NCBI RefSeq assembly: GCF_900112255.1
Contig: NZ_FOLE01000005.1
Location: forward strand, 62,001-126,000
Length of the DNA stretch: 64,000 nt
Reading direction: 5' to 3'
Source: Flexibacter flexilis DSM 6793
GTDB lineage: Bacteria; Bacteroidota; Bacteroidia; Cytophagales; Flexibacteraceae
Both the position numbers and the translations under genes were made by a program. Every line of letters starts with the position of its first letter. Positions within the stretch are counted from its first letter, which is position 1. The notes beneath the pieces were generated by a model. It saw nothing but the letters and a program-made list of their open reading frames with translations. It had not been told where the DNA came from and searched no databases. Positions 1-64,000 of this stretch are shown here, piece by piece.

Positions 1-135
1 TACGCATAACCGTACATTTCTACTCTAACATCAAACGGCGGAAAGATGCCACGCCTACGGCGTTAGAAATGAATATCACCATGCTTAGCTACCAATATTT
101 CAATCCTAACGGATTTATTTTCAATGTTTGGTAGT

Positions 136-155
136 GGTCTGTGAGGACACAAACC
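136..155 (+). repeat. Dispersed hairpin repeat, copy 1
   Basis: The 20-base sequence GGTCTGTGAGGACACAAACC is an imperfect palindrome: arms GGT-TGTG and CACA-ACC around AGGA, with one C/A mismatch. It occurs three times in the first 450 bases. Copies 1 and 3 are also preceded by the same GGTAGT. It lies outside any convincing gene. The ORFs that cross it run through several repeat families and look like chance readings. Confidence 0.7.
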
Positions 156-224
156 ATGGGGAAGAACGAAATATCAAAGACCCCTCTTTGTTTTTCCCAA
201 GACCCCTCTTTGTTTTTCCCAAGA

Positions 225-256
225 CCCCTCCTAAATCCTCCCCAAGGGGAGGACTT
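225..256 (+). repeat. REP-like palindromic element, copy 1
   Basis: A 32-base element centred on the palindrome TCCTCCCCAAGGGGAGGA. The same 32 bases recur exactly at 500-531. Just before it are two tandem 22-base units (AAGACCCCTCTTTG plus TTTTTCCC, about 179-222) that share its first bases. Short GC-rich palindromes of this type are widespread in intergenic DNA of Bacteroidota genomes. Confidence 0.65.
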
Positions 257-274
257 GAACAGAAGTCAGTTAAG

Positions 275-294
275 GGTCTGTGAGGACACAAACC
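275..294 (+). repeat. Dispersed hairpin repeat, copy 2
   Basis: Exact second copy of the 20-base imperfect palindrome, on the same strand. It is preceded by TAAG instead of GGTAGT and followed by ACGGGGAAG, close to the ATGGGGAAG that follows copy 1. Confidence 0.7.
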
Positions 295-430
295 ACGGGG
301 AAGGCCGCGCAAAAAGCCGTCAGGCTTGTCATCTTTATAGAAATGATAATGTTTGTAAAAAAAAGAACGCCGTAGGCGTGACATCTGCCCAAACACATTC
401 TACAAAAAGAGTTATCTTATATACGGTAGT

Positions 431-450
431 GGTCTGTGAGGACACAAACC
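431..450 (+). repeat. Dispersed hairpin repeat, copy 3
   Basis: Exact third copy of the 20-base imperfect palindrome, again on the + strand and preceded by GGTAGT as in copy 1. The three copies are about 140 and 156 bases apart, too irregular for a tandem array and without CRISPR-like spacers. Confidence 0.7.
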
Positions 451-499
451 ACAGAGAAGTTTTTTTTGGAAATGATGCGCAGGAACGAAATATCAAAGA

Positions 500-531
500 C
501 CCCTCCTAAATCCTCCCCAAGGGGAGGACTT
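500..531 (+). repeat. REP-like palindromic element, copy 2
   Basis: Identical to 225-256. The bases before it (AACGAAATATCAAAGA, 484-499) repeat those at 166-181, so the repeated unit is longer than the palindrome and composite. Confidence 0.65.
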
Positions 532-559
532 TTGTTCTAACCTGTAAAAAAACTGGACA

Positions 560-658
560 CTAAATTATACTTTTCGTTGCGTCCAACTTTTTAGCAGACT
601 GATAACTCATTTTTTCACCTTGTGCATCAACTACATAGTTTGCCTTCGGAATTGTCAT
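560..658 (-). pseudogene. Possible antitoxin N-terminal remnant (32 aa)
   Basis: A short minus-strand reading frame beginning MTIPKANYVVDAQGEKM. This start resembles Phd/RelB-type antitoxin N-termini, in which a short strand is followed by a D-x-x-G-E-(K/R) turn. After residue 17 the frame continues with unrelated sequence and stops at 32 residues, far short of the 70-90 residues of such antitoxins. No toxin gene is adjacent. It is probably a remnant, or chance; the assignment rests only on the first 17 residues. Confidence 0.25.
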
Positions 659-724
659 AACTTATATGGTTTTAAAGTGTTAGACTCTTAATTGGTTGCT
701 CTACAAATTTACTACAAAATCCCT

Positions 725-732
725 TATTTTTG
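725..732 (+). promoter_or_regulatory. Putative Bacteroidota -7 element
   Basis: TATTTTTG matches the Bacteroidota -7 consensus TAnnTTTG and lies 17 bases before the ATG at 749. The nearest upstream TTG (696-698) is 26 bases away, wider than the usual spacing of about 19-21, so only the -7 half is convincing. It would drive the run 749-4507. Confidence 0.35.
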
Positions 733-748
733 GCAAAAAAATTAGCCA

Positions 749-1345
749 ATGAAACAGCCAAAACAATGGATTGCGTGGGTGTTATGCGTCATTTTGGGCA
801 TAAGTAGTTTTTATTTTTGGAAGAAAAGCCAACCCGACACCAGCACGCGCCGGACCACACACCAAATCCTCCTGACCGAAGTAGAGCATTTGGGTAAAAT
901 GGAGTTGGTGCGCTATCAGTTCCGCGACATCGTGGAGCATGAGCAAGTAAAACAATGGTTGCCTAACTCGCGTGTATTGCTGATAGTGAGTGGCGAGGCC
1001 GTCGGCTGCTTGGATTTGAGCCAAATAGACAGCACCGACATTAGCGCAGACTCGGCCAACGTAACCGTGTATTTGCCCGAACCTGAAATCTGTTATCACA
1101 AAATAGACCATCAGAAATCAAAGGTTTATAACACCGAATACGCATTCATGGAAGAAGCCCAACTCATCGACGAGGCTTATCGCCATGCCGAAAAACAAAT
1201 CTTGACTTCTGCCCTGCAAGCCAACATCTTAGCGCAAACCAAAGCCAACGCCCAAAAAATATTAGTACCTTTGTTTGCATCGCTTACGGGCAAAAAAATA
1301 CATTTACGCTATCGAAACCGTTTTACTTTACCCCAAAAACACTAA
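749..1345 (+). CDS. DUF4230 family membrane-anchored protein
   Basis: A 198-residue protein with one N-terminal membrane segment (about residues 8-24) and the rest probably outside the cytoplasmic membrane. The pattern LTEVEHLGKMELVRY, then a turn with GEAVGCLDL, a YLPEPEI segment and an alpha-helical tail rich in A, E and K fits the DUF4230 family, whose function is unknown. Its stop codon overlaps the ATG of kdsB by one base (TAATG), implying translational coupling with the LPS gene. Weak codon evidence and no known partner leave its role open. Confidence 0.75.
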   Translation: MKQPKQWIAWVLCVILGISSFYFWKKSQPDTSTRRTTHQILLTEVEHLGKMELVRYQFRDIVEHEQVKQWLPNSRVLLIVSGEAVGCLDLSQIDSTDISADSANVTVYLPEPEICYHKIDHQKSKVYNTEYAFMEEAQLIDEAYRHAEKQILTSALQANILAQTKANAQKILVPLFASLTGKKIHLRYRNRFTLPQKH

Positions 1346-2103
1346 TGTTACATTCCGAACCCAACATATTAGGCATCATTCCCGCACGTTATGCTTCTAC
1401 GCGCTTTCCCGCCAAAGCCCTCGCCAAAATTGGCGGCATTTCGATGATTCAGCGCGTGTACGAGCAAGCCTGCAAAGCCAATTCCCTAAACAAAGTAATC
1501 GTAGCCACCGACCACCCGACCATTTTTGAACACGTGGAGAGCTTCGGCGGTGTGGCCGTGCTTACTTCGCCGCAACACCAAAGCGGTACAGACCGTTGTC
1601 AAGAAGCCTATTTCAATAGCGAATACAAAGCCGACTACATCATTAACATACAAGGCGATGAGCCATTTATCCAGCCCGAACAAATAGACCTGTTGGCCGA
1701 AGCCCTCGACAATAAACCCGAATTGGCCACGTTGGTAAAACAGATTAGCGACGCGGAAACCCTCTTCAACCCAAACACACCTAAAGTGTTGCTCAACAGC
1801 GCACAAGAAGCCATTTATTTCAGCCGCCAAACGCTGCCCTACTTGCGCGGCATTGCGCCCGAACACTGGCTTGAGCACCATACTTTTTACAAACACATCG
1901 GTATTTATGCGTATCGCACGGACGTTTTGGCCAAAATAACACAACTCGAACCCTCGTCTTTGGAGCAAGCCGAAAGCCTTGAGCAATTGCGGTGGTTGGA
2001 AAATGGTTTTAAAATAAAAGTAGCCATCACCGAGCACGACAGCCACGGCATAGACACGCCCGAAGATTTAGCAAAAGCCGAAAAACTTTTCTTAGGTTTA
2101 TGA
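1345..2103 (+). CDS. kdsB: 3-deoxy-manno-octulosonate cytidylyltransferase
   Basis: Transfers CMP from CTP to Kdo, activating the sugar for lipid A/LPS core assembly in the cytoplasm. The N-terminus IIPARYASTRFPAKAL is the nucleotide-binding signature of the family, NIQGDEPF (around residue 101) is the metal/CTP site, and SRQTLPYLRG and HIGIYAYR follow in the expected order. The length of 252 residues is normal. The start overlaps the previous stop by one base and the end overlaps the next ATG by four, so the three genes are likely co-translated. Its presence indicates a Gram-negative organism making Kdo. Confidence 0.97.
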   Translation: MLHSEPNILGIIPARYASTRFPAKALAKIGGISMIQRVYEQACKANSLNKVIVATDHPTIFEHVESFGGVAVLTSPQHQSGTDRCQEAYFNSEYKADYIINIQGDEPFIQPEQIDLLAEALDNKPELATLVKQISDAETLFNPNTPKVLLNSAQEAIYFSRQTLPYLRGIAPEHWLEHHTFYKHIGIYAYRTDVLAKITQLEPSSLEQAESLEQLRWLENGFKIKVAITEHDSHGIDTPEDLAKAEKLFLGL

Positions 2104-2678
2104 AAATAAACTTCTTACAATCAGGCATTTACATTAGTATTTTGTGCGGATTAGCGGCCTGTTTCAACACGCGCGAACCCGCACAACCTTCGTCGGCTAC
2201 CTCTTGGATTAGCCCGACGGAGCAATCTATTTTGTTGGATAATTTTAAAAAATCGGTTTTAGAACTCAACCTCAACAACTACGAGCGTTGTCTTAACAAA
2301 TACCTCATTTTCAGCCCAGACCGCAACTTGTCGGGCAACAATACAGGCGTTTTCCAGACATGGACGACCGTCGAGGAGTTGGAATATCTCAAAAACCTAA
2401 AAGCCCGAACCGTCCAGACTGGTGCAAACGCATTCACGTTTTCCAACGAACAAACTAATTTTCTGACGGCTGACTCGCTGGAATATACCGCCAACTACAA
2501 TTTGTTCGTTTATCACCAAGACAGCAGCTACACGGCCACGCATTTTGTGGGTAAATGTATTTTGTCCATGCACCGCAACAGCTCCAGCGAATGGGCTATT
2601 AGCCGTTGGCAAGACAACCGCACCGATGCGCAAACGCCTTGCTGGACCGACCTCAAACAACATTTTATTTCTCCCTGA
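2100..2678 (+). CDS. Hypothetical lipoprotein
   Basis: A 192-residue protein not recognised as a known family. Residues 1-21 form a lipoprotein signal peptide ending in the lipobox LAAC, so the mature protein should start at Cys21 and be lipid-anchored. The mature part has alternating polar and aromatic stretches (WTTVEELEYLKNLKAR, YNLFVYHQDSS, WAISRWQDNR) suggesting a small beta-rich or NTF2-like fold, but this is a guess. The ATGA overlap with kdsB makes it part of the same run. Homologues and their neighbours would be needed to say more. Confidence 0.7.
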   Translation: MKINFLQSGIYISILCGLAACFNTREPAQPSSATSWISPTEQSILLDNFKKSVLELNLNNYERCLNKYLIFSPDRNLSGNNTGVFQTWTTVEELEYLKNLKARTVQTGANAFTFSNEQTNFLTADSLEYTANYNLFVYHQDSSYTATHFVGKCILSMHRNSSSEWAISRWQDNRTDAQTPCWTDLKQHFISP

Positions 2679-2692
2679 AAAGCTCTAAATCA

Positions 2693-4507
2693 ATGCGTTG
2701 GATAGTTTTTTGCTTCATGGTAAGTCTTCATTGGGTTTCTTTCGGACAAAACAACACCGAAAGCCCCCTTTGCATTGACTTTCCGCAAGCCTCTACCCTA
2801 CCCGACACCAGCCGCCAAACGGTACAGACTTTTTTAGCCAAACAATACCCCGCCACGCAATACGGCCAATTTGTTTTGACAAACGTAAAAAATAGCCCCA
2901 TCGGGCAGCATTACACTTGGCAACAACTGGCGGCACAAACTCCTATTTATCAGCAATTTATCAAGATAAATATTAGCCATTCGGGGCAAATTTTGTCCGT
3001 AATGCGCCAATGCCAAGCCATCAGCAACGCCAATATTATTCAGGAAGAAATAGACACCAATCTTGCCCGCCGCTACATCGCCGCGCAGCAGGCCAAATGC
3101 AGCCAACCCATTGATTTTGAAACCCAAAAAATGCTGTACTGGGATAACAATGCGTTGGTTTCAGGGCTTTGGTTGCGGTACGGAAGCCTGAGCAGCGAAA
3201 TAGAGGCTGCCGAAGTGCTTCTGAACAACAAAGGCCAAATCATAGATCTTGTTTCTTTGCACGAAAAAAAACACGCCCAACACATTACCGCCGACCCGCC
3301 TCACCCGACCAAAGATTCTACGGTTACGCTGGCTATTTTCAGACCCGACCCACTTTGTACGGCACAAGTAAGTTACGGCACGCCGTACAAAGACAACAAC
3401 GACGCAGATTGTCCCGAACTCACCGCCCAACGCATGATGGTTTCGGCTAAAGTTTTGTACCGAAATGATAGTTTTCTGTTGGCCAGTCCGTTTTGTAAAA
3501 TAAAAGAATTTGATGCGCCCGAAAAACCTGTGTGTTTTTCGCTTACGCCCGACTTCGTTTACACGCGGAGCAACGACAATTTTGAGCAAGTAAACGCTTA
3601 TTATCACGTGAATCAGTACCAAATGCACGTGCAAGAGTTGGGGTTTAACAATCTGGTAAACAGACCCATAAAAGTAGATGCTAACGCCCTGAACGGCGCA
3701 GACCAGTCCATGTATTCGGGATTTTCGGACGCGCTGTATTTTGGGGAAGGTGGCGTGGACGATGCCGAAGATGCCGACAATATTTGGCACGAATACACGC
3801 ACGCCGTAAGCCGCGATGCCGCCCCCAACACCAACACGGGCACCGAACGCCAAACCATCGAAGAAGCCAACGCCGATTTTATGGCCGCTTCTTATTCGGC
3901 TTCGGTGAGCAGTTTCGGAACTGGCGAGGTATTCAATTGGGACGGGCACAACGAATTTTGGGCGGGGCGGTCGGTAAGCGGCACGCGCACTTATTCGCAG
4001 CGCGTAGGCCAAAAATATGCCGATGCCGAAATTTGGAGTAGTCCGCTCATGCTCATTCGTGCGCTGATTGGCCGCGATGCTTCCGAAAAACTATTGCTTA
4101 CGTCCATGTTCAGTTACGCGCCGAGTTTGCAAATGCGCGATGCAGCTAACCTATTTTTGCAAGCCAATACGCTTTTGCGTGGCGGGGCTGACTCTCTGGC
4201 TATCAGGCAGATATTTGCAAATCGTAAGATTTTGCCCGTCGTTACAAGCGTGCGTAATTGCGCTGAGCTTAAATCGTATTTTCAGCTCGAACAAAACCAA
4301 ACATCTTTGTTTTGTCTCAAAGACATGGGCACGGTACAACTTTCGTTGCATACGCTCACAGGCCAAACCCTTTGGGAAAACTCGTGGCGCAGCCAAGCCG
4401 AAAGCCGATTTATTTTACCCCAAAACAACAGCCAAGCCGCAGGGCTTTATGTGCTAAAACTCCAAACCGCCGAAGGCTTGGCGGCTTGTTGGAAAGTGTT
4501 ACGCTGA
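2693..4507 (+). CDS. Secreted HExxH metallopeptidase with T9SS sorting domain
   Basis: A 604-residue secreted zinc peptidase. Residues 1-19 are a signal peptide (MRWIVFCFMVSLHWVSFGQ). Residues 25-110 resemble an FTP-type propeptide of thermolysin-like enzymes. The catalytic centre is HEYTH (His366, Glu367, His370), followed about 20 residues later by EEANADF (Glu390/391), the third ligand region of gluzincins. The last 80 residues (LSLHTLTGQTLWEN ... GLYVLKLQTAEG) form a type IX sorting domain, so it is exported across the outer membrane. An upstream in-frame ATG at 2606 lies inside the lipoprotein gene and would bury the signal peptide, so 2693 is preferred. Substrate unknown. Confidence 0.85.
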   Translation: MRWIVFCFMVSLHWVSFGQNNTESPLCIDFPQASTLPDTSRQTVQTFLAKQYPATQYGQFVLTNVKNSPIGQHYTWQQLAAQTPIYQQFIKINISHSGQILSVMRQCQAISNANIIQEEIDTNLARRYIAAQQAKCSQPIDFETQKMLYWDNNALVSGLWLRYGSLSSEIEAAEVLLNNKGQIIDLVSLHEKKHAQHITADPPHPTKDSTVTLAIFRPDPLCTAQVSYGTPYKDNNDADCPELTAQRMMVSAKVLYRNDSFLLASPFCKIKEFDAPEKPVCFSLTPDFVYTRSNDNFEQVNAYYHVNQYQMHVQELGFNNLVNRPIKVDANALNGADQSMYSGFSDALYFGEGGVDDAEDADNIWHEYTHAVSRDAAPNTNTGTERQTIEEANADFMAASYSASVSSFGTGEVFNWDGHNEFWAGRSVSGTRTYSQRVGQKYADAEIWSSPLMLIRALIGRDASEKLLLTSMFSYAPSLQMRDAANLFLQANTLLRGGADSLAIRQIFANRKILPVVTSVRNCAELKSYFQLEQNQTSLFCLKDMGTVQLSLHTLTGQTLWENSWRSQAESRFILPQNNSQAAGLYVLKLQTAEGLAACWKVLR

Positions 4508-4508
4508 T

Positions 4509-6053
4509 TTATTGGTGAATTTGCTGCCATTCCTCCGCGATTTCTTTTTTCAAAATGGCGTTGATGTCTGTGCGGGCATTTTTCAAAATATAAATCCGTG
4601 TACCTTGCTCCCGTGCAAAAGGGTTTTCTATCTTTCCATAGTATTTAATTTCCTGAAAAAGAGGCCGTTCGTCGGAGCGAGTTGTATCCGTATCGCCCAA
4701 ATCTTTGACCATTACAATATGCTTGACGGGTCGGCTCAAATCAAACCAATTGAGGTAATCCGCTGAAAAAGAGACCGCCCCGATGTGGCCAGCGTGCCGC
4801 GAATAGTAGTTAATCGCGCCAGCTTGTCCGTAATTGTCGCAATATACCAGTGTGTGCGCCGTGTCGCCGATTTGCTCGTAAGCGGCATCTACTTTTTGCG
4901 CCAACTCCTTCCAGCCCAACATATCCGCGTAATCCTGCGGCAGCGCGTGCAATTTGCCATCTTCCCAGCGCGTCAGCCCCAAATCGTCGTAAACGGCGGC
5001 TTCTTTTTGCACTTGCTCAGGCGAATCCACAGGAAATAAATATTTAAAACCAAACGAAAAAATAACCAAAGGCACAAGTAAAAGCACCGTTTTTACTATA
5101 TTATTTTTAATCAAATTTTCTAAAAATACCGCCCCAAAAGCCATATAAGCAGGATACAAACCAATAGCATAATATCCTTTTCCTTTCAGATAAATATAAA
5201 GCCCTAATACCGCCACAAGAGCAAACAAAAACAAGCGATATTTAGCAAAATTCTTATAAAAAATAAGCGCGTAAATTGCCGCTAATAGCACAAAAATAGC
5301 ATTAAAGAAAAACAACATTTGTTCTTTAAGAAAATTGCCCGTTTCTACATTTTTCAGTTGTGTCGCTTTGAGCAATTTCATGTGATAAAGTACAGGAAAA
5401 TGATTCGTGTATTGCCACCACAAATTCGGGGCAACCAGCAGCGCAGCCAACAGCAAAGCCAAATAAAAATGTTTGTTAATGAATACGTTACGATACGGTG
5501 AAAGCAGCAAAGCCGCCAAAGTACCCAGCACCAAAAACACCACATTATATTTGTTCAGAAAACCCAGCGCAACGGCTACGGCAAACACATAAAGCCATTT
5601 ATTTTCCTGATTTTCAATATATTTTAGCAGCACCCAAAACATGAAAGTCCAGACCATCGTATCAAAAGAATTGGGCTGAAACAGCATATTCAGGCGCACG
5701 AGGGCAGAAAACAACACGGCCACCACTGCCAACGATTTAGCAAATAAATTTCCACCCAATATTTCGGTTATTTTCCAAACAAAAAACAGGGTAATTGCGC
5801 CAAAAAGTGCAGGAAAAAATTTAACCCAAAATATCGAATTTCCAAGCCACAAAATAAGCAAAGAAATCCACGAAGTAACAGGCGGAACAGACAAATAACC
5901 CCATGCCAAATGTTGCCCTTGATTTAGGTGCAAATATTCGTCGCGATGCAACTCATATAGCGGATTAATAATGATACCGTGCAACCCAAATTTGAGCGCG
6001 ATAAAAGCCAATAAAACAAATGTGTGCTGGTGTTTTTGAAGAAATAATTTCAT
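4509..6053 (-). CDS. GT39/PMT-type membrane glycosyltransferase
   Basis: A 514-residue integral membrane protein with about ten hydrophobic segments, starting at residues 10-28. The first periplasmic loop holds the acidic motif HRDEYLHLNQGQHLAWGY, corresponding to the catalytic Asp/Glu region of dolichyl/polyprenyl-phosphate mannosyltransferase-like (PMT_2, ArnT-like) enzymes. These move a sugar from a polyprenyl-phosphate carrier to lipid A or protein on the periplasmic face. A soluble domain follows from about residue 345. It converges with the peptidase gene with a one-base gap. Acceptor and sugar cannot be told from the sequence. Confidence 0.85.
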   Translation of the reverse strand: MKLFLQKHQHTFVLLAFIALKFGLHGIIINPLYELHRDEYLHLNQGQHLAWGYLSVPPVTSWISLLILWLGNSIFWVKFFPALFGAITLFFVWKITEILGGNLFAKSLAVVAVLFSALVRLNMLFQPNSFDTMVWTFMFWVLLKYIENQENKWLYVFAVAVALGFLNKYNVVFLVLGTLAALLLSPYRNVFINKHFYLALLLAALLVAPNLWWQYTNHFPVLYHMKLLKATQLKNVETGNFLKEQMLFFFNAIFVLLAAIYALIFYKNFAKYRLFLFALVAVLGLYIYLKGKGYYAIGLYPAYMAFGAVFLENLIKNNIVKTVLLLVPLVIFSFGFKYLFPVDSPEQVQKEAAVYDDLGLTRWEDGKLHALPQDYADMLGWKELAQKVDAAYEQIGDTAHTLVYCDNYGQAGAINYYSRHAGHIGAVSFSADYLNWFDLSRPVKHIVMVKDLGDTDTTRSDERPLFQEIKYYGKIENPFAREQGTRIYILKNARTDINAILKKEIAEEWQQIHQ

Positions 6054-6204
6054 TGCGTTTGCTACAAAATAATTAGACAGCAGAAAAATATATTTTTGGG
6101 CAAAAAACTACAAACAAAATACTGATAATCTGCCTTTTTTGGGGGTTGGGTGGCGAATGTTTGCCAAAAATGCTTTGTTTTGCGGCCAGAAACTTATTTT
6201 GTGT

Positions 6205-6960
6205 ATGCTGACCAAACGTATTATTCCTTGCTTGGACATCAAAGACGGCCAGACCGTCAAGGGTATTAACTTCGAGAACCTGCGCAGCGCGGGCAACCCC
6301 GTCGAATTGGCGCAATTTTATGCCGCACAAGGCGCGGACGAACTGGTTTTTTTGGATATTACGGCCACCGTCGAAAACCGCAAAACACTGCTGCATTTGG
6401 TGCAAGAAGTTGCCCGACACATCAATATTCCGTTCACGGTTGGGGGCGGCATCGGGTCGGTGGCGGACGTATCGGCACTGCTCAACGCGGGCGCGGACAA
6501 AATCTCTATCAACTCGTCGGCGGTGCGTAACCCTTCGCTTATCAATGAGTTAGCCGCTGAGTTTGGCAGCCAATGCGTCGTAGTGGCTATTGATACGCGC
6601 CACGTAAACGGAGAAAACATCGTACACACGCACGGAGGCCGCACGCCTACACAACTGCAAACGCTGGCTTGGGCGCGGGAAGTAACCGAGCGCGGCGCAG
6701 GCGAAATTTTGCTTACGTCTATGGACTCCGACGGCACGAAAGCGGGCTTTGCTGACGCTCTGACACGCACGGTGGCGCAAAGCGTTTCTATCCCCGTGAT
6801 TGCCTCTGGCGGTGCGGGTACGATGGCACATTTTAAGTCGGTTTTTGAGGAAGGTTGCGCCGATGCTGCACTGGCCGCAGGTATTTTTCACTTTGGCGAA
6901 ATGACCATACCCGACCTAAAACATTATTTGCAACAAAACGGCATTGCGGTACGGATTTAG
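6205..6960 (+). CDS. hisF: Imidazole glycerol phosphate synthase, cyclase subunit
   Basis: Cyclase half of the histidine-pathway enzyme; with HisH it converts PRFAR to IGP and AICAR. The sequence [20 protein letters not shown] carries the catalytic Asp in [16 protein letters not shown] and VIASGGAGT are the two phosphate-binding loops of the (beta/alpha)8 barrel, and VVAIDTR holds the second catalytic Asp. From the ATG at 6205 it is 251 residues, normal length; an upstream in-frame ATG at 6139 would add a non-conserved tail. No other his gene is nearby, so the pathway genes are scattered. Confidence 0.96.
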
Positions 6961-6967
6961 CGTATTT

Positions 6968-7360
6968 TTATCTTTTAATATTCTTATAATCAACTCTTAA
7001 GTTAAAATCATCTATTCCATTTTGAGTAAACCACTTACTCAATTTTTCTTTTAAATTATAAGAATTTGTTTTAAAATCCAGCCAAGTATCAAATGTAAAA
7101 CAGTACGGTTTTTTAACGTCAAAACCAGATATTGTTTCACCCATAAGCACCGCCGAGCCTGTCAGGTCATTTATGTCAATCTCCTTCGATGCTTGTATAA
7201 AAAAGTTAAGCAAATGGTCTGCTATGTTTTTGGGTATAAAGGGATTGTCTATAAAAGATTTAATACCTACAATAATTTGTTCTGTATTTGATGAAATATA
7301 AATAGGAGCATTATCGTATTCTGGGTGGATTAAATTTGCTATAAAGCTTTCTCCTTTTTT
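6968..7360 (-). CDS. 3' part of the frameshifted membrane protein gene
   Basis: An open frame from the stop at 7361-7363 to 6968 with no ATG; the only in-frame candidate starts are weak (a TTG at 7213). Its first residues (KKGESFIANLIHPEYDNAPIYI) continue naturally from the end of the 7339-7686 frame if the ribosome moves back one base in the A7 run. The rest is a soluble mixed domain ending FNLRVDYKNIKR. It therefore looks like the C-terminal domain of the upstream gene, not an independent gene. Family unknown. Confidence 0.55.
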   Translation of the reverse strand, partial: KKGESFIANLIHPEYDNAPIYISSNTEQIIVGIKSFIDNPFIPKNIADHLLNFFIQASKEIDINDLTGSAVLMGETISGFDVKKPYCFTFDTWLDFKTNSYNLKEKLSKWFTQNGIDDFNLRVDYKNIKR

Positions 7361-7686
7361 TCATAATGCAAGAGGTCTGCTATTTCAAAGATATTGTACA
7401 AAATAGGATCATCTTCAGCAGCTGACCCCTTATTAAGATTATTATTATACTTAATAAAAGCCAATTTAATTTTTGATGAATTAAGAAGTTCTACAAGTTC
7501 AGACATTTTTTCTACTTGTTTTACTTTTAAATGGTTGTTAAGCAACTCTTGATTGACTTTCCGCGCCAGCCAAAATGTTAGTAAAGTAATAATCATAGTT
7601 CCCACACCTATTATTATTTGAGTCCAGTCGGTTTTACTCGAACTTTCATTTACTTGATTTACAACAATATCAACCAAACAACTCAT
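7339..7686 (-). CDS. Membrane protein, 5' part of a probably frameshifted gene
   Basis: 115 residues: a polar N-terminus, one membrane helix (about residues 24-42, IIIGVGTMIITLLTFWLA), then a helical cytoplasmic segment with KVKQVEKMSELVELL and a polar region. The frame runs into a stop at 7339 just after an A7 run on the minus strand (7355-7361). A second open frame without its own ATG begins just after that run, offset by -1, and continues to 6968. Read together they give a single protein of about 239 residues. Family not recognised; the helix-plus-coil layout resembles small membrane proteins seen near defence or toxin systems, but nothing specific supports that. Confidence 0.6.
   Translation of the reverse strand: MSCLVDIVVNQVNESSSKTDWTQIIIGVGTMIITLLTFWLARKVNQELLNNHLKVKQVEKMSELVELLNSSKIKLAFIKYNNNLNKGSAAEDDPILYNIFEIADLLHYEKKEKAL
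7354..7360 (-). other. Slippery heptamer A AAA AAG
   Basis: On the minus strand the upstream frame reads GAA AAA AAG GAG, placing A AAA AAG exactly in the X XXY YYZ phase used for -1 frameshifting in bacterial dnaX. A -1 slip here enters GGA GAA AGC, the frame that stays open to 6968. An indel in the A7 run, real or from sequencing, would look the same. Confidence 0.45.
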
Positions 7687-7837
7687 ATTATTTTTTATTT
7701 TATAGCCTAAAAATAGAAATGTCTTATCACTCTGTGCAAAATCCGAAACACTAAGAATATCTGCAAATATTTTTAAAGTTTATTTTTTATCTGAAAAATT
7801 AAATTCTACCAAACGCAAGATTTTAGCCAACAAAAAC

Positions 7838-7867
7838 AAAACACAGCCTTAAAAAAGACTGTGTTTT
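7838..7867 (-). terminator. Terminator of the deacetylase operon
   Basis: Stem AAAACACAG / CTGTGTTTT with an A/T-rich loop, just after the stop of the deacetylase gene on the minus strand and followed by TTTTGTTTTTG in that direction. Confidence 0.65.
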
Positions 7868-7878
7868 GCCATAAAAAA

Positions 7879-8835
7879 TCATTCCCGAATGGCCGTTTTA
7901 TCTTTCAGAATCATGGCAGCGATTTCGTCTTTTCGCTTGAAATTCACGCCTTTATGTGTCTGAATATAAGTTATAATGTCGCGGGCAACTTTCGCCATTT
8001 GAGGCGTGCCGCCGATGCGGTCGTGAAAACTAATAGACAACTGGCGGCGGCGCGTCGCACTTTCCTTGTAGAGTTGGTCAAACTCCATTTTTACTTGGTT
8101 GGCAAACTGTTCCGGCGAAAAATTTTTGCCTTCAATCAACACAATATCATTGCAGCGCAGCGTATAAGGCACAACCGCAAAATCTTTGTTATTGACCTGA
8201 ATTACAAACGGTTCGTCTCTACTCAAATCGTCTATGTGGTAGGTAAAACCCAATTCTTGCAAAATTTTGAGCGTATTCGTACCCCTGCGCAACCAATTCG
8301 CGTTATAACCCACAGGCCGAAAACCCGTAACACTTTGCACTGCCTCCACGCCATCGGCAATAAATTTCTTTTCTTGCTCGTAACTCATGTTGTATTGGCT
8401 GCTCCAGTTCATGCCGTGTGCGGCGGCTTCGTGGCCGCGCCGAACGATTTCCTTCGCTAATGCGGGATTTTTGAGCACAGCAGCCCCCACCATGTGCGAA
8501 GTTACCTTAATGCCCAACTCGTCCCAAGTGTCTAGCATACGCGGAATGCCCTCTTTATAACCGTACTCATACCACGTAGCCGCAGGCAAATCCACAAAGC
8601 CTTGTTCCAAGTTGCGCGGAAATGGACTTTCGGCGTTCGTAGGCTGGCCACCCGCCTCAAATTGCATAGAAACCGACACAATCAACTTAGAACCATCTGG
8701 CCAATGGGCAGCAGGTGGCGCAATTTCGGTTTGGTTTTCGGGAAAAATAGTTTGTGCCGAGGTAGCAAACGGTGCAGCGGCAACGGCCATTCCTGCCAAA
8801 CCCGTATTTTTGAGAAATGTTCTTCTGGATTTCAT
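7879..8835 (-). CDS. PuuE-like polysaccharide deacetylase family protein
   Basis: 318 residues with a twin-arginine-type signal (SRRTFLKN, then a hydrophobic stretch ending ATSAQ near residue 28), so it is exported folded. The body is a NodB-type barrel: SKLIVSVSMQFEAGG, KVTSHMVGAA, GHEAAAHGMNWSS, GFRPVGYNANWLRRGTNT and FTYHIDDLSRDEP. The HGMNWS motif resembles the PuuE/allantoinase branch of the CE4 superfamily rather than the zinc HxxxH of chitin deacetylases, so a C-N hydrolase acting on a small amide or urea-like substrate is possible. It follows doxX by 11 bases, probably in one operon controlled by the divergent AraC gene. Confidence 0.8.
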   Translation of the reverse strand: MKSRRTFLKNTGLAGMAVAAAPFATSAQTIFPENQTEIAPPAAHWPDGSKLIVSVSMQFEAGGQPTNAESPFPRNLEQGFVDLPAATWYEYGYKEGIPRMLDTWDELGIKVTSHMVGAAVLKNPALAKEIVRRGHEAAAHGMNWSSQYNMSYEQEKKFIADGVEAVQSVTGFRPVGYNANWLRRGTNTLKILQELGFTYHIDDLSRDEPFVIQVNNKDFAVVPYTLRCNDIVLIEGKNFSPEQFANQVKMEFDQLYKESATRRRQLSISFHDRIGGTPQMAKVARDIITYIQTHKGVNFKRKDEIAAMILKDKTAIRE

Positions 8836-8846
8836 GGCGATAAGAA

Positions 8847-9242
8847 TTATTTTTGGGTAAAGAAAGAATCCAACGCGTAACTGTTGCTTTCGATAAAATG
8901 CAGCAACACCGCGAAAAACACCACGTGCAGAAGCTGCGAAGGAATCGCTTCCCAGTTTTCTATCAGCGTAGTACCCAACAACAAAGCCAGCATCACCAAG
9001 CCGCCCACCAACAAACTTTGGCGCGTAAACAATCCCAAAAGCAGCAAAAGCCCCACCAACAATTCCGCTACAGGCAAGGCGTAACTAAACGGCCTTACCA
9101 ACGTTTGCGGCAGCATGGACGACTCAAAACTTTTGGTCATCCAGTCGCTAAAACCCTGAAGTTTGGGCATGCGTACCAAACCGTGCCCGAACATACTTAT
9201 CGCAATGGCCAAGCGTAACAATAAATAACTTGTCGTGTTCAT
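8847..9242 (-). CDS. DoxX family membrane protein
   Basis: 131 residues with four hydrophobic helices (about 5-25, 50-70, 72-95, 100-120). The signature LRLAIAISMFGHGLVRMPKLQGF and a second half beginning ALPVAELLVGLLLLLGLFTR match DoxX/DoxD-type quinone-interacting membrane proteins; some members are linked to sulfur oxidation or oxidative stress. The ATG at 9242 is chosen; an earlier in-frame ATG at 9302 would add 20 residues that are not DoxX-like. First gene of the pair with the deacetylase and divergent from the AraC regulator. Confidence 0.85.
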   Translation of the reverse strand: MNTTSYLLLRLAIAISMFGHGLVRMPKLQGFSDWMTKSFESSMLPQTLVRPFSYALPVAELLVGLLLLLGLFTRQSLLVGGLVMLALLLGTTLIENWEAIPSQLLHVVFFAVLLHFIESNSYALDSFFTQK

Positions 9243-9353
9243 GTTTTTTCTGATTTTAATAAAGTTTGCAAATGATTTATTTTTCAGCAAAATTATACCC
9301 ACATAAACAAATAATACTTGTATAGTTTTGCTATTATTAAGTACATTTGAACC

Positions 9354-10208
9354 ATGACAAAAGAAACTTTACACGAAGCCTTTTCGGTGGTGGTGCGCCG
9401 ACTCGACCAATGTCCCCAAGCCGAGCATCAACATCATTTTTTTGAGTTAATTTATATTATAGAAGGAACAGGCCTGCATCATATCAACAAAAATGCGTTT
9501 AATTATCATGCGGGACATTTGTTTCTCATTACGCCCGAAGACATTCACTCCTTTGATATTCAAGCACCTACAACTTTCTTTTATTTACGGTTTAATAATA
9601 TTTATCTAAAAGAAGGCGGCTTGTCTTTGGAAGGAATTAGGCATCTGGAATTTATTTTGCAAAATGCCAATCATCAACCCAGTTGTATTCTGAAAAATCA
9701 GCCTGATAAGGCTTTGGTTAAGCCCATTGTGGAGGCCATCGTGCGCGAGCAAGAAAATGCCAAGATGTACAACCGCGAACTCATAGAACATCTTATCAAT
9801 ACCTTAATTGTGGTGGTGGTACGCAATATTTCGATGTTTCAGCGGCTGGACGTATCCGAGCAAACCGAACAAAAAGCCATTGATATTCTGCATTATATCC
9901 AAACCAATATTTACACACCCGACAAGCTAAAAGCAAGCCATTTGAGCCAACAATTTAATTTGTCGAATCATTATTTAGGCCGTTATTTTAAAGCGCATAC
10001 GGGCGAAACCATGCAGGAATACATTAATCATTATCGCACCAAACTCATTGAGCATCGCCTCAAACACAGCGACAAACGGATTAGCGAAATCGTGCAAGAG
10101 TTTAATTTTACGGACGAAAGCCATTTGAATAAATTTTTCAAAAAGCAATTGGGCTATTCTCCGCGCGACTACCGTACACAAAACAAAGTTGCTATTGCAC
10201 AGCAGTAA
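9354..10208 (+). CDS. AraC family transcriptional regulator
   Basis: 284 residues. The N-terminal half is a cupin ligand-binding domain (QHHFFELIYIIEGTGLHHINK, then YHAGHLFLITPEDIHSF). The C-terminal ~95 residues are the two helix-turn-helix motifs of the family: LKASHLSQQFNLSNHYLGRYFKAHTGETMQEYINHYR and ISEIVQEFNFTDESHLNKFFKKQLGYSPRDYR. Divergent from doxX/deacetylase with 111 bases between the starts, the usual layout for a regulator controlling its neighbour in response to a small ligand. TACATTTG at 9342-9349, just before its ATG, matches the -7 consensus but sits very close to the start. Confidence 0.9.
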   Translation: MTKETLHEAFSVVVRRLDQCPQAEHQHHFFELIYIIEGTGLHHINKNAFNYHAGHLFLITPEDIHSFDIQAPTTFFYLRFNNIYLKEGGLSLEGIRHLEFILQNANHQPSCILKNQPDKALVKPIVEAIVREQENAKMYNRELIEHLINTLIVVVVRNISMFQRLDVSEQTEQKAIDILHYIQTNIYTPDKLKASHLSQQFNLSNHYLGRYFKAHTGETMQEYINHYRTKLIEHRLKHSDKRISEIVQEFNFTDESHLNKFFKKQLGYSPRDYRTQNKVAIAQQ

Positions 10209-10215
10209 AAGCATA

Positions 10216-10258
10216 AAAAATCCGCCCTTCTGCACAGCGGCAAAAAGGCGGATATTTG
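10216..10258. terminator. Bidirectional terminator, AraC gene / DUF4197 gene
   Basis: Stem ATCCGCC / GGCGGAT flanked by A-run and T-run, between two convergent genes. Confidence 0.55.
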
Positions 10259-10291
10259 ATTTGTGGAAATATAGATTAGCTAAATTTGAGG

Positions 10292-11113
10292 CTATTTTTT
10301 GGCACCAAAAACCTTTTGTAACAAATCGGTTACGCGGGCTTGTGGGTCTTGGCGGATTTTCAACTCCTCGCCTGCTACCACCGTAAACATGCCTTTCAGG
10401 GCTTTGTTGGTGGTGTATTTGCCCAAATCGGTTTCTACTTTCTTCACCCCCGGTATTTTGTTGTACAATTTGGTAATGTCTGTCCACTTAGACGTTGCGC
10501 CAGTGCTTTTGAGCGTTTGGCTAATGTACGGATAAAAAGCCGTGTACAATTGGTCGGTGGTTTTGCCTTGCAAATATTGCGTAGCGGCATCGTTGGAGCC
10601 TTGCAAAATATTTTTGGCATCGGTAATACTCATCGACGTAATGGCATTTCCGAAAATGTCCACTGCTTGCGGAACGGCCTTTTCGGCGGCACGGTTCAGG
10701 GTCGTTTCAAACTCATCTACTTTTTTACCCAAACCCATCTTGCGCAATTTGGTCGCTACGCGTTGCGCGTCTTCAGGAAACGGAATGCGTACATTCAAGT
10801 TTTTGTTAAACCCGTCGGTCAAACTCAACTGTGAAGAAGCATTTTTAGAACCCACTTTTAAGGCTTCTTTCAAGGCACTAGCCACATCTGATTCGGACAA
10901 ACTACCAATACTAAACACAGACCCCAATACGGAACTTGCCGTACTCGTACTGGTGGTAGTAGTAGTTGTTGTAGTGGTGCTACTTCCACTAGTAGAAGTT
11001 CCCTTAATTACTTCCGTTGCTTTATCTTTTATTTTATTAAAGTCAATTTTTTGCGCTTGGGTGGCGGCGGCACTTGTAACAAGCAAAGCGGCGGCCATCG
11101 TTATTCTTTTCAT
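10292..11113 (-). CDS. Exported DUF4197 family protein
   Basis: 273 residues. Residues 1-20 form a signal peptide (AAALLVTSAAATQA). Residues 39-60 are an unbroken Ser/Thr linker (a polythreonine core). The rest follows the DUF4197 pattern: LSESDVASALKEALKVGSKNASSQLS, IPFPEDAQRVATKLRKMG, FGNAITSMSITDAKNILQGSNDAATQYL, YPYISQTL and a C-terminal FTVVAGEELKIRQDP. The family is all-helical, periplasmic or surface associated and of unknown function. It lies just downstream of an outer-membrane barrel gene on the same strand, with a 58-base gap. Confidence 0.85.
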   Translation of the reverse strand: MKRITMAAALLVTSAAATQAQKIDFNKIKDKATEVIKGTSTSGSSTTTTTTTTTSTSTASSVLGSVFSIGSLSESDVASALKEALKVGSKNASSQLSLTDGFNKNLNVRIPFPEDAQRVATKLRKMGLGKKVDEFETTLNRAAEKAVPQAVDIFGNAITSMSITDAKNILQGSNDAATQYLQGKTTDQLYTAFYPYISQTLKSTGATSKWTDITKLYNKIPGVKKVETDLGKYTTNKALKGMFTVVAGEELKIRQDPQARVTDLLQKVFGAKK

Positions 11114-11171
11114 AAAATCAGAAATTTAGTAATTGTGTTATAAGAATCTTAGCAAATCCCGTTCCAATTTT

Positions 11172-11984
11172 TTAGTAGATTCTAAAAAGCAAACCTGTGC
11201 TTATATTAAAACCACTGTTAGAGATATTGGGCGTGGCTCCTCCGACGTATTGGAAAAAACCGTTATTGATGTTGCTTGCTCCATTGATAAGATTGACGCT
11301 TGCGACCCAACTCAGTTTGTCGGTCAGGCGAGCATCTGCTCCCAAGCTATAAATAAACGCCAATTCCGATGATTTGGTTGTTTTCTTAATGTCATAAACA
11401 TACGTTACATCATCTTTGTCCCAACTGGGTGTTACTTTTTCTTTCGCTGATGCTAAGATATTGTATTCCAGACCCGCCGACAAATATAAATTGAAACTGC
11501 GCGTGTCCACCAACGAATACGAAAGCATCAAGGGAACACCCACATAATAGAAATCATATTTATCTGAAACTACCGAATCAGCTTGATTGTGATAATTATA
11601 TTCAAAACCCGATTTTTTGTTGTTAAAAAGCAAACCTACTTGATAGCTGAAACGATTGCCATCTCTTTTAATAAAAAGATTAGCCCCTCCTCGAAACGAC
11701 CCAAAATTTTTATAAGTAACGCCACTTGGCGCAGGGTCTATGCTCATCGAATACGAACCAACGCCCAGAACAGACCCCAAATAAACTTTGGTTTTATGTT
11801 CTCCAAAAGCATTGCTTTTTTGTGTGGTGGGGCGGTATTCGTCTTGTGTTTTAACGGGTTCTTGCTGAACAGGCGGCGCGGTCGGCTTGGGCGGCGGCGT
11901 ATAGTAAATATCATTTTGCGCAAAAACCTGCTGAGCCAAACCGCTCAAAAGCAGAAACAACACATGTTTAAGGTGAGATTTCAT
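11172..11984 (-). CDS. Outer-membrane beta-barrel protein
   Basis: 270 residues with a signal peptide (residues 1-22, ending QQVFAQ), a Pro-rich linker (PPPKPTAPPVQQEP, about 30-43) and then alternating strands (KVYLGSVLGVGSYSMSI, NRFSYQVGLLFN, FYYVGVPLMLSYSLV, FNLYLSAGLEYNIL, LAFIYSLGADARL) ending in the aromatic C-terminus LLFRIY typical of barrel insertion. It fits the OMP_b-brl type of 8-stranded barrel. Ligand or role unknown. It ends the minus-strand run that starts with recJ (15 bases away). Confidence 0.75.
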   Translation of the reverse strand: MKSHLKHVLFLLLSGLAQQVFAQNDIYYTPPPKPTAPPVQQEPVKTQDEYRPTTQKSNAFGEHKTKVYLGSVLGVGSYSMSIDPAPSGVTYKNFGSFRGGANLFIKRDGNRFSYQVGLLFNNKKSGFEYNYHNQADSVVSDKYDFYYVGVPLMLSYSLVDTRSFNLYLSAGLEYNILASAKEKVTPSWDKDDVTYVYDIKKTTKSSELAFIYSLGADARLTDKLSWVASVNLINGASNINNGFFQYVGGATPNISNSGFNISTGLLFRIY

Positions 11985-11999
11985 TTTGTATTTTAAGTA

Positions 12000-13736
12000 T
12001 TAAAATTGAATGTCTTTTACCATAAGTTGCAACGAAATATTGCCCCTAAAATTATTTTCCTCAATTGTATAACACAACTTAAAGGGCTTTCCTTCTGCAA
12101 TTTTGGGATAAAATTCGGCCATTCCAAAAGCGATGCCGTTGGCCGTCGTGCCATCGGCTTGCCGAATGGATATTTTCAGGTGTTCGTATTTGCCATTTTT
12201 GCCTTCCAACACGCGCGAATAACCCGTATCCGTAACATTCTCGGACATAAAAACTGGCTGCATATTAGCAGGCCCAAAAGGCGACATTTGTTTGATAATA
12301 TTATAAAATTTCTGCGTTATCTGATTGAGCATCAGCACGCCATCAATTTCAATTTGTGGCACAAGTTGCGCTTCCGTAATGCGGGCTGTTACTTCTTGCT
12401 CAAAACGTTGTCGGAATTTCTCCACATTCTGCAAAGGCATCGTAAGGCCAGCGGCATGCGTGTGACCTCCGTATTGTTCGAGCAGGTCGGCACAAGCCGA
12501 AATCGCCTCGTACACATCAAAACCTTCCACCGAACGCGCCGAGCCTGTGGCCTTGTTGTTGGATTCTGTCAGGATAATGGTTGGCCGATAGTATTTTTCG
12601 ATGCACCGCGAAGCCACGATACCCACCACGCCTTTGTGCCAGTCTGGTCTGAACAGCACCGACGACTTGGACTTTTGCAAAAACGGGTCTGTTTCTATCA
12701 TTTCGAGAGCTTCTTGTGTAATATTGCTATCAAAATCGCGGCGTTCGTCGTTGCGCAAATTGATGTTTTTGGCACATTCGGCGGCTTTTGTCTCGTCTTT
12801 TTCCAACAAAAGTTCTACGGCAGCCTTTGCGTGTGCAATGCGCCCTGCGGCATTGATGCGCGGCCCCACGCCAAACACTAAATGACTGATTTGCAAATCA
12901 TAACGACCTGTCATTTCCGAAGGGCTAAAACCCGCCACGTCCAGTAACGCCTTCAAACCCACGCGCGGCGCAGTACAAACTTGCTTCAAACCCCAAAATG
13001 CTAACACGCGATTTTCGCCCGTAATCGGCACAATGTCGGAGGCGATACTGACCACCACCAAATCCAAATACGGATACAAACGTTCTGGCTCAATATTTTT
13101 TCTTTCGCAAAAGGCCTGCATCAGTTTAAAGCCCACGCCACAACCCGAAAGTTCTTTGTAAGGATACTGACAATCTGCGCGTTTTGGGTCAAGTACGGCC
13201 ACCGCCGCAGGCAAAACCGTGTCGGGCAAATGGTGGTCGCAAATAATAAAATCAACGCCTTTTTGGTTGGCATAATCCACGTGCGCCACCGATTTTACGC
13301 CACAATCCAGCGCAATAATCAACGAAAAACCGTTGTCGGCTGCCCAGTCAATGGCCCGATACGACACGCCATAACCTTCCGTATAGCGGTCTGGAATATA
13401 ATAATCTATATTATTAGGATAAATTTCTTGCAGAAAGCTATACACCAACGAAACCGCCGTAGTGCCATCTACGTCATAATCGCCAAAAATTAATATTTTC
13501 TGCTGATTATCAATGGCTTCAATAACTCTAATAACGGCCTTTTCCATGTCTTGCATCAGGAAAGGCGAATGTAGATGCGTGAGTTCTGGCCTAAAAAATG
13601 CCTTTGCTTGATCAAAATCCGTAATGCCTCTTTGCACCAGCAAAGCAGCCAAAGAAGTATTGATATTCACCACCGAAGCAAGCGAATCGACTTGTTCGGG
13701 ATTTGGTTTTGGAGCGAGTACCCAGCGTTTTTCCAT
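12000..13736 (-). CDS. recJ: Single-stranded-DNA-specific exonuclease RecJ
   Basis: 5'-3' exonuclease used in recombination and mismatch repair. DHH motifs are present in order: IFGDYDVDGTTAV, LDCGVKS, ICDHHLPD and LDLVVVSIASDIVP. The DHHA1 part has WHKGVVGIVASRCIEKYYRPTI and SARSVEGFDVYEAI and GGHTHAAGLTM. 578 residues, normal length. The start MEKRWVLAPKP at 13736 is typical; a start three codons earlier is possible. Confidence 0.96.
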   Translation of the reverse strand: MEKRWVLAPKPNPEQVDSLASVVNINTSLAALLVQRGITDFDQAKAFFRPELTHLHSPFLMQDMEKAVIRVIEAIDNQQKILIFGDYDVDGTTAVSLVYSFLQEIYPNNIDYYIPDRYTEGYGVSYRAIDWAADNGFSLIIALDCGVKSVAHVDYANQKGVDFIICDHHLPDTVLPAAVAVLDPKRADCQYPYKELSGCGVGFKLMQAFCERKNIEPERLYPYLDLVVVSIASDIVPITGENRVLAFWGLKQVCTAPRVGLKALLDVAGFSPSEMTGRYDLQISHLVFGVGPRINAAGRIAHAKAAVELLLEKDETKAAECAKNINLRNDERRDFDSNITQEALEMIETDPFLQKSKSSVLFRPDWHKGVVGIVASRCIEKYYRPTIILTESNNKATGSARSVEGFDVYEAISACADLLEQYGGHTHAAGLTMPLQNVEKFRQRFEQEVTARITEAQLVPQIEIDGVLMLNQITQKFYNIIKQMSPFGPANMQPVFMSENVTDTGYSRVLEGKNGKYEHLKISIRQADGTTANGIAFGMAEFYPKIAEGKPFKLCYTIEENNFRGNISLQLMVKDIQF

Positions 13737-13745
13737 AGAATGCAA

Positions 13746-14043
13746 AGATAGGTCAAAATTAAAATGCTTATAAAAAATATATCAGGGAAATATATCATCC
13801 TTTTACGATTAAGAATCAATGTAGGTTTTATCCTACCTCCAAACACACAACACACTAAAATTCAATACATTACATAAAAATAAAATTATAAACAAAAAAT
13901 AACACAGCACTTTTCTAACATAATACAAGTATGTTTCTATGTCAAAATAAACAAAAAATAGATTTTATGTTTATTTTATTTGTACAAAAAAAGCACACTT
14001 AATTACTCCTTTTTCTCCAACAAATAACGCACAAGCAAAATTT
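13746..14043. other. AT-rich spacer between recJ and a divergent gene
   Basis: About 300 bases, strongly AT-rich, presumably holding the promoters of two divergent genes. No clear TAnnTTTG element or structured RNA was seen. Confidence 0.5.
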
Positions 14044-14592
14044 ATGGCACAATTTGTACCTTTTGCCCCCAACGTCGAAGTTAATGGGCAAACAGCACGT
14101 TCTATCATTGACGCAATTCCAATGGGACGAGATTACAGAATTGCAATTTTAGAAAGACACGGAATTATAAATCCACAAGACAACCAATGGTATCCGCAAG
14201 ACAAATGGCTTGATGCTTTCAAAGAAATACACGATACCATTGGCCAAAGCACCTTATTTAATATAGGAAAAGCCATTCCTGAAAACGCGCAATTTCCGCC
14301 GCAAATAGATAATTTGGAAAAAGCACTACAAGCCATTGACGTAGCCTATAAAATGAATCATAGAGGTGGTGAAATAGGGTATTACAAACTTATTTCGTTT
14401 GATAAGGAGAAAAAAACGGCCGTAATGGAATGCAAAAATCCGTATCCATCCGAATTTGATAGAGGGATTATCATGGCCATGCTTCGCAAATTCAAGCCAT
14501 TAGAGTCTATTCGCTACGAAGTGTCTTTGGATACCTCCAAACCCACCAGACTAAATAACGCAGATAGCTGTACCTATTTAATTACTTGGTAA
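14044..14592 (+). CDS. Unrecognised 182-residue protein
   Basis: A soluble protein, no signal peptide, family not recognised. The first half is helical (SIIDAIPMGRDYRIAILERHG, LDAFKEIHDTIGQSTLFNIGKAIPENAQFP, LEKALQAIDVAYKMNHRG). The second half is beta-rich (EIGYYKLISFDKEKKTAVMECKNPYPSEFDRG) and ends CTYLITW. The order helix bundle, then KNPYPSEFDRGI, then a terminal C-x-Y-x-I-x-W resembles the V4R/haem-NO-binding fold, so a small-molecule sensor is possible. That comparison is by eye only. It stands alone with its own terminator. Confidence 0.65.
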   Translation: MAQFVPFAPNVEVNGQTARSIIDAIPMGRDYRIAILERHGIINPQDNQWYPQDKWLDAFKEIHDTIGQSTLFNIGKAIPENAQFPPQIDNLEKALQAIDVAYKMNHRGGEIGYYKLISFDKEKKTAVMECKNPYPSEFDRGIIMAMLRKFKPLESIRYEVSLDTSKPTRLNNADSCTYLITW

Positions 14593-14598
14593 AAACAC

Positions 14599-14626
14599 AA
14601 AAGCCCACTTTTAAGGTGGGCTTTTT
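14599..14626. terminator. Terminator between convergent genes
   Basis: Stem AAAGCCCACTT / AAGGTGGGCTTT followed by T's; serves the + gene ending at 14592 and possibly the amidotransferase gene on the minus strand. Confidence 0.8.
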
Positions 14627-14645
14627 CTATATAAATCACTGATTA

Positions 14646-15482
14646 CTATGCTTCAATCATTTGTTTTTTGCGCGTAGCTTCGGCCAAAAACGTGGGTAAA
14701 ATAGTTTCATGTGTGAGCGGAATACGATCTGCCGTACTCAAATGCTCAATCATATCGTTATATTTTTCTTGACCGTGGTCAATAATCACTTGCATTTGCT
14801 TTTCTGGGTGGCTAAAGTGTACGCTCATCCCTTTGGGGTCGGCTTCTGGGTGAAACTGCGTAGCCACCATCTCGTCAGACATACGAATAGCCATGACAGC
14901 GCGTTCGTACTCGACATGTGGGCGTATTTTTTCCAAACAAAGCACCGATGCCCCCAACTCGTCCAAACGAGCTTGGTTGGGCTGTACGGCTTGCCAATCT
15001 CTAAAATCAGCCACATAAAAAGGCTCAGGCAAGTTGCGGAATAAAATATCTTTTTCGCCCGCCTCCGTTTTGTGTGTCGGAAAAATCCCGAACGAAGTGG
15101 AACGGCGTTTGGTTACTTCTGCCATCTGAAAATAACGGCAAACCATTTGAAAGGAATGGCAAATAAAAAAAGCGTGTTTTTTTACGTCGCGATTGCGTTC
15201 GTTAAAATTCCAAAGATTTTCTAACCAATTAAAATAATCGTGTTCCCAAGCCAAACCTTCACCATCGTAAGGACTACCAGGCCCTCCTGTCGAGATAAAA
15301 ACATCATAATCTAAAGAAGGAACTTCATCTCTGTAGCGTGTTTCATATACCTTATATTCAAGGCCTTGCGGAAGCGTGCGTCCAAATGCGGTCAGGATTT
15401 CCTGAATGCCTCTCATGCCCTGATTGGGTATGTTATTGTAAAGGTCTAGGATTGCTACTTTTACGGGAACCGACTTGCTCAT
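14646..15482 (-). CDS. Class I glutamine amidotransferase-like protein
   Basis: 278 residues with a GMP-synthase-type amidotransferase fold. The nucleophile is Cys108 in FFICHSFQM, the oxyanion region is STGGPGSPYDG (64-74), and the rest of the triad is His211/Glu213 in QFHPEAD. It should release ammonia from glutamine or hydrolyse a gamma-glutamyl bond. No synthetase domain is fused, so the partner must be separate. It lies downstream of GCS2-type and ATP-grasp ligase genes, a combination described for predicted peptide-metabolite pathways in bacteria. A YbdK/ATP-grasp product could be its amidation or deglutamylation substrate; this is inference. Confidence 0.85.
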   Translation of the reverse strand: MSKSVPVKVAILDLYNNIPNQGMRGIQEILTAFGRTLPQGLEYKVYETRYRDEVPSLDYDVFISTGGPGSPYDGEGLAWEHDYFNWLENLWNFNERNRDVKKHAFFICHSFQMVCRYFQMAEVTKRRSTSFGIFPTHKTEAGEKDILFRNLPEPFYVADFRDWQAVQPNQARLDELGASVLCLEKIRPHVEYERAVMAIRMSDEMVATQFHPEADPKGMSVHFSHPEKQMQVIIDHGQEKYNDMIEHLSTADRIPLTHETILPTFLAEATRKKQMIEA

Positions 15483-15536
15483 AGTATTTTAATTTTGAAT
15501 AGAATAACAAATGTACGAGACAATGTTCTGAAAATA

Positions 15537-15570
15537 AAAGGCTTGTAAGTTTTTTTCCCTACAAGCCTTT
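15537..15570 (-). terminator. Terminator after the AP2 gene
   Basis: Stem AAAGGCTTGTA / TACAAGCCTTT, between the AP2 gene and the amidotransferase gene; on the minus strand the stem is followed by CTTTTATTTT. It suggests the AP2 gene is a separate unit inserted in the ligase run. Confidence 0.7.
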
Positions 15571-15596
15571 CGGTTACGTTCAATGATACATTTCTC

Positions 15597-16115
15597 CTAA
15601 TGTCTTACTGAGCCAAAGAGCTCAATAGACTTCTGTTTGTAGGCTTCTGCCGCTTCTTCAGCGGTCTTAAAAAAGCCCAATTCATAGCGCGTTCCCTTGT
15701 CATAAATCGTGGCACGATAATTCACGCCATCGCGGTAAACGCCTCTGAAGCCTGCCTTACTGGTGGTTTTACGAGTGTTACGAGTAATCTGTGAACGGGG
15801 TGCCCATTCAAGATTTTCCGTGCGACAGTCCAAACGGTTTCCGTTTTTGAACATGACATACAGCGTTCTGTCGGATTGAGGTCGTTCAATCAGCTGTTCG
15901 GCGATGTACTTATGCAAGTAAATCGTTTCGTTGCGATAAATGCCCGTCTCCTTGTTTGGGTAATTTTTCTGATAGAAAGCATACCCGTTCGAGTGGAGTC
16001 TAAGTTGCGCCAAGAAATCAATGGATTTGAGGTAATCGCTTTCCATAATCATTTTGTGCGCGTCGTCGGATATAACAACTTGTTTATCCGTGTTTTTAAG
16101 GTTAATTGTGTGCAT
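15597..16115 (-). CDS. AP2-domain protein with degenerate HNH region
   Basis: 172 residues. The C-terminal part (about 122-167) is an AP2/ERF-type DNA-binding domain: GFRGVYRDGVNYRATIY ... YELGFFKTAEEAAEAYKQKSIELFG. The centre (about 60-107) resembles phage HNH_3 endonucleases: YLHKYIAEQLI, then NGNRLDCRTENLEWAP. Where active members have a D-H pair before NGN, this protein has MFK, so the catalytic His of that motif appears lost and it may only bind DNA. HNH-AP2 proteins are common phage and homing genes. It sits between the GCS2 ligase and amidotransferase genes with its own terminator, as an insertion would. Confidence 0.85.
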   Translation of the reverse strand: MHTINLKNTDKQVVISDDAHKMIMESDYLKSIDFLAQLRLHSNGYAFYQKNYPNKETGIYRNETIYLHKYIAEQLIERPQSDRTLYVMFKNGNRLDCRTENLEWAPRSQITRNTRKTTSKAGFRGVYRDGVNYRATIYDKGTRYELGFFKTAEEAAEAYKQKSIELFGSVRH

Positions 16116-16263
16116 GGCAATTGGGGGTTTAATCTTTAAGAAATTGATTATAAGGGATGTAAAGCCTTAACATTCCTACAAAGATAGAAAATATTAAGTT
16201 GTGTGTAGTTGTTTGGGATAAGCGGTTACTTTTAATGGCAACCACTTCTATTTACTGTTTTAA

Positions 16264-17379
16264 CTAATAAGCATAACTATTAAGACCTACATTCGTCTGC
16301 TCGACAATGTAGTCCACTACGCGGCGCAAATCGCCTCCAGTAGCATTATAGACAGCCAGTTGGCGATCTGCACCAGTGCCTTGTTTTACCATTTGTTGAA
16401 TATACTCCAACTCATGGCGGCTTCCTAATTCGTCCACTACATCGTCCACAAAATCAAGAAGCTCTTGTATAAGGGCTTTGCAATCTACTTCCTCTTGCTT
16501 ACCGAAATCAATGAGCTTGCCCTCAATACCATAACGAGCAGCACGCCATTTATTTTCGTTAATAAGCGCACGGCGATAAAGTCTAAAATTCAAATTAGCC
16601 TTCATCAATTTATAAATTTTGGCTACCAATGCCTGCATCAGTGCTGCTAACGCGATGGTTTCGTCCACCAACATCGGCACATCGCAGATACGGAACTCAA
16701 TGGTTTCAAAGAACGGATGCAAACGAATATCCCACCAGATCTTTTTGCCATTGTCTATACAACCCGTTTTGATAAGCAATTTAATATAATTATCGTATTC
16801 TCCAGCACTGGCAAAGAAATCAGGAATGCCTGTACGCGGGAATTTATCAAACACTTTGGTTCTGAACGACTTAAATCCTGTATTACGACCTTCCCAGAAC
16901 GGAGAGTTGGTAGAAAGAGCGAAAATATGCGGCAAGAAATAACGCACTGCATTCATTATCTGCACACCAACTTCGCGGCTTTCGATGCCTACATGTACGT
17001 GCAAACCAAAAATCAAGTTGGCGCGAGCCGCATCTTGCAACTCATTCACAATTTCCTCATAACGAGGATGTTCTGTAATCAACTGATTTTGCCAAAGCGA
17101 AAACGGGTGCGTACCAGCCGCCGCAATCAACAAACCATTGTTGGCCGCTTGCTCTGCAATAATGCGACGCAAATATGTTACTTCACGGCGTGCTTCTTCT
17201 ATATTTTTGCAAATATTAGTCCCTACTTCTACCACCGACTGGTGCATTTCGGCTTTTACCTGCTCCTTGAGTAATATTTTCCCACCTTCCACAATCTGTT
17301 GCATGTGCGAGCGAAGCTCACGCGTTTGAGGGTCTATTACCTGAAATTCTTCTTCTATACCTAAAGTAAATTCTGCCAT
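16264..17379 (-). CDS. GCS2/YbdK-type carboxylate-amine ligase
   Basis: 371 residues matching the gamma-glutamylcysteine-synthetase 2 (COG2170) family, ATP-dependent ligases that join a carboxylate (often glutamate) to an amine. GIEEEFQVID (7-16) is the signature start with metal-binding Glu; AEMHQSVVEVGTN, AAAGTHPFSLWQNQ, LIFGLHVHVGIESRE, TNSPFWEGRNTGFKSFR and RLHPFFETIEFRICDVPM follow in order. The true amine substrate is unknown: YbdK-like members are usually not the glutathione enzyme. It is downstream of the ATP-grasp gene (165-base gap containing a stem-loop). Confidence 0.9.
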   Translation of the reverse strand: MAEFTLGIEEEFQVIDPQTRELRSHMQQIVEGGKILLKEQVKAEMHQSVVEVGTNICKNIEEARREVTYLRRIIAEQAANNGLLIAAAGTHPFSLWQNQLITEHPRYEEIVNELQDAARANLIFGLHVHVGIESREVGVQIMNAVRYFLPHIFALSTNSPFWEGRNTGFKSFRTKVFDKFPRTGIPDFFASAGEYDNYIKLLIKTGCIDNGKKIWWDIRLHPFFETIEFRICDVPMLVDETIALAALMQALVAKIYKLMKANLNFRLYRRALINENKWRAARYGIEGKLIDFGKQEEVDCKALIQELLDFVDDVVDELGSRHELEYIQQMVKQGTGADRQLAVYNATGGDLRRVVDYIVEQTNVGLNSYAY

Positions 17380-17487
17380 ACGAAATACAATGGTGTTTTT
17401 GTTTAAAATGATAAACTATTACAATAACAAAGACGGGAATTGGTGAGGAATGTTGGCGTACTTAACAGGTTCTTTATCAGGGATAAT

Positions 17488-17518
17488 ATTGAGGCGCAGG
17501 TTAAACAAACGCCTCAAT
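17488..17518. terminator. Stem-loop between the two ligase genes
   Basis: Perfect stem ATTGAGGCG / CGCCTCAAT with a 13-base loop, without a long T-run on the minus strand. It may partly terminate or protect the transcript between the ATP-grasp and GCS2 genes. Confidence 0.5.
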
Positions 17519-17544
17519 AAACATGCTATTTTTTCAATGATCAA

Positions 17545-18573
17545 TTACTTTTCTGCGGGGACTTTGGCCACTTTCTTAGCGGGTGCTTTTTTAGGAATAG
17601 CAGCACTAGCCAACGTATCCGTAATCGCTGCACCTGCCACAGCCTGACCCACAAATGTGCCCCAAGTAAGGTTCATTTGGCCTGGTTTGTGTTCTTTAGC
17701 GCGGCGAATGGCCAAATTAGAGGCAGCCTCCACAATCCATTCAAAGTTTTCTTGCCCTACCGAATTTACATCAGCATCAGGGGCAGGATTACAGAAATCA
17801 ATAGCCAAAGGCACGCCATCACGAACCGCAAATTCTACGGTGTTGAAATCGTAACCCAAACCAACGTTTAGTTTTAGCACATAATCGCGCACCAAATCCA
17901 ACAATTTCTTTTCCGCTGGGCCTTTTTCGACTACATAACGTAAATGATGCGGGTTGCGCGGCTCATATTGCATAATGTGTACGTCTTTACCACCGATGCA
18001 ATAGCAACGGAAATAATCATCAAACACTACTTCTTCTTGTAGCATCATGACCAACTGGCCAGTTTCGTTGTAGGCTTTGAAAAACTCGTCCATGTCGTTG
18101 AGTTTGTACACGTTTTTCCAGCCGCCACCCGCAAACGGTTTGAAATAGGCAGGGAAACCAACGTAGTTGAAAATACCTTCCCAATCCAAGGGAAACGCCA
18201 AGTTGCGGAAAGAGTTGCCATTCGTATCTGGCGGATGTTGGTTAGATGGTAGAAGCACCGTGCGCGGCACAGGTACGCCTACTTTCAGAGCCAATGCATT
18301 GTTAAAGAATTTCTCGTCGGCACTCCACCAAAACGGGTTGTTAATGACGGCTGTGCCGCCAATGGCTGCATTTTTCAAGAAACCCCTGTAAAAAGGTACA
18401 TCTTGCGAGATACGGTCAATAATTACAGCATAGTCCGATACTTCGCCCTGAATTACACGGCTAATGTGTACAGCTTCGGCCACAATTCCTTTTTCTTGTT
18501 TCTCGTTCACCCTCTCCACAAAGGCCTGCGGGAAAGTACTTTCTTGCCCAAACAAAATGCCAATTTTTTTCAT
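17545..18573 (-). CDS. ATP-grasp domain protein (amidoligase-like)
   Basis: 342 residues. The N-terminal domain (1-95) starts MKKIGILFGQE; the ATP-grasp core has KVGVPVPRTVLLP, FPAYFKPFAGGGWKNV (glycine-rich ATP loop, about 142-155), LMMLQEEVVFDDYFR-like linker and the metal site NTVEFAVRDGVPLAIDFCNPAPD (about 245-267, with Asp259 and Asn262). Such enzymes activate a carboxylate as acyl phosphate and couple it to an amine or thiol. The C-terminal 30 residues are a Lys/Ala/Pro-rich tail. Expected to act with the GCS2 ligase in making a small peptide-like compound; substrates unknown. Confidence 0.85.
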   Translation of the reverse strand: MKKIGILFGQESTFPQAFVERVNEKQEKGIVAEAVHISRVIQGEVSDYAVIIDRISQDVPFYRGFLKNAAIGGTAVINNPFWWSADEKFFNNALALKVGVPVPRTVLLPSNQHPPDTNGNSFRNLAFPLDWEGIFNYVGFPAYFKPFAGGGWKNVYKLNDMDEFFKAYNETGQLVMMLQEEVVFDDYFRCYCIGGKDVHIMQYEPRNPHHLRYVVEKGPAEKKLLDLVRDYVLKLNVGLGYDFNTVEFAVRDGVPLAIDFCNPAPDADVNSVGQENFEWIVEAASNLAIRRAKEHKPGQMNLTWGTFVGQAVAGAAITDTLASAAIPKKAPAKKVAKVPAEK

Positions 18574-18681
18574 AAAATCAATAGAAAGTTAAAAGTTATA
18601 CCACCCCAATGCATTATTCATCATACATTGGATTACCATAAATTTAGGAATACCTTAGCTAAACTTCTTTTAGGATTAGTT

Positions 18682-19392
18682 TTAAGATTGGATTTGCGCC
18701 AAATAATCAGGGAACATCTCTCGCCAAACAGGCCAATCATGATTGCCGCCTTTGCGAATATCCAGCCAATTATTCAAGCCCTTACGATTCAGAATTTCGG
18801 ACATCTGAATATTGGCTTGCAAACAAAAATCATGTTCGCCCACACCAAACACTACACCCATCTCATAAATGGCGGGGTTTTGCAAGCCTAGAACAAAATC
18901 AGGGGGATTATTATAATAACAAGTGTCGTCATAGTAACCGTCAAGCTGCATTTTGATATCAAATGCGCCGCCCATATTGAAAATATAGCCAACCATTTCA
19001 GGATGTCTAAACCCAAAATTAGTTGCATGATACGCCCCGAAACTACAACCCGCAACTGCTACTTTATGGTAGCCCGTTTCATTTTGCGCCCGCGACACGA
19101 CTTCCTCCAAAATCATGCGGTCATAATGTGTGTGATTATATGCTCGGTGGGCAGGGTGAATCGCTTTGTTATACCAACTGTCTGTATCTATACTATCAGG
19201 GCAATAGATTTTGACACGTCCTGTATCGACGAACCACTGTACGGACTCTATGAGTTTGAAGTCTTTATTCTGATAATAGCGTCCCATTGATGTCGGGAAC
19301 ACAATAACAGGGTAGCCTCCATGTCCAAAAACTAACATTTCAGTTTCTCGCCCAATAGCAGGCGAGTACCATTTCAAGTATTCCTCTCTCAA
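18682..19392 (-). CDS. COG4947-like esterase, TTG start
   Basis: 236 residues, alpha/beta hydrolase related to the D-type esterases of COG4947. The start REEYLKWYSPAIGRETEMLVFGHGGYPVIVFPTSMGRYY is characteristic. The nucleophile elbow is G-C-S-F-G (VAVAGCSFGAYHA), and the terminal GGNHDWPVWR supplies the His. No ATG exists before the conserved N-terminus: an in-frame stop lies five codons upstream and the frame begins at a TTG (19390-19392). Either TTG is the start, or the ATG was lost. It heads the run of the ATP-grasp, GCS2 and amidotransferase genes, and probably hydrolyses an ester or amide in the same product. Confidence 0.85.
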   Translation of the reverse strand: MREEYLKWYSPAIGRETEMLVFGHGGYPVIVFPTSMGRYYQNKDFKLIESVQWFVDTGRVKIYCPDSIDTDSWYNKAIHPAHRAYNHTHYDRMILEEVVSRAQNETGYHKVAVAGCSFGAYHATNFGFRHPEMVGYIFNMGGAFDIKMQLDGYYDDTCYYNNPPDFVLGLQNPAIYEMGVVFGVGEHDFCLQANIQMSEILNRKGLNNWLDIRKGGNHDWPVWREMFPDYLAQIQS

Positions 19393-19918
19393 ATTACAAT
19401 CAAATTAGCGTGGTACATCTGTTTTTGTTTATCCAAAATTATGGGTTAATTTGATTTTGCCAAATAAAAATTCAAAAAAAAAGCTTTTGGTAAAATTTTA
19501 TAAAAGGCTTTTTATTAAAAAAAAATAACCGTGTAAGTCTTTTACAAAAACAATCAACACACACAAAACACTGATATACAGACATTTAATACTATTAAAA
19601 ACTACATAAATACATTGGTTAATTCGCAAAAAAATATTCCATGGTAAAGGCCAAAAAAAATGCTATGTTTTGCAAAATACTACGATTGAAGCATCGATAT
19701 TTATCCTATTTTCAAGAATAGTATCGCTATTATATTAAATAATACAACTTGATAAACAAGCGGTTATACTTAACATAATAGATTATAGCAAAAAAACTTT
19801 TTTTGTTTGTGCGGGGAAATGAATATTTTGCAGGCTTCATTTATAGCCATATAATATAGAAGGCAATAAAACCATTATAAAACAATTGTTAAACTATTTA
19901 TCCAACATCATCTGACCA
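19393..19918. other. 526-base divergent intergenic region
   Basis: Very AT-rich, with A- and T-runs, between the esterase gene and the divergent transporter gene. The segment CTATGTTTTGC (about 19662) and GAATATTTTGCAGG (about 19828) are near-matches to the -7 element but neither is exact. No reading frame or structured RNA could be supported. The size suggests regulation of both flanking genes. Confidence 0.5.
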
Positions 19919-21247
19919 ATGGCAATTTCTGCACCATCGGGCGGAGCGGCACAAGCGACCGCACACGACCCACAAGCAAATTACACCCCTGCCCTTTCTT
20001 CGCTGATTACCCTGTTTTTCATGATGGGTTTTATCACGTGCTTCAACGACATTCTGATTCCGTATTTGAAAATCCTTTTCGGCCTCAACTACACGGAAGT
20101 AATGCTCATTAATACGTGTTTCTTTGGGGCGTATTTCTTTATGTCCATTCCGTCGGGCAAAATCGCCGAAAAACTTGGCTACAAAAAAGCCATGATTATC
20201 GGTTTCTTAGTGGCCAGTTTGGGTTGCTTTTTATTTTATCCTGCGGCAGCGATGCGCGTTTATGCCCTGTTTTTGGTAGCCTTATTTATTTTAGCCACAG
20301 GCATTACGCTTTTGCAAACAGCTGGTAATCCGTATGTTGCTGTGCTTGGCTCGCCTGAAACGGCTTCGAGCCGCCTGACGCTTACGCAAGCGTTCAACTC
20401 TTTGGCTACTACCATTGCACCTGTGGTTGGTGCTACATTGGTACTCAAAAGCCTGCCAGCTACACCCGAAATACTCAACGGCATTTCGGATTTTACGAAG
20501 CTCAACAGCAGCCAACAAGAAGCTTATAACAGCTTTATTGCTTCTATCAATATCTCTACTTTGCAAAATACCTATTTGGCGTTGGCGGGTGTGTTTATTG
20601 TGATTGCCGTGATTATGGGCTTAATGAAATTGCCACAAATTACGGGTGCAGACGTAGAAACGGGCCAACAAGACAGCAAGCACAGCAGCGCGTGGAGCTA
20701 CAAACACCTTGTTTTGGGTGCGGTTGGCATCTTTACTTATGTGGGTGCGGAAGTGGCTATCGGTAGTTTTTTGGTGAATTATTTGGGACAACCCGAAGTA
20801 ATGGGCTTGAAAGAACACGAAGCGGGTCACTGGGTATCATACTATTGGGGTGGCGCGATGGTTGGCCGTTTTTTGGCCTCTTATGTGCTCACACGCATTA
20901 ACCCTGCTAAAGTTCTCACATTCAATGCGTTGACTGCGGCTGGCTTGGTAATTGCTACGATGATTTTGGGCGGCACTTTGTCGGCTTACACTATTTTGGC
21001 AGTAGGCTTGATGAACTCGCTCATGTTCCCTACCATCTTTACTTTGGCTCTCAAAGGCTTAGGCAAATACACCGACCAAGGCTCTGGCATTTTGTGTACG
21101 GCCATCGTGGGCGGTGCGATTGTGCCATTGTTGCAAGGTTTCTTTGCCGACTCTATCGGTATTCGTTTTGCGTTTTTCTTGCCTGTGTTGTGCTACCTTT
21201 ACATTGCCTATTATGGCGCGAAAGGTCATGCCACTGATGCGGAATAA
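19919..21247 (+). CDS. FucP-type sugar MFS transporter
   Basis: 442 residues, 12 hydrophobic helices. FFMMGFITCFNDILIPYLK in the first helix, YFFMSIPSGKIAEKLGYKKAMIIG (loop 2-3) and LQTAGNPYVAVLGSPETASSRLTLTQAFNSLATTIAPVVGA are the hallmarks of the FucP / glucose-galactose proton symporter family. Likely a sugar:H+ symporter in the cytoplasmic membrane. Divergent from the ligase block, so it may bring in a sugar precursor or be unrelated; the sugar is not evident. Confidence 0.9.
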   Translation: MAISAPSGGAAQATAHDPQANYTPALSSLITLFFMMGFITCFNDILIPYLKILFGLNYTEVMLINTCFFGAYFFMSIPSGKIAEKLGYKKAMIIGFLVASLGCFLFYPAAAMRVYALFLVALFILATGITLLQTAGNPYVAVLGSPETASSRLTLTQAFNSLATTIAPVVGATLVLKSLPATPEILNGISDFTKLNSSQQEAYNSFIASINISTLQNTYLALAGVFIVIAVIMGLMKLPQITGADVETGQQDSKHSSAWSYKHLVLGAVGIFTYVGAEVAIGSFLVNYLGQPEVMGLKEHEAGHWVSYYWGGAMVGRFLASYVLTRINPAKVLTFNALTAAGLVIATMILGGTLSAYTILAVGLMNSLMFPTIFTLALKGLGKYTDQGSGILCTAIVGGAIVPLLQGFFADSIGIRFAFFLPVLCYLYIAYYGAKGHATDAE

Positions 21248-21271
21248 TCAATCGTACAAAATATAAAACAA

Positions 21272-21304
21272 AAACCCGTTCAGATATACTTGAACGGGTT
21301 TTTT
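21272..21304. terminator. Strong terminator after the MFS gene
   Basis: Stem AACCCGTTCA / TGAACGGGTT with a seven-base loop and a T-run; may also serve the minus-strand gene ending at 21327. Confidence 0.85.
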
Positions 21305-21326
21305 GTTGTCATTAGAGCGTAATTGT

Positions 21327-21713
21327 TTAGGAAATTTGTTTATAAAAAATCAAATAGCAGATTAGGGAAATGGCAAAAAATGCCGTTGCTAAAAGATGAA
21401 AATATAGCATTGACAACAACAATAATATAATGGTGATTACAATACTCGAAATCAACAATTTTTTGGTAACCACATCGGCAATCATAAGATTTTGAAAACC
21501 AAAAACCGAGAGTAAAAAACCCATCATAATACTGAAACCGTTATGAAATTTCAAGAAATCATGTGTGCCCAAAAGCTCAATTTTAAGATTTTTCATTTGC
21601 CGGAGCACCGCCAATATTTCGGAGCTTGGGTTGGCATTTCCTGCAAAATGTGCCACCAAATGCAACGCACCCAAAACGATAAAAGCCACAGAGCCAATTT
21701 TGTAAAGTTTCAT
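21327..21713 (-). CDS. Four-helix membrane protein
   Basis: 128 residues with four hydrophobic helices (about 5-25, 60-78, 85-103, 105-125). KIGSVAFIVLGALHLVAHFAG at the start and FLKFHNGFSIMMGFLLSVFGFQNLM in the middle resemble the LIC_13387-type family of small membrane proteins of unknown function. It follows the FAD monooxygenase gene by five bases, so the two are probably one operon; a membrane partner for the monooxygenase is possible. Confidence 0.7.
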   Translation of the reverse strand: MKLYKIGSVAFIVLGALHLVAHFAGNANPSSEILAVLRQMKNLKIELLGTHDFLKFHNGFSIMMGFLLSVFGFQNLMIADVVTKKLLISSIVITIILLLLSMLYFHLLATAFFAISLICYLIFYKQIS

Positions 21714-21718
21714 CTTGA

Positions 21719-22846
21719 TTAATCTATTTTAAAAATCATATCCAACTGTTTTTTGTTCAGGAATTTAGGCGTGTTTTTCATCGCAAAATTTCTAAACCAA
21801 ATCCCAAAATCATTTTCCCAATGCGCCATTTTCCCGATTGCCCAACTCGTCTTGACGATGGCATGTGCCTTTTTTCTTCGCATATTTTCATATTCTTTAA
21901 AGGCATTTTCAAGAGCAATTCCGCTGTCCAATAATTTGCCCAACACATACGCATCTTCGACAGCTTGACAAGCTCCCTGCCCCAAATTTGGGGTAGTAGC
22001 GTGCGCCGCATCACCAATCAGACATACATTTTCGCGCTGCCATTGGTCAATAGGACTTAGGTCTATAATATCGCTGGCAATGATTTTTTCTTTGGGAGTT
22101 GCCGCTATTATTTTTAGAATATCTGCATGAAATTCTTTAAAATTTTCGGATAAATTTATCTGTACTAATTCTGTATTTTTGGCATTTTCCAACGCATACC
22201 AATACACTTTTTTATCACTAATTTTCACAAAACCAAAACGTTTTCCTTTGCCCCAAGCCTCATTTAATTCGTGATGATATTTTTCGGGCAAATCTATTTC
22301 GCAGATACCACGCCAACATTTTTGATTGGCATTTCGCAAAGTACTTGGCTCAAAAAGTTGGTTTCTGACCTTCGATTTCAAACCATCCGCCCCAATCAAA
22401 AATTTGGTTTGGGTGGTAGAATAATCCTCAAAAGTGAGCTTAAAAGCGTCTGATTTTTCGATTTTAGAAAGTCTTTTGGATAACATAATATGCTGGTAAC
22501 CAAACGCATCTGCCAATGTCTTTTGCAGTTCGCCTCTGTGAATCGCAATATTATGAACGCCATATTGTTGCTCATACGCACGCAAGTCCGCGACAGAAAT
22601 GCAGTTCAGTTGCGCATCCGTAATTTTCATATAAGAAATCCGATTTCCTGCGGCCTCTATTTGCTCATGCACACCCAATTTTCTAAAAATCTGCATGGCA
22701 TTATTGGCAATAATAATGCCCGCCCCCACAGGTTTTATTTCGGGTGCGGCCTCAAATACTTTGCAAGACAAACCCTTCTGTTTCAGCGTCAGGGCAGTAG
22801 TCAAACCGCCAATTCCTGCTCCGATAATAGTAACTGTTTCTTTCAT
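21719..22846 (-). CDS. FAD-dependent monooxygenase
   Basis: 375 residues of the PHBH/TetX-like aromatic hydroxylase class. IIGAGIGGLTTALTLKQKG is the Rossmann FAD site, the Glu ending the second strand is at VFEAAP, and CLIGDAAHATTPNLGQGACQAVEDA is the second FAD motif, with GADGLKSKVR (NAD(P)H region) in between. The enzyme should hydroxylate an aromatic or similar substrate with NAD(P)H and O2; the substrate cannot be told. It is followed by the small membrane protein and preceded by a Crp-type regulator. TetX-type resistance is possible but not supported. Confidence 0.85.
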   Translation of the reverse strand: MKETVTIIGAGIGGLTTALTLKQKGLSCKVFEAAPEIKPVGAGIIIANNAMQIFRKLGVHEQIEAAGNRISYMKITDAQLNCISVADLRAYEQQYGVHNIAIHRGELQKTLADAFGYQHIMLSKRLSKIEKSDAFKLTFEDYSTTQTKFLIGADGLKSKVRNQLFEPSTLRNANQKCWRGICEIDLPEKYHHELNEAWGKGKRFGFVKISDKKVYWYALENAKNTELVQINLSENFKEFHADILKIIAATPKEKIIASDIIDLSPIDQWQRENVCLIGDAAHATTPNLGQGACQAVEDAYVLGKLLDSGIALENAFKEYENMRRKKAHAIVKTSWAIGKMAHWENDFGIWFRNFAMKNTPKFLNKKQLDMIFKID

Positions 22847-22900
22847 TTGACGATAGAATTACAGCGCAAAATTAGACGGCAGCACCGCAAAAAACGTACA

Positions 22901-23497
22901 CTAAAGGTAATTAATGCTAATGCGTTTTCGGATTCGGCTCAACGACTGGGGCGTAACGCCCAAATAGCTGGCAAGATGTCGTTGCGAGATTTTTTGGAAT
23001 ATAAGTGGATTGTCCTGTATAAGTTTAATGTACCTATTTTCGGGTGAATAATAAAGTAAATCTTCCACTCTTTTTTTAGCAGATAGATATGCTTTTTCGG
23101 TCATTTTTTTAGAAAACATTTGCCAATAAATATTTTTATTACAAAGATTTTGCCAATCTTCTTGAAATATAAAATAAACTGTACAATTTTCTAAGGCTTG
23201 TATATTGAGTTTTGAAGGTGTACTTAACAAAAAACTTTCGTAATCTGTAAAAACAATATCTTCTATTTTTTGATTAAAATGAAATAAAAAATTTACTTCT
23301 TCCGCATGCTCATTTACATAAAAAGTTCTTAGCGAACCATTATTAACCAATCCAATAAATTTACAAATTTCTCCTTCTTTCAAAACAAACTCATTTCTTT
23401 TTATTTCTTGGGATTGCATTAACGAATAAAGTTCCGTAAATGGTTCTTTTTCCATTTGCAAAAGTGATTGTAGTTTGTCGTAAAATGGTGTATTCAT
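22901..23497 (-). CDS. Crp/Fnr family transcriptional regulator
   Basis: 198 residues. The N-terminal cNMP-binding fold has FVLKEGEICKFIGLVNNGSLRTFYV and a PSKLNIQALENCTVYFI strand region; the C-terminal winged helix is ISQRHLASYLGVTPQSLSRIRKRI. The cyclic-nucleotide arginine pocket of true Crp is not visible, so the ligand is unknown. It lies 54 bases before the FAD monooxygenase gene on the same strand; such regulator-oxygenase pairs are common in Bacteroidota and suggest it controls that gene. Confidence 0.85.
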   Translation of the reverse strand: MNTPFYDKLQSLLQMEKEPFTELYSLMQSQEIKRNEFVLKEGEICKFIGLVNNGSLRTFYVNEHAEEVNFLFHFNQKIEDIVFTDYESFLLSTPSKLNIQALENCTVYFIFQEDWQNLCNKNIYWQMFSKKMTEKAYLSAKKRVEDLLYYSPENRYIKLIQDNPLIFQKISQRHLASYLGVTPQSLSRIRKRISINYL

Positions 23498-23502
23498 AAA
23501 AA

Positions 23503-23616
23503 TTAAATATGCTCTGCTACCAATTCAATTTCGTTTCTGTCATAATACGGCTTTAGCGGCTCTCTATTCAGCCAAAGCGATTCTTCTTGCTGGCTCAAAA
23601 TAACGGGCATTCGTTT
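23503..23616 (-). pseudogene. Truncated copy of SRAP gene 3' end
   Basis: About 114 bases matching the last 38 codons of the SRAP gene at 25859-26464 on the same strand, roughly 85% identical by hand alignment, including identical runs of 24 and 23 bases. It still reads KRMPVILSQQEESLWLNREP with a stop at the same place (ending VAEHI). The 5' part and any start are missing. The preceding bases are unrelated. It is a decayed duplicate or the boundary of a former integration. Confidence 0.8.
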
Positions 23617-23728
23617 AGGCCATAGTTGATTTTCAACTTAGTTTTTTATTTTAAAAAAATTCAAAATGCTACCTGTTTTTATATTCCAGCGATTGTTTAT
23701 TTATATATAATCACTCGCTAAAACAGTA

Positions 23729-24601
23729 TTAAGAGCAAAGGGAGTTGTATTTTATTTCTGCCAATACTTTTTCTAGTATTAAATTAAATTCAGTAGGTTT
23801 CTCTATCATTGGATAATGCCCAGTTGCAGCGATAAATTCAACATGAAAACTATTTTTACAATGGCTTTTCAGCCCTGTTTCATTTGTAGGAAAACCATCA
23901 CTATTGATTAAGTATAACTTATAGTTGAGCTGTTCAAGCCTTTGTGCATCGGCATAAGCATATTGCATTTGATTCATAAATGTCTCATAGCCAATAACAG
24001 GATTACTACTTGCAAAATCAGATTTTACGCTATCCCGTATTTCTGTTGATGTTGTTGGATGAAAAAGCATCAAATCTGCATATACAGGTGCTGAATTTTT
24101 AAAATTGTTTTCAAGCATAGGAAAAAAGTCGGTCATTTGTTTCATTTGCTCTGGCGTAAATATAACGTCAATCATTTTAAAATTGTCAATACCTACAATA
24201 CCAACTATTATTGGATTATTGATTAACGCTAATTCCAACATAATTTCTCCCGCCATAGAATGTGCGATAATGATCACTTTTTTAAGGTTCATCGCATCTA
24301 TAAAAGCAATTACATCATTTGCATATTCTTCAATAGTCCAGTTAGTCCTTTTAGCAATTGATTGGCCAAAACCAGGTAAATCAATTGCTAAAACATTGTA
24401 ATCCCTAGAAAAAAAATCTACTTGATTATTCCAATATGTCCCATCAATACACCAACCGTGTAAAAACAAAAGTGTTGTATCGCCTTGCCCTTGTTGAATA
24501 TAATTAATTTCAACTTGTTTTTCTCTGATTGTAACTTGTTTAGCTATCATACTATTCTGTGTTTTAGCCTTACTTGCACTTGATATAAGCGAAGTAGGCA
24601 A
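23729..24601 (-). CDS. Alpha/beta hydrolase
   Basis: 290 residues. VEINYIQQGQGDTTLLFLHGWCIDGTYWNNQ gives the oxyanion-hole HGW, LAIDLPGFGQS is the strand-4 motif, the nucleophile elbow is IIAHSMAGEI, and the His lies in FIAATGHYPMIEKP. A typical small lipase/esterase or dehalogenase-like enzyme with unknown substrate. The first 17 residues are not conserved-looking; a start at Met18 (24550) is equally plausible. It lies in AT-rich DNA between the two SRAP copies. Confidence 0.85.
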   Translation of the reverse strand: MPTSLISSASKAKTQNSMIAKQVTIREKQVEINYIQQGQGDTTLLFLHGWCIDGTYWNNQVDFFSRDYNVLAIDLPGFGQSIAKRTNWTIEEYANDVIAFIDAMNLKKVIIIAHSMAGEIMLELALINNPIIVGIVGIDNFKMIDVIFTPEQMKQMTDFFPMLENNFKNSAPVYADLMLFHPTTSTEIRDSVKSDFASSNPVIGYETFMNQMQYAYADAQRLEQLNYKLYLINSDGFPTNETGLKSHCKNSFHVEFIAATGHYPMIEKPTEFNLILEKVLAEIKYNSLCS

Positions 24602-24831
24602 TTAAATTACTTTTTATTTGAATTTGATGCAAAGCTAAATAGCCTGTATGACAACCTATTGTCAGGGGGTTAAAAATAATCTTTGAGAACACTTTTTAAA
24701 ATGACTCGTCGGGCGTTAAAATGTATTGTATTGTTGTAATTTAAGTTATTTTATTGAAGTAAAACGCTCGTATTTCTTATGAATAGCAAAAAAGATAATA
24801 ACAAACATAATATATAAAATTTTACACAACC

Positions 24832-25743
24832 TTATATACTTTCTTTTACTAATTTCAATAAATGTTCCATGATTATTTTCTTATCATACTTGTCAAACTT
24901 ATCAGCAGTCAGATAACCATATAAAACATAATCTATTGATTCATAATCTAATCTATTACCAATAATAGCATAAAATGCTTTGTCAAAAGCATAATAATCT
25001 TGAAACTCAGGTTGGTCAATTTTTAAAATATTTTCCATTTTCTGTATATAATATTGCTTTACTTGATCAAAATACTTTTTTCTCACAATTGGCAATATAT
25101 CTTCTTTTCCATTATGAAACTGCTGTAAGGCTTTTTCATATTGTTTTTCTGAATATTGAATGGTATCTGTTATAATTTTTTTACTCTTATAATATTCTAT
25201 AAAATCACTATCAGGCGTTAGTCCATTTTCCATAAACCAATCCAATGTTTTAGCAAAACGATCCTTCAACTTTTTAATATTTTCAACACCACAAATAGTT
25301 TCAATTTGATGCCTATAATTTTCCCTTTGCTCCCATTCAAGCATAGGCAAATGCATCAAAATTCGGTACTCGTCCTTTTCTTTTTTAATGAAGAATAAGT
25401 TATAATATGATTTACCTGGATCATATGCATTTAACGCACAAGCACTTTTCGTGATTGCTAAATCTGAATAAAAATCTTCATTGTCTGTATATTTTCGCAA
25501 TATTAGTTTAGGAGGAACAGCAGCTATTTTATTGCGAAAAATAAAAATATTTGTGCTATCTGTTTTATCTACTTTGATATACGTTTTATATGTAACATCA
25601 TTTACCCAAATAACTTCTGACTGATAATCACGAATAGCAATAATCAAGTCGCTTTTCTGAATTATTTTCCGAAGATTGAGATTTTGCGCACCAACAAAAG
25701 TGCTTGTTATAACTATAAAAATTAATGAAAGATATTTTCTCAT
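24832..25743 (-). CDS. Unrecognised secreted protein
   Basis: 303 residues. Signal peptide MRKYLSLIFIVITSTFVGAQ (1-20). The mature protein is rich in Tyr, Lys and Asp and has a repeat-poor mixed alpha/beta composition: LRKIIQKSDLIIAIRDYQSEVIWVNDVTYKTYI, and a helical C-terminal half with KKYFDQVKQYYIQKMENILK. No catalytic motif is visible. The strong AT bias and isolated position between the two SRAP copies suggest an acquired gene. Likely periplasmic or outer surface. Confidence 0.6.
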   Translation of the reverse strand: MRKYLSLIFIVITSTFVGAQNLNLRKIIQKSDLIIAIRDYQSEVIWVNDVTYKTYIKVDKTDSTNIFIFRNKIAAVPPKLILRKYTDNEDFYSDLAITKSACALNAYDPGKSYYNLFFIKKEKDEYRILMHLPMLEWEQRENYRHQIETICGVENIKKLKDRFAKTLDWFMENGLTPDSDFIEYYKSKKIITDTIQYSEKQYEKALQQFHNGKEDILPIVRKKYFDQVKQYYIQKMENILKIDQPEFQDYYAFDKAFYAIIGNRLDYESIDYVLYGYLTADKFDKYDKKIIMEHLLKLVKESI

Positions 25744-25858
25744 ACAAGTAATACTTTATTGAAAAATCATTATACTAAATACAACAATAACTTACTTTTG
25801 AGTGCTTATATTTTCAAAATAAATATTTTTTACACCTCATTTTCAGATAGCTTATTTT

Positions 25859-26464
25859 TCAAATACGCTCGGCCACTAATCTAATTTCATTGCGGTTATA
25901 ATACGGCTTTAGCGGCTCTCTGTTCAGCCAAAGCGATTCTTCTTGATGACCCAAAATAACAGGCATTCGTCGTTTTGTATTATGTATTTCGTCCATTAAA
26001 TCATTGGCTTCTGTGGTCAGAATTGTAAACGTATAAATATCATTTCGGATACTATAAATACCTGCCATCGCAAAAGGCAAATTATCCGCAGTTTCTATCT
26101 CATACGGAATTTTAAAAAGTTTCCCATTTACGGTTTCATGCTTCCATTCTTTAAAACTTTCGGCCAGTACCAAACATCTATTTTCAACGTAATTTTTGTA
26201 GGAATTAAGCGATTCCAGTGTCTCAATTTTGGCGTTGAGTGTATTGGCTTTTTTCAAAAATTCTTGTTCGTCTTTGGCAAAAAATGGCACTAATCCCCAC
26301 TTGGCCAACGTAACAAATTGCGGGGAAGTATTTAAGATAACAGGCATATTCGGGTACGAATAACCGTTGGTCATTTGCGCATCACCAAGCGGCATTTTGG
26401 GTGTCGCTTTAAAACGCGATTCAATTCGTTTGGCCTCCGTCGCAGGTTTATAATGGTAGCACAT
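25859..26464 (-). CDS. SRAP domain protein (HMCES/YedK family)
   Basis: 201 residues. These proteins cross-link covalently to abasic sites in single-stranded DNA through Cys2 and protect them. The start MCYHYKP exposes Cys2 after removal of Met1; NTLNAKIETLES (Asn77), AESFKEWKH (Glu106) and IHNTKRRMPVIL (His161) are the other active-site residues of the family. Length is close to YedK. Its 3' end is duplicated as a remnant at 23503-23616. It stands alone on the minus strand, 231 bases from the divergent gcvT. Confidence 0.92.
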   Translation of the reverse strand: MCYHYKPATEAKRIESRFKATPKMPLGDAQMTNGYSYPNMPVILNTSPQFVTLAKWGLVPFFAKDEQEFLKKANTLNAKIETLESLNSYKNYVENRCLVLAESFKEWKHETVNGKLFKIPYEIETADNLPFAMAGIYSIRNDIYTFTILTTEANDLMDEIHNTKRRMPVILGHQEESLWLNREPLKPYYNRNEIRLVAERI

Positions 26465-26645
26465 GGGTTTATTTTTTGTTGAATATAAAATAAATTTAGT
26501 TGTGATAACAAACTTTTACCAAACATTCCACTCACCATTCCCCCGCAAATTCTCAAAATCCGACAACATTTCAAAGTATTGTTATATTTTATTGAAAATG
26601 TAGCCACTTCCTACACCACGCCTCCTTTTTCCCAAAGAAAAACGC

Positions 26646-26653
26646 TACCTTTG
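26646..26653 (+). promoter_or_regulatory. -7 promoter element of gcvT
   Basis: TACCTTTG matches TAnnTTTG exactly, 42 bases before the gcvT ATG. The following bases CGGCCTGTT are nearly the same as those after the element upstream of purM. No clean -33 TTTG was seen at the usual spacing. Confidence 0.5.
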
Positions 26654-26695
26654 CGGCCTGTTTACTACCCCGATAGTTTTCCCAAATAAATACCA

Positions 26696-27796
26696 ATGGA
26701 AACAACTCAAGAACTTAAAAAAGTGGCTCTCAACGACCTACACGTACAGTTGGGCGCGAAAATGGTTCCTTTTGCAGGCTACAATATGCCTGTGCGTTAT
26801 AGCTCCGATTTGGAAGAGCATCACACCGTGCGCAATGGCGTAGGCGTGTTTGATGTCTCGCACATGGGCGAGTTTGTGTTACGTGGCAAAAATGCGCTGG
26901 ATTTGGTGCAATTAGTTACTTCCAACGACGCTTCCAAACTCACCGACGGCAAAATTCAGTATTCATGTTTGCCCAACCACACAGGCGGCATCGTGGACGA
27001 TTTGTTGGTGTACCGCATGAGCGAAGAAGAGTATTTTTTGGTGGTAAATGCTTCCAACATCGAAAAAGATTGGAACTGGATTAGCGAACATAACCGTTTT
27101 GGGGTGGAAATGGAAAACGTTTCTGACCAATTGAGTTTGTTTGCCGTGCAAGGCCCCAAAGCCATTGCGGCGTTGCAAACACTCACGGACCTAAATCTTT
27201 CCGAAATCGAATATTATACTTTCCGCAAAGGCACATTGGCGGGCGTAAATGATGTCCTCATCTCGGCTACTGGCTACACTGGCGCGGGTGGTTTTGAGAT
27301 TTATGTACGCAACGAAGACGCGCTCACGATTTGGAACGCCATTTTTGCAGCAGGCGCAGCCGAAGGCATTAAGCCGATTGGTTTGGGCGCACGCGATACT
27401 TTGCGTTTGGAAATGGGTTTTTGCTTGTACGGCAACGACATCGACGACACTACCTCGCCTATCGAAGCGGGCTTGGGCTGGATTACCAAATTCACCAAAA
27501 ACTTCAACAATTCCGAAGCACTTTTGGCACAGAAAAACAACGGAACGGCTCGCAAACTTGTTGGTTTTGAGATGGTAGAGCGTGGCATTCCGCGCGGACA
27601 CTACGATTTGCAAGACGCAGACGGTAACCTTATCGGGCAAGTAACATCGGGTACGCAGTCCCCAACACTGGGCATCGGTATCGGCATGGGCTACGTGCAA
27701 ACTGCTTTCAGTAAGCCAGATTCCGAGATTTTTGTAAATGTTCGCGGCAAAGCTATTCGCGCCAAAGTCGTGAAACTGCCGTTTATCAAAAAATAA
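26696..27796 (+). CDS. gcvT: Glycine cleavage system aminomethyltransferase
   Basis: T-protein: moves the methylene group from the aminomethyl-lipoyl H-protein to tetrahydrofolate, releasing ammonia. [38 protein letters not shown] is the classic N-terminus; the folate pocket is seen in [19 protein letters not shown] and [21 protein letters not shown] (with the conserved Asp near the folate), and the C-terminal domain has [19 protein letters not shown]. 366 residues, normal. The other gcv genes are not in the window. Confidence 0.97.
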
Positions 27797-27805
27797 ATCA
27801 TCAAG

Positions 27806-27835
27806 AAAAAGCCCCAGTAATCTGGGGCTTTTTTT
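27806..27835. terminator. Bidirectional terminator after gcvT
   Basis: Stem GCCCCAG / CTGGGGC with a four-base loop, A-run and T-run on the two sides; shared with the convergent gene ending at 27850. Confidence 0.9.
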
Positions 27836-27849
27836 ATGATAATAGCTGC

Positions 27850-28989
27850 TTACAAATTTTTGATTACCTCATCGTAAGAACCGTACACAAACGGGCAAAT
27901 AATCCTGTCCGTCATCACATTCACCGCCCCAAATTTGCTGGCATTGAATACCACCACCAACTCAGCATCAACAATCATGGGCGGTGCAGCATACGCCACA
28001 GGCAACAAGGCTTTTCCTTCGCGATTGATAAGCCCATAAGCCGACCCAACCTGAATCACCGCCAAATCTTCTTTCCAAACAGTGGCGCAAAGCAAATAAA
28101 ATTCGGCCTCCGTAACCTCTGTATATTCTTTTTTGCCCAAATCTTTTACTTCTTTCTCGGCTTTCTCGGCTTTGCCCGTGAGTTTGGCCACGCCTTTGGC
28201 CGTACCCGACACCGACACCCAACAAGTTTCATCTTTTACATACAGTATCGCGTAGCGCGAGAACTTTTCTTTGTCTGGATTTTTGGCCTCAGAAACAAAA
28301 TAACGCTTTGTTATGCCAATTGTGTCCCAAAGGTCGGTGTAAGTAATGGCAACATCAGCATTTTGGGCAGTAGTTTGACCTTTTTCGAGCAAATACGGCG
28401 CAAAACGATACATTCCGTAATAATAATTGAATAGCTCATAGATATTACTTTCGTCTTCGGCGAGCCAATCTTTTATCTCAAAAATAGTAGAGTCGGACTG
28501 ATACGAATCAAAAACCGTTCCTTCTCGCAAGCCGTCCATGCAATCAGCAGAAGTAAAAAACACTTCCAACTCATAGGCAAACTCAATGCTTTGGTCTGTG
28601 CTTTTACTCAGGCCTTTGGGGAAAAGTAAATACACGGCCTCGTGCATGGCGGCTGTGTTTTGGAAATGCGTTTGGCTTTTTTGCCAATCAATGTAGTTGT
28701 GCAAATGACGCACGCGCACTTGGCGGATATATTGGTTACACAACGAAAGATTTTCCAAATGCGTTTGCTGCGTGTCCCAGTCTAAGGCGGTGGCTTCGGC
28801 GGCAAGGTCTTTGTACATTTTGGTTTCTTTCATGTTGTTCCAATCTGCATCCAACACAAAAGTTTTTAGGATAAATGCTTTTGTCAAAGAAACTTCATAA
28901 AATTCTTGTGTGGGGCATAGCTTTAAAACAAGGCTTTGACTATCAGTATTTATCTGCTGAATAGTACACTGAAAAAGACATGATGACAT
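27850..28989 (-). CDS. Unrecognised protein with WG-like C-terminus
   Basis: 379 residues, no signal peptide seen. The first 250 residues are mixed helical, with no known motif. A Lys/Glu helix (KGVAKLTGKAEKAEKEVKDLGKKE) precedes two C-terminal units, GLINREGKALLPVAYA and GAVNVMTDRIICPFVYGSYDEV, that match the WG beta-repeat pattern (G-hydrophobic-hydrophobic-N, then I-x-P-x-x-Y). WG repeats are thought to mediate protein binding. Function unknown. Confidence 0.65.
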   Translation of the reverse strand: MSSCLFQCTIQQINTDSQSLVLKLCPTQEFYEVSLTKAFILKTFVLDADWNNMKETKMYKDLAAEATALDWDTQQTHLENLSLCNQYIRQVRVRHLHNYIDWQKSQTHFQNTAAMHEAVYLLFPKGLSKSTDQSIEFAYELEVFFTSADCMDGLREGTVFDSYQSDSTIFEIKDWLAEDESNIYELFNYYYGMYRFAPYLLEKGQTTAQNADVAITYTDLWDTIGITKRYFVSEAKNPDKEKFSRYAILYVKDETCWVSVSGTAKGVAKLTGKAEKAEKEVKDLGKKEYTEVTEAEFYLLCATVWKEDLAVIQVGSAYGLINREGKALLPVAYAAPPMIVDAELVVVFNASKFGAVNVMTDRIICPFVYGSYDEVIKNL

Positions 28990-29090
28990 ATTTTGGGGTA
29001 GTTAATTTTTAATAAAATACTAATCATAGACACTTAAATAAACATTAGGTTTAATTACTCCAAAAATGACATTTTTTCTCTAAAAACAAA

Positions 29091-29117
29091 TGGCCGCTAC
29101 TTGTTCAGTAACGGCCA
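29091..29117 (-). terminator. Terminator of the small SpoIIAA-like gene
   Basis: Stem TGGCCG / CGGCCA extended by TAC/GTA past one mismatch; on the minus strand it is followed by TTTGTTTTT. Confidence 0.65.
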
Positions 29118-29139
29118 CATAGACTTTATTTATAATCAA

Positions 29140-29541
29140 TTATCTATTCAAAGAATCCAACCAAGCTTCTGCATCTGCCATAGAATTAAACTTATTGCGT
29201 GGCATCTGACTTTTCATAATCAGTGCTTTAGATTGCGCCTCCAAAAAGGCACTTTCATTCAACACTTCTGCCACCTGCAAAACACCTGTATTCACTATCA
29301 AGCGTTGAGCTGCTTCATGTATGCTCATTATGTCTTGGGTATAAATTTTAGCATAGGAAAGATTAGTTACTAATGTAAATTTAGGTTGTGTAAGAGTCAA
29401 TACGTGTTCCCAATCTTTCAAATAATGGCTAACTACTTGTTCATTTGGCCAAAAACCTTTAATACTCAAATAAACACGATTCTTACTTTCATCATAACTA
29501 AGACTGTAGTAAGTGTTAGAGGCTATGTTTAGTTTACTCAT
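29140..29541 (-). CDS. Small SpoIIAA/STAS-like protein
   Basis: 133 residues, cytosolic. The layout of strand (YYSLSYDESKNRVYLSIKGFWP), helix (NEQVVSHYLKDWEHVLTLT), strand (KFTLVTNLSYAKIY), helix and strand, with a final helix MADAEAWLDSL, resembles SpoIIAA-like/STAS proteins common in Bacteroidota. No phosphorylatable Ser motif was identified. Isolated; 376 bases without a gene lie upstream. Tentative. Confidence 0.6.
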   Translation of the reverse strand: MSKLNIASNTYYSLSYDESKNRVYLSIKGFWPNEQVVSHYLKDWEHVLTLTQPKFTLVTNLSYAKIYTQDIMSIHEAAQRLIVNTGVLQVAEVLNESAFLEAQSKALIMKSQMPRNKFNSMADAEAWLDSLNR

Positions 29542-29917
29542 AAATGAAAACTTTTAAATGGTAAAATGGTAAGTAATAGTGTTTCATTATTGTAACCAAC
29601 AAAACCAACTTGTTTCAACAATACATAGCATTATTGCTACAAAATGAAGCATACTCTCGCACAAATATACATGATATACATCGGCTCAAAAGTTACTATA
29701 TATTATGTAATGCTTTACGGTGGATAACTTTTCTAACTATATCTACAATACTTACTTTTTAGTTAATAATTCCCACCATTTAATATTGCTTTTTAGATAA
29801 TATACCTAGACTTTATATTTTATTATCTCTTGGATTGCCAAACACATTACACATATACATAAAAAAAGCCTTTCTATTCAAAAGGCTTAAAGACGTTTCC
29901 CGCAAAAATCGTATTTT
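29542..29917. other. Spacer with no recognised gene
   Basis: 376 AT-rich bases between two minus-strand genes. Apart from the terminator at its end, only poly-A/T runs are seen. Confidence 0.5.
29861..29888 (-). terminator. Terminator of the 29918-30622 gene
   Basis: Stem AAGCCTTT / AAAGGCTT with a seven-base loop, followed on the minus strand by a T-run. Confidence 0.75.
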
Positions 29918-30622
29918 TTATTGCATTACTAAAGCGTACTCATTTGATTTCACTCCAAACTGACTTTTAACCGCTTCTTTTATCCGCTTTGTACGCTCCA
30001 ACAAATCCAAATATTGACTTTGTCGCGTATCTGTGGCCATTTTTAAACTTCCATAAGCAGTAATTACGCTAATATTAGCCGCTCTAATGGCTGTTAGTTT
30101 CGTATTGAGTGCTGATAATTTCACCATTTCGTTAGATGGCGCATAGTTCGCACCCATAGCCGTAAGCATCACGATCAAATCAGAAAAATGTTGCGTCATG
30201 CTACCATACGAACGCTCCGACTGACTAATACTTTGCTTTGTATTATCTTCATGCTCAAGCATTGATTTAACTTTATGCTTTCCTCTTAAGCGCGTGATTA
30301 AATCTTCTACCTCATACGTAACCTTTGCATCTTTGCCACACTGCGCACGTACCGTAGAACCAATCGGACTTAATATTTTTTCCAATGAATCAGGGTTTTT
30401 TCTAAATAATTGTAAACGTTTTTCTACCATCATAGAATAGTTTGCCCGTATCTTAGCAACATTCGCATTATGATTACGAATATTGTTTAAAAATTGATCA
30501 AAGTTTTCTATGCTTAATGCTTCCGAAGGAGGTATATAATTACCAAACGCTTTCAAATGAATAGAAAGGCTTTCCGCATTAACTAATCTTGCACCAAATG
30601 ATTTTTCTGAAATAGAGGTCAT
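29918..30622 (-). CDS. Unrecognised mostly helical protein
   Basis: 234 residues, no signal peptide, predicted almost entirely helical (VAKIRANYSMMVEKRLQLFRKN, ISQSERSYGSMTQHFSDLIVMLTAMGANY, LSALNTKLTAIRAANISVITAYGSLKMATDTRQSQYLDLLERTKRIKEAVKSQFG). No catalytic motif. The heptad-like spacing suggests a coiled or bundled structure. It is alone between long spacers. Origin unknown. Confidence 0.6.
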   Translation of the reverse strand: MTSISEKSFGARLVNAESLSIHLKAFGNYIPPSEALSIENFDQFLNNIRNHNANVAKIRANYSMMVEKRLQLFRKNPDSLEKILSPIGSTVRAQCGKDAKVTYEVEDLITRLRGKHKVKSMLEHEDNTKQSISQSERSYGSMTQHFSDLIVMLTAMGANYAPSNEMVKLSALNTKLTAIRAANISVITAYGSLKMATDTRQSQYLDLLERTKRIKEAVKSQFGVKSNEYALVMQ

Positions 30623-30897
30623 AAAGAACTTGTCTTTTTATGTTAGAACAAATGAATTAAATATATAACAAATATAATAAAATCAACTATTCCACACAAA
30701 TAACAATTCTTTTTATTGATAAAAATATTTATACATACCTAATGTTGTACATAACTTTTACTTTACCAAAGAGCTATACAGATCTTTCGTTACATACTTC
30801 TTCATAAAGTATTTAATAAATTACCTTAAAAATTAAATGTATTGCTTTCATTGATTGCCGTAGAGATACAGTATTTTGTATTTCTTGCTAAAGAATT
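30623..30897. other. AT-rich spacer before the tandem array
   Basis: No gene or structured element recognised between the helical-protein gene and the 21-base repeats. Confidence 0.5.
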
Positions 30898-31099
30898 GGG
30901 CGCAATGACTTGAGTTTCGGGCGCAATGACTTGAGTTTCGGGCGCAATGCCTTAAGTTTTGGGCGCAATGCCTTAAGTTTTGGGAGCAATGCCTTAAGTT
31001 TTGGGCGCAATGCCTTAAGTTTTGGGCGCAATGCCTTAAGTTTTGGGCGCAATGCCTTAAGTTTTGGGCGCAATGCCTTAAGTTTTGGGCGCAATGACT
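30898..31099. repeat. 21-base tandem repeat (minisatellite)
   Basis: Nine full units of 21 bases, GGGCGCAATGCCTTAAGTTT plus T, and a partial tenth ending at 31099. Units 1, 2 and the partial unit 10 carry GACT in place of GCCT, units 1-2 also TTGAGTTTC, and unit 5 has GGGAGC. Seven codons per unit, so both strands stay open: PKLKALR repeats on the minus strand (possible 93-residue ORF 30888-31169) and FGRNALS on the plus. No spacers, so not CRISPR. It lies just downstream of bioF on the minus strand. Confidence 0.85.
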
Positions 31100-31172
31100 C
31101 CATCAAATCACTAAACTTCATGTTTACTATTTGCTGGCTTCCCTTTCGGGAAGATTTTGAGCCAAACAACCG

Positions 31173-32324
31173 CTATACAGCCCTGTTTATCTCTTCCAAA
31201 AGCGTCTTAATTTCCGATAATCCATTGAAATTGTGCAAACAAATACGAATGCGTTCGTGTCCTTCGGGAACTGTCGGCGAAAGTACCGCCCGCAGGTTAT
31301 ACCCTTTCCCCTGTAAGTTGCTGGCCAAGGTTCGCGCGGCTTCGTTGCCGCCCTGCACCTTCAGCATTTGAATGGGGCTATTACTTTCTGTAAAATGCGC
31401 CGCTATATCTAGCGTATTTATGTATTCTCTAAAAAAATGTATCCGTTCAAAAAGCTGCCCACTGGCTTGCGGCGTGGCTTTCAGGTACTCAAAAGCCGCC
31501 AAAACATACGCTACACTTTGCAAAGGCATGGCCGTAGTGTAGATAAATGGCCTCGCAAAATTAACTAAGTATTGTACCAGCACGTCCGCGCCTGCCACAC
31601 ACGCACCATGTCCGCCAATAGCCTTCCCAAACGTATAAACAGCCGCAAATACTTCTTTTTCTAAGCCCAAATCCCGCAAAAGTCCTGCGCCTTCCCTACC
31701 CCAAATGCCCGTACTGTGTGCCTCATCTACAATCAGATGCGCTTGATGTGCTTGGCACAGTTTCACCATGTCGGGCAGCGGTGCAATATCCCCGTCCATC
31801 GAATACACGGTTTCCACCACCACGAAAACTTCGCCCCCTTTGCCGCTGTGTCGCAGCAGTTTGGCTTCCAAATCCTGCAAATCATTGTGTTTGAAAGAAA
31901 ACCGACTGGCAAAGCTCAACCTTGCGCCTTCTTTGAGGCTGGCGTGGCTGCGTTCGTCGTACAAAATCACATCACCTTTTTGGGGAATGGCCGACAAAAC
32001 CGCCGTGTTCGCCGCATAACCGCTATTGAACAACAGTGCATTTTCTGTCCCAAAAAGATTGGCCAAATATTGCTCGGCCTGCAATACATACGCACTGTTA
32101 CCCGACAACAAACGCGAACCCGTAGCCCCGTGTTTTTGGCCCACAAACAATGGATTAGCATATTGTTGTTGCAAAAAAGGCTCGACCAATGCGCCATTGG
32201 TGGCCAAGCCCAAGTAATCATTAGAAAAAAAATCAATGCCCTGTGTGAGTTGCAGGCGGCGCAGGCTATGCGTTTGCTCGCGTTCGCACAAGGCATTTTC
32301 TAAACGAGTAAGAATTGCACTCAT
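31173..32324 (-). CDS. bioF: 8-amino-7-oxononanoate synthase (alpha-oxoamine synthase)
   Basis: 383 residues, PLP enzyme joining an acyl thioester to an amino acid. FFSNDYLGLA, GQKHGATGSRLLSGN, VYSMDGDIAPLPDM, VDEAHSTGIWG (Asp200) and TFGKAIGGHGA (PLP Lys234) are diagnostic of the family. The N-terminus and length favour BioF (pimeloyl + alanine, biotin pathway) over the sphingolipid serine palmitoyltransferase also found in Bacteroidota. No other bio gene is close, so the specific substrate stays inferred. Confidence 0.85.
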   Translation of the reverse strand: MSAILTRLENALCEREQTHSLRRLQLTQGIDFFSNDYLGLATNGALVEPFLQQQYANPLFVGQKHGATGSRLLSGNSAYVLQAEQYLANLFGTENALLFNSGYAANTAVLSAIPQKGDVILYDERSHASLKEGARLSFASRFSFKHNDLQDLEAKLLRHSGKGGEVFVVVETVYSMDGDIAPLPDMVKLCQAHQAHLIVDEAHSTGIWGREGAGLLRDLGLEKEVFAAVYTFGKAIGGHGACVAGADVLVQYLVNFARPFIYTTAMPLQSVAYVLAAFEYLKATPQASGQLFERIHFFREYINTLDIAAHFTESNSPIQMLKVQGGNEAARTLASNLQGKGYNLRAVLSPTVPEGHERIRICLHNFNGLSEIKTLLEEINRAV

Positions 32325-32337
32325 CGAAATTTCTTAG

Positions 32338-35300
32338 TTATGATAAAATCTTAATTTGTGATTTAAGATTCGGTATTTTGATAATAAACGTAGTTCCTAC
32401 ACCAATTTCGGATTCTACTCTTACGCTGCCTTCCAGTTTTTCGATTACTTGTTTGGTAATATAAAGCCCCAAGCCCGAACCATAAGACTCCTCCGAAGCA
32501 CGGAAGAACATATCAAAAATTCTTTCCAAATACACCTCTTCAATGCCCTTTCCATTGTCTTCAACAATAATAGTAGCCGCAAACTCCGACGTTTTCACTT
32601 CAATTGTTACCATTGCCCCTGCATCACGGCGTTGGTATTTGATGGAGTTAGAAATCAGGTTTTGTAAAACGATACTAATACGCGATATGTCCGAATAGAA
32701 ATCTACATTTTGGTCAATTTTGAGTTCTACGGCGAGTTTTTCGGCATTTTCCATAAAACGCAAATTGCCCAAACTATCCTGAATGATGGCATTGAAATCG
32801 ACCTTTTCGATGTTAAGCGAAAGTCGTGAGTTGCGCGAGAAGTGCGTCAAGTCGCTAATGAACGTATCTAACTTATTGATACTCTTTTCCATTAGCCCCA
32901 AATACACTTCACGTTGTTGGCTACTCTCCTCTATGCGCAACAAATTGATAAGTCCCAATACGGAGCGCAACGGCGCACGCAAATCGTGCGAAGCCCTATA
33001 CACGAAACTATCCAACTCAAAGTTGGTGCGCTTCAACTCGTTTTCGGCTTGCTTGCGCAACGTAATATCGCGGGCAAAAATACTTATGCCGCTAATCATG
33101 CCGCCTTTAGAATAAATCGGGTTCAGGGAAACTTCCAAATGCACTGGGAACTTGGGGTGTGCATAATGAATTTCTTGACGCACACGTTCCCCTTTCTTGG
33201 CTTTATCAAAACCCTCTTGCCACACTTGCCCGTAAGCCGTCGGCAAGCTATGCACGAAGTCCACACCAGGTTTGATGATGCGACTAAACATGAGGTTATG
33301 CAAGCGTCTAAAAGCCGAGTTGGCCGCCAATATCTGATAATTAGCATTAATCGAGAAAATAATATCGTCGGTATTTTCAATCAAAGCCACCAAGTTTACT
33401 TCACTTTCGCGCAAAGCATTTTCGGCTTGTTTGCGTTGGGTAATATCGCGCGAGAAAATACTTACGCCGCTCACATGGCCTTGTTCGTCAGAAATTGGAT
33501 TGAAATAAACCTCTATATTTTGAATTTCTTCGTCATAAATCTGGTCTATTTCTACAAAAAACTGCTCACCACTCAGCGCACGTGTGTAGTAACCCTCCCA
33601 TTCACCTTTACAGTAGTTAATGATGACATCCCCGTGCGTGAGTTGATGGCCAAAATATTTCTCAAAATCCCGCGAAAATGCCGTATTAAAGGCGATGAGT
33701 TTATAGCTTTCGTCTATTGCCCAAATATTATCGATCGTGTTTTCGATTAGTGAAAGTAAATTAGCTTGGCTTTCTATCAGGGCATCGGTGGTATAAATCC
33801 GCTCCAACTCGGCGGCGGCTCGCACCGAAAAGATTTTGAGCATCGAACCCGCCAAGTCATGATTTTGGAACGGCTTACTATCCAAAATACACAACAAACC
33901 TATGGCTTCGCCTTTGCTATTGTTCAGACGTATGCCCAAGTATGTTTCCAGATTTTCGTCCAAAAGCCACTGGTCTTGCGGATACAAAAACTGTAAATTA
34001 TCTTCAACATAATACATTTGCTGTTGCAAAGTATCAGCACAAGGCGTATGTTCTGCTTTGTAAATAAAATTAGGCTGAATATTACTATTTTTAATATAAG
34101 CTAAAGTTCTTAAAGAATGACGCTCCTCCACCAACTCCGAAATAAGCACATGACTGACATTGAGGTAGGTAGCCATATTTTCCACCAACGACGTGAAGAA
34201 ATCCGTACCCGTCGCATCCGAAACACCTCGCACAATATTTTTAAGCGTTTCTTCCGAATTTTTACGCTCTTCCACGTCGCGGGAGTTGATTACGATACCA
34301 CGCACAGAAGCTTCGTCGAGCATATTAGTACAAACCGACTCCAAGTGAATGTATTTGCCCATTTGGTGCAAGAAACGATACTCAATAGGCGGCGTGGCAT
34401 TCATACCATCAGCCAAATTCTGAATGAGTACTTCCACATAATCGCGGTCGTCGGGGTGAACAAAATCCAACAAATTATTATCCAACAAATCTTGCGGATT
34501 ATAACCCAAAAAGCGACCCGCCGACTCACTGGTATAGGTAATATAACCTTTGGCCGAAACAATTACGATTACGTCCGAAGAGTTTTGTACCAACGATCTG
34601 AATCGCGCCTCACTCTCAGCCAGTGCCAATTCTGTATTTTTTCTATCCTGAATATCAAGCGTTGTAAAACAAATACTCGTAATATTTTTAGCAGAATCAT
34701 AAATGGGCAAGAAATTAATTTCTAACCAATACGAGTCGCCCGTACGTGTCGTGATATACTCTTCATAGCTGATATACTCGCCGTCCATCGTGCGACGCAT
34801 GATATCCTGAAGTGTTTCTTTATCCTCTGTGTACCAATAATTAACAATCGGCTCGCCCACTTGCAAAAAATCCCCTGTCAGGGCATACGAAATTTGTCGG
34901 GCAGTGCGATTAAACGCTGCAATTTCAAATTTATCATTGATCAGAATAAACGATTGAACCGTATTGTCAAAAATGGCCTTTAGGTTTGCCTCCGAGTATT
35001 TGAGGGCAATTTCTACATTTTTTTCTTGAGTAATATCGCGTGCCACACAAAGCATACCCATATACTCATCCTGTATGTCCAGTAGCCGAATAATTGAGAG
35101 TTGAACGATTCCATCTTCGCCTAACAATGAATAATATTGCAATTCACCCGACCAACGGGACAACGTATCTTTTGTCAAAAACTCTTCGAATCCTTCTGTA
35201 AATTCAAATAAATTAGTGTCTTTAATCGTAAGCCCTACAATTTCATTTTTTCTACGGCCAAAAACACGCTCCGCCGACGGACTCCATTCGGTAATTACGC

Positions 35301-36927
35301 CGCTGGTATCTGTCAGGAAAATAGCATCGTTGATATTTTCAAACGCCAACGATTGTTTGTGTAGGCTTTGAAAAATAAAATCTCGCTCAATGGCCACACC
35401 CACCAAGTTGGCCGCCATATTGATGAGATTAATATCTGTAGTAGAGGGCCTTAGGGCTTGTTTGTAAAACATCAAGAAACAAGCCACTACCTCGCCGTCT
35501 TGGGCTTGCACAGGCTTAATCCAGCAACTCATATAACCGTATTTTTGGGTCAGCTCTCGGTACGGAGTGGCCAAAGGGTCGGTTTGTAAGTTTTCGATAA
35601 TAATATCTTCTTGTTCGGAAATGGCTGCTGCCCATGGAGAATTTTTCTTTTCGGGCAAGGTTTCTTGCTCAATCAGGTGCGCCAAATCGTATGGCAAACG
35701 CGTAGTTGCGGCCAGTTTTAGGCTGCGATTCAGCGAATCAAAATAAAAAATAGCCGCCGCACTGCCCGTCAGGAAATATTGCACTCGCACACAGATTTGC
35801 TCCAAAATATGCGAAAGTGTCGCATTTCGGGCAATCATTTCCAATATATCTTTTTGGTAGTTAACAATTCGTTCCGAATATTTTTGCTGCGAAATATCGT
35901 TGGCATAAATATTCACGTAGCTGCCTTTTTCTACAAAAACAAAGAGCAACGAATATATTTTTCCACCAATCACCAACATCATTTGGCTCTGAGGCTCTTT
36001 TTCCGAAAGCTCGCCCACACGCCCCAACAAATTGTCAGGCATCCGACCACCAACAGTCGTAGTCCATTCTTCCAGTAGCACATTTGCCGCTTTGTTGGCG
36101 TACAAAATATCACCTTCACAACTCACACGCAAAACAGGATTTGGAGCTTCTGACGGGAATCGGGCTAGATTTTCTATTTCGCGTTGCGCCATTACACTTT
36201 CGGTAATATCGCGCAGTACAACCAAATTCAGTTGAGGCAAAAAATTAGCTTTTGCATTGTACTCCAAACACTTGCTTGTTTTTTTATCGGCAGAAAATAC
36301 CCATATTCTGCCCTCTTTTTCTTGGTGATCAAGAAAAACATGAAAATGTTCTCCAAAAATTTTATCCTTCCCTTCTCCCAAAAAATCTTTTAAATGAGTG
36401 GCTAATTGATCACCAAAAAGGGCGTAATAAAGCTGTTTGCTGGCCTGGTTTTGGTCTATAATTTTACCTGCATCATCAAAAATAATAATGGCTTCTTTGG
36501 TATTCTCGAACAAACTTCTGTAACGGCTTTGAGTTTCTACCAAATCTTGTTCGAGTTGATGGCGTTGGCAAGTGGTACGGATACACAAATCTAACTCACG
36601 CTCTTGTACAGGCTTGAGCAAATAGGCATAAGTTCCAATAGCATTGGCACGGTCAAAAGTCTCATCATCAGCGCAAGACGTGAGATAAATAATCGGTACG
36701 TTGATATAATTACGAATGCGTTTGGCCGCCTCAATACCGTCCATATCCCCCTCCAACATAATGTCCATCAACACTATATTTGGTTTTTCATTAAGAATTG
36801 CCCGTAGAGCAGCTTGCCCCGAACTGACCACTTCCAGCACCTGATGCCCCATATTAGTGAGTTTGATGCGAAGGTCTTGTGCCAATAAAGGTTGGTCTTC
36901 TACTATCAATATTTTTGCTTTGGCCAT
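32338..36927 (-). CDS. REC-PAS-GAF multidomain histidine kinase
   Basis: 1529 residues, no membrane segment, so a soluble sensor. REC at 1-125 with phospho-acceptor Asp55 (IVLMDIMLE) and Lys105; PAS at about 132-250 and 255-350; GAF 365-515; PAS 525-640, 645-765, 770-890; second GAF 905-1045; PAS 1052-1170 and 1175-1295; HisKA 1300-1365 with His1314 (YRASHDLRAPLRS); HATPase 1405-1520 with N box (LISNSIKY, Asn1427), GKGI and GSGLGLYI. Placing the receiver at the N-terminus means the kinase may be modulated by another kinase. Seven PAS copies suggest several signals. It follows bioF by 13 bases but no functional link is evident. Confidence 0.93.
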   Translation of the reverse strand: MAKAKILIVEDQPLLAQDLRIKLTNMGHQVLEVVSSGQAALRAILNEKPNIVLMDIMLEGDMDGIEAAKRIRNYINVPIIYLTSCADDETFDRANAIGTYAYLLKPVQERELDLCIRTTCQRHQLEQDLVETQSRYRSLFENTKEAIIIFDDAGKIIDQNQASKQLYYALFGDQLATHLKDFLGEGKDKIFGEHFHVFLDHQEKEGRIWVFSADKKTSKCLEYNAKANFLPQLNLVVLRDITESVMAQREIENLARFPSEAPNPVLRVSCEGDILYANKAANVLLEEWTTTVGGRMPDNLLGRVGELSEKEPQSQMMLVIGGKIYSLLFVFVEKGSYVNIYANDISQQKYSERIVNYQKDILEMIARNATLSHILEQICVRVQYFLTGSAAAIFYFDSLNRSLKLAATTRLPYDLAHLIEQETLPEKKNSPWAAAISEQEDIIIENLQTDPLATPYRELTQKYGYMSCWIKPVQAQDGEVVACFLMFYKQALRPSTTDINLINMAANLVGVAIERDFIFQSLHKQSLAFENINDAIFLTDTSGVITEWSPSAERVFGRRKNEIVGLTIKDTNLFEFTEGFEEFLTKDTLSRWSGELQYYSLLGEDGIVQLSIIRLLDIQDEYMGMLCVARDITQEKNVEIALKYSEANLKAIFDNTVQSFILINDKFEIAAFNRTARQISYALTGDFLQVGEPIVNYWYTEDKETLQDIMRRTMDGEYISYEEYITTRTGDSYWLEINFLPIYDSAKNITSICFTTLDIQDRKNTELALAESEARFRSLVQNSSDVIVIVSAKGYITYTSESAGRFLGYNPQDLLDNNLLDFVHPDDRDYVEVLIQNLADGMNATPPIEYRFLHQMGKYIHLESVCTNMLDEASVRGIVINSRDVEERKNSEETLKNIVRGVSDATGTDFFTSLVENMATYLNVSHVLISELVEERHSLRTLAYIKNSNIQPNFIYKAEHTPCADTLQQQMYYVEDNLQFLYPQDQWLLDENLETYLGIRLNNSKGEAIGLLCILDSKPFQNHDLAGSMLKIFSVRAAAELERIYTTDALIESQANLLSLIENTIDNIWAIDESYKLIAFNTAFSRDFEKYFGHQLTHGDVIINYCKGEWEGYYTRALSGEQFFVEIDQIYDEEIQNIEVYFNPISDEQGHVSGVSIFSRDITQRKQAENALRESEVNLVALIENTDDIIFSINANYQILAANSAFRRLHNLMFSRIIKPGVDFVHSLPTAYGQVWQEGFDKAKKGERVRQEIHYAHPKFPVHLEVSLNPIYSKGGMISGISIFARDITLRKQAENELKRTNFELDSFVYRASHDLRAPLRSVLGLINLLRIEESSQQREVYLGLMEKSINKLDTFISDLTHFSRNSRLSLNIEKVDFNAIIQDSLGNLRFMENAEKLAVELKIDQNVDFYSDISRISIVLQNLISNSIKYQRRDAGAMVTIEVKTSEFAATIIVEDNGKGIEEVYLERIFDMFFRASEESYGSGLGLYITKQVIEKLEGSVRVESEIGVGTTFIIKIPNLKSQIKILS

Positions 36928-37223
36928 CTGCGCTTAAAAAAACTTATACAATGGTTGAAATATAGCTTTGTACGAAAATACAATATTAACATAAGTTTCG
37001 TGCAGAAAAACAATATTTTTGTTTTTCTATTTTACTTCAGCGAACAAAGTGCGTGTGATGGTGGTTGCAATGTTTTATTTATGTCAAAATGCCATATTCT
37101 CACACAATGGCTTCATTTTTGCCACAAAGCCTGTATATTGCGCCGATTTTATTTTACCAAAAAAATATTCAATTCGGTAAGTTATTATTTTTCAATAAAT
37201 TAAATTTAAAATTCCTTTTGTAA

Positions 37224-38522
37224 ATGTTAGAAGGACTAATCATGGCGGGGCAGTTGCTCCTTGGCCTGACAATTTTGGTAGGCCTACACGAGTTGGGACA
37301 CCTTTTAGCTGCCAAACTCTTTGGTATGCGCGTAGAAAAGTACTCTATTGGTTTCCCGCCTAAAATTTGGGGCTTTCAATGGGGCGAAACAGAATACTCT
37401 TTTGGAGCGATTCCATTGGGTGGTTTTGTAAAAATTTCGGGCATGATAGACGAGTCTTTGGACTTGGAAAGTATGCAAAAAGACCCAGAACCTTGGGAAT
37501 TTCGCGCCAAACCCGCTTGGCAACGCCTTATCGTGATGTTGGGCGGTATCATCGTCAATGTGATTACGGGTGTCGTGATTTTCATTGCGTGGTTGGCCTA
37601 CTATGGCGAAAGTTATTTGCCTGTTTCGCAAGCCAAATATGGCATTATTGCACATCCTGCGGCACAAAAAATGGGCTTTCAGGACGGCGATAAAATCTTG
37701 AAAATCAACGGACAAGCGGTACATTCTTTCGATGAAGTAGCCAAGCCCGATTTGTTTATGAACGACGGCACGCGCTACACCATCGACCGCAACGGTCAAA
37801 TCATGGATTTGGCAGTACCCAAAGGTTTCATGGACGTAATTTCATCGGCAAAAGGAGCTTTCGTAGAACCGCGTATGCCGTTCGTGGTGGACATGGTTGC
37901 GCCGAACACTGGCGCGGAAAAAGCTGGCGTAAAAACTGGCGATAAAATCCTGACTATCAACAATAAAGAAACTGCTTATTTCCAAGAACTCAAACGCGTG
38001 TTGGAAACCGAAAAAGGCAAAACCGTAGATTTAGGCATTTTACGCGGCACAGAAACGCTACACCTGAAAGCCGAAATCAGCGGCGACGGAACATTGGGTT
38101 TTCAACCTAAATTTTTGCTGAAAGACTCTACGCGTCATTACGGTTTCGGAACGTGCGTGAGCAAAGGCAGTGGTATGGCTTTCGGTTTGGTGGCCATGCA
38201 AGTAAAAGCCTTTGGCAAAATGTTTTCGGGCGAAATTTCTCCAACCAAATCGTTGAGCGGACCTATTGGGATAGCCAAACAATTTGGCGGCGTTTGGATT
38301 TGGCAAAAATTCTGGTACTTAGTTGGCTTCTTGTCGATGGTCTTGGCTTTTATGAACTTGTTGCCAATTCCTGCCCTTGATGGTGGCCACGTGGTATTTT
38401 TGACTTACGAAATCATTAGTGGTCGCAAACCTTCGGACAAAGTGCTGGAAAACGCCCAAAAAGTTGGCATGATTCTGTTGCTTTCGCTAATGGCTTTTGC
38501 TTTCCTCAACGATTTACTTTAG
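37224..38522 (+). CDS. rseP: RIP metalloprotease RseP
   Basis: Membrane-embedded site-2 zinc protease (M50B) that cuts transmembrane anti-sigma factors or signal peptides. His22-ExxH26 (VGLHELGHLLAAK) lies in the first helix, two PDZ domains occupy about 125-290, and NLLPIPALDGGH near residue 375 gives the third ligand. 432 residues, normal. Starts with no Shine-Dalgarno. Its terminator is shared with the convergent Rpn gene. Confidence 0.95.
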   Translation: MLEGLIMAGQLLLGLTILVGLHELGHLLAAKLFGMRVEKYSIGFPPKIWGFQWGETEYSFGAIPLGGFVKISGMIDESLDLESMQKDPEPWEFRAKPAWQRLIVMLGGIIVNVITGVVIFIAWLAYYGESYLPVSQAKYGIIAHPAAQKMGFQDGDKILKINGQAVHSFDEVAKPDLFMNDGTRYTIDRNGQIMDLAVPKGFMDVISSAKGAFVEPRMPFVVDMVAPNTGAEKAGVKTGDKILTINNKETAYFQELKRVLETEKGKTVDLGILRGTETLHLKAEISGDGTLGFQPKFLLKDSTRHYGFGTCVSKGSGMAFGLVAMQVKAFGKMFSGEISPTKSLSGPIGIAKQFGGVWIWQKFWYLVGFLSMVLAFMNLLPIPALDGGHVVFLTYEIISGRKPSDKVLENAQKVGMILLLSLMAFAFLNDLL

Positions 38523-38544
38523 GCTATCGCTTTGATTTATAAGC

Positions 38545-38585
38545 AAAAAGCCGAGCTACTAATGATAAGTAGCTCGGCTTTTTTA
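38545..38585. terminator. Bidirectional terminator rseP / Rpn gene
   Basis: Perfect 16-base-pair stem, AAAAAGCCGAGCTACT / AGTAGCTCGGCTTTTT, with a seven-base loop and T's on both strands. Confidence 0.9.
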
Positions 38586-39440
38586 TATTTCTTGGTTTTT
38601 AACTTTCTGCACAAATTCAAGGGGCATATCAAAATCTTCGGCGATTTCAGCTACAGTTAGTTTACCACGCTGCAAAGCCTTCTGAATGCCTTTAATAGTT
38701 GTTTCTAAGCGACCTTCTTCCCGACCTTCCTCTTTGGCCGTATCCAGTGAGTTTTTGACATCGCGGTAATATTTGAGACTGTCTTCATAGGCGGTGCGTT
38801 CGGAGTCATTTAGTTTGGCTAATTCTGCTGTTTCAAAGGCTTTAGTAAAAACTTTCTCTTGCAATCGTGCTGGGCGATTTTGCAGCTTATGCAAATTCTT
38901 TAGCAAATATAACCACTTGTCTTCCAGTGTTTCCAACTCATTTTCTGATTTCCGAAAATTCGGCATCTGCAAATACAAAAACGTGAGTTTGTCATAAAAA
39001 ACGCGTTTACGATGCTCATCCATGAGCTTGACGCTCATTTTCAAATCATTTCTGTTTTCATCTTCAAAACAAAAATCCAGAATCGCCACCGTATAAACGG
39101 CATTTAACTCATAGTTCCAGTCACCTTTTTCCGCCTGTTCTTGTATCGGGAAAGTAGCGTAAAACAAGGAACGGTCTTTAAAGAAACTTTGACGCGCTTT
39201 TTGCAGTTCCACGATGAATTTTTCTCCTGCTTCATTTTCGCAATACAAGTCAAAAATAACTTTTCTATCCAAATCCGACGCGCCCAAATGTTCGGTTTTC
39301 TTGTAGGTAAGTTCTACGATATTGAGTTTTAATATTTCATTTAAAAAGCTCATTAACAAGTCTTTGTTCGGTTCAGAGCCGAATAATTTCTTAAAACCAA
39401 AGTCCGTAAATGGATTGATATATTTTTCTTGCGTGGTCAT
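38583..39440 (-). CDS. Rpn family PD-(D/E)XK nuclease (transposase-like)
   Basis: 285 residues from the ATG at 39440. YINPFTDFGFKKLFGSEPNKDLLMSFLNEILKL is the fixed start of the Rpn/PDDEXK_2 family; the nuclease centre is Asp64 (VIFDLYCENEAGEKFIVELQK) with Glu78-x-Gln80. E. coli Rpn members promote RecA-independent recombination. The C-terminus ends in a short helix with DSERTAYEDSLKYYRDVKNSLD and EGREEGR. Multi-copy in Bacteroidota, so likely mobile or horizontally transferred; no terminal inverted repeats were found. Confidence 0.88.
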   Translation of the reverse strand: MTTQEKYINPFTDFGFKKLFGSEPNKDLLMSFLNEILKLNIVELTYKKTEHLGASDLDRKVIFDLYCENEAGEKFIVELQKARQSFFKDRSLFYATFPIQEQAEKGDWNYELNAVYTVAILDFCFEDENRNDLKMSVKLMDEHRKRVFYDKLTFLYLQMPNFRKSENELETLEDKWLYLLKNLHKLQNRPARLQEKVFTKAFETAELAKLNDSERTAYEDSLKYYRDVKNSLDTAKEEGREEGRLETTIKGIQKALQRGKLTVAEIAEDFDMPLEFVQKVKNQEI

Positions 39441-39564
39441 GGGGCAAAGCGACAAAATTACAAGTGCAAGTTACAAATTTATTGGTATAAGATTCTTTTT
39501 TAAAAACAGAATGGTAGCAATACATCTTCCTTGCCTTTTCCCGCAGCCTCTCACAATTTTTACT

Positions 39565-39572
39565 TACCTTTG
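39565..39572 (+). promoter_or_regulatory. -7 promoter element of purM
   Basis: TACCTTTG matches TAnnTTTG exactly, about 103 bases before the purM start. It is followed by AGGCCTGTT, one base different from the stretch after the gcvT element. A clean -33 element was not seen. Confidence 0.5.
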
Positions 39573-39674
39573 AGGCCTGTTAGGGCTGTTGCGCCCCTTT
39601 TGGCGATTTGAAATCCATTTGTTTATCAATATTTTAACACAATTTTTGGCCTAATTCTCCATTTCCCCCAAAAG

Positions 39675-40847
39675 ATGATGCGCTACACACAAAGAGGAGT
39701 TTCTGCTTCCAAAGAAGATGTTCATGCGGCCATTAGCCACTTGGACAAAGGTTTGTTTCCGAAGGCTTTTTGCAAAATCGTACCCGACTTGCTGGGCGGC
39801 GATGAGGCATTTTGCAACCTCATGCACGCCGACGGCGCAGGGACTAAATCCTCGCTGGCTTATATGTATTGGCGCGAAACTGGCGACCTTTCCGTTTGGC
39901 GAGGCATTGCCCAAGATGCCGTCGTGATGAATACCGACGATTTGCTTTGCGTGGGTGCAACCGACAACATTTTGCTTTCTTCCACCATTGGCCGAAACAA
40001 AAAACTTATTCCAGGCGAAGTAATCGCGGCCATCATTCAGGGCACGGAAGAAGTGCTGGAAATGTTGCGTTCGCATGGCGTGGGCATTCATAGCACTGGC
40101 GGCGAAACTGCCGATTTGGGCGATTTGGTGCGCACTGTGGTAGTGGACAGCACCGTAACGGCTCGCATGCGCCGCACCGACATCATCGACAACGCGAACA
40201 TCAAAGCTGGACAAGTGATTGTCGGGCTGGCATCGTTCGGACAAGCCCATTACGAAACCGAATACAACGCAGGCATGGGCAGCAATGGCCTTACGTCGGC
40301 ACGTCATGACGTGTTTCATAAATCTTTGGCCGCGCGTTATCCAGAAAGTTTTGACAATGCCATTGATGAAGAACTGGTTTACACAGGCAGCCGCCAACTC
40401 ACCGACAGCTACGAAGATTTGCCGATAAACGTGGGCAAAGCCGTGCTTTCACCTACGCGCACTTACGCGCCTGTCGTGAAGGCAGTGTTAGCCGAACATC
40501 GCGCACAAGTGGCTGGTATGGTGCATTGTAGCGGCGGCGGACAAACCAAAGTATTGCATTTCGTGGACAATTTGCACGTAGTGAAAAATAATTTGTTCGA
40601 CGTGCCGCCACTGTTCCGACTCATTCAGCAAGAAAGCCAAACGCCTTGGGACGAAATGTACAAAGTGTTTAACATGGGACATCGTTTGGAATTTTATACC
40701 GACGAGCAAACCGCCCAAAGCATTATACAAATTTCGGAAAGTTTCGGGATAGCCGCCCAAATCATTGGCCACACCGAAGCCCACGACAACGGCAAAAAGC
40801 TCACTATCAGCAGCCCTAAAGGTCAATTCGTTTGGGATAAAGCCTAA
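39675..40847 (+). CDS. purM: Phosphoribosylformylglycinamidine cyclo-ligase (AIR synthase)
   Basis: 390 residues. Fifth step of purine synthesis, closing the imidazole ring from FGAM with ATP. RYTQRGVSASKEDVHAAI, then MHADGAGTKSSLAYMYW, the ATP-binding core VWRGIAQDAVVMNTDDLLCVGA, and HSTGGETADLGDLVRT. This is the longer (about 390) form seen in Bacteroidota. ATG occurs at 39675 and 39678; either could be used. It is monocistronic, with its own promoter and terminator. Confidence 0.92.
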   Translation: MMRYTQRGVSASKEDVHAAISHLDKGLFPKAFCKIVPDLLGGDEAFCNLMHADGAGTKSSLAYMYWRETGDLSVWRGIAQDAVVMNTDDLLCVGATDNILLSSTIGRNKKLIPGEVIAAIIQGTEEVLEMLRSHGVGIHSTGGETADLGDLVRTVVVDSTVTARMRRTDIIDNANIKAGQVIVGLASFGQAHYETEYNAGMGSNGLTSARHDVFHKSLAARYPESFDNAIDEELVYTGSRQLTDSYEDLPINVGKAVLSPTRTYAPVVKAVLAEHRAQVAGMVHCSGGGQTKVLHFVDNLHVVKNNLFDVPPLFRLIQQESQTPWDEMYKVFNMGHRLEFYTDEQTAQSIIQISESFGIAAQIIGHTEAHDNGKKLTISSPKGQFVWDKA

Positions 40848-40867
40848 TTTTTATTTTTTGAATAATC

Positions 40868-40909
40868 AAACCTTATAGGATTCAAACGCCTATAAGGTTT
40901 TCCTTTTTT
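40868..40909 (+). terminator. Terminator of purM
   Basis: Stem AAACCTTATAGG / CCTATAAGGTTT with a nine-base loop followed by TTCCTTTTTT, just 14 bases before hemW. Confidence 0.85.
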
Positions 40910-40922
40910 AGTTTAGAAGAGC

Positions 40923-42053
40923 ATGGCAGGCATTTATTTACATATTCCCTTTTGCAAACAGGCGTGTTATTACTGCGACTTTCATTTTAGCACCAACACC
41001 CAACTCAAAGCCGATTTGGTGGCAGCCATGCGCCAAGAATTGCAGTTACAAAAAAATTATTTGCAAGGCCAAACCATCGAAACCATTTACTTTGGTGGCG
41101 GTACGCCTTCGCTGCTTTCGCAAGCCGAATTGGATAGTTTGTTAGAAACCATTTACCAGCATTTTAGCGTAACGGCACAACCCGAAATTAGCCTTGAAGC
41201 CAACCCCGACGATTTGAATTTGGAGAAAATCCGTAGCCTGCAAGCAACTGGCATTAACCGCCTGAGCATTGGCATACAGACTTTTAACAACGAAAATCTA
41301 ACGTACTTGCACAGAGCACACAACGCCACGCAAGCAAGCCTCTGCGTACAGCAAGCACAAGACACGGGCATCAGCAACATTAGCATAGATTTGATTTACG
41401 CCATTCCGCACCCCGACACGACGCGCATTTGGGAGCAAGATTTGGCAACGGCTATCGGCTTGGGCGTGCCGCACATTTCGTCGTATTGTCTTACGATAGA
41501 ATCGCGCACGGCGTTTGGTAATTGGCTAAAAAATGGCAAAATTAAGCCCATAGACGAGGACACCGCCGCGCTGCATTTCGAAATGCTCACCGACAGGCTC
41601 ACGGCGGCAGGTTTTGAACATTACGAAGTATCGAATTTTGCGCAACCCGAAATGTATTCGCGCCATAACACCAGTTACTGGCAACAAAAGCCGTATTTGG
41701 GCGTAGGGCCAAGCGCACATTCTTTTGATTTGGTGTCGCGGCAATACAACGTAGCCAACAACGCGCAGTATATCAAGGCTTTGCAACAAAACGAAATTCC
41801 TGCCACCAAAGAAATTTTGAGTCGCGCCGACCGCGTGAATGAGTACATACTGACCACGTTGCGCACGCAATGGGGCTGCGATTTGAGTTATTTGGCCACA
41901 AATTTAGATTTGAATTTGGCCGAGACTGCTGCCCAACAGCTGCAACAATGGCAGGCCAACGGCTGGGCTACGCTTTCGGGCAACGTGCTCAAACTCACCA
42001 CGCAAGGCAAGTTGCTGGCCGACGGTCTGGCCTCTGATTTGTTTATTGATTAA
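40923..42053 (+). CDS. hemW: Radical SAM haem chaperone HemW
   Basis: 376 residues. Cys11-x3-Cys15-x2-Cys18 (HIPFCKQACYYCDF) binds the 4Fe-4S cluster. GGGTPSLL, LEANPDD, RLSIGIQTFN, SIDLIYAIPHP and EVSNFAQPEMYSRHNTSYW are diagnostic of HemW (the HemN-like protein that supplies haem), and the C-terminal domain has LRTQWGCDLSYL. True HemN has an extra cysteine pattern that is not present. Likely cotranscribed with the response regulator 8 bases downstream. Confidence 0.9.
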   Translation: MAGIYLHIPFCKQACYYCDFHFSTNTQLKADLVAAMRQELQLQKNYLQGQTIETIYFGGGTPSLLSQAELDSLLETIYQHFSVTAQPEISLEANPDDLNLEKIRSLQATGINRLSIGIQTFNNENLTYLHRAHNATQASLCVQQAQDTGISNISIDLIYAIPHPDTTRIWEQDLATAIGLGVPHISSYCLTIESRTAFGNWLKNGKIKPIDEDTAALHFEMLTDRLTAAGFEHYEVSNFAQPEMYSRHNTSYWQQKPYLGVGPSAHSFDLVSRQYNVANNAQYIKALQQNEIPATKEILSRADRVNEYILTTLRTQWGCDLSYLATNLDLNLAETAAQQLQQWQANGWATLSGNVLKLTTQGKLLADGLASDLFID

Positions 42054-42061
42054 ATGAAAAA

Positions 42062-42775
42062 ATGCAAAACAAAGCTACAATTCTATTAGTTGAAGACGAT
42101 GTAAATTTGGGGTTTGTGATTAAAGACACGCTCGAAGAAGAAGGCTTTGCCGTCACGCATTGCCCCGACGGTGCGGCAGGTGCAACGGCGTTTGCCACCC
42201 AAACTTTTGATTTGTGTGTATTGGACGTAATGCTTCCGCTCAAAGATGGCTTTACGTTGGCTTCCGAAATCAGAGCCCAAAACCAACAAATGCCGATTAT
42301 TTTCCTTACAGCCAAAGCCCTGAAAGAAGACCGTTTGCATGGCTTTCGGCTCGGCGCAGACGACTACATCACCAAGCCGTTTAGCATCGAGGAACTTATT
42401 TTGAGAATTGAAGTTTTCTTGAGAAGAAGCAAACCCGCAGCAAGCACCCAAACGCCTATTAATCAAAACAATAACGAAATACTTTCGGTAGGTCAATACG
42501 TTTTGGAATGCAACAATTTGCAATTACAACACGCCGCCCAAACCCAACAACTCACCCAACGGGAAGCGGATTTACTCAAAATTTTCATTCTGAATCTTAA
42601 CCAAACTTTGCGCCGCGACTACATTCTCAAAGCCTTGTGGGGCAACGACGATTATTTCAATGGTCGCAGTTTGGATGTGTTCATTTCTAAGCTCCGTAAA
42701 TATTTGCGCCACGACGACCGAATAGAAATCGTAAACGTGCACGGCGTTGGCTTTCGGCTTATTGTCCGCGAATAA
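42062..42775 (+). CDS. OmpR-type response regulator
   Basis: 237 residues. Receiver with Asp10-Asp11-like acidic pocket (LLVEDDVNLG), phospho-acceptor Asp55 (VLDVMLPLKDG), Lys in FLTAKALK and ADDYITKPF. Winged-helix effector at about 140-235 (TQREADLLKIFILNLNQTLRRDYILKALWG, GRSLDVFISKLRKYL, IVNVHGVGFRLIV). Its probable partner is the histidine kinase on the opposite strand at 45372-46649, which has the matching HisKA type; a LytS/LytTR pair and a GNAT gene lie between. Confidence 0.92.
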   Translation: MQNKATILLVEDDVNLGFVIKDTLEEEGFAVTHCPDGAAGATAFATQTFDLCVLDVMLPLKDGFTLASEIRAQNQQMPIIFLTAKALKEDRLHGFRLGADDYITKPFSIEELILRIEVFLRRSKPAASTQTPINQNNNEILSVGQYVLECNNLQLQHAAQTQQLTQREADLLKIFILNLNQTLRRDYILKALWGNDDYFNGRSLDVFISKLRKYLRHDDRIEIVNVHGVGFRLIVRE

Positions 42776-42881
42776 AGCAATGTATACACTTCAATACGCA
42801 TTTGAAGCATTTGCACACATAATCAATACGGTTTGCGCTATTAAAATTGATTTCCCTCACCAAATTAAGTTGTTTTGTAAT

Positions 42882-43994
42882 ATGAAAATCGGACATTCTA
42901 TCTTCTTTCCGCGTCGGGAACACCAAGTTTTTGTTCCTACATTTTCTAAGCGTTGCCCACATTCGCACACGCTCCTGACCACTTGGCGACCTGTCAAAGC
43001 ACCCAACCGCTACCAAATCATTGTAGGTTATGGAATTATCAGCGGTTTGATGCGCTATTTCATGTTCCCGCAATATGCCATCGAATTGCATTTGTTGGTA
43101 TTTGCCGTTTTTACCGTTGGCCTCACCATTACGTGGGACATGGTGCGACTGCTTTCCGAGTATTTAGACAAAAAAATGCCTTACGAGCGGGGCATTATGC
43201 AACGTGTTGTCCTGCAAATTTCGATAAGTCTGCTGTTTACTATATTCTTCCGTAAACTTTGGGTCGCGCTCATGGTTCATTTGTTCCCGCATGAGTTTAA
43301 CATTCCGATTCTAAAGCACATTATTTTCTTCATAGATATTCTTATCACCTTGGTAATCAACGCTAATTATATTTCGCTTTATTTCTTTAGGGAATGGAAA
43401 AAGTCGGCAGTACAGGCCGAACGCCTCCAAAAAGAACGCGCACAAGTGCAGTTCGATAACCTAAAAAACCAACTCAATCCACATTTTCTGTTTAATAGCC
43501 TTACTTCGCTCAATAGCTTAATATTTGACAATCAGCAACTTGCTTCTGACTTCTTAAAGCACCTTTCGCGCGTGTATCGCTATGTGCTCCAAACCAAAGA
43601 CCGTGAGTTGGTGAGCTTGAGCACGGAACTGGATTTTATTAGCAACTATGTTTTCTTGCTCAAAACCCGTTTTGAAGAAATGTTACGCATTGATTTTGAT
43701 GTTCCAGAAGACCAACTGGAAAAGCAAATCGCGCCTGTTACGCTTCAAATTTTGATAGAAAACGCCATCAAGCACAACATCATCAGCGAATCAAAGCATT
43801 TGCGGATTCATATTTATATCCAAAACGATTATTTGGTAGTAGAAAACAATCTGCAACGCAAAACGCTTGTAGAGGATTCGAACAAGACAGGCCTTGAAAA
43901 TATGCAAAACCTTTATAGCTTCTACAGTGCCGACCGCAAGGTATTGATAGAAGAAACGGCTACATCTTTCGCCGTGAAATTACCTTTATTATAA
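42882..43994 (+). CDS. LytS-type membrane histidine kinase
   Basis: 370 residues from the ATG at 42882. Three or four membrane helices (about 45-65, 70-92, 108-135, 145-167), then a short coil and the His_kinase domain of the LytS class: NLKNQLNPHFLFNSLTSLNSLI with phospho-His201, and a HATPase domain (ENAIKHNI, TGLENMQNLY). The + frame also extends upstream through a TTG at 42747 inside the regulator gene; an ATG at 42780 is possible but adds a non-conserved tail. The LytTR regulator follows 18 bases later. Confidence 0.88.
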   Translation: MKIGHSIFFPRREHQVFVPTFSKRCPHSHTLLTTWRPVKAPNRYQIIVGYGIISGLMRYFMFPQYAIELHLLVFAVFTVGLTITWDMVRLLSEYLDKKMPYERGIMQRVVLQISISLLFTIFFRKLWVALMVHLFPHEFNIPILKHIIFFIDILITLVINANYISLYFFREWKKSAVQAERLQKERAQVQFDNLKNQLNPHFLFNSLTSLNSLIFDNQQLASDFLKHLSRVYRYVLQTKDRELVSLSTELDFISNYVFLLKTRFEEMLRIDFDVPEDQLEKQIAPVTLQILIENAIKHNIISESKHLRIHIYIQNDYLVVENNLQRKTLVEDSNKTGLENMQNLYSFYSADRKVLIEETATSFAVKLPLL

Positions 43995-44012
43995 AACCAA
44001 CCAGCTACAATT

Positions 44013-44792
44013 ATGAAAGCCGTTATCGTAGAAGACGAACCACTCGTTGCCCGCGACCTTACCAAACTGCTCGCCCAAGTGGCACCCGATTTGGAAATTG
44101 TAACCAAACTCGGCAGTGTGGAAGACGCTGTGCAATGGTTCGCGCACAATCCGCAACCCGATTTGGTTTTTATGGACGTGCAACTTTCGGACGGTGTGAG
44201 TTTTTCCATTTTTGACCAAACCCGCATCGAAGTTCCCGTTATTTTCACTACTGCCTACAACGAATATGCTATTCGCGCCTTCAAGGTCAATAGCATAGAT
44301 TATTTACTAAAACCCATTGACCGCGAAGACCTTATACGTTCGATGGACAAATTTAAGCATCTGCGCGAGCTACAAAACGGTTCGCAGAGCCAAAGCCAAT
44401 CGGTAGAAGAATTAGTAAAACTACTGAAAAGCCCCGTAACCGAAACGCCACGTTACAAGGAACGTTTTATGGTGCAGTATCGCAATTCGATGATGCCTGT
44501 GGCCAGCAACAAAGTTTCTTATTTTGTCAAAGACGAGTTGATTTATTTGGTAACCGAAGACCAACAGCGTTACATCTGCGAATACGAAACAATGGACGAG
44601 TTGGAGCAACTACTCGACCCCCGAACATTTTTTAGGGCCAACCGCCAATACATCATTCGATTGGAAGCGGTGGAGAGTTTCAAGAGCGGTTTTAATGGAA
44701 AATTGGTAGTCAAACTCAAAGGCGGTGCTTCTACTCCTGAAATCGATATTAGCCGTGAAAAAGCAACTTTATTCAAGGCTTGGCTAGATTAA
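44013..44792 (+). CDS. LytTR-type response regulator
   Basis: 259 residues: receiver with phospho-Asp55 (LVFMDVQLSDG) and AYNEYAIRAFKVNSIDYLLKPI; LytTR DNA-binding domain from about 150 (YKERFMVQYRNSMMPV, DELIYLVTEDQQRY, LLDPRTFFRANRQYIIRLEAVESF, GKLVVKLKGG...EIDISREKA). It is the DNA-binding half of the adjacent LytS-type kinase; such pairs often control surface or secretion genes. Targets unknown. Confidence 0.93.
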   Translation: MKAVIVEDEPLVARDLTKLLAQVAPDLEIVTKLGSVEDAVQWFAHNPQPDLVFMDVQLSDGVSFSIFDQTRIEVPVIFTTAYNEYAIRAFKVNSIDYLLKPIDREDLIRSMDKFKHLRELQNGSQSQSQSVEELVKLLKSPVTETPRYKERFMVQYRNSMMPVASNKVSYFVKDELIYLVTEDQQRYICEYETMDELEQLLDPRTFFRANRQYIIRLEAVESFKSGFNGKLVVKLKGGASTPEIDISREKATLFKAWLD

Positions 44793-44883
44793 AAATCTAA
44801 GAAAAACATTGCATAACAATATTTTTTATGCGTATATTTACGCTATGCAATCATTTTCATTTTAATACGCCAAACAAAATTTT

Positions 44884-45321
44884 ATGGAAGTTTTAGTTAA
44901 CAAAATAAGCAAAGAGGAAGCGATGGCTTCATCTTTCCATATTCGCCACAAAGTATTTGTAGAAGAACAACACGTGGACGAAGAAGAAGAATACGACGAG
45001 TTTGAGGACGTGTCCACACACGTATTAGCCACCATCGACGGCAATCCTGCGGGCACTGGCCGTTGGCGTTTCACGGATTTGGGCATAAAACTCGAACGCT
45101 TCTCAGTGTTAGAGGAATACAGAAGTTACGGCATAGGCTCGGCTATTATGCGTTTTATGTTGGAAGACATCGCCCAAAAACCTGAGTCTGAAGGAAAAAC
45201 TATTTATTTGCACGCCCAACTTACAGCCATGGGACTTTATACCAAATTTGGTTTTGTGGCAGAAGGCAGCACTTTTCAGGAAGCAGGCATCGACCACTTC
45301 AAAATGATTAAAAGATTTTAA
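44884..45321 (+). CDS. GNAT family N-acetyltransferase
   Basis: 145 residues. EALA-type start, then ASSFHIRHKVFVEEQHVDEEEEYDEF (ElaA-like acidic loop), RWRFTDLGIKLERFSVLEEYRSYGIGSAIMRFML is the acetyl-CoA motif A (Q/RxxGxG/A region), and YTKFGFVAEGSTFQEAGIDHFKM closes the fold. The pattern fits the general acetyltransferases that modify a small amine. The substrate cannot be told; it sits alone after the signalling pair. Confidence 0.88.
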   Translation: MEVLVNKISKEEAMASSFHIRHKVFVEEQHVDEEEEYDEFEDVSTHVLATIDGNPAGTGRWRFTDLGIKLERFSVLEEYRSYGIGSAIMRFMLEDIAQKPESEGKTIYLHAQLTAMGLYTKFGFVAEGSTFQEAGIDHFKMIKRF

Positions 45322-45344
45322 AAGTATTAACTTTTGTATTTTTA

Positions 45345-45370
45345 AAAGCCCGCAAACATTTGTGGGCTTT
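45345..45370. terminator. Bidirectional terminator GNAT / histidine kinase
   Basis: Stem AAAGCCCGCAA / TTGTGGGCTTT (one G-T pair) followed by T-rich DNA; two convergent genes meet here. Confidence 0.75.
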
Positions 45371-45371
45371 G

Positions 45372-46649
45372 TTATTTTCGAGAATATGGCAGCCACACAC
45401 CAAAAGTTGTGCCTTCTCCTACCCTGCTGTGCACATTGATTTTGCCGCCGTGTTTTTCTACCACCGACTTCACGTAATGCAACCCCAGCCCAAAGCCTTT
45501 GACGTTGTGCAGGTTTCCAGACGGAACGCGGTAAAATTTATCAAAAATTTTGCGCTGATGCTCCGCCGAAATACCAATGCCTTTATCCGAAATTTCTACT
45601 AAAACGCCTTTTTTCTGGCACGAAGTTTTAATACCAATTTCGGGAGATAATGCGCTGTATTTGATGGCATTGTCTATCAAATTGGCGAAGGCATTCCGTA
45701 AATGCAGGCCGTCGGCGGAGACCTCATCGGAGCAGTTTTGCGGAAAATCAAGCGCGATACGACCATTCACATTTTGCAACGTTTGGGTGTAGCTCTCGGC
45801 CACTTGCTCCAATACCTGATGCAAGTGTACGGTTTGGCGATTGAGTTCCCACACGTCTTTGTCGGCGGAAGCCGTTTGCAAAAGGCGTTCCACTTGGCTG
45901 CGCAAGCGTTGCGTTTCGTGCTGAATAATATTGGCGTAATTCTGGAGACGTGCGGGATGTTTGCCAATGTCGGGCTTACGCAAAACGTCGGCGGCAACGG
46001 TGATAGTGGCCAACGGCGTTTGAAATTCGTGGTTCATGTTATTGATAAACTCCTTCTGAATTTCAGACAAGCGTTTTTGTTTCAAAATAACAAACATTGC
46101 ATAGCCAAAAAACACGGAAACCAACACCAACACGCCCGTAGAAAACAACCAAATCCCCATGCTGCTGAGCAAGTTAGCATCTTTATTCGGGAAATAAACG
46201 CCAAAATAGTAGTTGTCGGTATTCCAACGCGGCAGCGAACTGGTACACGACGGATTTTTCTCATCTTTTTCCAACGAAACATAATTGCCATACACCATTT
46301 TTTCGCCCACACAATCATAAATGGCGTACTCGAAATTCTCGATTACGTTGCGTTTGAGTAACTCTTCCCTCAAATACAACTCCAGCACATTGGCATCAAT
46401 CACATCGTTTACGCGCACCACAAAATAATTGGGCGAAAGCTGACTCACAGGGTTTTCGGCAGCCATCTGGTGGCCGTTGTAATGAAGCAATCGCACCGCC
46501 ACGTTGCGCAAGGCAATATTTACCCCAAAATTGAATTGGGTTTCGCGCAAATCAAAAGCACGATTCAGCCAAAACAATTGAATGGAAAAAATACCCGCGA
46601 TACACAGCACGCCCAGCGTAACAATGAGTGCAATAGTGCGATTTTTCAT
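45372..46649 (-). CDS. Two-helix sensor histidine kinase
   Basis: 425 residues. Membrane helices at about 8-28 and 162-190 enclose a periplasmic sensor (30-160). Then HisKA with phospho-His207 (EFINNMNHEFQTPLATI) and a HATPase (AFANLIDNAIKYS, ISDKGIGI, KGFGLGLHYVKSVVEKHGG, GEGTTFGVWLP). Same class as BaeS/RprX kinases that pair with OmpR-type regulators, matching the regulator at 42062. The Cys at residues 112 and 135 could respond to redox state, though this is only a possibility. Confidence 0.9.
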   Translation of the reverse strand: MKNRTIALIVTLGVLCIAGIFSIQLFWLNRAFDLRETQFNFGVNIALRNVAVRLLHYNGHQMAAENPVSQLSPNYFVVRVNDVIDANVLELYLREELLKRNVIENFEYAIYDCVGEKMVYGNYVSLEKDEKNPSCTSSLPRWNTDNYYFGVYFPNKDANLLSSMGIWLFSTGVLVLVSVFFGYAMFVILKQKRLSEIQKEFINNMNHEFQTPLATITVAADVLRKPDIGKHPARLQNYANIIQHETQRLRSQVERLLQTASADKDVWELNRQTVHLHQVLEQVAESYTQTLQNVNGRIALDFPQNCSDEVSADGLHLRNAFANLIDNAIKYSALSPEIGIKTSCQKKGVLVEISDKGIGISAEHQRKIFDKFYRVPSGNLHNVKGFGLGLHYVKSVVEKHGGKINVHSRVGEGTTFGVWLPYSRK

Positions 46650-46661
46650 AAATCAGGCCTT

Positions 46662-47462
46662 TTATTGTCCTAAAGCAATGGCTCTTTCGTTGGCTTTTTG
46701 GAGACCTTCGGCAATGATTTTGTCCAGCGCACGCGCCTCAAACACCGACAAAGCGGCCTCCGTAGTACCGCCTTTAGACGCTACGCGCGTAATCCATTCG
46801 CGGCACGACAAATCGCGCAAGTTGAGCAAATGCACCGCACCCATAAAAGTTTGTTCCACCAACAATTCGGCTTGCTGTAAGCTAAAACCCATTTGCTGCG
46901 CTGCATTTATCATAGATTCCATAAAATAATACACATACGCAGGGCCGCTACCCGACACCGCCGTAACCGCATCAATGAGGCTTTCTTGTTCAAAATAAAT
47001 GGATTTGCCCGTCGTGTTCAGCAGGTTTTGAATTGCGAAAAGCTCCACTTTACTCACGGACGCGTCCGCCGTAAACCCCGACATTCCCATTCCGATTTGG
47101 GCGGGCAAGTTGGGCATTACGCGAATAATGCGTTCGGTGGGCAAAGTCGCTTGTATATTTTGGATTTTTACACCCGCCATCACACTCAAAATCAAGTGTT
47201 TGTCATTAATGTAAGGCGCAATCATGGGGTAAACTTTATGCGCGTCTTGAGGCTTTACGGCCAAAATAATTACGTCTATTTCGTCGATGTAGTCGCCTGC
47301 CTGCAAATGCACATTCACGAAACCTTTGGCGCGAAAAACCTCTGCTTTGGCTTCGGTGCGCTCCAACAAATGTAAATCTTGGCGCGAAATGGCGTGACTT
47401 GCTACCAAACTTTCCGCGTAGGTAGTGCCCATGTTTCCGCCGCCGATAATGAGTATTTTCAT
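46662..47462 (-). CDS. proC: Pyrroline-5-carboxylate reductase
   Basis: 266 residues, last step of proline synthesis (P5C + NAD(P)H to proline). ILIIGGGNMGTTYAESL is the Rossmann site, ILAVKPQDAHKV, LILSVMAGVKIQNI, RIIRVMPNLPAQIGMGMSGF and VTAVSGSGPAYVYYFMESMINAAQQMG are diagnostic. It lies 12 bases beyond the histidine kinase stop, with the opposite neighbour being the M3 peptidase gene. Confidence 0.96.
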   Translation of the reverse strand: MKILIIGGGNMGTTYAESLVASHAISRQDLHLLERTEAKAEVFRAKGFVNVHLQAGDYIDEIDVIILAVKPQDAHKVYPMIAPYINDKHLILSVMAGVKIQNIQATLPTERIIRVMPNLPAQIGMGMSGFTADASVSKVELFAIQNLLNTTGKSIYFEQESLIDAVTAVSGSGPAYVYYFMESMINAAQQMGFSLQQAELLVEQTFMGAVHLLNLRDLSCREWITRVASKGGTTEAALSVFEARALDKIIAEGLQKANERAIALGQ

Positions 47463-47486
47463 TTTATTTTTATTTCAGCAAAAAGG

Positions 47487-47518
47487 AAAATACAGGCCGT
47501 ATCTCAGACCTGTATTTT
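47487..47518 (-). terminator. Terminator of the M3 peptidase gene
   Basis: Stem AAAATACAGG / CCTGTATTTT with a twelve-base loop, and T's on the minus strand after it. Confidence 0.75.
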
Positions 47519-47534
47519 ATTCATAATCAATAAT

Positions 47535-49244
47535 TTACAACGCTTTCATTTCGGCACTCACAAAGTCCATAAGTTCTTTGATGTACTCTTTGGAAAAATC
47601 GAAACGAATGTAAGCCGCTTCATAAATTTGGCTAATCGGCGCGGCATAACCCAAACGCAAAGCATTGAGATAACCTTCTAAGCCGCGTTGCGGATTTTCT
47701 TTGTAATTTTTCCAAACGGCCACCGCACCCAATTGCGCAATAGCGTATTCGATATAATAAAACGGCACTTCAAACAAATGCAATTGTTTTTGCCAAATAT
47801 TGGCTTTGAAATGCTCATAACCGCTCCAGTTCACGGCACTTGGGCTAAATTGCTCGTAGATACTGAGCCAAGCCGCTTTGCGTTGCTCCAGCGTGTGCGT
47901 AGGATTTTCGTAAACCCAGTGCTGGAATTTGTCAATCGTGGCCACCCAAGGCAATGTTTCGAGGATTTGGGCTAAATGTTCGCGTTTGGCGCGGCGCAAA
48001 TCGTCTTCATTTTCAAAAAACAAATGCCATTGTTCCATCGAAATCAATTCCATAGACATCGAAGCCAACTCGGCTACTTCCGACGGCGGATGTTTGAAAA
48101 ACTGCAACGGCTGTTCGCGCGTCAGGAACGAATGCACCGCATGGCCGCCTTCGTGAAGCAATGTTACCAAATCACGCAACGTAGAAGTTGCATTCATGAA
48201 AATAAATGGCACGCCGATTTCGTCGAGCGGATAATTATAACCGCCTGGTGCTTTGCCTTTGCGCGAGACCAAATCCAAATGCCCCATTTCCTTCATCACG
48301 GACAGACAATCACCCAAATATTTATCAATGTTATAAAATGCTTGAATGGTTTTGTCCAGAAGTTCTTCACCCGAACTAAACGGTTTAAGCGGGTTGCGGC
48401 GTTCTTCATCTACAGCCAAATCCCAAGGGCGCAGTTCGGTGAGTTCTAAGGCTTGGCGGCGATGCTCTGCCAAACCGTTAAGCAAAGGTACTACCTGTTC
48501 GGCTACGGCCTCATGGAAAGCAAAACAGTCGGCTGGCGTATAGTCAAAACGCCCCATTGCCTTAAACATATAATCTCTAAAGTTTTCAAAACCAGCATTT
48601 TGGGCAACCTGATGGCGCAGCCCCAACAACTGCGTGTACAACTCGTTAAGTTGCTCACTTTCTTGCAGGCGGCGCGACTGAATGGCCTCGTACACCGACT
48701 GGCGAACGTCTCTATCCGTTTCTTGCAGGCGCACGGCGGCTTGTTGTAGCGTAAATTCGTGGCCGTCGAGGGTTACGGTCATGGCTGCCGAAATTGCCCC
48801 GTAACGTTGCTGTTCGGTCTGGATTTGGGTTTGGAGTGGAATATTTTCTTCTCTGAAAATCTCAATGTCTTTTCGCACGTTGCGCAAAAAATTCTGATAC
48901 GCCACGCTATCGAGTTGCCCTGCAAAGGGACTTTCGTTGAGTTTTTCGTTCAGAAGATTGGCAAACGGCGCGATATTCGGCTCAATTTCTTCTACAAAAA
49001 AATGAAAAGCGGCGGTATGGTCGGGGTTAGTCGTATCGCAGGTCATGCGGATATAACGCCAACCCATTTCTTCTTCCAATAAAGATTCCAGTTCGCTGCG
49101 ATCTGACAACCAGTTTTTTAAATCATCTACCGAAGCAATAGAGCGGTCTGCTAACTGTTGGAAATAGGGTTCTAAGGCTGCCCAATCAGTTACCGTAAAA
49201 TCGGCAGGCAGCAAATGTCTTTGTGGACGAGATGGTATTTGCAT
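47535..49244 (-). CDS. M3 family oligoendopeptidase (PepF-like)
   Basis: 569 residues. The zinc site is His364-Glu-Gly-Gly-His368 (LVTLLHEGGHAVHSFL) with the downstream Glu in PPSEVAELASMSMEL. The N-terminal half has TNPDHTAAFHFFVEEIEPNI, and GGYNYPLDEIGVPFIFMNATST precedes the zinc helix, as in M3 family peptidases, which trim short peptides in the cytosol. No signal peptide. Slightly short of PepF (about 600), normal for the Bacteroidota form. Confidence 0.92.
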   Translation of the reverse strand: MQIPSRPQRHLLPADFTVTDWAALEPYFQQLADRSIASVDDLKNWLSDRSELESLLEEEMGWRYIRMTCDTTNPDHTAAFHFFVEEIEPNIAPFANLLNEKLNESPFAGQLDSVAYQNFLRNVRKDIEIFREENIPLQTQIQTEQQRYGAISAAMTVTLDGHEFTLQQAAVRLQETDRDVRQSVYEAIQSRRLQESEQLNELYTQLLGLRHQVAQNAGFENFRDYMFKAMGRFDYTPADCFAFHEAVAEQVVPLLNGLAEHRRQALELTELRPWDLAVDEERRNPLKPFSSGEELLDKTIQAFYNIDKYLGDCLSVMKEMGHLDLVSRKGKAPGGYNYPLDEIGVPFIFMNATSTLRDLVTLLHEGGHAVHSFLTREQPLQFFKHPPSEVAELASMSMELISMEQWHLFFENEDDLRRAKREHLAQILETLPWVATIDKFQHWVYENPTHTLEQRKAAWLSIYEQFSPSAVNWSGYEHFKANIWQKQLHLFEVPFYYIEYAIAQLGAVAVWKNYKENPQRGLEGYLNALRLGYAAPISQIYEAAYIRFDFSKEYIKELMDFVSAEMKAL

Positions 49245-49303
49245 AAATTTTTAAATATTAGGAGTGATAAATCGTAATATATTCGGGAAAAGCATCAAAA
49301 CAA

Positions 49304-49349
49304 AATTGGCGAATGCTTCCCTGATAACAAAGAAAAGCATTCGCCAATT
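49304..49349 (-). terminator. Terminator of the 49372-50154 gene
   Basis: Very strong stem of 15 base pairs, AATTGGCGAATGCTT / AAGCATTCGCCAATT, with a 16-base loop; followed by TTTGTTTT on the minus strand. Confidence 0.85.
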
Positions 49350-49371
49350 CCAGTATTATATCGTAAAATAA

Positions 49372-50154
49372 TTATTTGCGGTGTAACGCACCACCACCAA
49401 TGGCCAAACGTACATACCAGCCATTATTAGCAGACTTTGCATAATTACTTGCATTTTCTAGTTTAATATCGTTCACATTGTATTTATTGTTCGCCATTTG
49501 AGATTGGTAGCCAAAACGCAAACCAAGATTAAATCCTTTATTGTCGTCATTTCCGCCACTGTGTACAAAATAGTTTACACCCACAGCAGCATTAAAGGCC
49601 AAATTATGGTTATAATACAATGCATTTTGTTCTGAGATTTCAGTTGTTCCTGGGTAGCTACGGCCTGTAAGGATGTTGCTGCTGCGTGGATCAGAAAGAA
49701 TATGGCCGCTGGCAGCGTACCCAATCCCCACCAACGGATATACCACAAAATTCTTTTTGTGTAACACTATATAGCCTGCATTTACCAATACCGCAGCCCC
49801 CACACGACGAGTCCCTAACTTAAATTTATAATCATCTTCATTGCCCAATGCCAGCAGATTAGTATGAGATTGTTCGGCTTTATTGCCCAAAGTTACATTC
49901 AGTTCACCACCGATCAATACACTATTAAACACATCATAGCCCTCACCGCCCAGCACCAATGCACCTGCTTTTGGCTCAGGGAAATTGAACAACCCTGTAT
50001 TATTTTTTACGACTTTATCATAAAATTTTTGGTCGCCAAAACCCGTATAGCCAACAAAAAAATGGCCAAAACCTCCGAAACGATCAGCTTGTTGAGCCAT
50101 AGAAGCTGATACTGTGGCAAGCAAGAATGAACCTACTAGTAATATTTTTTTCAT
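49372..50154 (-). CDS. Outer-membrane beta-barrel-like protein
   Basis: 260 residues. Signal peptide 1-20 (ILLVGSFLLATVSASMAQ). Strand-rich mature region with FVGYTGFGDQKFYDKVV, VLIGGELNVTLGNKA, RRVGAAVLVNAGYIV, FVVYPLVGIGYAASGH, NLAFNAAVGVNYFVH and GFNLGLRFGYQSQM. Alternating hydrophobic pattern and aromatic girdles suggest an 8-10 strand barrel. A C-terminal aromatic ending is not obvious (GGGALHRK). Function unknown. Confidence 0.65.
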   Translation of the reverse strand: MKKILLVGSFLLATVSASMAQQADRFGGFGHFFVGYTGFGDQKFYDKVVKNNTGLFNFPEPKAGALVLGGEGYDVFNSVLIGGELNVTLGNKAEQSHTNLLALGNEDDYKFKLGTRRVGAAVLVNAGYIVLHKKNFVVYPLVGIGYAASGHILSDPRSSNILTGRSYPGTTEISEQNALYYNHNLAFNAAVGVNYFVHSGGNDDNKGFNLGLRFGYQSQMANNKYNVNDIKLENASNYAKSANNGWYVRLAIGGGALHRK

Positions 50155-50363
50155 GGGAAAAAGAAATGTTTAAGAATTAGGATGAACTATTAAAAATACA
50201 ATCCCCAATAATACCACAAATAGCGGAGCTTAAAAAATGATTGTACCATTATTCTCAATTTTTATTATTAAAAATTCAGGAAAAATGCTTTGAAAGAAAA
50301 TAACAACGAAACTTATTATCAAATTTGTAAGTTAGGCCACAGACGCATTACAATACAAATCTT

Positions 50364-50912
50364 ATGAACAATCTACCACGTTTTATCCGTTGGCCGTTTA
50401 TTTTCTTGGCGATTTGCTGGGGAGTTTGGTTTTTTGAAGCGGTTACACATATCGACTTAGGCGTTTGGGGCATATTGCCGCGCCATTGGTCAGGGCTTTG
50501 GGGCATCTTATTTTCACCGTTTCTTCATGGCGGACTCTGGCATTTGGTAGCCAATACTGTGCCTGTGGCTGTGCTCATGTTCTTGATTTTGTTTTTTTAT
50601 CCTCGCCTTGCTCCTGCTGCTCTGTTGTTTATTCATATCGGAACGGGGCTTTGCGTATGGCTGGCGGCTCGTCCCAGTTATCACATTGGTGCCAGTGGCG
50701 TGATTTATGGCTACGCGAGTTTTTTATTTTTTAGTGGCATTTTCCGAAAAAGTTGGCGAGCAGCCTTGCTCTCGTTGCTTGTATTTTTGCTTTACGGCGG
50801 TATGGTGGCTGGCGTGTTCCCAACCGACCCTCATATTTCTTGGGAAGCGCATTTGTTAGGGGCATTTACTGGCGGCGTGGGAGCCTACATTTTCCGCGAG
50901 GAGCCAGCGTAA
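50364..50912 (+). CDS. Rhomboid intramembrane serine protease
   Basis: 182 residues with six hydrophobic helices. HGGLWHLVANT (55-65) is the loop-1/helix-2 motif that carries the conserved Asn; the catalytic dyad is Ser111 in HIGASGVIYGY and His163 in SWEAHLLGAFTGG. The smallest bacterial rhomboids are of this six-helix type. It cleaves substrates within the membrane; natural substrates unknown. It stands alone. Confidence 0.92.
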   Translation: MNNLPRFIRWPFIFLAICWGVWFFEAVTHIDLGVWGILPRHWSGLWGILFSPFLHGGLWHLVANTVPVAVLMFLILFFYPRLAPAALLFIHIGTGLCVWLAARPSYHIGASGVIYGYASFLFFSGIFRKSWRAALLSLLVFLLYGGMVAGVFPTDPHISWEAHLLGAFTGGVGAYIFREEPA

Positions 50913-51120
50913 GAATTATCGCAATAAAATTCTGTTTTTATTCACATTTCGCATAAAAACTCACAGGTTTTATTTACGTTATAGAAAATTATTGGGTAAT
51001 CATGTATTTGTTCCGTAAATTCAATAGAAACAAAGCGCAAATCCATAGTATTATCATCACGACTACAATACATCTTCTATAACATTCTTATTTTCAGGGT
51101 ATTCAACCATTCGTACCACG

Positions 51121-52833
51121 ATGAAAACACATGTAAATAAACACTTGAACCACGAAAACAGTGATTTTATTACGCAGCAAGAACACGAAGCTAATTTGCG
51201 CATGTTCGCGGGGGTAGCCGAACAAAAACTTATTCGCCATCTGGTCAATACCGTATCCGATGCCATGATTATTGTTAATGCTGCTGGCATTATTCACTTG
51301 CTCAATCAGGCGGCAGAAGCAGTGTTTGGCTACGAACCAGCCGAACTGCTTGGCCAAAAAGTTGGGTTGTTGATGTGTCCCAAACACGCACATACATTTG
51401 ATATTTATATGCGCCATTACCGCATTACGGGGCAAAATCACACCAGTTCGCTCAAAAAAGAAGTAAAATGTGTGCGTAAAAATGGGCGTTGGTTTTATGT
51501 GGAGTTTTCTCTTAACGAAATTCCGACCGCCGACGGCGTTTTGTTCGTGGTGCTTATCAAAGACTTAACCCAAATAAAAGACTACGAACAGCAACTACGA
51601 CAACATATTGAGGAGCTAAATCAAAGTTTGGCACAGTTGCACTCACAAGCCGCCATGATTCGCGAATCCGAAGCCCTAATGCGTGGCATTTTGGACAACG
51701 CCGACGAAGCCATTATTATGACCGATAGCACAGGCACTATCGCTTCTTTCAATGTGGCCGCCGAAGAAATGTTTGGTTATCATCGTTACAATATTATCGG
51801 TAAAAATGTCGCGATGCTTTTTACTCAACCCACAGCATCCAACAATTTGCCCGAACGCCTCCGCGAATCTGTTTTTTCGGCTACACACAATATCGGACGT
51901 GAGGCGGTGGCCGTTCGCTACAATGGCGCACAATTCCCTGTTTTTCTGTCGGTTAACCAAACTGTTTCCAACAAAAGTTCCATTTTTACGGGAATAATTC
52001 GCGACCTTACCCAACAAAAAAAGCTCGAAAAAGAAACGCTTTCCCGAACGCTTTTAGAGCAAAAAAACAAAGAAATTACTGACAGTCTTCGCTACGCTTC
52101 CCAAATCCAGATGGCCATTTTGCCCGAAAAAGCCATTTTGAACAAATACATTCCCAATCATTTTGTTTTTTATCGCCCCAAAGACATCGTAAGTGGCGAT
52201 TTCTATTGGTTTAGCCGCAAAAACGACAAGATTTTTATTGCAGCCATCGACTGCACGGGGCATGGCGTACCAGGCGCGTTTATGTCGCTGATTGGCTACA
52301 CCAACCTGAACAAAATCGTAGATGAGTTCGGGGTAAATGAACCTGATATTATTTTGGCCTCTCTAGACCAATACGTTACGGCTTCTTTGCAAAAAAACAA
52401 TGCAAATTCCGACTTTAGAGAAGGCATGGACTTGGCTTTGTGTTGCATAGATATGCGCACTCATACCCTAACATATGCAGGTGCGTACAGACCTTTGTAT
52501 ATTCATCGACAAAATGGGGATGTTATTGAAGAAATTAACCCGACCAAAATATCTATTGGCGGCAATACAGAACATATCCATAAAGATTTTCAAGCGCATC
52601 AGTTACAACTTCAAAAAGGCGACCGATTTTATATTTTTACCGACGGCATCACAGACCAATTTGGCGGCAAAGACAGCAAAAAATATACGTCTCGGCAATT
52701 CAAATCTTTTTTGCAAAGTGTACAACAAATACCTATGGACGCGCAAGGTCTGACACTTGAAACTGAGTTTGAACGCTGGCGCAACAACCAAATCCAAGTA
52801 GATGATGTATTGGTCATTGGTGTTCAAATCTAA
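51121..52833 (+). CDS. PAS-PAS-SpoIIE protein phosphatase
   Basis: 570 residues, soluble. Two PAS domains at about 40-150 (HLVNTVSDAMIIVNAAG) and 185-298 (ILDNADEAIIMTDSTG), joined by a coiled-coil (150-180), then an SpoIIE/PP2C-type phosphatase (340-570) with metal-binding Asp360 (GDFYW), Asp377 (AAIDCTGHGVPGAFMSLIG), Asp in EGMDLALCCIDM and Asp in YIFTDGITDQFGG. These dephosphorylate anti-sigma-factor antagonists or STAS proteins in partner-switching. The STAS-like gene at 29140 is a possible, not adjacent, partner. Confidence 0.93.
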   Translation: MKTHVNKHLNHENSDFITQQEHEANLRMFAGVAEQKLIRHLVNTVSDAMIIVNAAGIIHLLNQAAEAVFGYEPAELLGQKVGLLMCPKHAHTFDIYMRHYRITGQNHTSSLKKEVKCVRKNGRWFYVEFSLNEIPTADGVLFVVLIKDLTQIKDYEQQLRQHIEELNQSLAQLHSQAAMIRESEALMRGILDNADEAIIMTDSTGTIASFNVAAEEMFGYHRYNIIGKNVAMLFTQPTASNNLPERLRESVFSATHNIGREAVAVRYNGAQFPVFLSVNQTVSNKSSIFTGIIRDLTQQKKLEKETLSRTLLEQKNKEITDSLRYASQIQMAILPEKAILNKYIPNHFVFYRPKDIVSGDFYWFSRKNDKIFIAAIDCTGHGVPGAFMSLIGYTNLNKIVDEFGVNEPDIILASLDQYVTASLQKNNANSDFREGMDLALCCIDMRTHTLTYAGAYRPLYIHRQNGDVIEEINPTKISIGGNTEHIHKDFQAHQLQLQKGDRFYIFTDGITDQFGGKDSKKYTSRQFKSFLQSVQQIPMDAQGLTLETEFERWRNNQIQVDDVLVIGVQI

Positions 52834-52836
52834 AAC

Positions 52837-52881
52837 AAAAAGTGTGCTAAGTTTGAGAAACAACGACTTAGCACACTTTTT
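52837..52881. terminator. Bidirectional terminator phosphatase / hydrolase
   Basis: Stem AAAAAGTGTGCTAAGT / ACTTAGCACACTTTTT with a 13-base loop, between convergent genes. Confidence 0.85.
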
Positions 52882-52883
52882 GT

Positions 52884-53795
52884 TTATGCTTGGCTAATAA
52901 ATTCCACTACTTCTTTGATCGGCTCAGCCTCTCTGATGATGCGGTTGTGCCCGTAATTTTCGGTAATTAGCATTTGCGCTTTCGACCACACCTCCGCCAG
53001 CCGTTGGGCATCGGTGCAAGGCACGACAATATCATTTTTGTCATGCACCAACAACACGCGTTTGGCATTTACCTTGTTCCAGAGTTGTGTCAAATCATAA
53101 ATATCGCGATCAATATTAAAGCGATGGTGCATTGCATTTTGCATATTGGCAATGACTTTATCCGAAATATGCAAGGTTTGTTTGAGCCTTGTGAAAATGC
53201 CTTGAATATCGGTTGGACTGCTTATCATTACCAAATTTTCCAGTTCAATTTCGGGCGTTTTGGCGCAACGATAAAACGAAGCCGCACCACCCATCGAATG
53301 CCCAATAATCGTATGTATTTTGCCGAAATGCTTAAAAATCGCGCCTACCGCCAAGCTGTATTCAAACATATTGGTTTGTTGCTGGCCGCGCGAGTTGCCG
53401 TGTGCTGGTGCATCAAAAGCTGCCACCGCAAAACCTTGTTTTAATATTTCTTGAATAAAAAACTGAAAATGAGCGGCTTCATTTTCCCAGCCATGCACAA
53501 AAAGCACCAGCGGTTGACCCTCCCCTCCCCAACGGTAGCCGTGCAAAGCGTGGCCATTAAACGGAACCCTAACCGCTTGCCCACTGGACAACAAATCGGC
53601 TGGCCATTCTGGACGTTTCCGAATGACAGGCGTAAAAAATAGTTTAGAGGCTACTTTGCTCACCAAACGCGGCGCAATCGCCCCCAAATGCCTGAATCCC
53701 AAACGCATGAGCCGCACATTAAACGGCAAAGTAAATCCTTTTCCTGTTTTGGGGCTGGGAGCTGGTCCAACGATAGTTCTGATTTTTTCTTCCAT
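52884..53795 (-). CDS. Alpha/beta hydrolase (TetR-linked)
   Basis: 303 residues. GQPLVLFVHGWENEAAHFQ (oxyanion), FAVAAFDAPAHGNSRGQQ, nucleophile elbow TIIGHSMGGAASFY, HDKNDIVVPCTDAQRL (Asp) and ENYGHNRIIRE (His). Membrane/fatty-acid esterase-like; substrate unknown. The gene lies 99 bases after the TetR gene on the same strand, with an operator copy 62 bases upstream of its start, so it is probably repressed by that TetR protein. Confidence 0.88.
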   Translation of the reverse strand: MEEKIRTIVGPAPSPKTGKGFTLPFNVRLMRLGFRHLGAIAPRLVSKVASKLFFTPVIRKRPEWPADLLSSGQAVRVPFNGHALHGYRWGGEGQPLVLFVHGWENEAAHFQFFIQEILKQGFAVAAFDAPAHGNSRGQQQTNMFEYSLAVGAIFKHFGKIHTIIGHSMGGAASFYRCAKTPEIELENLVMISSPTDIQGIFTRLKQTLHISDKVIANMQNAMHHRFNIDRDIYDLTQLWNKVNAKRVLLVHDKNDIVVPCTDAQRLAEVWSKAQMLITENYGHNRIIREAEPIKEVVEFISQA

Positions 53796-53857
53796 AACAA
53801 TGAAAATAGTATGGTGGTCTAAAATATTTTTTATTGCAAACGAATCAATTAATATTT

Positions 53858-53875
53858 ACTTACTAATAAGTAAGT
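53858..53875. promoter_or_regulatory. TetR operator copy 2
   Basis: ACTTACTA-AT-AAGTAAGT: an 18-base palindrome with one mismatch in the inner arm (A where the other operator has T). It lies 62 bases before the hydrolase start, downstream of the tetR stop. It matches operator copy 1 at 15 of 18 positions. Confidence 0.75.
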
Positions 53876-53894
53876 TTCTAGGTAAAAAATTACG

Positions 53895-54458
53895 TTAATT
53901 GCTTAGTTCTAATTTTATCTGAGCCACAACCTCAAAAAAACGTTGTCGGCCAGTAACACGCGCCATTTGCAAGCCACCCATCAACGACGACAAAATCACG
54001 GTTGCGCGGCTTTCTGCTTGGCCTTTAAACGTCCAAACGCCAGCCTTTTGGCTTTCTATCAGTAAGTTGCAAAGCCATTGCATAATATCTTCTATCAACA
54101 ATTGCGTTTCCTGCTGCATGGAAACAGGCAGTGTCTTGTAAGCCGCCGCCAACGACCCCACCAAACAAACCTTGCTATTATTTTCTAAGTAGCTGTAATA
54201 TAAAGTCAAGAACAAGTCCAAACGTTCCCAAGCATTGAGGGCTTGCGTTTCGGGCAAATTTATCCACTTGCGAAAACGCCCTCTTGCTCTGCGAATAATG
54301 TCGCAACCCAAATCTTCCTTCATAGGATAATAGTAATGAATAGCTGCATTTTTGACATTCAATACTTTAGCTATGTGCTGATAACTAAAACCATTGTATC
54401 CGTTGTCTTGCAGCAGGTCTTCAGCGATATTTAAAATTTGCGTTTTGGTATCTGACAT
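53895..54458 (-). CDS. TetR/AcrR family regulator
   Basis: 187 residues. Helix-turn-helix: ILNIAEDLLQDNGYNGFSYQHIAKVLNVKNAAIHYYYPMKEDL, the typical start. The C-terminal ligand domain is of the TetR_C_6/ PF16925-like type (LFLTLYYSYLENNSKVCLVGSLAAAYKTL, AESRATVILSSLMGGLQMARVTG). An 18-base palindrome lies 20 bases before its own start (54478-54495) and a matching one before the hydrolase, so it should repress itself and the hydrolase. Ligand unknown. Confidence 0.9.
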   Translation of the reverse strand: MSDTKTQILNIAEDLLQDNGYNGFSYQHIAKVLNVKNAAIHYYYPMKEDLGCDIIRRARGRFRKWINLPETQALNAWERLDLFLTLYYSYLENNSKVCLVGSLAAAYKTLPVSMQQETQLLIEDIMQWLCNLLIESQKAGVWTFKGQAESRATVILSSLMGGLQMARVTGRQRFFEVVAQIKLELSN

Positions 54459-54477
54459 AGTATAAGCAAATCTACCT

Positions 54478-54495
54478 GCTTACTAACTAGTAAGC
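54478..54495. promoter_or_regulatory. TetR operator copy 1
   Basis: GCTTACTA-AC-TAGTAAGC is a perfect 18-base palindrome (8+2+8), 20 bases before the TetR ATG. TACTAnnTAGTA-type operators are typical for TetR family proteins, and the second copy near the hydrolase strengthens this. Confidence 0.8.
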
Positions 54496-54527
54496 AAGCT
54501 CAATAGTTCATTTTGATACAAAAAAAA

Positions 54528-54554
54528 CAACGCTGCCAGAAACTGGCAACGTTG
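54528..54554 (-). terminator. Terminator of DUF6607 gene
   Basis: Stem CAACG-TGCCAG / CTGGCA-CGTTG with one internal mismatch, and a run of eight T's on the minus strand after it. Confidence 0.8.
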
Positions 54555-54581
54555 TTTGCAATAATAGGTGTTAGTTAGTTA

Positions 54582-55478
54582 TTATTTTTTCACAAACTTT
54601 TCAATTATTGGCTTTACTTCAGCCGTTTGCTCTGGCTTCAGCTTAGATAAGTGTCTGTATAGAGGCTTATTATCTACGGCAGCTTCCATTCTCAAACCTT
54701 GATTTTTAGAAAGCACCACATCCCATTCTTTGCGCACCGCCGCCCAGAATTTTTCGTTTTCTTTCCACCATTTTTGAGCAGCTTCGCAGCGGCTATTTTC
54801 TACTTTTTTGTAAGTATTAATGCCTTTTTCTTGTGCGATAAGGCGGTCGCCTGCTTCGCTACGATTGATTTTGTCGTTGTCTTGGTCGTGTACCCAGCCA
54901 TAAGTCGTGATTTCGTGACGGTTGGTACGGCGCAATACGTTGTAATCGTTGCGAATGGTATGTTCGCGGCGCGGCAGCGGGCTGTCTGCTGTACTTTCCC
55001 AATAATGTTTGCCATCAGCGTGTATCCAAGTGGCTGTTGCTTCGTAGCGCGGGCTATCGTCCACCTGAAATACTTTTTGCGTCCATTGGCCTTTTACGTC
55101 TTTATCTGAATAGGTTTTGTTGTTCCATGCGTTGTCGCGGTCGTAAGCCAACACATTTTTGTTTTGGTACAACCAATCTTGTCGCCAGTGCTTTACAATG
55201 TATTTTTCAGTTGAAGCAGAGTCATTTACGATCAGTAAATGTTGTAGTACAATTTTGCCTTTGGCATCTTCTACGAGCTGCACCCATTCCAAGCCCTTAG
55301 AGTGTTCGTTTTCATAAAATTTGTAATTTTTATCTGGCGAAAACGTCTCTCCAAACTGAAAATCAACCTCATAACAGCCGCACATACTCTTGATAGCTAC
55401 GGCATCTTGTGGGTTTTGGGCTTGGCTTACAGTGGCGGCCAGCATCAATGCAAAAATTCCTCTAATTGTCTTTTTCAT
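54582..55478 (-). CDS. Exported DUF6607 family protein
   Basis: 298 residues with signal peptide 1-20 (IRGIFALMLAATVSQA). The mature start KSMCGCYEVDFQFGETFSPDKNY, then WVQLVEDAKGKIVLQHLLIVND, VKHWRQDWLYQN, WTQKVFQVDDSPRYEATATWIH and DSPLPRREHTIRNDYNVLRRTNRHEI match DUF6607, found in Bacteroidota, often annotated near iron or haem uptake genes. No such gene is adjacent here. The C-G-C motif near residue 33 could bind a metal or form a disulfide. Function unknown. Confidence 0.8.
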   Translation of the reverse strand: MKKTIRGIFALMLAATVSQAQNPQDAVAIKSMCGCYEVDFQFGETFSPDKNYKFYENEHSKGLEWVQLVEDAKGKIVLQHLLIVNDSASTEKYIVKHWRQDWLYQNKNVLAYDRDNAWNNKTYSDKDVKGQWTQKVFQVDDSPRYEATATWIHADGKHYWESTADSPLPRREHTIRNDYNVLRRTNRHEITTYGWVHDQDNDKINRSEAGDRLIAQEKGINTYKKVENSRCEAAQKWWKENEKFWAAVRKEWDVVLSKNQGLRMEAAVDNKPLYRHLSKLKPEQTAEVKPIIEKFVKK

Positions 55479-55625
55479 TGTTTACACAATATTTAGAATG
55501 AAGGTAAAAGTAATAATGATGCTGCAAATTTATCCTTATTTAGACTTAATACAAATAAATTAACGAAATTATTTGGAATAAATCTAAATAGTCTCTTTAT
55601 TTGTCATGTCAAATCAGTGCGAGGA

Positions 55626-55730
55626 ATGGCGGCTTTAGAGGTGATTGGCCAACAAGGCTACGCTTTTTCTGACGGGTTTGGCAAAACGTTGTTGTATCTA
55701 ACCATTGCATTTTGGTTTTATATGTTTTAG
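55626..55730 (+). CDS. Possible small membrane protein (34 aa)
   Basis: 34 residues, MAALEVIGQQGYAFSDGFGK followed by a hydrophobic tail LLYLTIAFWFYMF, reading as a single membrane helix. No family known. It lies in a stretch without any longer gene and upstream of a plus-oriented terminator-like stem-loop at 55824. It may be a real small protein, the mRNA of an sRNA, or chance; no Shine-Dalgarno or -7 element supports it. Confidence 0.3.
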   Translation: MAALEVIGQQGYAFSDGFGKTLLYLTIAFWFYMF

Positions 55731-55823
55731 CAGTTTTTTGTGTATTTATTGTAGATAGTATTTAAACTGAATGTAATCATTGTTTTGAATAAAAACGCCT
55801 TTCATTGATACAGTTTTGATACC

Positions 55824-55862
55824 AAACCGTTGGGAGAGCTTCTCGCCCAACGGTTTTTTTTA
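55824..55862 (+). terminator. Orphan plus-strand terminator
   Basis: Stem AAACCGTTGGG / CCCAACGGTTT extended by GAG/CTC, followed by a run of T's on the + strand only. Both flanking long genes are on the minus strand, so it must end a short + transcript. Confidence 0.75.
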
Positions 55863-55879
55863 TTAGAATTTGAACATAA

Positions 55880-55913
55880 AAAAACCAGACAATCAAGCGA
55901 CTGTCTGGTTTTT
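55880..55913. terminator. Terminator of the SBBP-repeat gene
   Basis: Stem AAAAACCAGACA / TGTCTGGTTTTT with a ten-base loop and T's on the minus strand, just after the stop of the T9SS protein gene. Confidence 0.85.
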
Positions 55914-55939
55914 ACTTTTAATACAAAAAATGAATTTAA

Positions 55940-58276
55940 CTATCTTTCAATTACCAATTTCTGTGTAGAAATCCTGTCTTTGGTTTGGAGTCGAAGTAAA
56001 TACATTCCTGTACTTAAAATGCTCAAATCCAAGTCGTTTTTACCTTCTACCGCATCGGCACTCCAAAGGCTGTGGCCAACCAAATCATGCACGGAAACCG
56101 TGCCACTTGCGCTACTTTCCAAAGTAACTGAGCCAGCCGAAGGGTTAGGCGAAAGACTGCGTATAGCATTAATATTCGGTTTTGTACCGACCACATAAGT
56201 ATAAGTAACATATTGTGCAGCCGACTGCCGTGTACATCCATTATTACCAACGGTTACTATAGAACAATTTCCACTTTGATTTATATGAAATTTTCGTGGA
56301 TGATTGGGCAATGGCGCAACAAACTGACCATCATTCCAAACAAAATAAGTGGCATTTGGCACAGAGTCCGCCAAAAGAATGCCGTTTCCGATTACGCTAA
56401 AACCAGACGTTGGAGGAGATTGTCTGATATGCACAAGAACAGGATTAGAAGGTTCTGAAACACAAGAACCTTTTATTTGCTGAACGGTATATGTGCCAGC
56501 GGTACTGATTGTTACAGAACTACCAACCATACCATTACTCCACACATAAGTAGCACCTGCTTGTGGATATAAGACAGAAACTGTACCCGAATCGCAAAAC
56601 GAATAAGATGTTTGGACAGTTGGTGAAACATTCTGTGTCTCATAAGAATTTACGGCAATTGCGGCAATTGCAGAAGTACAAGTTCCTGAAATAGCTTGTA
56701 CAAGGAAAACACCAGGATTAGTAGTGAGCAGACTATCAGAAACAATGCTTTCATTCCACAGATACGTTACATTGGCAGGCGGATTACTAATGCTCAATTT
56801 TACATGGCAATCAGTCGATTCTTTCACAATTTCGGGAACAGACGGGCAAACAATACGGTTAATTTTAGAAACAGCCGCCAATGAGCCGTCCGTACCCGTA
56901 ACAAACACGTCTATATCATCCATAGAAGCCGCTATACTTTCGGGCATTATGTCTATTTCAGTCGCATAAACAAATGTCCCGTCCAAATTATATTTTGCAG
57001 CAAACAATAGAAGGTCTGTTGGAATAGAGAAAGAAGCAGTGTCGGAAGGATCAAAATCTGTAAATTCATTGCCCATGCCTGTTACATATACGCCATTGGC
57101 ATTCATCTGAAAATCATTAATGGTGGCACTACCGCCCCAATAAGCCGTTGTGCTAACGGGTTGATTCCAAGCCCAAGAACCATCTGCATTAATTTCACCA
57201 AAGAAAAAGCCACCAGAAGTAGAATCTATGGTTGTATTTGTCCAATCAATTCCATTTCCATAATAAAAATTACCTGCAATGGCTATTTTGTTATTCAGGC
57301 CAGTTTTGATACCAGCCGCGAAACTTTCACTTTCGCCGCCGATGCGTTTGGCCCACACAGGCGTACCGTTTGCACCAGTATATTTCCCTAAAAAAATATT
57401 GCGCACTGAATTAAGCGCAGTAACAGGGCTGGTTGTAAAATTGGCATCAGCAGTGTTTTTAAAATTGGCAATTACATACAAATCATTCTGATTATCAAAG
57501 GCCATCTTGAAATCTGAAATATTCTGACTGGCTTTAGCCCAAGCGAAATCGCCGCTGTTGGTCAGCTTCAAAATAAAATCACCAGTATTAAAAGCAGCAT
57601 AAAGTGTGCCAGCCGAAGGGTCAAGATCCATGGAATGATTAAAATGGCCTGACACATATACATTGTTCTGATTATCCAAAGAGATAGAACCACCCGTTTC
57701 GTCGCTCGACGTACTTCCCAGCGTTTTTACCCAAACCAACTCTGCATCAGGCGTTAGTTTACAGATAAAAATATCAGACTCTACTCTGTTAATGTTTTGA
57801 AAAAATGTTGTATTTATAAATGTTTGTCCAGCGGCAGGATTGACATCTACTTTTCCTCTAAATGTACCGACAATATACATATTGCCTGCCGCATCTGTCG
57901 TAAAGCCAGAAGCTACCACAACCCCATTCAGATCGCTGAGCGAATCCACTTGCATCGCATTAGCCCAAAGCAGTGCGCCATCAGCAGTGAGTTTTGTAAT
58001 GTAAGTAGCTACAGAACCCTCATTAGCACCGTTATTCGCATTTAACACATAGCTACTACTAATCTGCGGGTCAAAGTCTGTTTTACTAAAAAAAGAACCT
58101 ACATTAATCACATTACCTGCGGCATCTACTTTCACCCCAACACCTTTCGGGAGATATTCTTGATAATTGAGGGATTCCTCATTTATTTGTTTAAACTCTT
58201 TAGTCCATTGAAAATTTTGAGCATAAGCAGCCGTGCCAATCATGAGGCTTCCGAGTAAAAAAATGAGCTTTTTCAT
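55940..58276 (-). CDS. SBBP-repeat protein with T9SS sorting domain
   Basis: 778 residues. Signal peptide 1-19 (MKKLIFLLGSLMIGTAAYA). From about 50 to 420, repeated blocks with SxxY-like VASGFTTDAAGNMYIVGTFRG, VYVSGHFNH and ITKLTADGALLWAN are SBBP beta-propeller units. Two Ig-like/PKD-like blocks follow (CHVKLSISNPPANVTYLWNE; CDSGTVSVLYPQAGATYVWSNGMVG). The last 75 residues (LSPNPSAGSVTLESSASGTVSVHDLVGHSL ... TGMYLLRLQTKDRISTQKLVIER) are a T9SS type A sorting domain. Surface or secreted; role unknown, possibly adhesion. Confidence 0.9.
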   Translation of the reverse strand: MKKLIFLLGSLMIGTAAYAQNFQWTKEFKQINEESLNYQEYLPKGVGVKVDAAGNVINVGSFFSKTDFDPQISSSYVLNANNGANEGSVATYITKLTADGALLWANAMQVDSLSDLNGVVVASGFTTDAAGNMYIVGTFRGKVDVNPAAGQTFINTTFFQNINRVESDIFICKLTPDAELVWVKTLGSTSSDETGGSISLDNQNNVYVSGHFNHSMDLDPSAGTLYAAFNTGDFILKLTNSGDFAWAKASQNISDFKMAFDNQNDLYVIANFKNTADANFTTSPVTALNSVRNIFLGKYTGANGTPVWAKRIGGESESFAAGIKTGLNNKIAIAGNFYYGNGIDWTNTTIDSTSGGFFFGEINADGSWAWNQPVSTTAYWGGSATINDFQMNANGVYVTGMGNEFTDFDPSDTASFSIPTDLLLFAAKYNLDGTFVYATEIDIMPESIAASMDDIDVFVTGTDGSLAAVSKINRIVCPSVPEIVKESTDCHVKLSISNPPANVTYLWNESIVSDSLLTTNPGVFLVQAISGTCTSAIAAIAVNSYETQNVSPTVQTSYSFCDSGTVSVLYPQAGATYVWSNGMVGSSVTISTAGTYTVQQIKGSCVSEPSNPVLVHIRQSPPTSGFSVIGNGILLADSVPNATYFVWNDGQFVAPLPNHPRKFHINQSGNCSIVTVGNNGCTRQSAAQYVTYTYVVGTKPNINAIRSLSPNPSAGSVTLESSASGTVSVHDLVGHSLWSADAVEGKNDLDLSILSTGMYLLRLQTKDRISTQKLVIER

Positions 58277-58590
58277 CGTGTTAGGTTGTTTAAAAAGTGA
58301 GAAATAAAAAATTGTTTTTGGGAGAGATTAAACACAAAAGATTATATTGTCTTTTCTATAACTTTCTTATTTTCAGCCTATTTTGTTTGATTTATCAAAA
58401 TAACACGCCTTACAATCCTATACGAATATTTTGCCCAAAACGCTGCTTGCTTTTTTACATTTTTTAAAACCAACAGACACAACATTTAGGCCCTTACTAA
58501 CGTCTCTCCTATAAATTTTGGGCTGTTTGCGTTTGGTTTTATACTAAAACCTTTACCTTGCTTACGATTATTAACCTTATTAAATAAAAA
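58277..58590. other. Divergent promoter region
   Basis: 314 AT-rich bases between two outward-facing genes. The promoter-like TTTG-18-TACCTTGC lies near the OmpA-family gene; no other element was recognised. Confidence 0.5.
58532..58561 (+). promoter_or_regulatory. Putative promoter of the OmpA-family gene
   Basis: TTTG at 58532-58535 and TACCTTGC at 58554-58561 (one base off TAnnTTTG), 18 bases apart, close to the Bacteroidota -33/-7 layout. The start ATG is 30 bases downstream. Confidence 0.45.
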
Positions 58591-60552
58591 ATGAAGTCTC
58601 GTTTCCTGATGTCTATGTTTGTGCTGACCTGCGCCGCTTCGGTTGCGTGGGCGCAACCACTCACCAGTTCCAACAAAAAAGCCCAATCCGCTTACGACGA
58701 GGCGAACGTTTTGCTCCAGAAACGCGAGTACGACAAAGGCATTGAGCTAATGGAAAAAGCCGTGAACCGAGACCCCAATTTTGCCGATGCACATTTGGCT
58801 TTAGGGCATTTGTATATGTTCCTGATGCCAAAAAATGAAAAAAATATGGCCGTAATTTTTGGGCATTTTGAGGCTTATTTGCAATATGCACCCCAACAAC
58901 GCGAATCCTCGGAAGTGGCTCATTTTTTAGCTTCGCTCTACATGGATTACGGAAAATACGAACAGGCTATCAAATGGCTGGAATGGAGCATTGCACACCC
59001 GAAACGTAATTTGGAACAAACCGATAACGCCGAGCAGTTGCTTGCCGATGCCAAATTTGCCAAAGAAGCCGTACTCAAGCCGCTGCCCATCACGATACAG
59101 GCTTTGCCGCCAGCCGTAAACCATTTTCCGCTACAATATTTCCCGACCATCACCGCCGACAAACAAACGCTGGTTTATGTGGGGCGCAAAGGCTTTACTT
59201 CGGCCTACGACGAGGATTTGTATGTGGCCACGCTCAAAAATAACGAATGGCAACGTTCTACGCCTATTCCGAACATCAACACCGACCAAAACGAAGGAAC
59301 GGCTTGTATTTCGGGCGATGGCCGCAGCCTTGTGTTCAGTTCGTGCGGCACAGCCGACAGCAAAGGCGGTTGTGACATTTATATTTCCTACAAAATCGGC
59401 AACCAATGGACCAAACCCCAAAACATTGAGGCCATCAACTCCGAATATTGGGATTCGCAACCCTCACTTTCTGCCGACGGCAAAACCATTTATTTCAGTT
59501 CCAACCGCGCAGGCGGCATTGGCAAACACGACATTTGGGGAAGCCATCAAAACGAACAAGGACAATGGCAAACACCTGTAAATCTGGGAGATAAAATAAA
59601 TACGCCTGCCGATGAACTTGCGCCATTTATTCACGCCAACGGCCAAACATTGTTTTTCAGTTCCTCGGGCTACGCGGGCATGGGCAAACTGGATTTGTAT
59701 TTGAGTAATAATATCAATGGCCAATGGCAAACCCCCGAAAATTTGGGCTACCCGCTCAACACCGCCAAAGACGAAACCGCCATTAGCATTACAGCCGACG
59801 GCAAAACAGCCTTTTTTAGTCGCGAACAACGCGCAACGCGCCAAACCAGTGCGGAAGGAAGCGTGTTGGCGTGGTTTGAAGTACCGAACACTTGGAACAT
59901 CGTACACAAGAGTAATTACCTGAAAGGCACGGTGTTTGACAACCAAACCAAAGAAAAAATTGGAGCAACCGTTGAGCTGATAGATTTGGCTTCAGGGCAA
60001 AAAATGTATTCGGTGGAAGCCGACCCCAAAACAGGCGAATATTTGATGGTAATTACGGAAGGTAAAAATTATGCGTTGTATGTAAACCAAAAAGGTTATT
60101 TATTCAAAAGCCTTACATTCAATTATTTACAACCAAAAACAACCAACCAGCCAATAGAAATGGATATTCCTTTGGAAAAAATTCAGGCAGGAAGTCTTAC
60201 GGTGCTCAACAATATTTCGTTTGAATCTGGTAAATATGAATTGTTGCCTTCGTCGGTGGCCGAACTAAAAAAGATTCAGGCTTTTATGAAGGAAAATCCG
60301 AGTATTGAAATTGAAATTGCAGGCCATACCGACGACGTAGGCTCTAAAACAGCCAACATTGAATTGAGCCAAAAACGTGCAGCCAGCGTGGTAAAATATT
60401 TGACCCAAAACGGTATCACGGCCAAGCGTTTGCAAGCCAAAGGCTACGGCGAAACACGTCCGCTCAACACCAATACAGGCGAAGGCGAACGCCAATTGAA
60501 TCGCCGTATCGAATTTAAAATCCTGAAAACAAGCAGTTTACCTAAAAAATAA
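58591..60552 (+). CDS. TPR-PD40-OmpA outer-membrane protein
   Basis: 653 residues. Signal peptide 1-22 (FLMSMFVLTCAASVAWA). TPR-like helices (about 30-140: KAQSAYDEANVLLQKREYDKGIELMEKAV, ADAHLALGHLYMFL), PD40 beta-propeller units (about 190-430: QPSLSADGKTIYFSSNRAGGIGKHDIW, ELAPFIHANGQTLFFSSSGYAGMGKLDLY), a small carboxypeptidase-regulatory-like Ig domain (about 450-520), and an OmpA C-terminal peptidoglycan-binding domain (about 535-650: FESGKYELLPSSVAELKKI, IEIAGHTDDVGSKTANIELSQKRAASVVKYL, RLQAKGYGETRP). This layout is typical of Bacteroidota cell-envelope proteins, some linked to T9SS. Confidence 0.92.
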   Translation: MKSRFLMSMFVLTCAASVAWAQPLTSSNKKAQSAYDEANVLLQKREYDKGIELMEKAVNRDPNFADAHLALGHLYMFLMPKNEKNMAVIFGHFEAYLQYAPQQRESSEVAHFLASLYMDYGKYEQAIKWLEWSIAHPKRNLEQTDNAEQLLADAKFAKEAVLKPLPITIQALPPAVNHFPLQYFPTITADKQTLVYVGRKGFTSAYDEDLYVATLKNNEWQRSTPIPNINTDQNEGTACISGDGRSLVFSSCGTADSKGGCDIYISYKIGNQWTKPQNIEAINSEYWDSQPSLSADGKTIYFSSNRAGGIGKHDIWGSHQNEQGQWQTPVNLGDKINTPADELAPFIHANGQTLFFSSSGYAGMGKLDLYLSNNINGQWQTPENLGYPLNTAKDETAISITADGKTAFFSREQRATRQTSAEGSVLAWFEVPNTWNIVHKSNYLKGTVFDNQTKEKIGATVELIDLASGQKMYSVEADPKTGEYLMVITEGKNYALYVNQKGYLFKSLTFNYLQPKTTNQPIEMDIPLEKIQAGSLTVLNNISFESGKYELLPSSVAELKKIQAFMKENPSIEIEIAGHTDDVGSKTANIELSQKRAASVVKYLTQNGITAKRLQAKGYGETRPLNTNTGEGERQLNRRIEFKILKTSSLPKK

Positions 60553-61617
60553 TTAGGCTTTGGTTTGGCGGTAAAATGCTTGCCGAATCCTGATGAGCAA
60601 GGCGTTCAGGTAATCGTCCGAAAGGTCGGCGGGGAGTGCGCAGGCCGCAAATAGCGCGTCCAGATTCGTGATTTTTTCTTCGGCTTCGGCCAAAAGCAAA
60701 TCATAATCGTAATCTCCTCGCCGAATAGCAAGCAACTGTTCGCGGTTGGGTCGGCGCACACGGATGCCCTGCCCTTCCGCGATTTCTACGCACATATCCA
60801 ACAGCCGATGGCAGTGCATCATGTTTTTGCCATCATAATTTTTGCCGTGCGCAAGGGTTTCGTTATAGCGCGTGTCGTTGCGTTTTTCCACCCAATCCCA
60901 ATACTGCCTGTATTCTTTGCAATAGCTCTGAAAACCTTCAATATTGGCGTATAAAACGGCTTCGGGCGCAGCCGCTGGCGCAATTTCGGAAAGCAAAATT
61001 TGCACGTCGTCCTTGTCGGTAATGCCTTTGTAGCGGTCTTTTTCTACAAACAAATGATAGCAATTTTTGGCGTGGTCAATGTCCGAAAGTCCGCAATCTT
61101 TTGCTTCTATCCCCTTGATTTTGAGCCATTCGGCCAACGAAATACTACCTTGTTCGTACGGAATCCAACAAAAATCCGAAAGACCTTTTCGCGCTTCCTC
61201 CATGGGTTTTACAATTTTCTTGTTTAGCCCTCGCGCTTTTTTGATTTGCTCAACGGCATAGCCGCCGAATGAATAGCGGCATTTTTGCGTCAGAAACTGC
61301 ATTTTATTCGCAAAAAGCTCTTCCAAAACGGGATGTTGCTGGAGTATGCAATCTTGCGGCGTAAAAAGCAGTTCCAAAATCGTCGGGTTATTCGAGCGCA
61401 GCAATTGCACAAAGCGTTTGATTTCATAATACACAATGTCGTTTTTCTGGTCGTTCACTTGTTCTGTATAATTCATGCCCATAATGTCAGTTTCGGGCAA
61501 AATGAAAATGCCGCGAATATCCGTATCCGACGTGGGTAAATTCGTGCCGTAAGCCTTCGAGCCTGTAATGGCTTCAAAAACTATCAGATTTTTGTCTTTT
61601 AACTCCTGTATAGTCAT
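60553..61617 (-). CDS. RlaP-type predicted nucleotidyltransferase
   Basis: 354 residues. DNA polymerase beta-superfamily fold: AITGSKAYGTNLPTSDTDIRGIFILP has the GS and the two catalytic acids Asp31 and Asp33, and the third acid lies further on in the conserved pattern YYEIKRFVQLLRSNNPTILELLF. It matches the COG3541/RlaP family, tied to RNA-repair pathways in some genomes. No RNA ligase or other repair gene is next to it here, so a role in RNA repair is only inferred. Confidence 0.85.
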   Translation of the reverse strand: MTIQELKDKNLIVFEAITGSKAYGTNLPTSDTDIRGIFILPETDIMGMNYTEQVNDQKNDIVYYEIKRFVQLLRSNNPTILELLFTPQDCILQQHPVLEELFANKMQFLTQKCRYSFGGYAVEQIKKARGLNKKIVKPMEEARKGLSDFCWIPYEQGSISLAEWLKIKGIEAKDCGLSDIDHAKNCYHLFVEKDRYKGITDKDDVQILLSEIAPAAAPEAVLYANIEGFQSYCKEYRQYWDWVEKRNDTRYNETLAHGKNYDGKNMMHCHRLLDMCVEIAEGQGIRVRRPNREQLLAIRRGDYDYDLLLAEAEEKITNLDALFAACALPADLSDDYLNALLIRIRQAFYRQTKA

Positions 61618-61656
61618 GTGGGAAACAAATCTTAATTTGGGTTGAGTATAAATGCA

Positions 61657-61679
61657 AAACGCCTCATTACGAGGCGTTT
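61657..61679. terminator. Terminator after hpf
   Basis: Stem AAACGCCTC / GAGGCGTTT with a five-base loop, between hpf and the RlaP gene. Confidence 0.75.
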
Positions 61680-61707
61680 GTTATTTTTTATTTGAATGAA
61701 AGGGCGA

Positions 61708-62019
61708 TTATGCTTGCTGTCTTTCTACCAATTTTTCCTTATGTTTTTTAATTTGGGTTTTGAGTGCCTCCGTCGCCAAATCTGTCGCGGCCTCAAACGA
61801 TGTAGATTGTTCTTTGGTGAAAATAGAGCCTCCTGGTACAAAAAGTTTTACCTCTACTACTTTATTCTCTTTGCTGTCGCCGTCTTTTTGCAATCGCAAG
61901 TAAACTTCCCCACTCGTAATACTGTCATAAAACGTTTCGAGTTTGTCCAATTTCTTTTGGATAAAGTCTAGTAATTTTTTGTCAGCATCGAAGTGCACTG
62001 AGTGAATTTGGAGTTTCAT
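61708..62019 (-). CDS. hpf: Ribosome hibernation factor, HPF/RaiA type
   Basis: 103 residues. MKLQIHSVHFDADKKLLDFIQKKLDKLETFYDSITSGEVYLRLQKDGDSKENKVVEVKLFVPGGSIFTKEQSTSFEAATDLATEALK shown in parts fits the short HPF beta-alpha-beta-beta-beta-alpha fold: the start IHSVHF, the middle EVKLFVPG, and the final helix TDLATEALKTQIKK. It binds the 30S decoding centre and silences idle ribosomes. Follows the tyrosine recombinase, the standard Bacteroidota order. Confidence 0.92.
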   Translation of the reverse strand: MKLQIHSVHFDADKKLLDFIQKKLDKLETFYDSITSGEVYLRLQKDGDSKENKVVEVKLFVPGGSIFTKEQSTSFEAATDLATEALKTQIKKHKEKLVERQQA

Positions 62020-62146
62020 GGCTTTTAAAATTTAAAAGGTTAAACAAAAGGAAAATGCAACATCCAAAAAAGCCTTTTGCTTTTGATTATCAACGTTTTG
62101 ATAGCCTATTATCCGCAAAATAAAGTGGCAAGTCTGGATAATTTGG

Positions 62147-63076
62147 TTAATTATTTCCTGCTTTGGGGTGCGCTTGCTTAAAGGCTTGTTTCATTTTCTC
62201 CAGTGAGTTATGCGTATAAACTTGCGTAGCGGCCAAACTCGTATGCCCTAACAAATCTTTGATGGCGTTGATGTCCGCGCCTTTGTTGAGCAAATGGGTG
62301 GCGAAAGTGTGCCGCAACACGTGCGGACTTTGCTTGGCAAGGTCTAACTGCCCCAAATAAAACTTCACGCGCCTATAAATAAACATTGGGTAGCATTTCT
62401 CACCGTTGTCGGTTAGCACAAAGCTATCGTCGGGCGAAACTGGGAACGTTGCTTTTTTAATGGCTCTGTACTGCTCTACAAGATGTACGAGTGTTTCGTG
62501 AATCGGCACAAGACGTTCCTTGTTGCGTTTTCCTAACACCTTGATAGTCTGATTATAGATATCTACATCTTCTTCGGACAGCCCAATTACTTCCGATAAA
62601 CGTATGCCTGTGCCGTATAACAGCTCCAGTAAGAGTCTGTCCCGAGCACCTCCAAAATCTTCTGAAAATTTAAGTGATGGATTTTCTATTTCCAAGTTTC
62701 CGTCCAACAAATTTGCAATTTTATTTTCGGGCACAAAGACAGGATTGCGTTTTGGCAATCGCGGGCCTTTGATTTTCTGCATCGGATTTTGGGTAATTAC
62801 CTCATTTTGTATAAGATATTTATAAAACGACCGCAAACACGCCATTTTGCGCGTGAGCGAACTGGGATTAAGGCCTCCATCAGAAAGATGCGCCAGCCAA
62901 TGCCGTATCTCATAAAAAGAGGCTTGAGCAATAGGCGTAGGATTATTGTCTGTGCGGTTCAAGAACTGCTCAAACTGCGTCAAATCGTTTTTGTAGGAAA
63001 CAAGCGTATGATTACTGTACCGTTTTTGGTATTGCAAATAATCTAAAAAAGAATCAACCATATCAGAATAAGCCAA
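62147..63076 (-). CDS. Tyrosine recombinase of XerC/XerD type
   Basis: 309 residues. SAM-like N-terminal domain (SDMVDSFLDYLQYQKRYSNHTLVSYKNDL) and catalytic domain with Arg159 (GTGIRLSEVIGL), Lys183 (LGKRNKERLVP), His252-x-x-Arg255 (SPHVLRHTFATHLL), His278 (LGHTSLAATQVYTH) and the nucleophile Tyr287. All six residues are present. Located between rpsU and hpf, as in other Bacteroidota, so it is a housekeeping chromosome-dimer resolvase rather than a phage integrase; XerC or XerD cannot be told apart here. Confidence 0.93.
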   Translation of the reverse strand: MAYSDMVDSFLDYLQYQKRYSNHTLVSYKNDLTQFEQFLNRTDNNPTPIAQASFYEIRHWLAHLSDGGLNPSSLTRKMACLRSFYKYLIQNEVITQNPMQKIKGPRLPKRNPVFVPENKIANLLDGNLEIENPSLKFSEDFGGARDRLLLELLYGTGIRLSEVIGLSEEDVDIYNQTIKVLGKRNKERLVPIHETLVHLVEQYRAIKKATFPVSPDDSFVLTDNGEKCYPMFIYRRVKFYLGQLDLAKQSPHVLRHTFATHLLNKGADINAIKDLLGHTSLAATQVYTHNSLEKMKQAFKQAHPKAGNN

Positions 63077-63134
63077 CTAATAGTGTTTACTTATGCCAAT
63101 ATGGTTGATTTGTATTGAAAAAGCTATGAAAATC

Positions 63135-63329
63135 TTAGTAATTTTCGGTAGCGTAAAGTTTTTGACGGTAAGCCGCTTTCAATTTGATAGTTCTTTGCGT
63201 GATAGACTTCTTCTCGAAGAAGTTACGTGCGCGAAGTTCTTTAAGAACGCCTGTACGCTCAAATTTTTTCTTGAAGCGTTTGAGAGCTTTGTCGATAGAC
63301 TCGTTTTCTTTTACTTGAATGATAATCAT
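63135..63329 (-). CDS. rpsU: 30S ribosomal protein S21
   Basis: 64 residues, MIIIQVKENESIDKALKRFK, then FERTGVLKELRARNFFEKKS and a basic tail. The start at 63329 is the S21 start; the open frame runs on upstream but those codons are not S21. Basic, small-subunit protein that helps mRNA recruitment. In Bacteroidota S21 is thought to be relevant to the hidden anti-Shine-Dalgarno sequence. Followed 58 bases later by the tyrosine recombinase. Confidence 0.95.
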   Translation of the reverse strand: MIIIQVKENESIDKALKRFKKKFERTGVLKELRARNFFEKKSITQRTIKLKAAYRQKLYATENY

Positions 63330-63436
63330 GTTTAAAACGTATTGTTGAAATAATTTGAAAATCTCTGTTGTTAGATAAGGGCGCAAAACTAATATTTTCC
63401 TATTACAAAACAAATATTGTTGCAAAAAAATAACAA

Positions 63437-63473
63437 CAAAAATCCCCGAATCTTGCGGAAACGAGGATTTTTG
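63437..63473 (-). terminator. Terminator of the Hsp20 gene
   Basis: Stem CAAAAATCC / GGATTTTTG with a G-rich loop, after the Hsp20 stop on the minus strand and before rpsU. Confidence 0.7.
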
Positions 63474-63506
63474 TTTGGACTTCAAGGGGGTATTTTGTTA
63501 CTTCAA

Positions 63507-63929
63507 TTAAGCAATTTCGATGCTGCGAACCGCTTTTACTTTCGCTTCGTCGCGCTTAGGAATCAAAATATTGAGCACGCCATCCGTGTATTTTGCTTCG
63601 ATTTTGTCTTGCTCTACCGTGTTTGGCAACGTGAACGAGCGTTGGAAAGTGCTATAATGAAACTCTTTGCGCGTATATTTTTCGCTGGTTTCTTCTTTGC
63701 TTTCCTCTTGTTTATAACCAATGGTCAATACATTGTTATTTACATTCAGCGTGAATAATTCTTTACGCAAACCTGGGGCGGCTACTTCCACGCGAAACGC
63801 TTCTGGTGTTTCGGCCACGTTTACGGCTGGCACGCTGGCGTGTTGGTCGCGGCCAATGAAATCGAAGCCATCAAATAAATGAGCAAATGGAGCTGGAACT
63901 TGTGTTGGTTTGAATTTTACGATAGACAT
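63507..63929 (-). CDS. Hsp20/alpha-crystallin small heat shock protein
   Basis: 140 residues. Alpha-crystallin core about 35-130: VNVAETPEAFRVEVAAPGLRKELFTLNVNNNVLTIGYK, FHYSTFQRSFTLPNTVEQDKIEAKYTDGVLNILIPK, with the A-x-x-x-n-G-x-L-x-I motif (ATP-independent holdase). The short tail lacks an obvious I-x-I before VRSIEIA. It has the only strong Shine-Dalgarno sequence seen in the window (63939-63944), fitting a heat-inducible, highly translated gene. Confidence 0.95.
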   Translation of the reverse strand: MSIVKFKPTQVPAPFAHLFDGFDFIGRDQHASVPAVNVAETPEAFRVEVAAPGLRKELFTLNVNNNVLTIGYKQEESKEETSEKYTRKEFHYSTFQRSFTLPNTVEQDKIEAKYTDGVLNILIPKRDEAKVKAVRSIEIA

Positions 63930-63938
63930 AATTTGTGT

Positions 63939-63944
63939 CCTCCT
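63939..63944 (-). promoter_or_regulatory. Strong Shine-Dalgarno of hsp20
   Basis: AGGAGG on the minus strand, nine bases before the ATG at 63929. Most genes here have no such sequence, so its presence is unusual and should raise translation. Confidence 0.7.
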
Positions 63945-64000
63945 ATGTTTTTATGTTGTGTTGTAAATAAAATCTTTAATTACTATAAGCTACTCGTTTA

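Follow-up and report, generated by a model that had tools for sequence, protein, structure and literature searches.

Enzymes of the GCS2, ATP-grasp, and glutathione synthetase (GSS) fold families form amide bonds via acyl-phosphates. Peptide or metabolite pathways have reportedly been predicted from gene neighborhoods that combine ATP-grasp, GCS2-like, glutamine amidotransferase (GATase), and hydrolase genes by Iyer et al. 2009 (Mol Biosyst), such that amidoligase operons for peptide-like metabolites are reportedly of a kind already predicted in general terms. Glutathione biosynthesis by glutamate-cysteine ligase and a eukaryotic-type glutathione synthetase, like the operon described here, pairs a GCS2-family ligase with a permuted ATP-grasp enzyme, and the permuted enzyme of the operon (X396) has yeast glutathione synthetase as its best fold match. 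However, glutathione biosynthesis lacks the second, unpermuted ATP-grasp, the GATase-like protein, and the two esterases of the operon; moreover, no match of X396 to GSS families could be detected in Pfam or NCBIfam, and its hosts nearly always carry BshC. LysX/ArgX-LysW systems and RimK are amino-acid ligases that share the fold of the unpermuted ATP-grasp (GRASP), although the sequence match of GRASP falls far under the cut-offs of these families and no LysW-like carrier recurs in GRASP loci. Finally, the fungal small peptide E-64 is built by an ATP-grasp ligase pathway (PMC12568646). In that pathway, ligases yield a peptide-like product without a non-ribosomal peptide synthetase (NRPS), as proposed here, but the organisms and partner enzymes are others, and no oxygenase recurs in the Bacteroidota loci.

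The window analyzed here is a 64,000-nucleotide stretch of the genome of Flexibacter flexilis DSM 6793. An earlier note on this DNA had described four intact enzyme genes on one strand at positions 14646-19392, namely those for an esterase (EST), GRASP, GCS2, and a GATase-like protein (GAT), and the ORF coordinates, strand, and families bear this out (Table 1). The catalytic residues that it named are likewise present in all four enzymes and conserved among their homologs. The set was nonetheless incomplete, in that the X396 ligase is encoded outside the window. The stem-loop at about 15536-15569 is probably a transcription terminator; with such a hairpin between the AP2 gene and GAT, GAT may be transcribed alone in F. 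flexilis. No riboswitches or other known RNAs were found near the block, and screening of 72,556 plasmids yielded zero matches. A role in anti-phage defense was rejected because PADLOC returned no match for any component.

Table 1. Features of the gene block and its surroundings in the F. flexilis window.
Feature	Coordinates	Strand	Remarks
EST: alpha/beta-hydrolase esterase	18682..19392	-	236 aa, TTG start; PF00756-type; heads conserved order
GRASP: ATP-grasp ligase (predicted)	17545..18573	-	342 aa; without Pfam model; LysX/ArgX/RimK/Ddl fold
GCS2: YbdK-type carboxylate-amine ligase (putative)	16264..17379	-	371 aa; NCBIfam NF010039
AP2/HNH_3 gene	15597..16115	-	172 aa; between GCS2 and GAT
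Stem-loop, then T-rich sequence	about 15536..15569	-	between AP2 gene and GAT; -21 kcal/mol, z = -5.0
GAT: class I glutamine-amidotransferase-like protein	14646..15482	-	278 aa; Cys108-His211-Glu213; proposed hydrolase
Terminator-like hairpin 3' of GAT	14599..14625	-	

A scan with GRASP recovered 588 encoding stretches, the best 80 of which were analyzed, and a phylum sample of Bacteroidota genomes contributed 30 more loci (110 in all). EST, GRASP, GCS2, and GAT were found on one strand in 65 of the 110 loci, many of the others being short or truncated stretches. The earlier note had proposed searching other genomes for the four genes in each other's company without the AP2 gene, and such loci were indeed identified in Algoriphagus, Mucilaginibacter, Pedobacter, Dyadobacter, Belliella, Ignavibacteria, and others. 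Clustering of ORFs in the 80 longer loci revealed X396 (about 396 aa) as a fifth conserved gene, positioned after GAT or GCS2 in 69 of them. The full five-gene set was present in 51 of the 80 loci retrieved, and every one of the 51 displayed the order EST, GRASP, GCS2, GAT, X396 on a single strand; the median gaps between consecutive genes were 45, 27, 43, and 6 bp.

Homologs of GRASP, X396, GCS2, and GAT were detected in 72, 60, 62, and 50 of 198 Bacteroidota genomes, respectively. GRASP co-occurred with X396 in 58 genomes (Fisher p 7e-34) and with GCS2 in 58 (p 2e-31), and X396 co-occurred with GCS2 in 56 (p 2e-37), p-values that overstate independence given that the sampled genomes are related. 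These three genes were retained together even when scattered in the genome (e.g., G101 and G137). In F. flexilis itself, intergenic gaps of 108-165 bp and a terminator-like hairpin that sets GAT apart would suit genes of unrelated function that are neighbors by chance. However, the single order in all complete loci and the strong co-inheritance of dispersed genes leave a chance association of unrelated functions with almost no probability, and for GRASP, GCS2, and X396 order conservation and co-inheritance refute chance clustering. Among the 72 genomes with GRASP, GCS2 was missing in 14 and GAT in 23, such that each is dispensable in some lineages. One genome (G154) kept GCS2, GAT, and X396 but had neither EST nor GRASP next to these genes, GRASP being absent from the entire genome.

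EST, which we take to be the protein that the earlier note called a COG4947-like esterase, matched PF00756 weakly (27 bits) but over the cut-off. Its catalytic residues Ser117, Asp188, and His218 were kept in 67, 70, and 67 of 70 homologs, respectively, the nucleophile serine being missing from three Ignavibacteria-type esterases, and EST-like proteins were identified in 83 of the 198 Bacteroidota genomes. Clustering of all ORFs further revealed a second, divergently oriented esterase in many of the 80 longer loci. F. flexilis encodes a homolog of this second esterase (G000:C9:8611-9372) and, on another contig, an X396 (G000:C11:101631-102818) that is 63% identical to the operon-borne X396 of a genome from the same family. 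Because these two proteins are encoded elsewhere in the genome, the pathway in F. flexilis is probably complete but dispersed.

X396 yielded no Pfam match over the cut-off and no NCBIfam match, and the GSS models of these databases did not recover it as a glutathione synthetase proper. A sequence search of the PDB returned no relative even at E 1, and a profile search returned YgiC at E 0.075 plus one chance-level match. The AlphaFold model of X396 (pLDDT 93.6, pTM 0.92) had yeast glutathione synthetase (1m0w) as its best PDB fold match, at E 7e-17. Other leading matches were 3n6x, which is a putative Gsp synthase, the glutathione synthetases of human and plants, and YgiC of E. coli. The 27 matches at E <= 0.001 were mostly GSS, plus GspS, YgiC, and YjfC, and the model also matched the solved ligase Cp1B (9cjn). 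X396 is therefore predicted, from its model, to have the glutathione synthetase superfamily fold, with the permuted ATP-grasp of GSS/GspS.

A second protein, Y450 (about 450 aa), matched models of circularly permuted ATP-grasp enzymes, with one of two tested sequences over the Pfam cut-off, and was located between GRASP and GAT. Y450 was present in 11 of the 14 GRASP genomes without X396, spanning five families, and only one genome with X396 had a Y450 relative, a distant one. The remaining three GRASP genomes without either protein (G007, G087, and G160) encode divergent GRASP relatives that are 35-43% identical. That Y450 fills in for X396 suggests that both do the same job and are interchangeable, forming a two-ligase core with GRASP. 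By eye, the motif order of the two proteins agrees. Alignment of X396 and Y450 by hhalign was weak (prob 0.9%, E 0.06) and drew on two Y450 sequences only, and we base no claim of relatedness on it.

GCS2 scored 223 bits against PF04107 and 562 bits against NF010039 (cut-off 371), and among solved structures the closest to it are YbdK (1r8g) and a near relative (1tt4). Glu9 and Glu11 of the GIEEEF motif were invariant, E. coli YbdK included, and E9, E11, E51, R173, R219, E228, and R230 are common to GCS2 and E. coli YbdK. Judged from family score and Glu motif, GCS2 is a putative YbdK/GCS2 carboxylate-amine ligase. Some GCS2 relatives are annotated as glutamate-cysteine ligases, and the yeast glutathione synthetase structure matched by X396 was solved with gamma-glutamylcysteine bound. 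These observations would fit a glutathione-like, low-molecular-weight thiol, for which GCS2 would make gamma-glutamylcysteine, X396 would act as glutathione synthetase, and GRASP would add a residue. Yet the bacillithiol gene BshC was present in 196 of the 198 genomes, whether or not they contained the module, and glutathione synthesis involves neither an additional ATP-grasp nor a pair of esterases; we thus regard a thiol as unlikely. Near-universal BshC indicates that the compound is no mere substitute for the main thiol, and the replacement of bacillithiol specifically is unsupported.

No Pfam match was obtained for GRASP. Its scores against the NCBIfam models TIGR00768 (RimK family; 26 bits, cut-off 143) and TIGR02144 (21 bits, cut-off 276) place it outside the RimK/LysX families. 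The predicted model of GRASP matched LysX/ArgX at a Foldseek E of 4e-13, with further fold matches to Ddl, RimK, and the graspetide ligase PsnB, and Asp259 and Asn262 were invariant in 36 sequences. From its modeled fold and Mg-binding acidic/Asn residues, GRASP is a predicted member of the ATP-grasp superfamily. Its C-terminal tail (about residues 318-342) is rich in Lys, Ala, and Pro, and many homologs bear Lys-rich tails.

The fold matches to RimK, LysX, and PsnB, together with Lys-rich tails that might serve for binding or as a target, raise the alternative that GRASP modifies a protein by adding amino acids or cyclizes a ribosomal precursor peptide. However, median gaps of 6-45 bp are too small for a conserved precursor gene within the operon, and no small ORF family of at least 60 aa other than the named genes recurred in the 80 loci, making such modification very unlikely. 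A precursor inside the operon, as for a ribosomally synthesized and post-translationally modified peptide (RiPP), was rejected for want of space and of a recurring small ORF (at least 60 aa, 80 loci), and by the same gaps and ORF survey the loci do not show the precursor gene beside the ATP-grasp gene that a graspetide (RiPP) cluster would have. Inspection of ORF clusters revealed no partners of Anbu/CP-ATPgrasp-alpha-E systems (alpha-E domain, Anbu, or transglutaminase) among recurring neighbors.

GAT matched PF00117 weakly but over the cut-off (28.2 bits, cut-off 22.8), and its triad residues Cys108, His211, and Glu213 were invariant in 26 sequences; by triad and score it would be a class I glutamine amidotransferase family protein. 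The earlier note's call of an amidotransferase holds for family and triad. An M29-family protein occupied the GAT slot in 5 of 20 loci without GAT versus 0 of 59 loci with GAT. Besides these five loci, an M29-family peptidase homolog takes the slot, with GAT absent, in a genome from the family of F. flexilis (G206). Because a peptidase takes the operon place of GAT in some lineages, GAT probably hydrolyzes its substrate rather than transferring ammonia. In addition, an M24-type peptidase gene lies next to each of four stand-alone GATs, as Pfam confirmed in two of these cases.

A GATase-like protein of class I without a fused synthase, for which an M29-family peptidase can substitute, would also suit amine salvage or a cap-and-decap scheme of the Puu or butirosin style, in which GCS2 adds a gamma-glutamyl cap that the PuuD-like GAT removes. 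However, the presence of GCS2 and that of GAT were uncorrelated in GRASP-positive genomes (38/20/11/3, p = 0.53), and inspection of the loci turned up no recurring family of oxidases or dehydrogenases, rendering this scheme quite unlikely. Since GCS2 and GAT vary independently, a strict cap-decap pair in particular is unlikely and was set aside as unsupported.

The AP2/HNH gene directly follows GCS2 in two genomes of the same family as F. flexilis (55% identity), in loci where no GAT was found, and is single-copy in the F. flexilis genome. A recent random insertion is unsupported by this shared position and single copy; the gene is a family-level neighbor outside the general operon. GAT of F. 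flexilis branches outside the main Bacteroidia operon clade, and this branching, along with its location 3' of the AP2 gene and the hairpin, suggests that it may have been regained or moved.

Collectively, we lean slightly toward the interpretation that the block belongs to an operon, conserved in Bacteroidota, whose enzymes assemble a short metabolite with amide linkages by a glutathione-like route that needs neither ribosomes nor an NRPS. In such a pathway, GCS2 would convert a carboxylate (probably a glutamate side chain) to an acyl-phosphate and join it to an amine; X396, or Y450 in some lineages, would extend the product at its free carboxylate; and GRASP would make a further amide bond, an order of steps that is the most economical reading. 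GAT would then cut an amide or gamma-glutamyl bond in trimming, turnover, or recycling, and the two esterases would take off an ester or acyl group. Folds alone leave the chemistry unfixed, as YbdK-type and GSS-fold proteins vary in substrate. The pathway claim made earlier stands insofar as the genes keep company across genomes and a peptide-like product would fit the ligase types, but the core also includes X396 or Y450. Observations that run against a pathway are that X396 lies outside the operon in F. flexilis and that several members are dispensable.

A literature search recovered no paper on the EST-GRASP-GCS2-GAT-X396 operon, the 2009 study of Iyer et al. being outside its reach. It likewise recovered no description of X396 as a family that has the GSS fold but is not modeled by Pfam or NCBIfam, or of the X396/Y450 and GAT/M29 displacements, which is not proof of absence. 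Tentatively, the locus may represent a family of peptide metabolites that Bacteroidota make without ribosomes across the phylum and that has so far escaped description, with a two-ligase core (GRASP plus X396 or Y450) and an uncharacterized GSS-fold family at its center. Among the ligases, both GRASP and X396 lack a Pfam model, and the core ligase GRASP occurs in about one third of the sampled Bacteroidota (72/198), usually with the same partners. This breadth of conservation suggests a compound for ordinary physiology, not a rare antibiotic.

Lys/Ala/Pro-rich, histone H1-like C-terminal tails of ~20-170 residues were identified on the operon's ATP-grasp ligase (GRASP) in many Bacteroidia lineages, as screened in the window and in 80 loci. 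Among the GRASP genes of these 80 loci, the tail was short or absent in most Ignavibacteria and none was detected in Algoriphagus. The operon esterases (EST) of loci L040, L059, and L089 are missing the catalytic serine.

The position of the HNH_3/AP2-type gene after the GCS2/YbdK-type ligase gene (GCS2) is conserved within the family (window, L134, and L137). Inspection by eye indicates that its HNH catalytic residues have apparently been lost in part, and its product is possibly a DNA-binding regulator.

Coordinates of features in the window and in individual loci
Feature	Position	Context
GRASP tail region	window:17545-17620	
HNH_3/AP2-type gene	window:15597-16115	after GCS2
Third ATP-grasp gene (PF13535)	L116:10136-11311	after operon, Y450-type locus (permuted ATP-grasp)
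M29-family peptidase homolog	L139:4250-5266	GCS2/X396 interval, GAT absent

Some loci lacking the amidotransferase-like gene (GAT) encode an M29-family peptidase homolog flanked by GCS2 and the glutathione-synthetase-like X396 (L033, L042, L048, L061, L080, and L139), and an M24-family (Xaa-Pro-type) peptidase gene adjoins stand-alone GAT in L140, L141, L144, and L145. Genome G154 retains GCS2, GAT, and X396 at locus L156, where EST and GRASP are missing, which suggests that the operon comprises two sub-modules.
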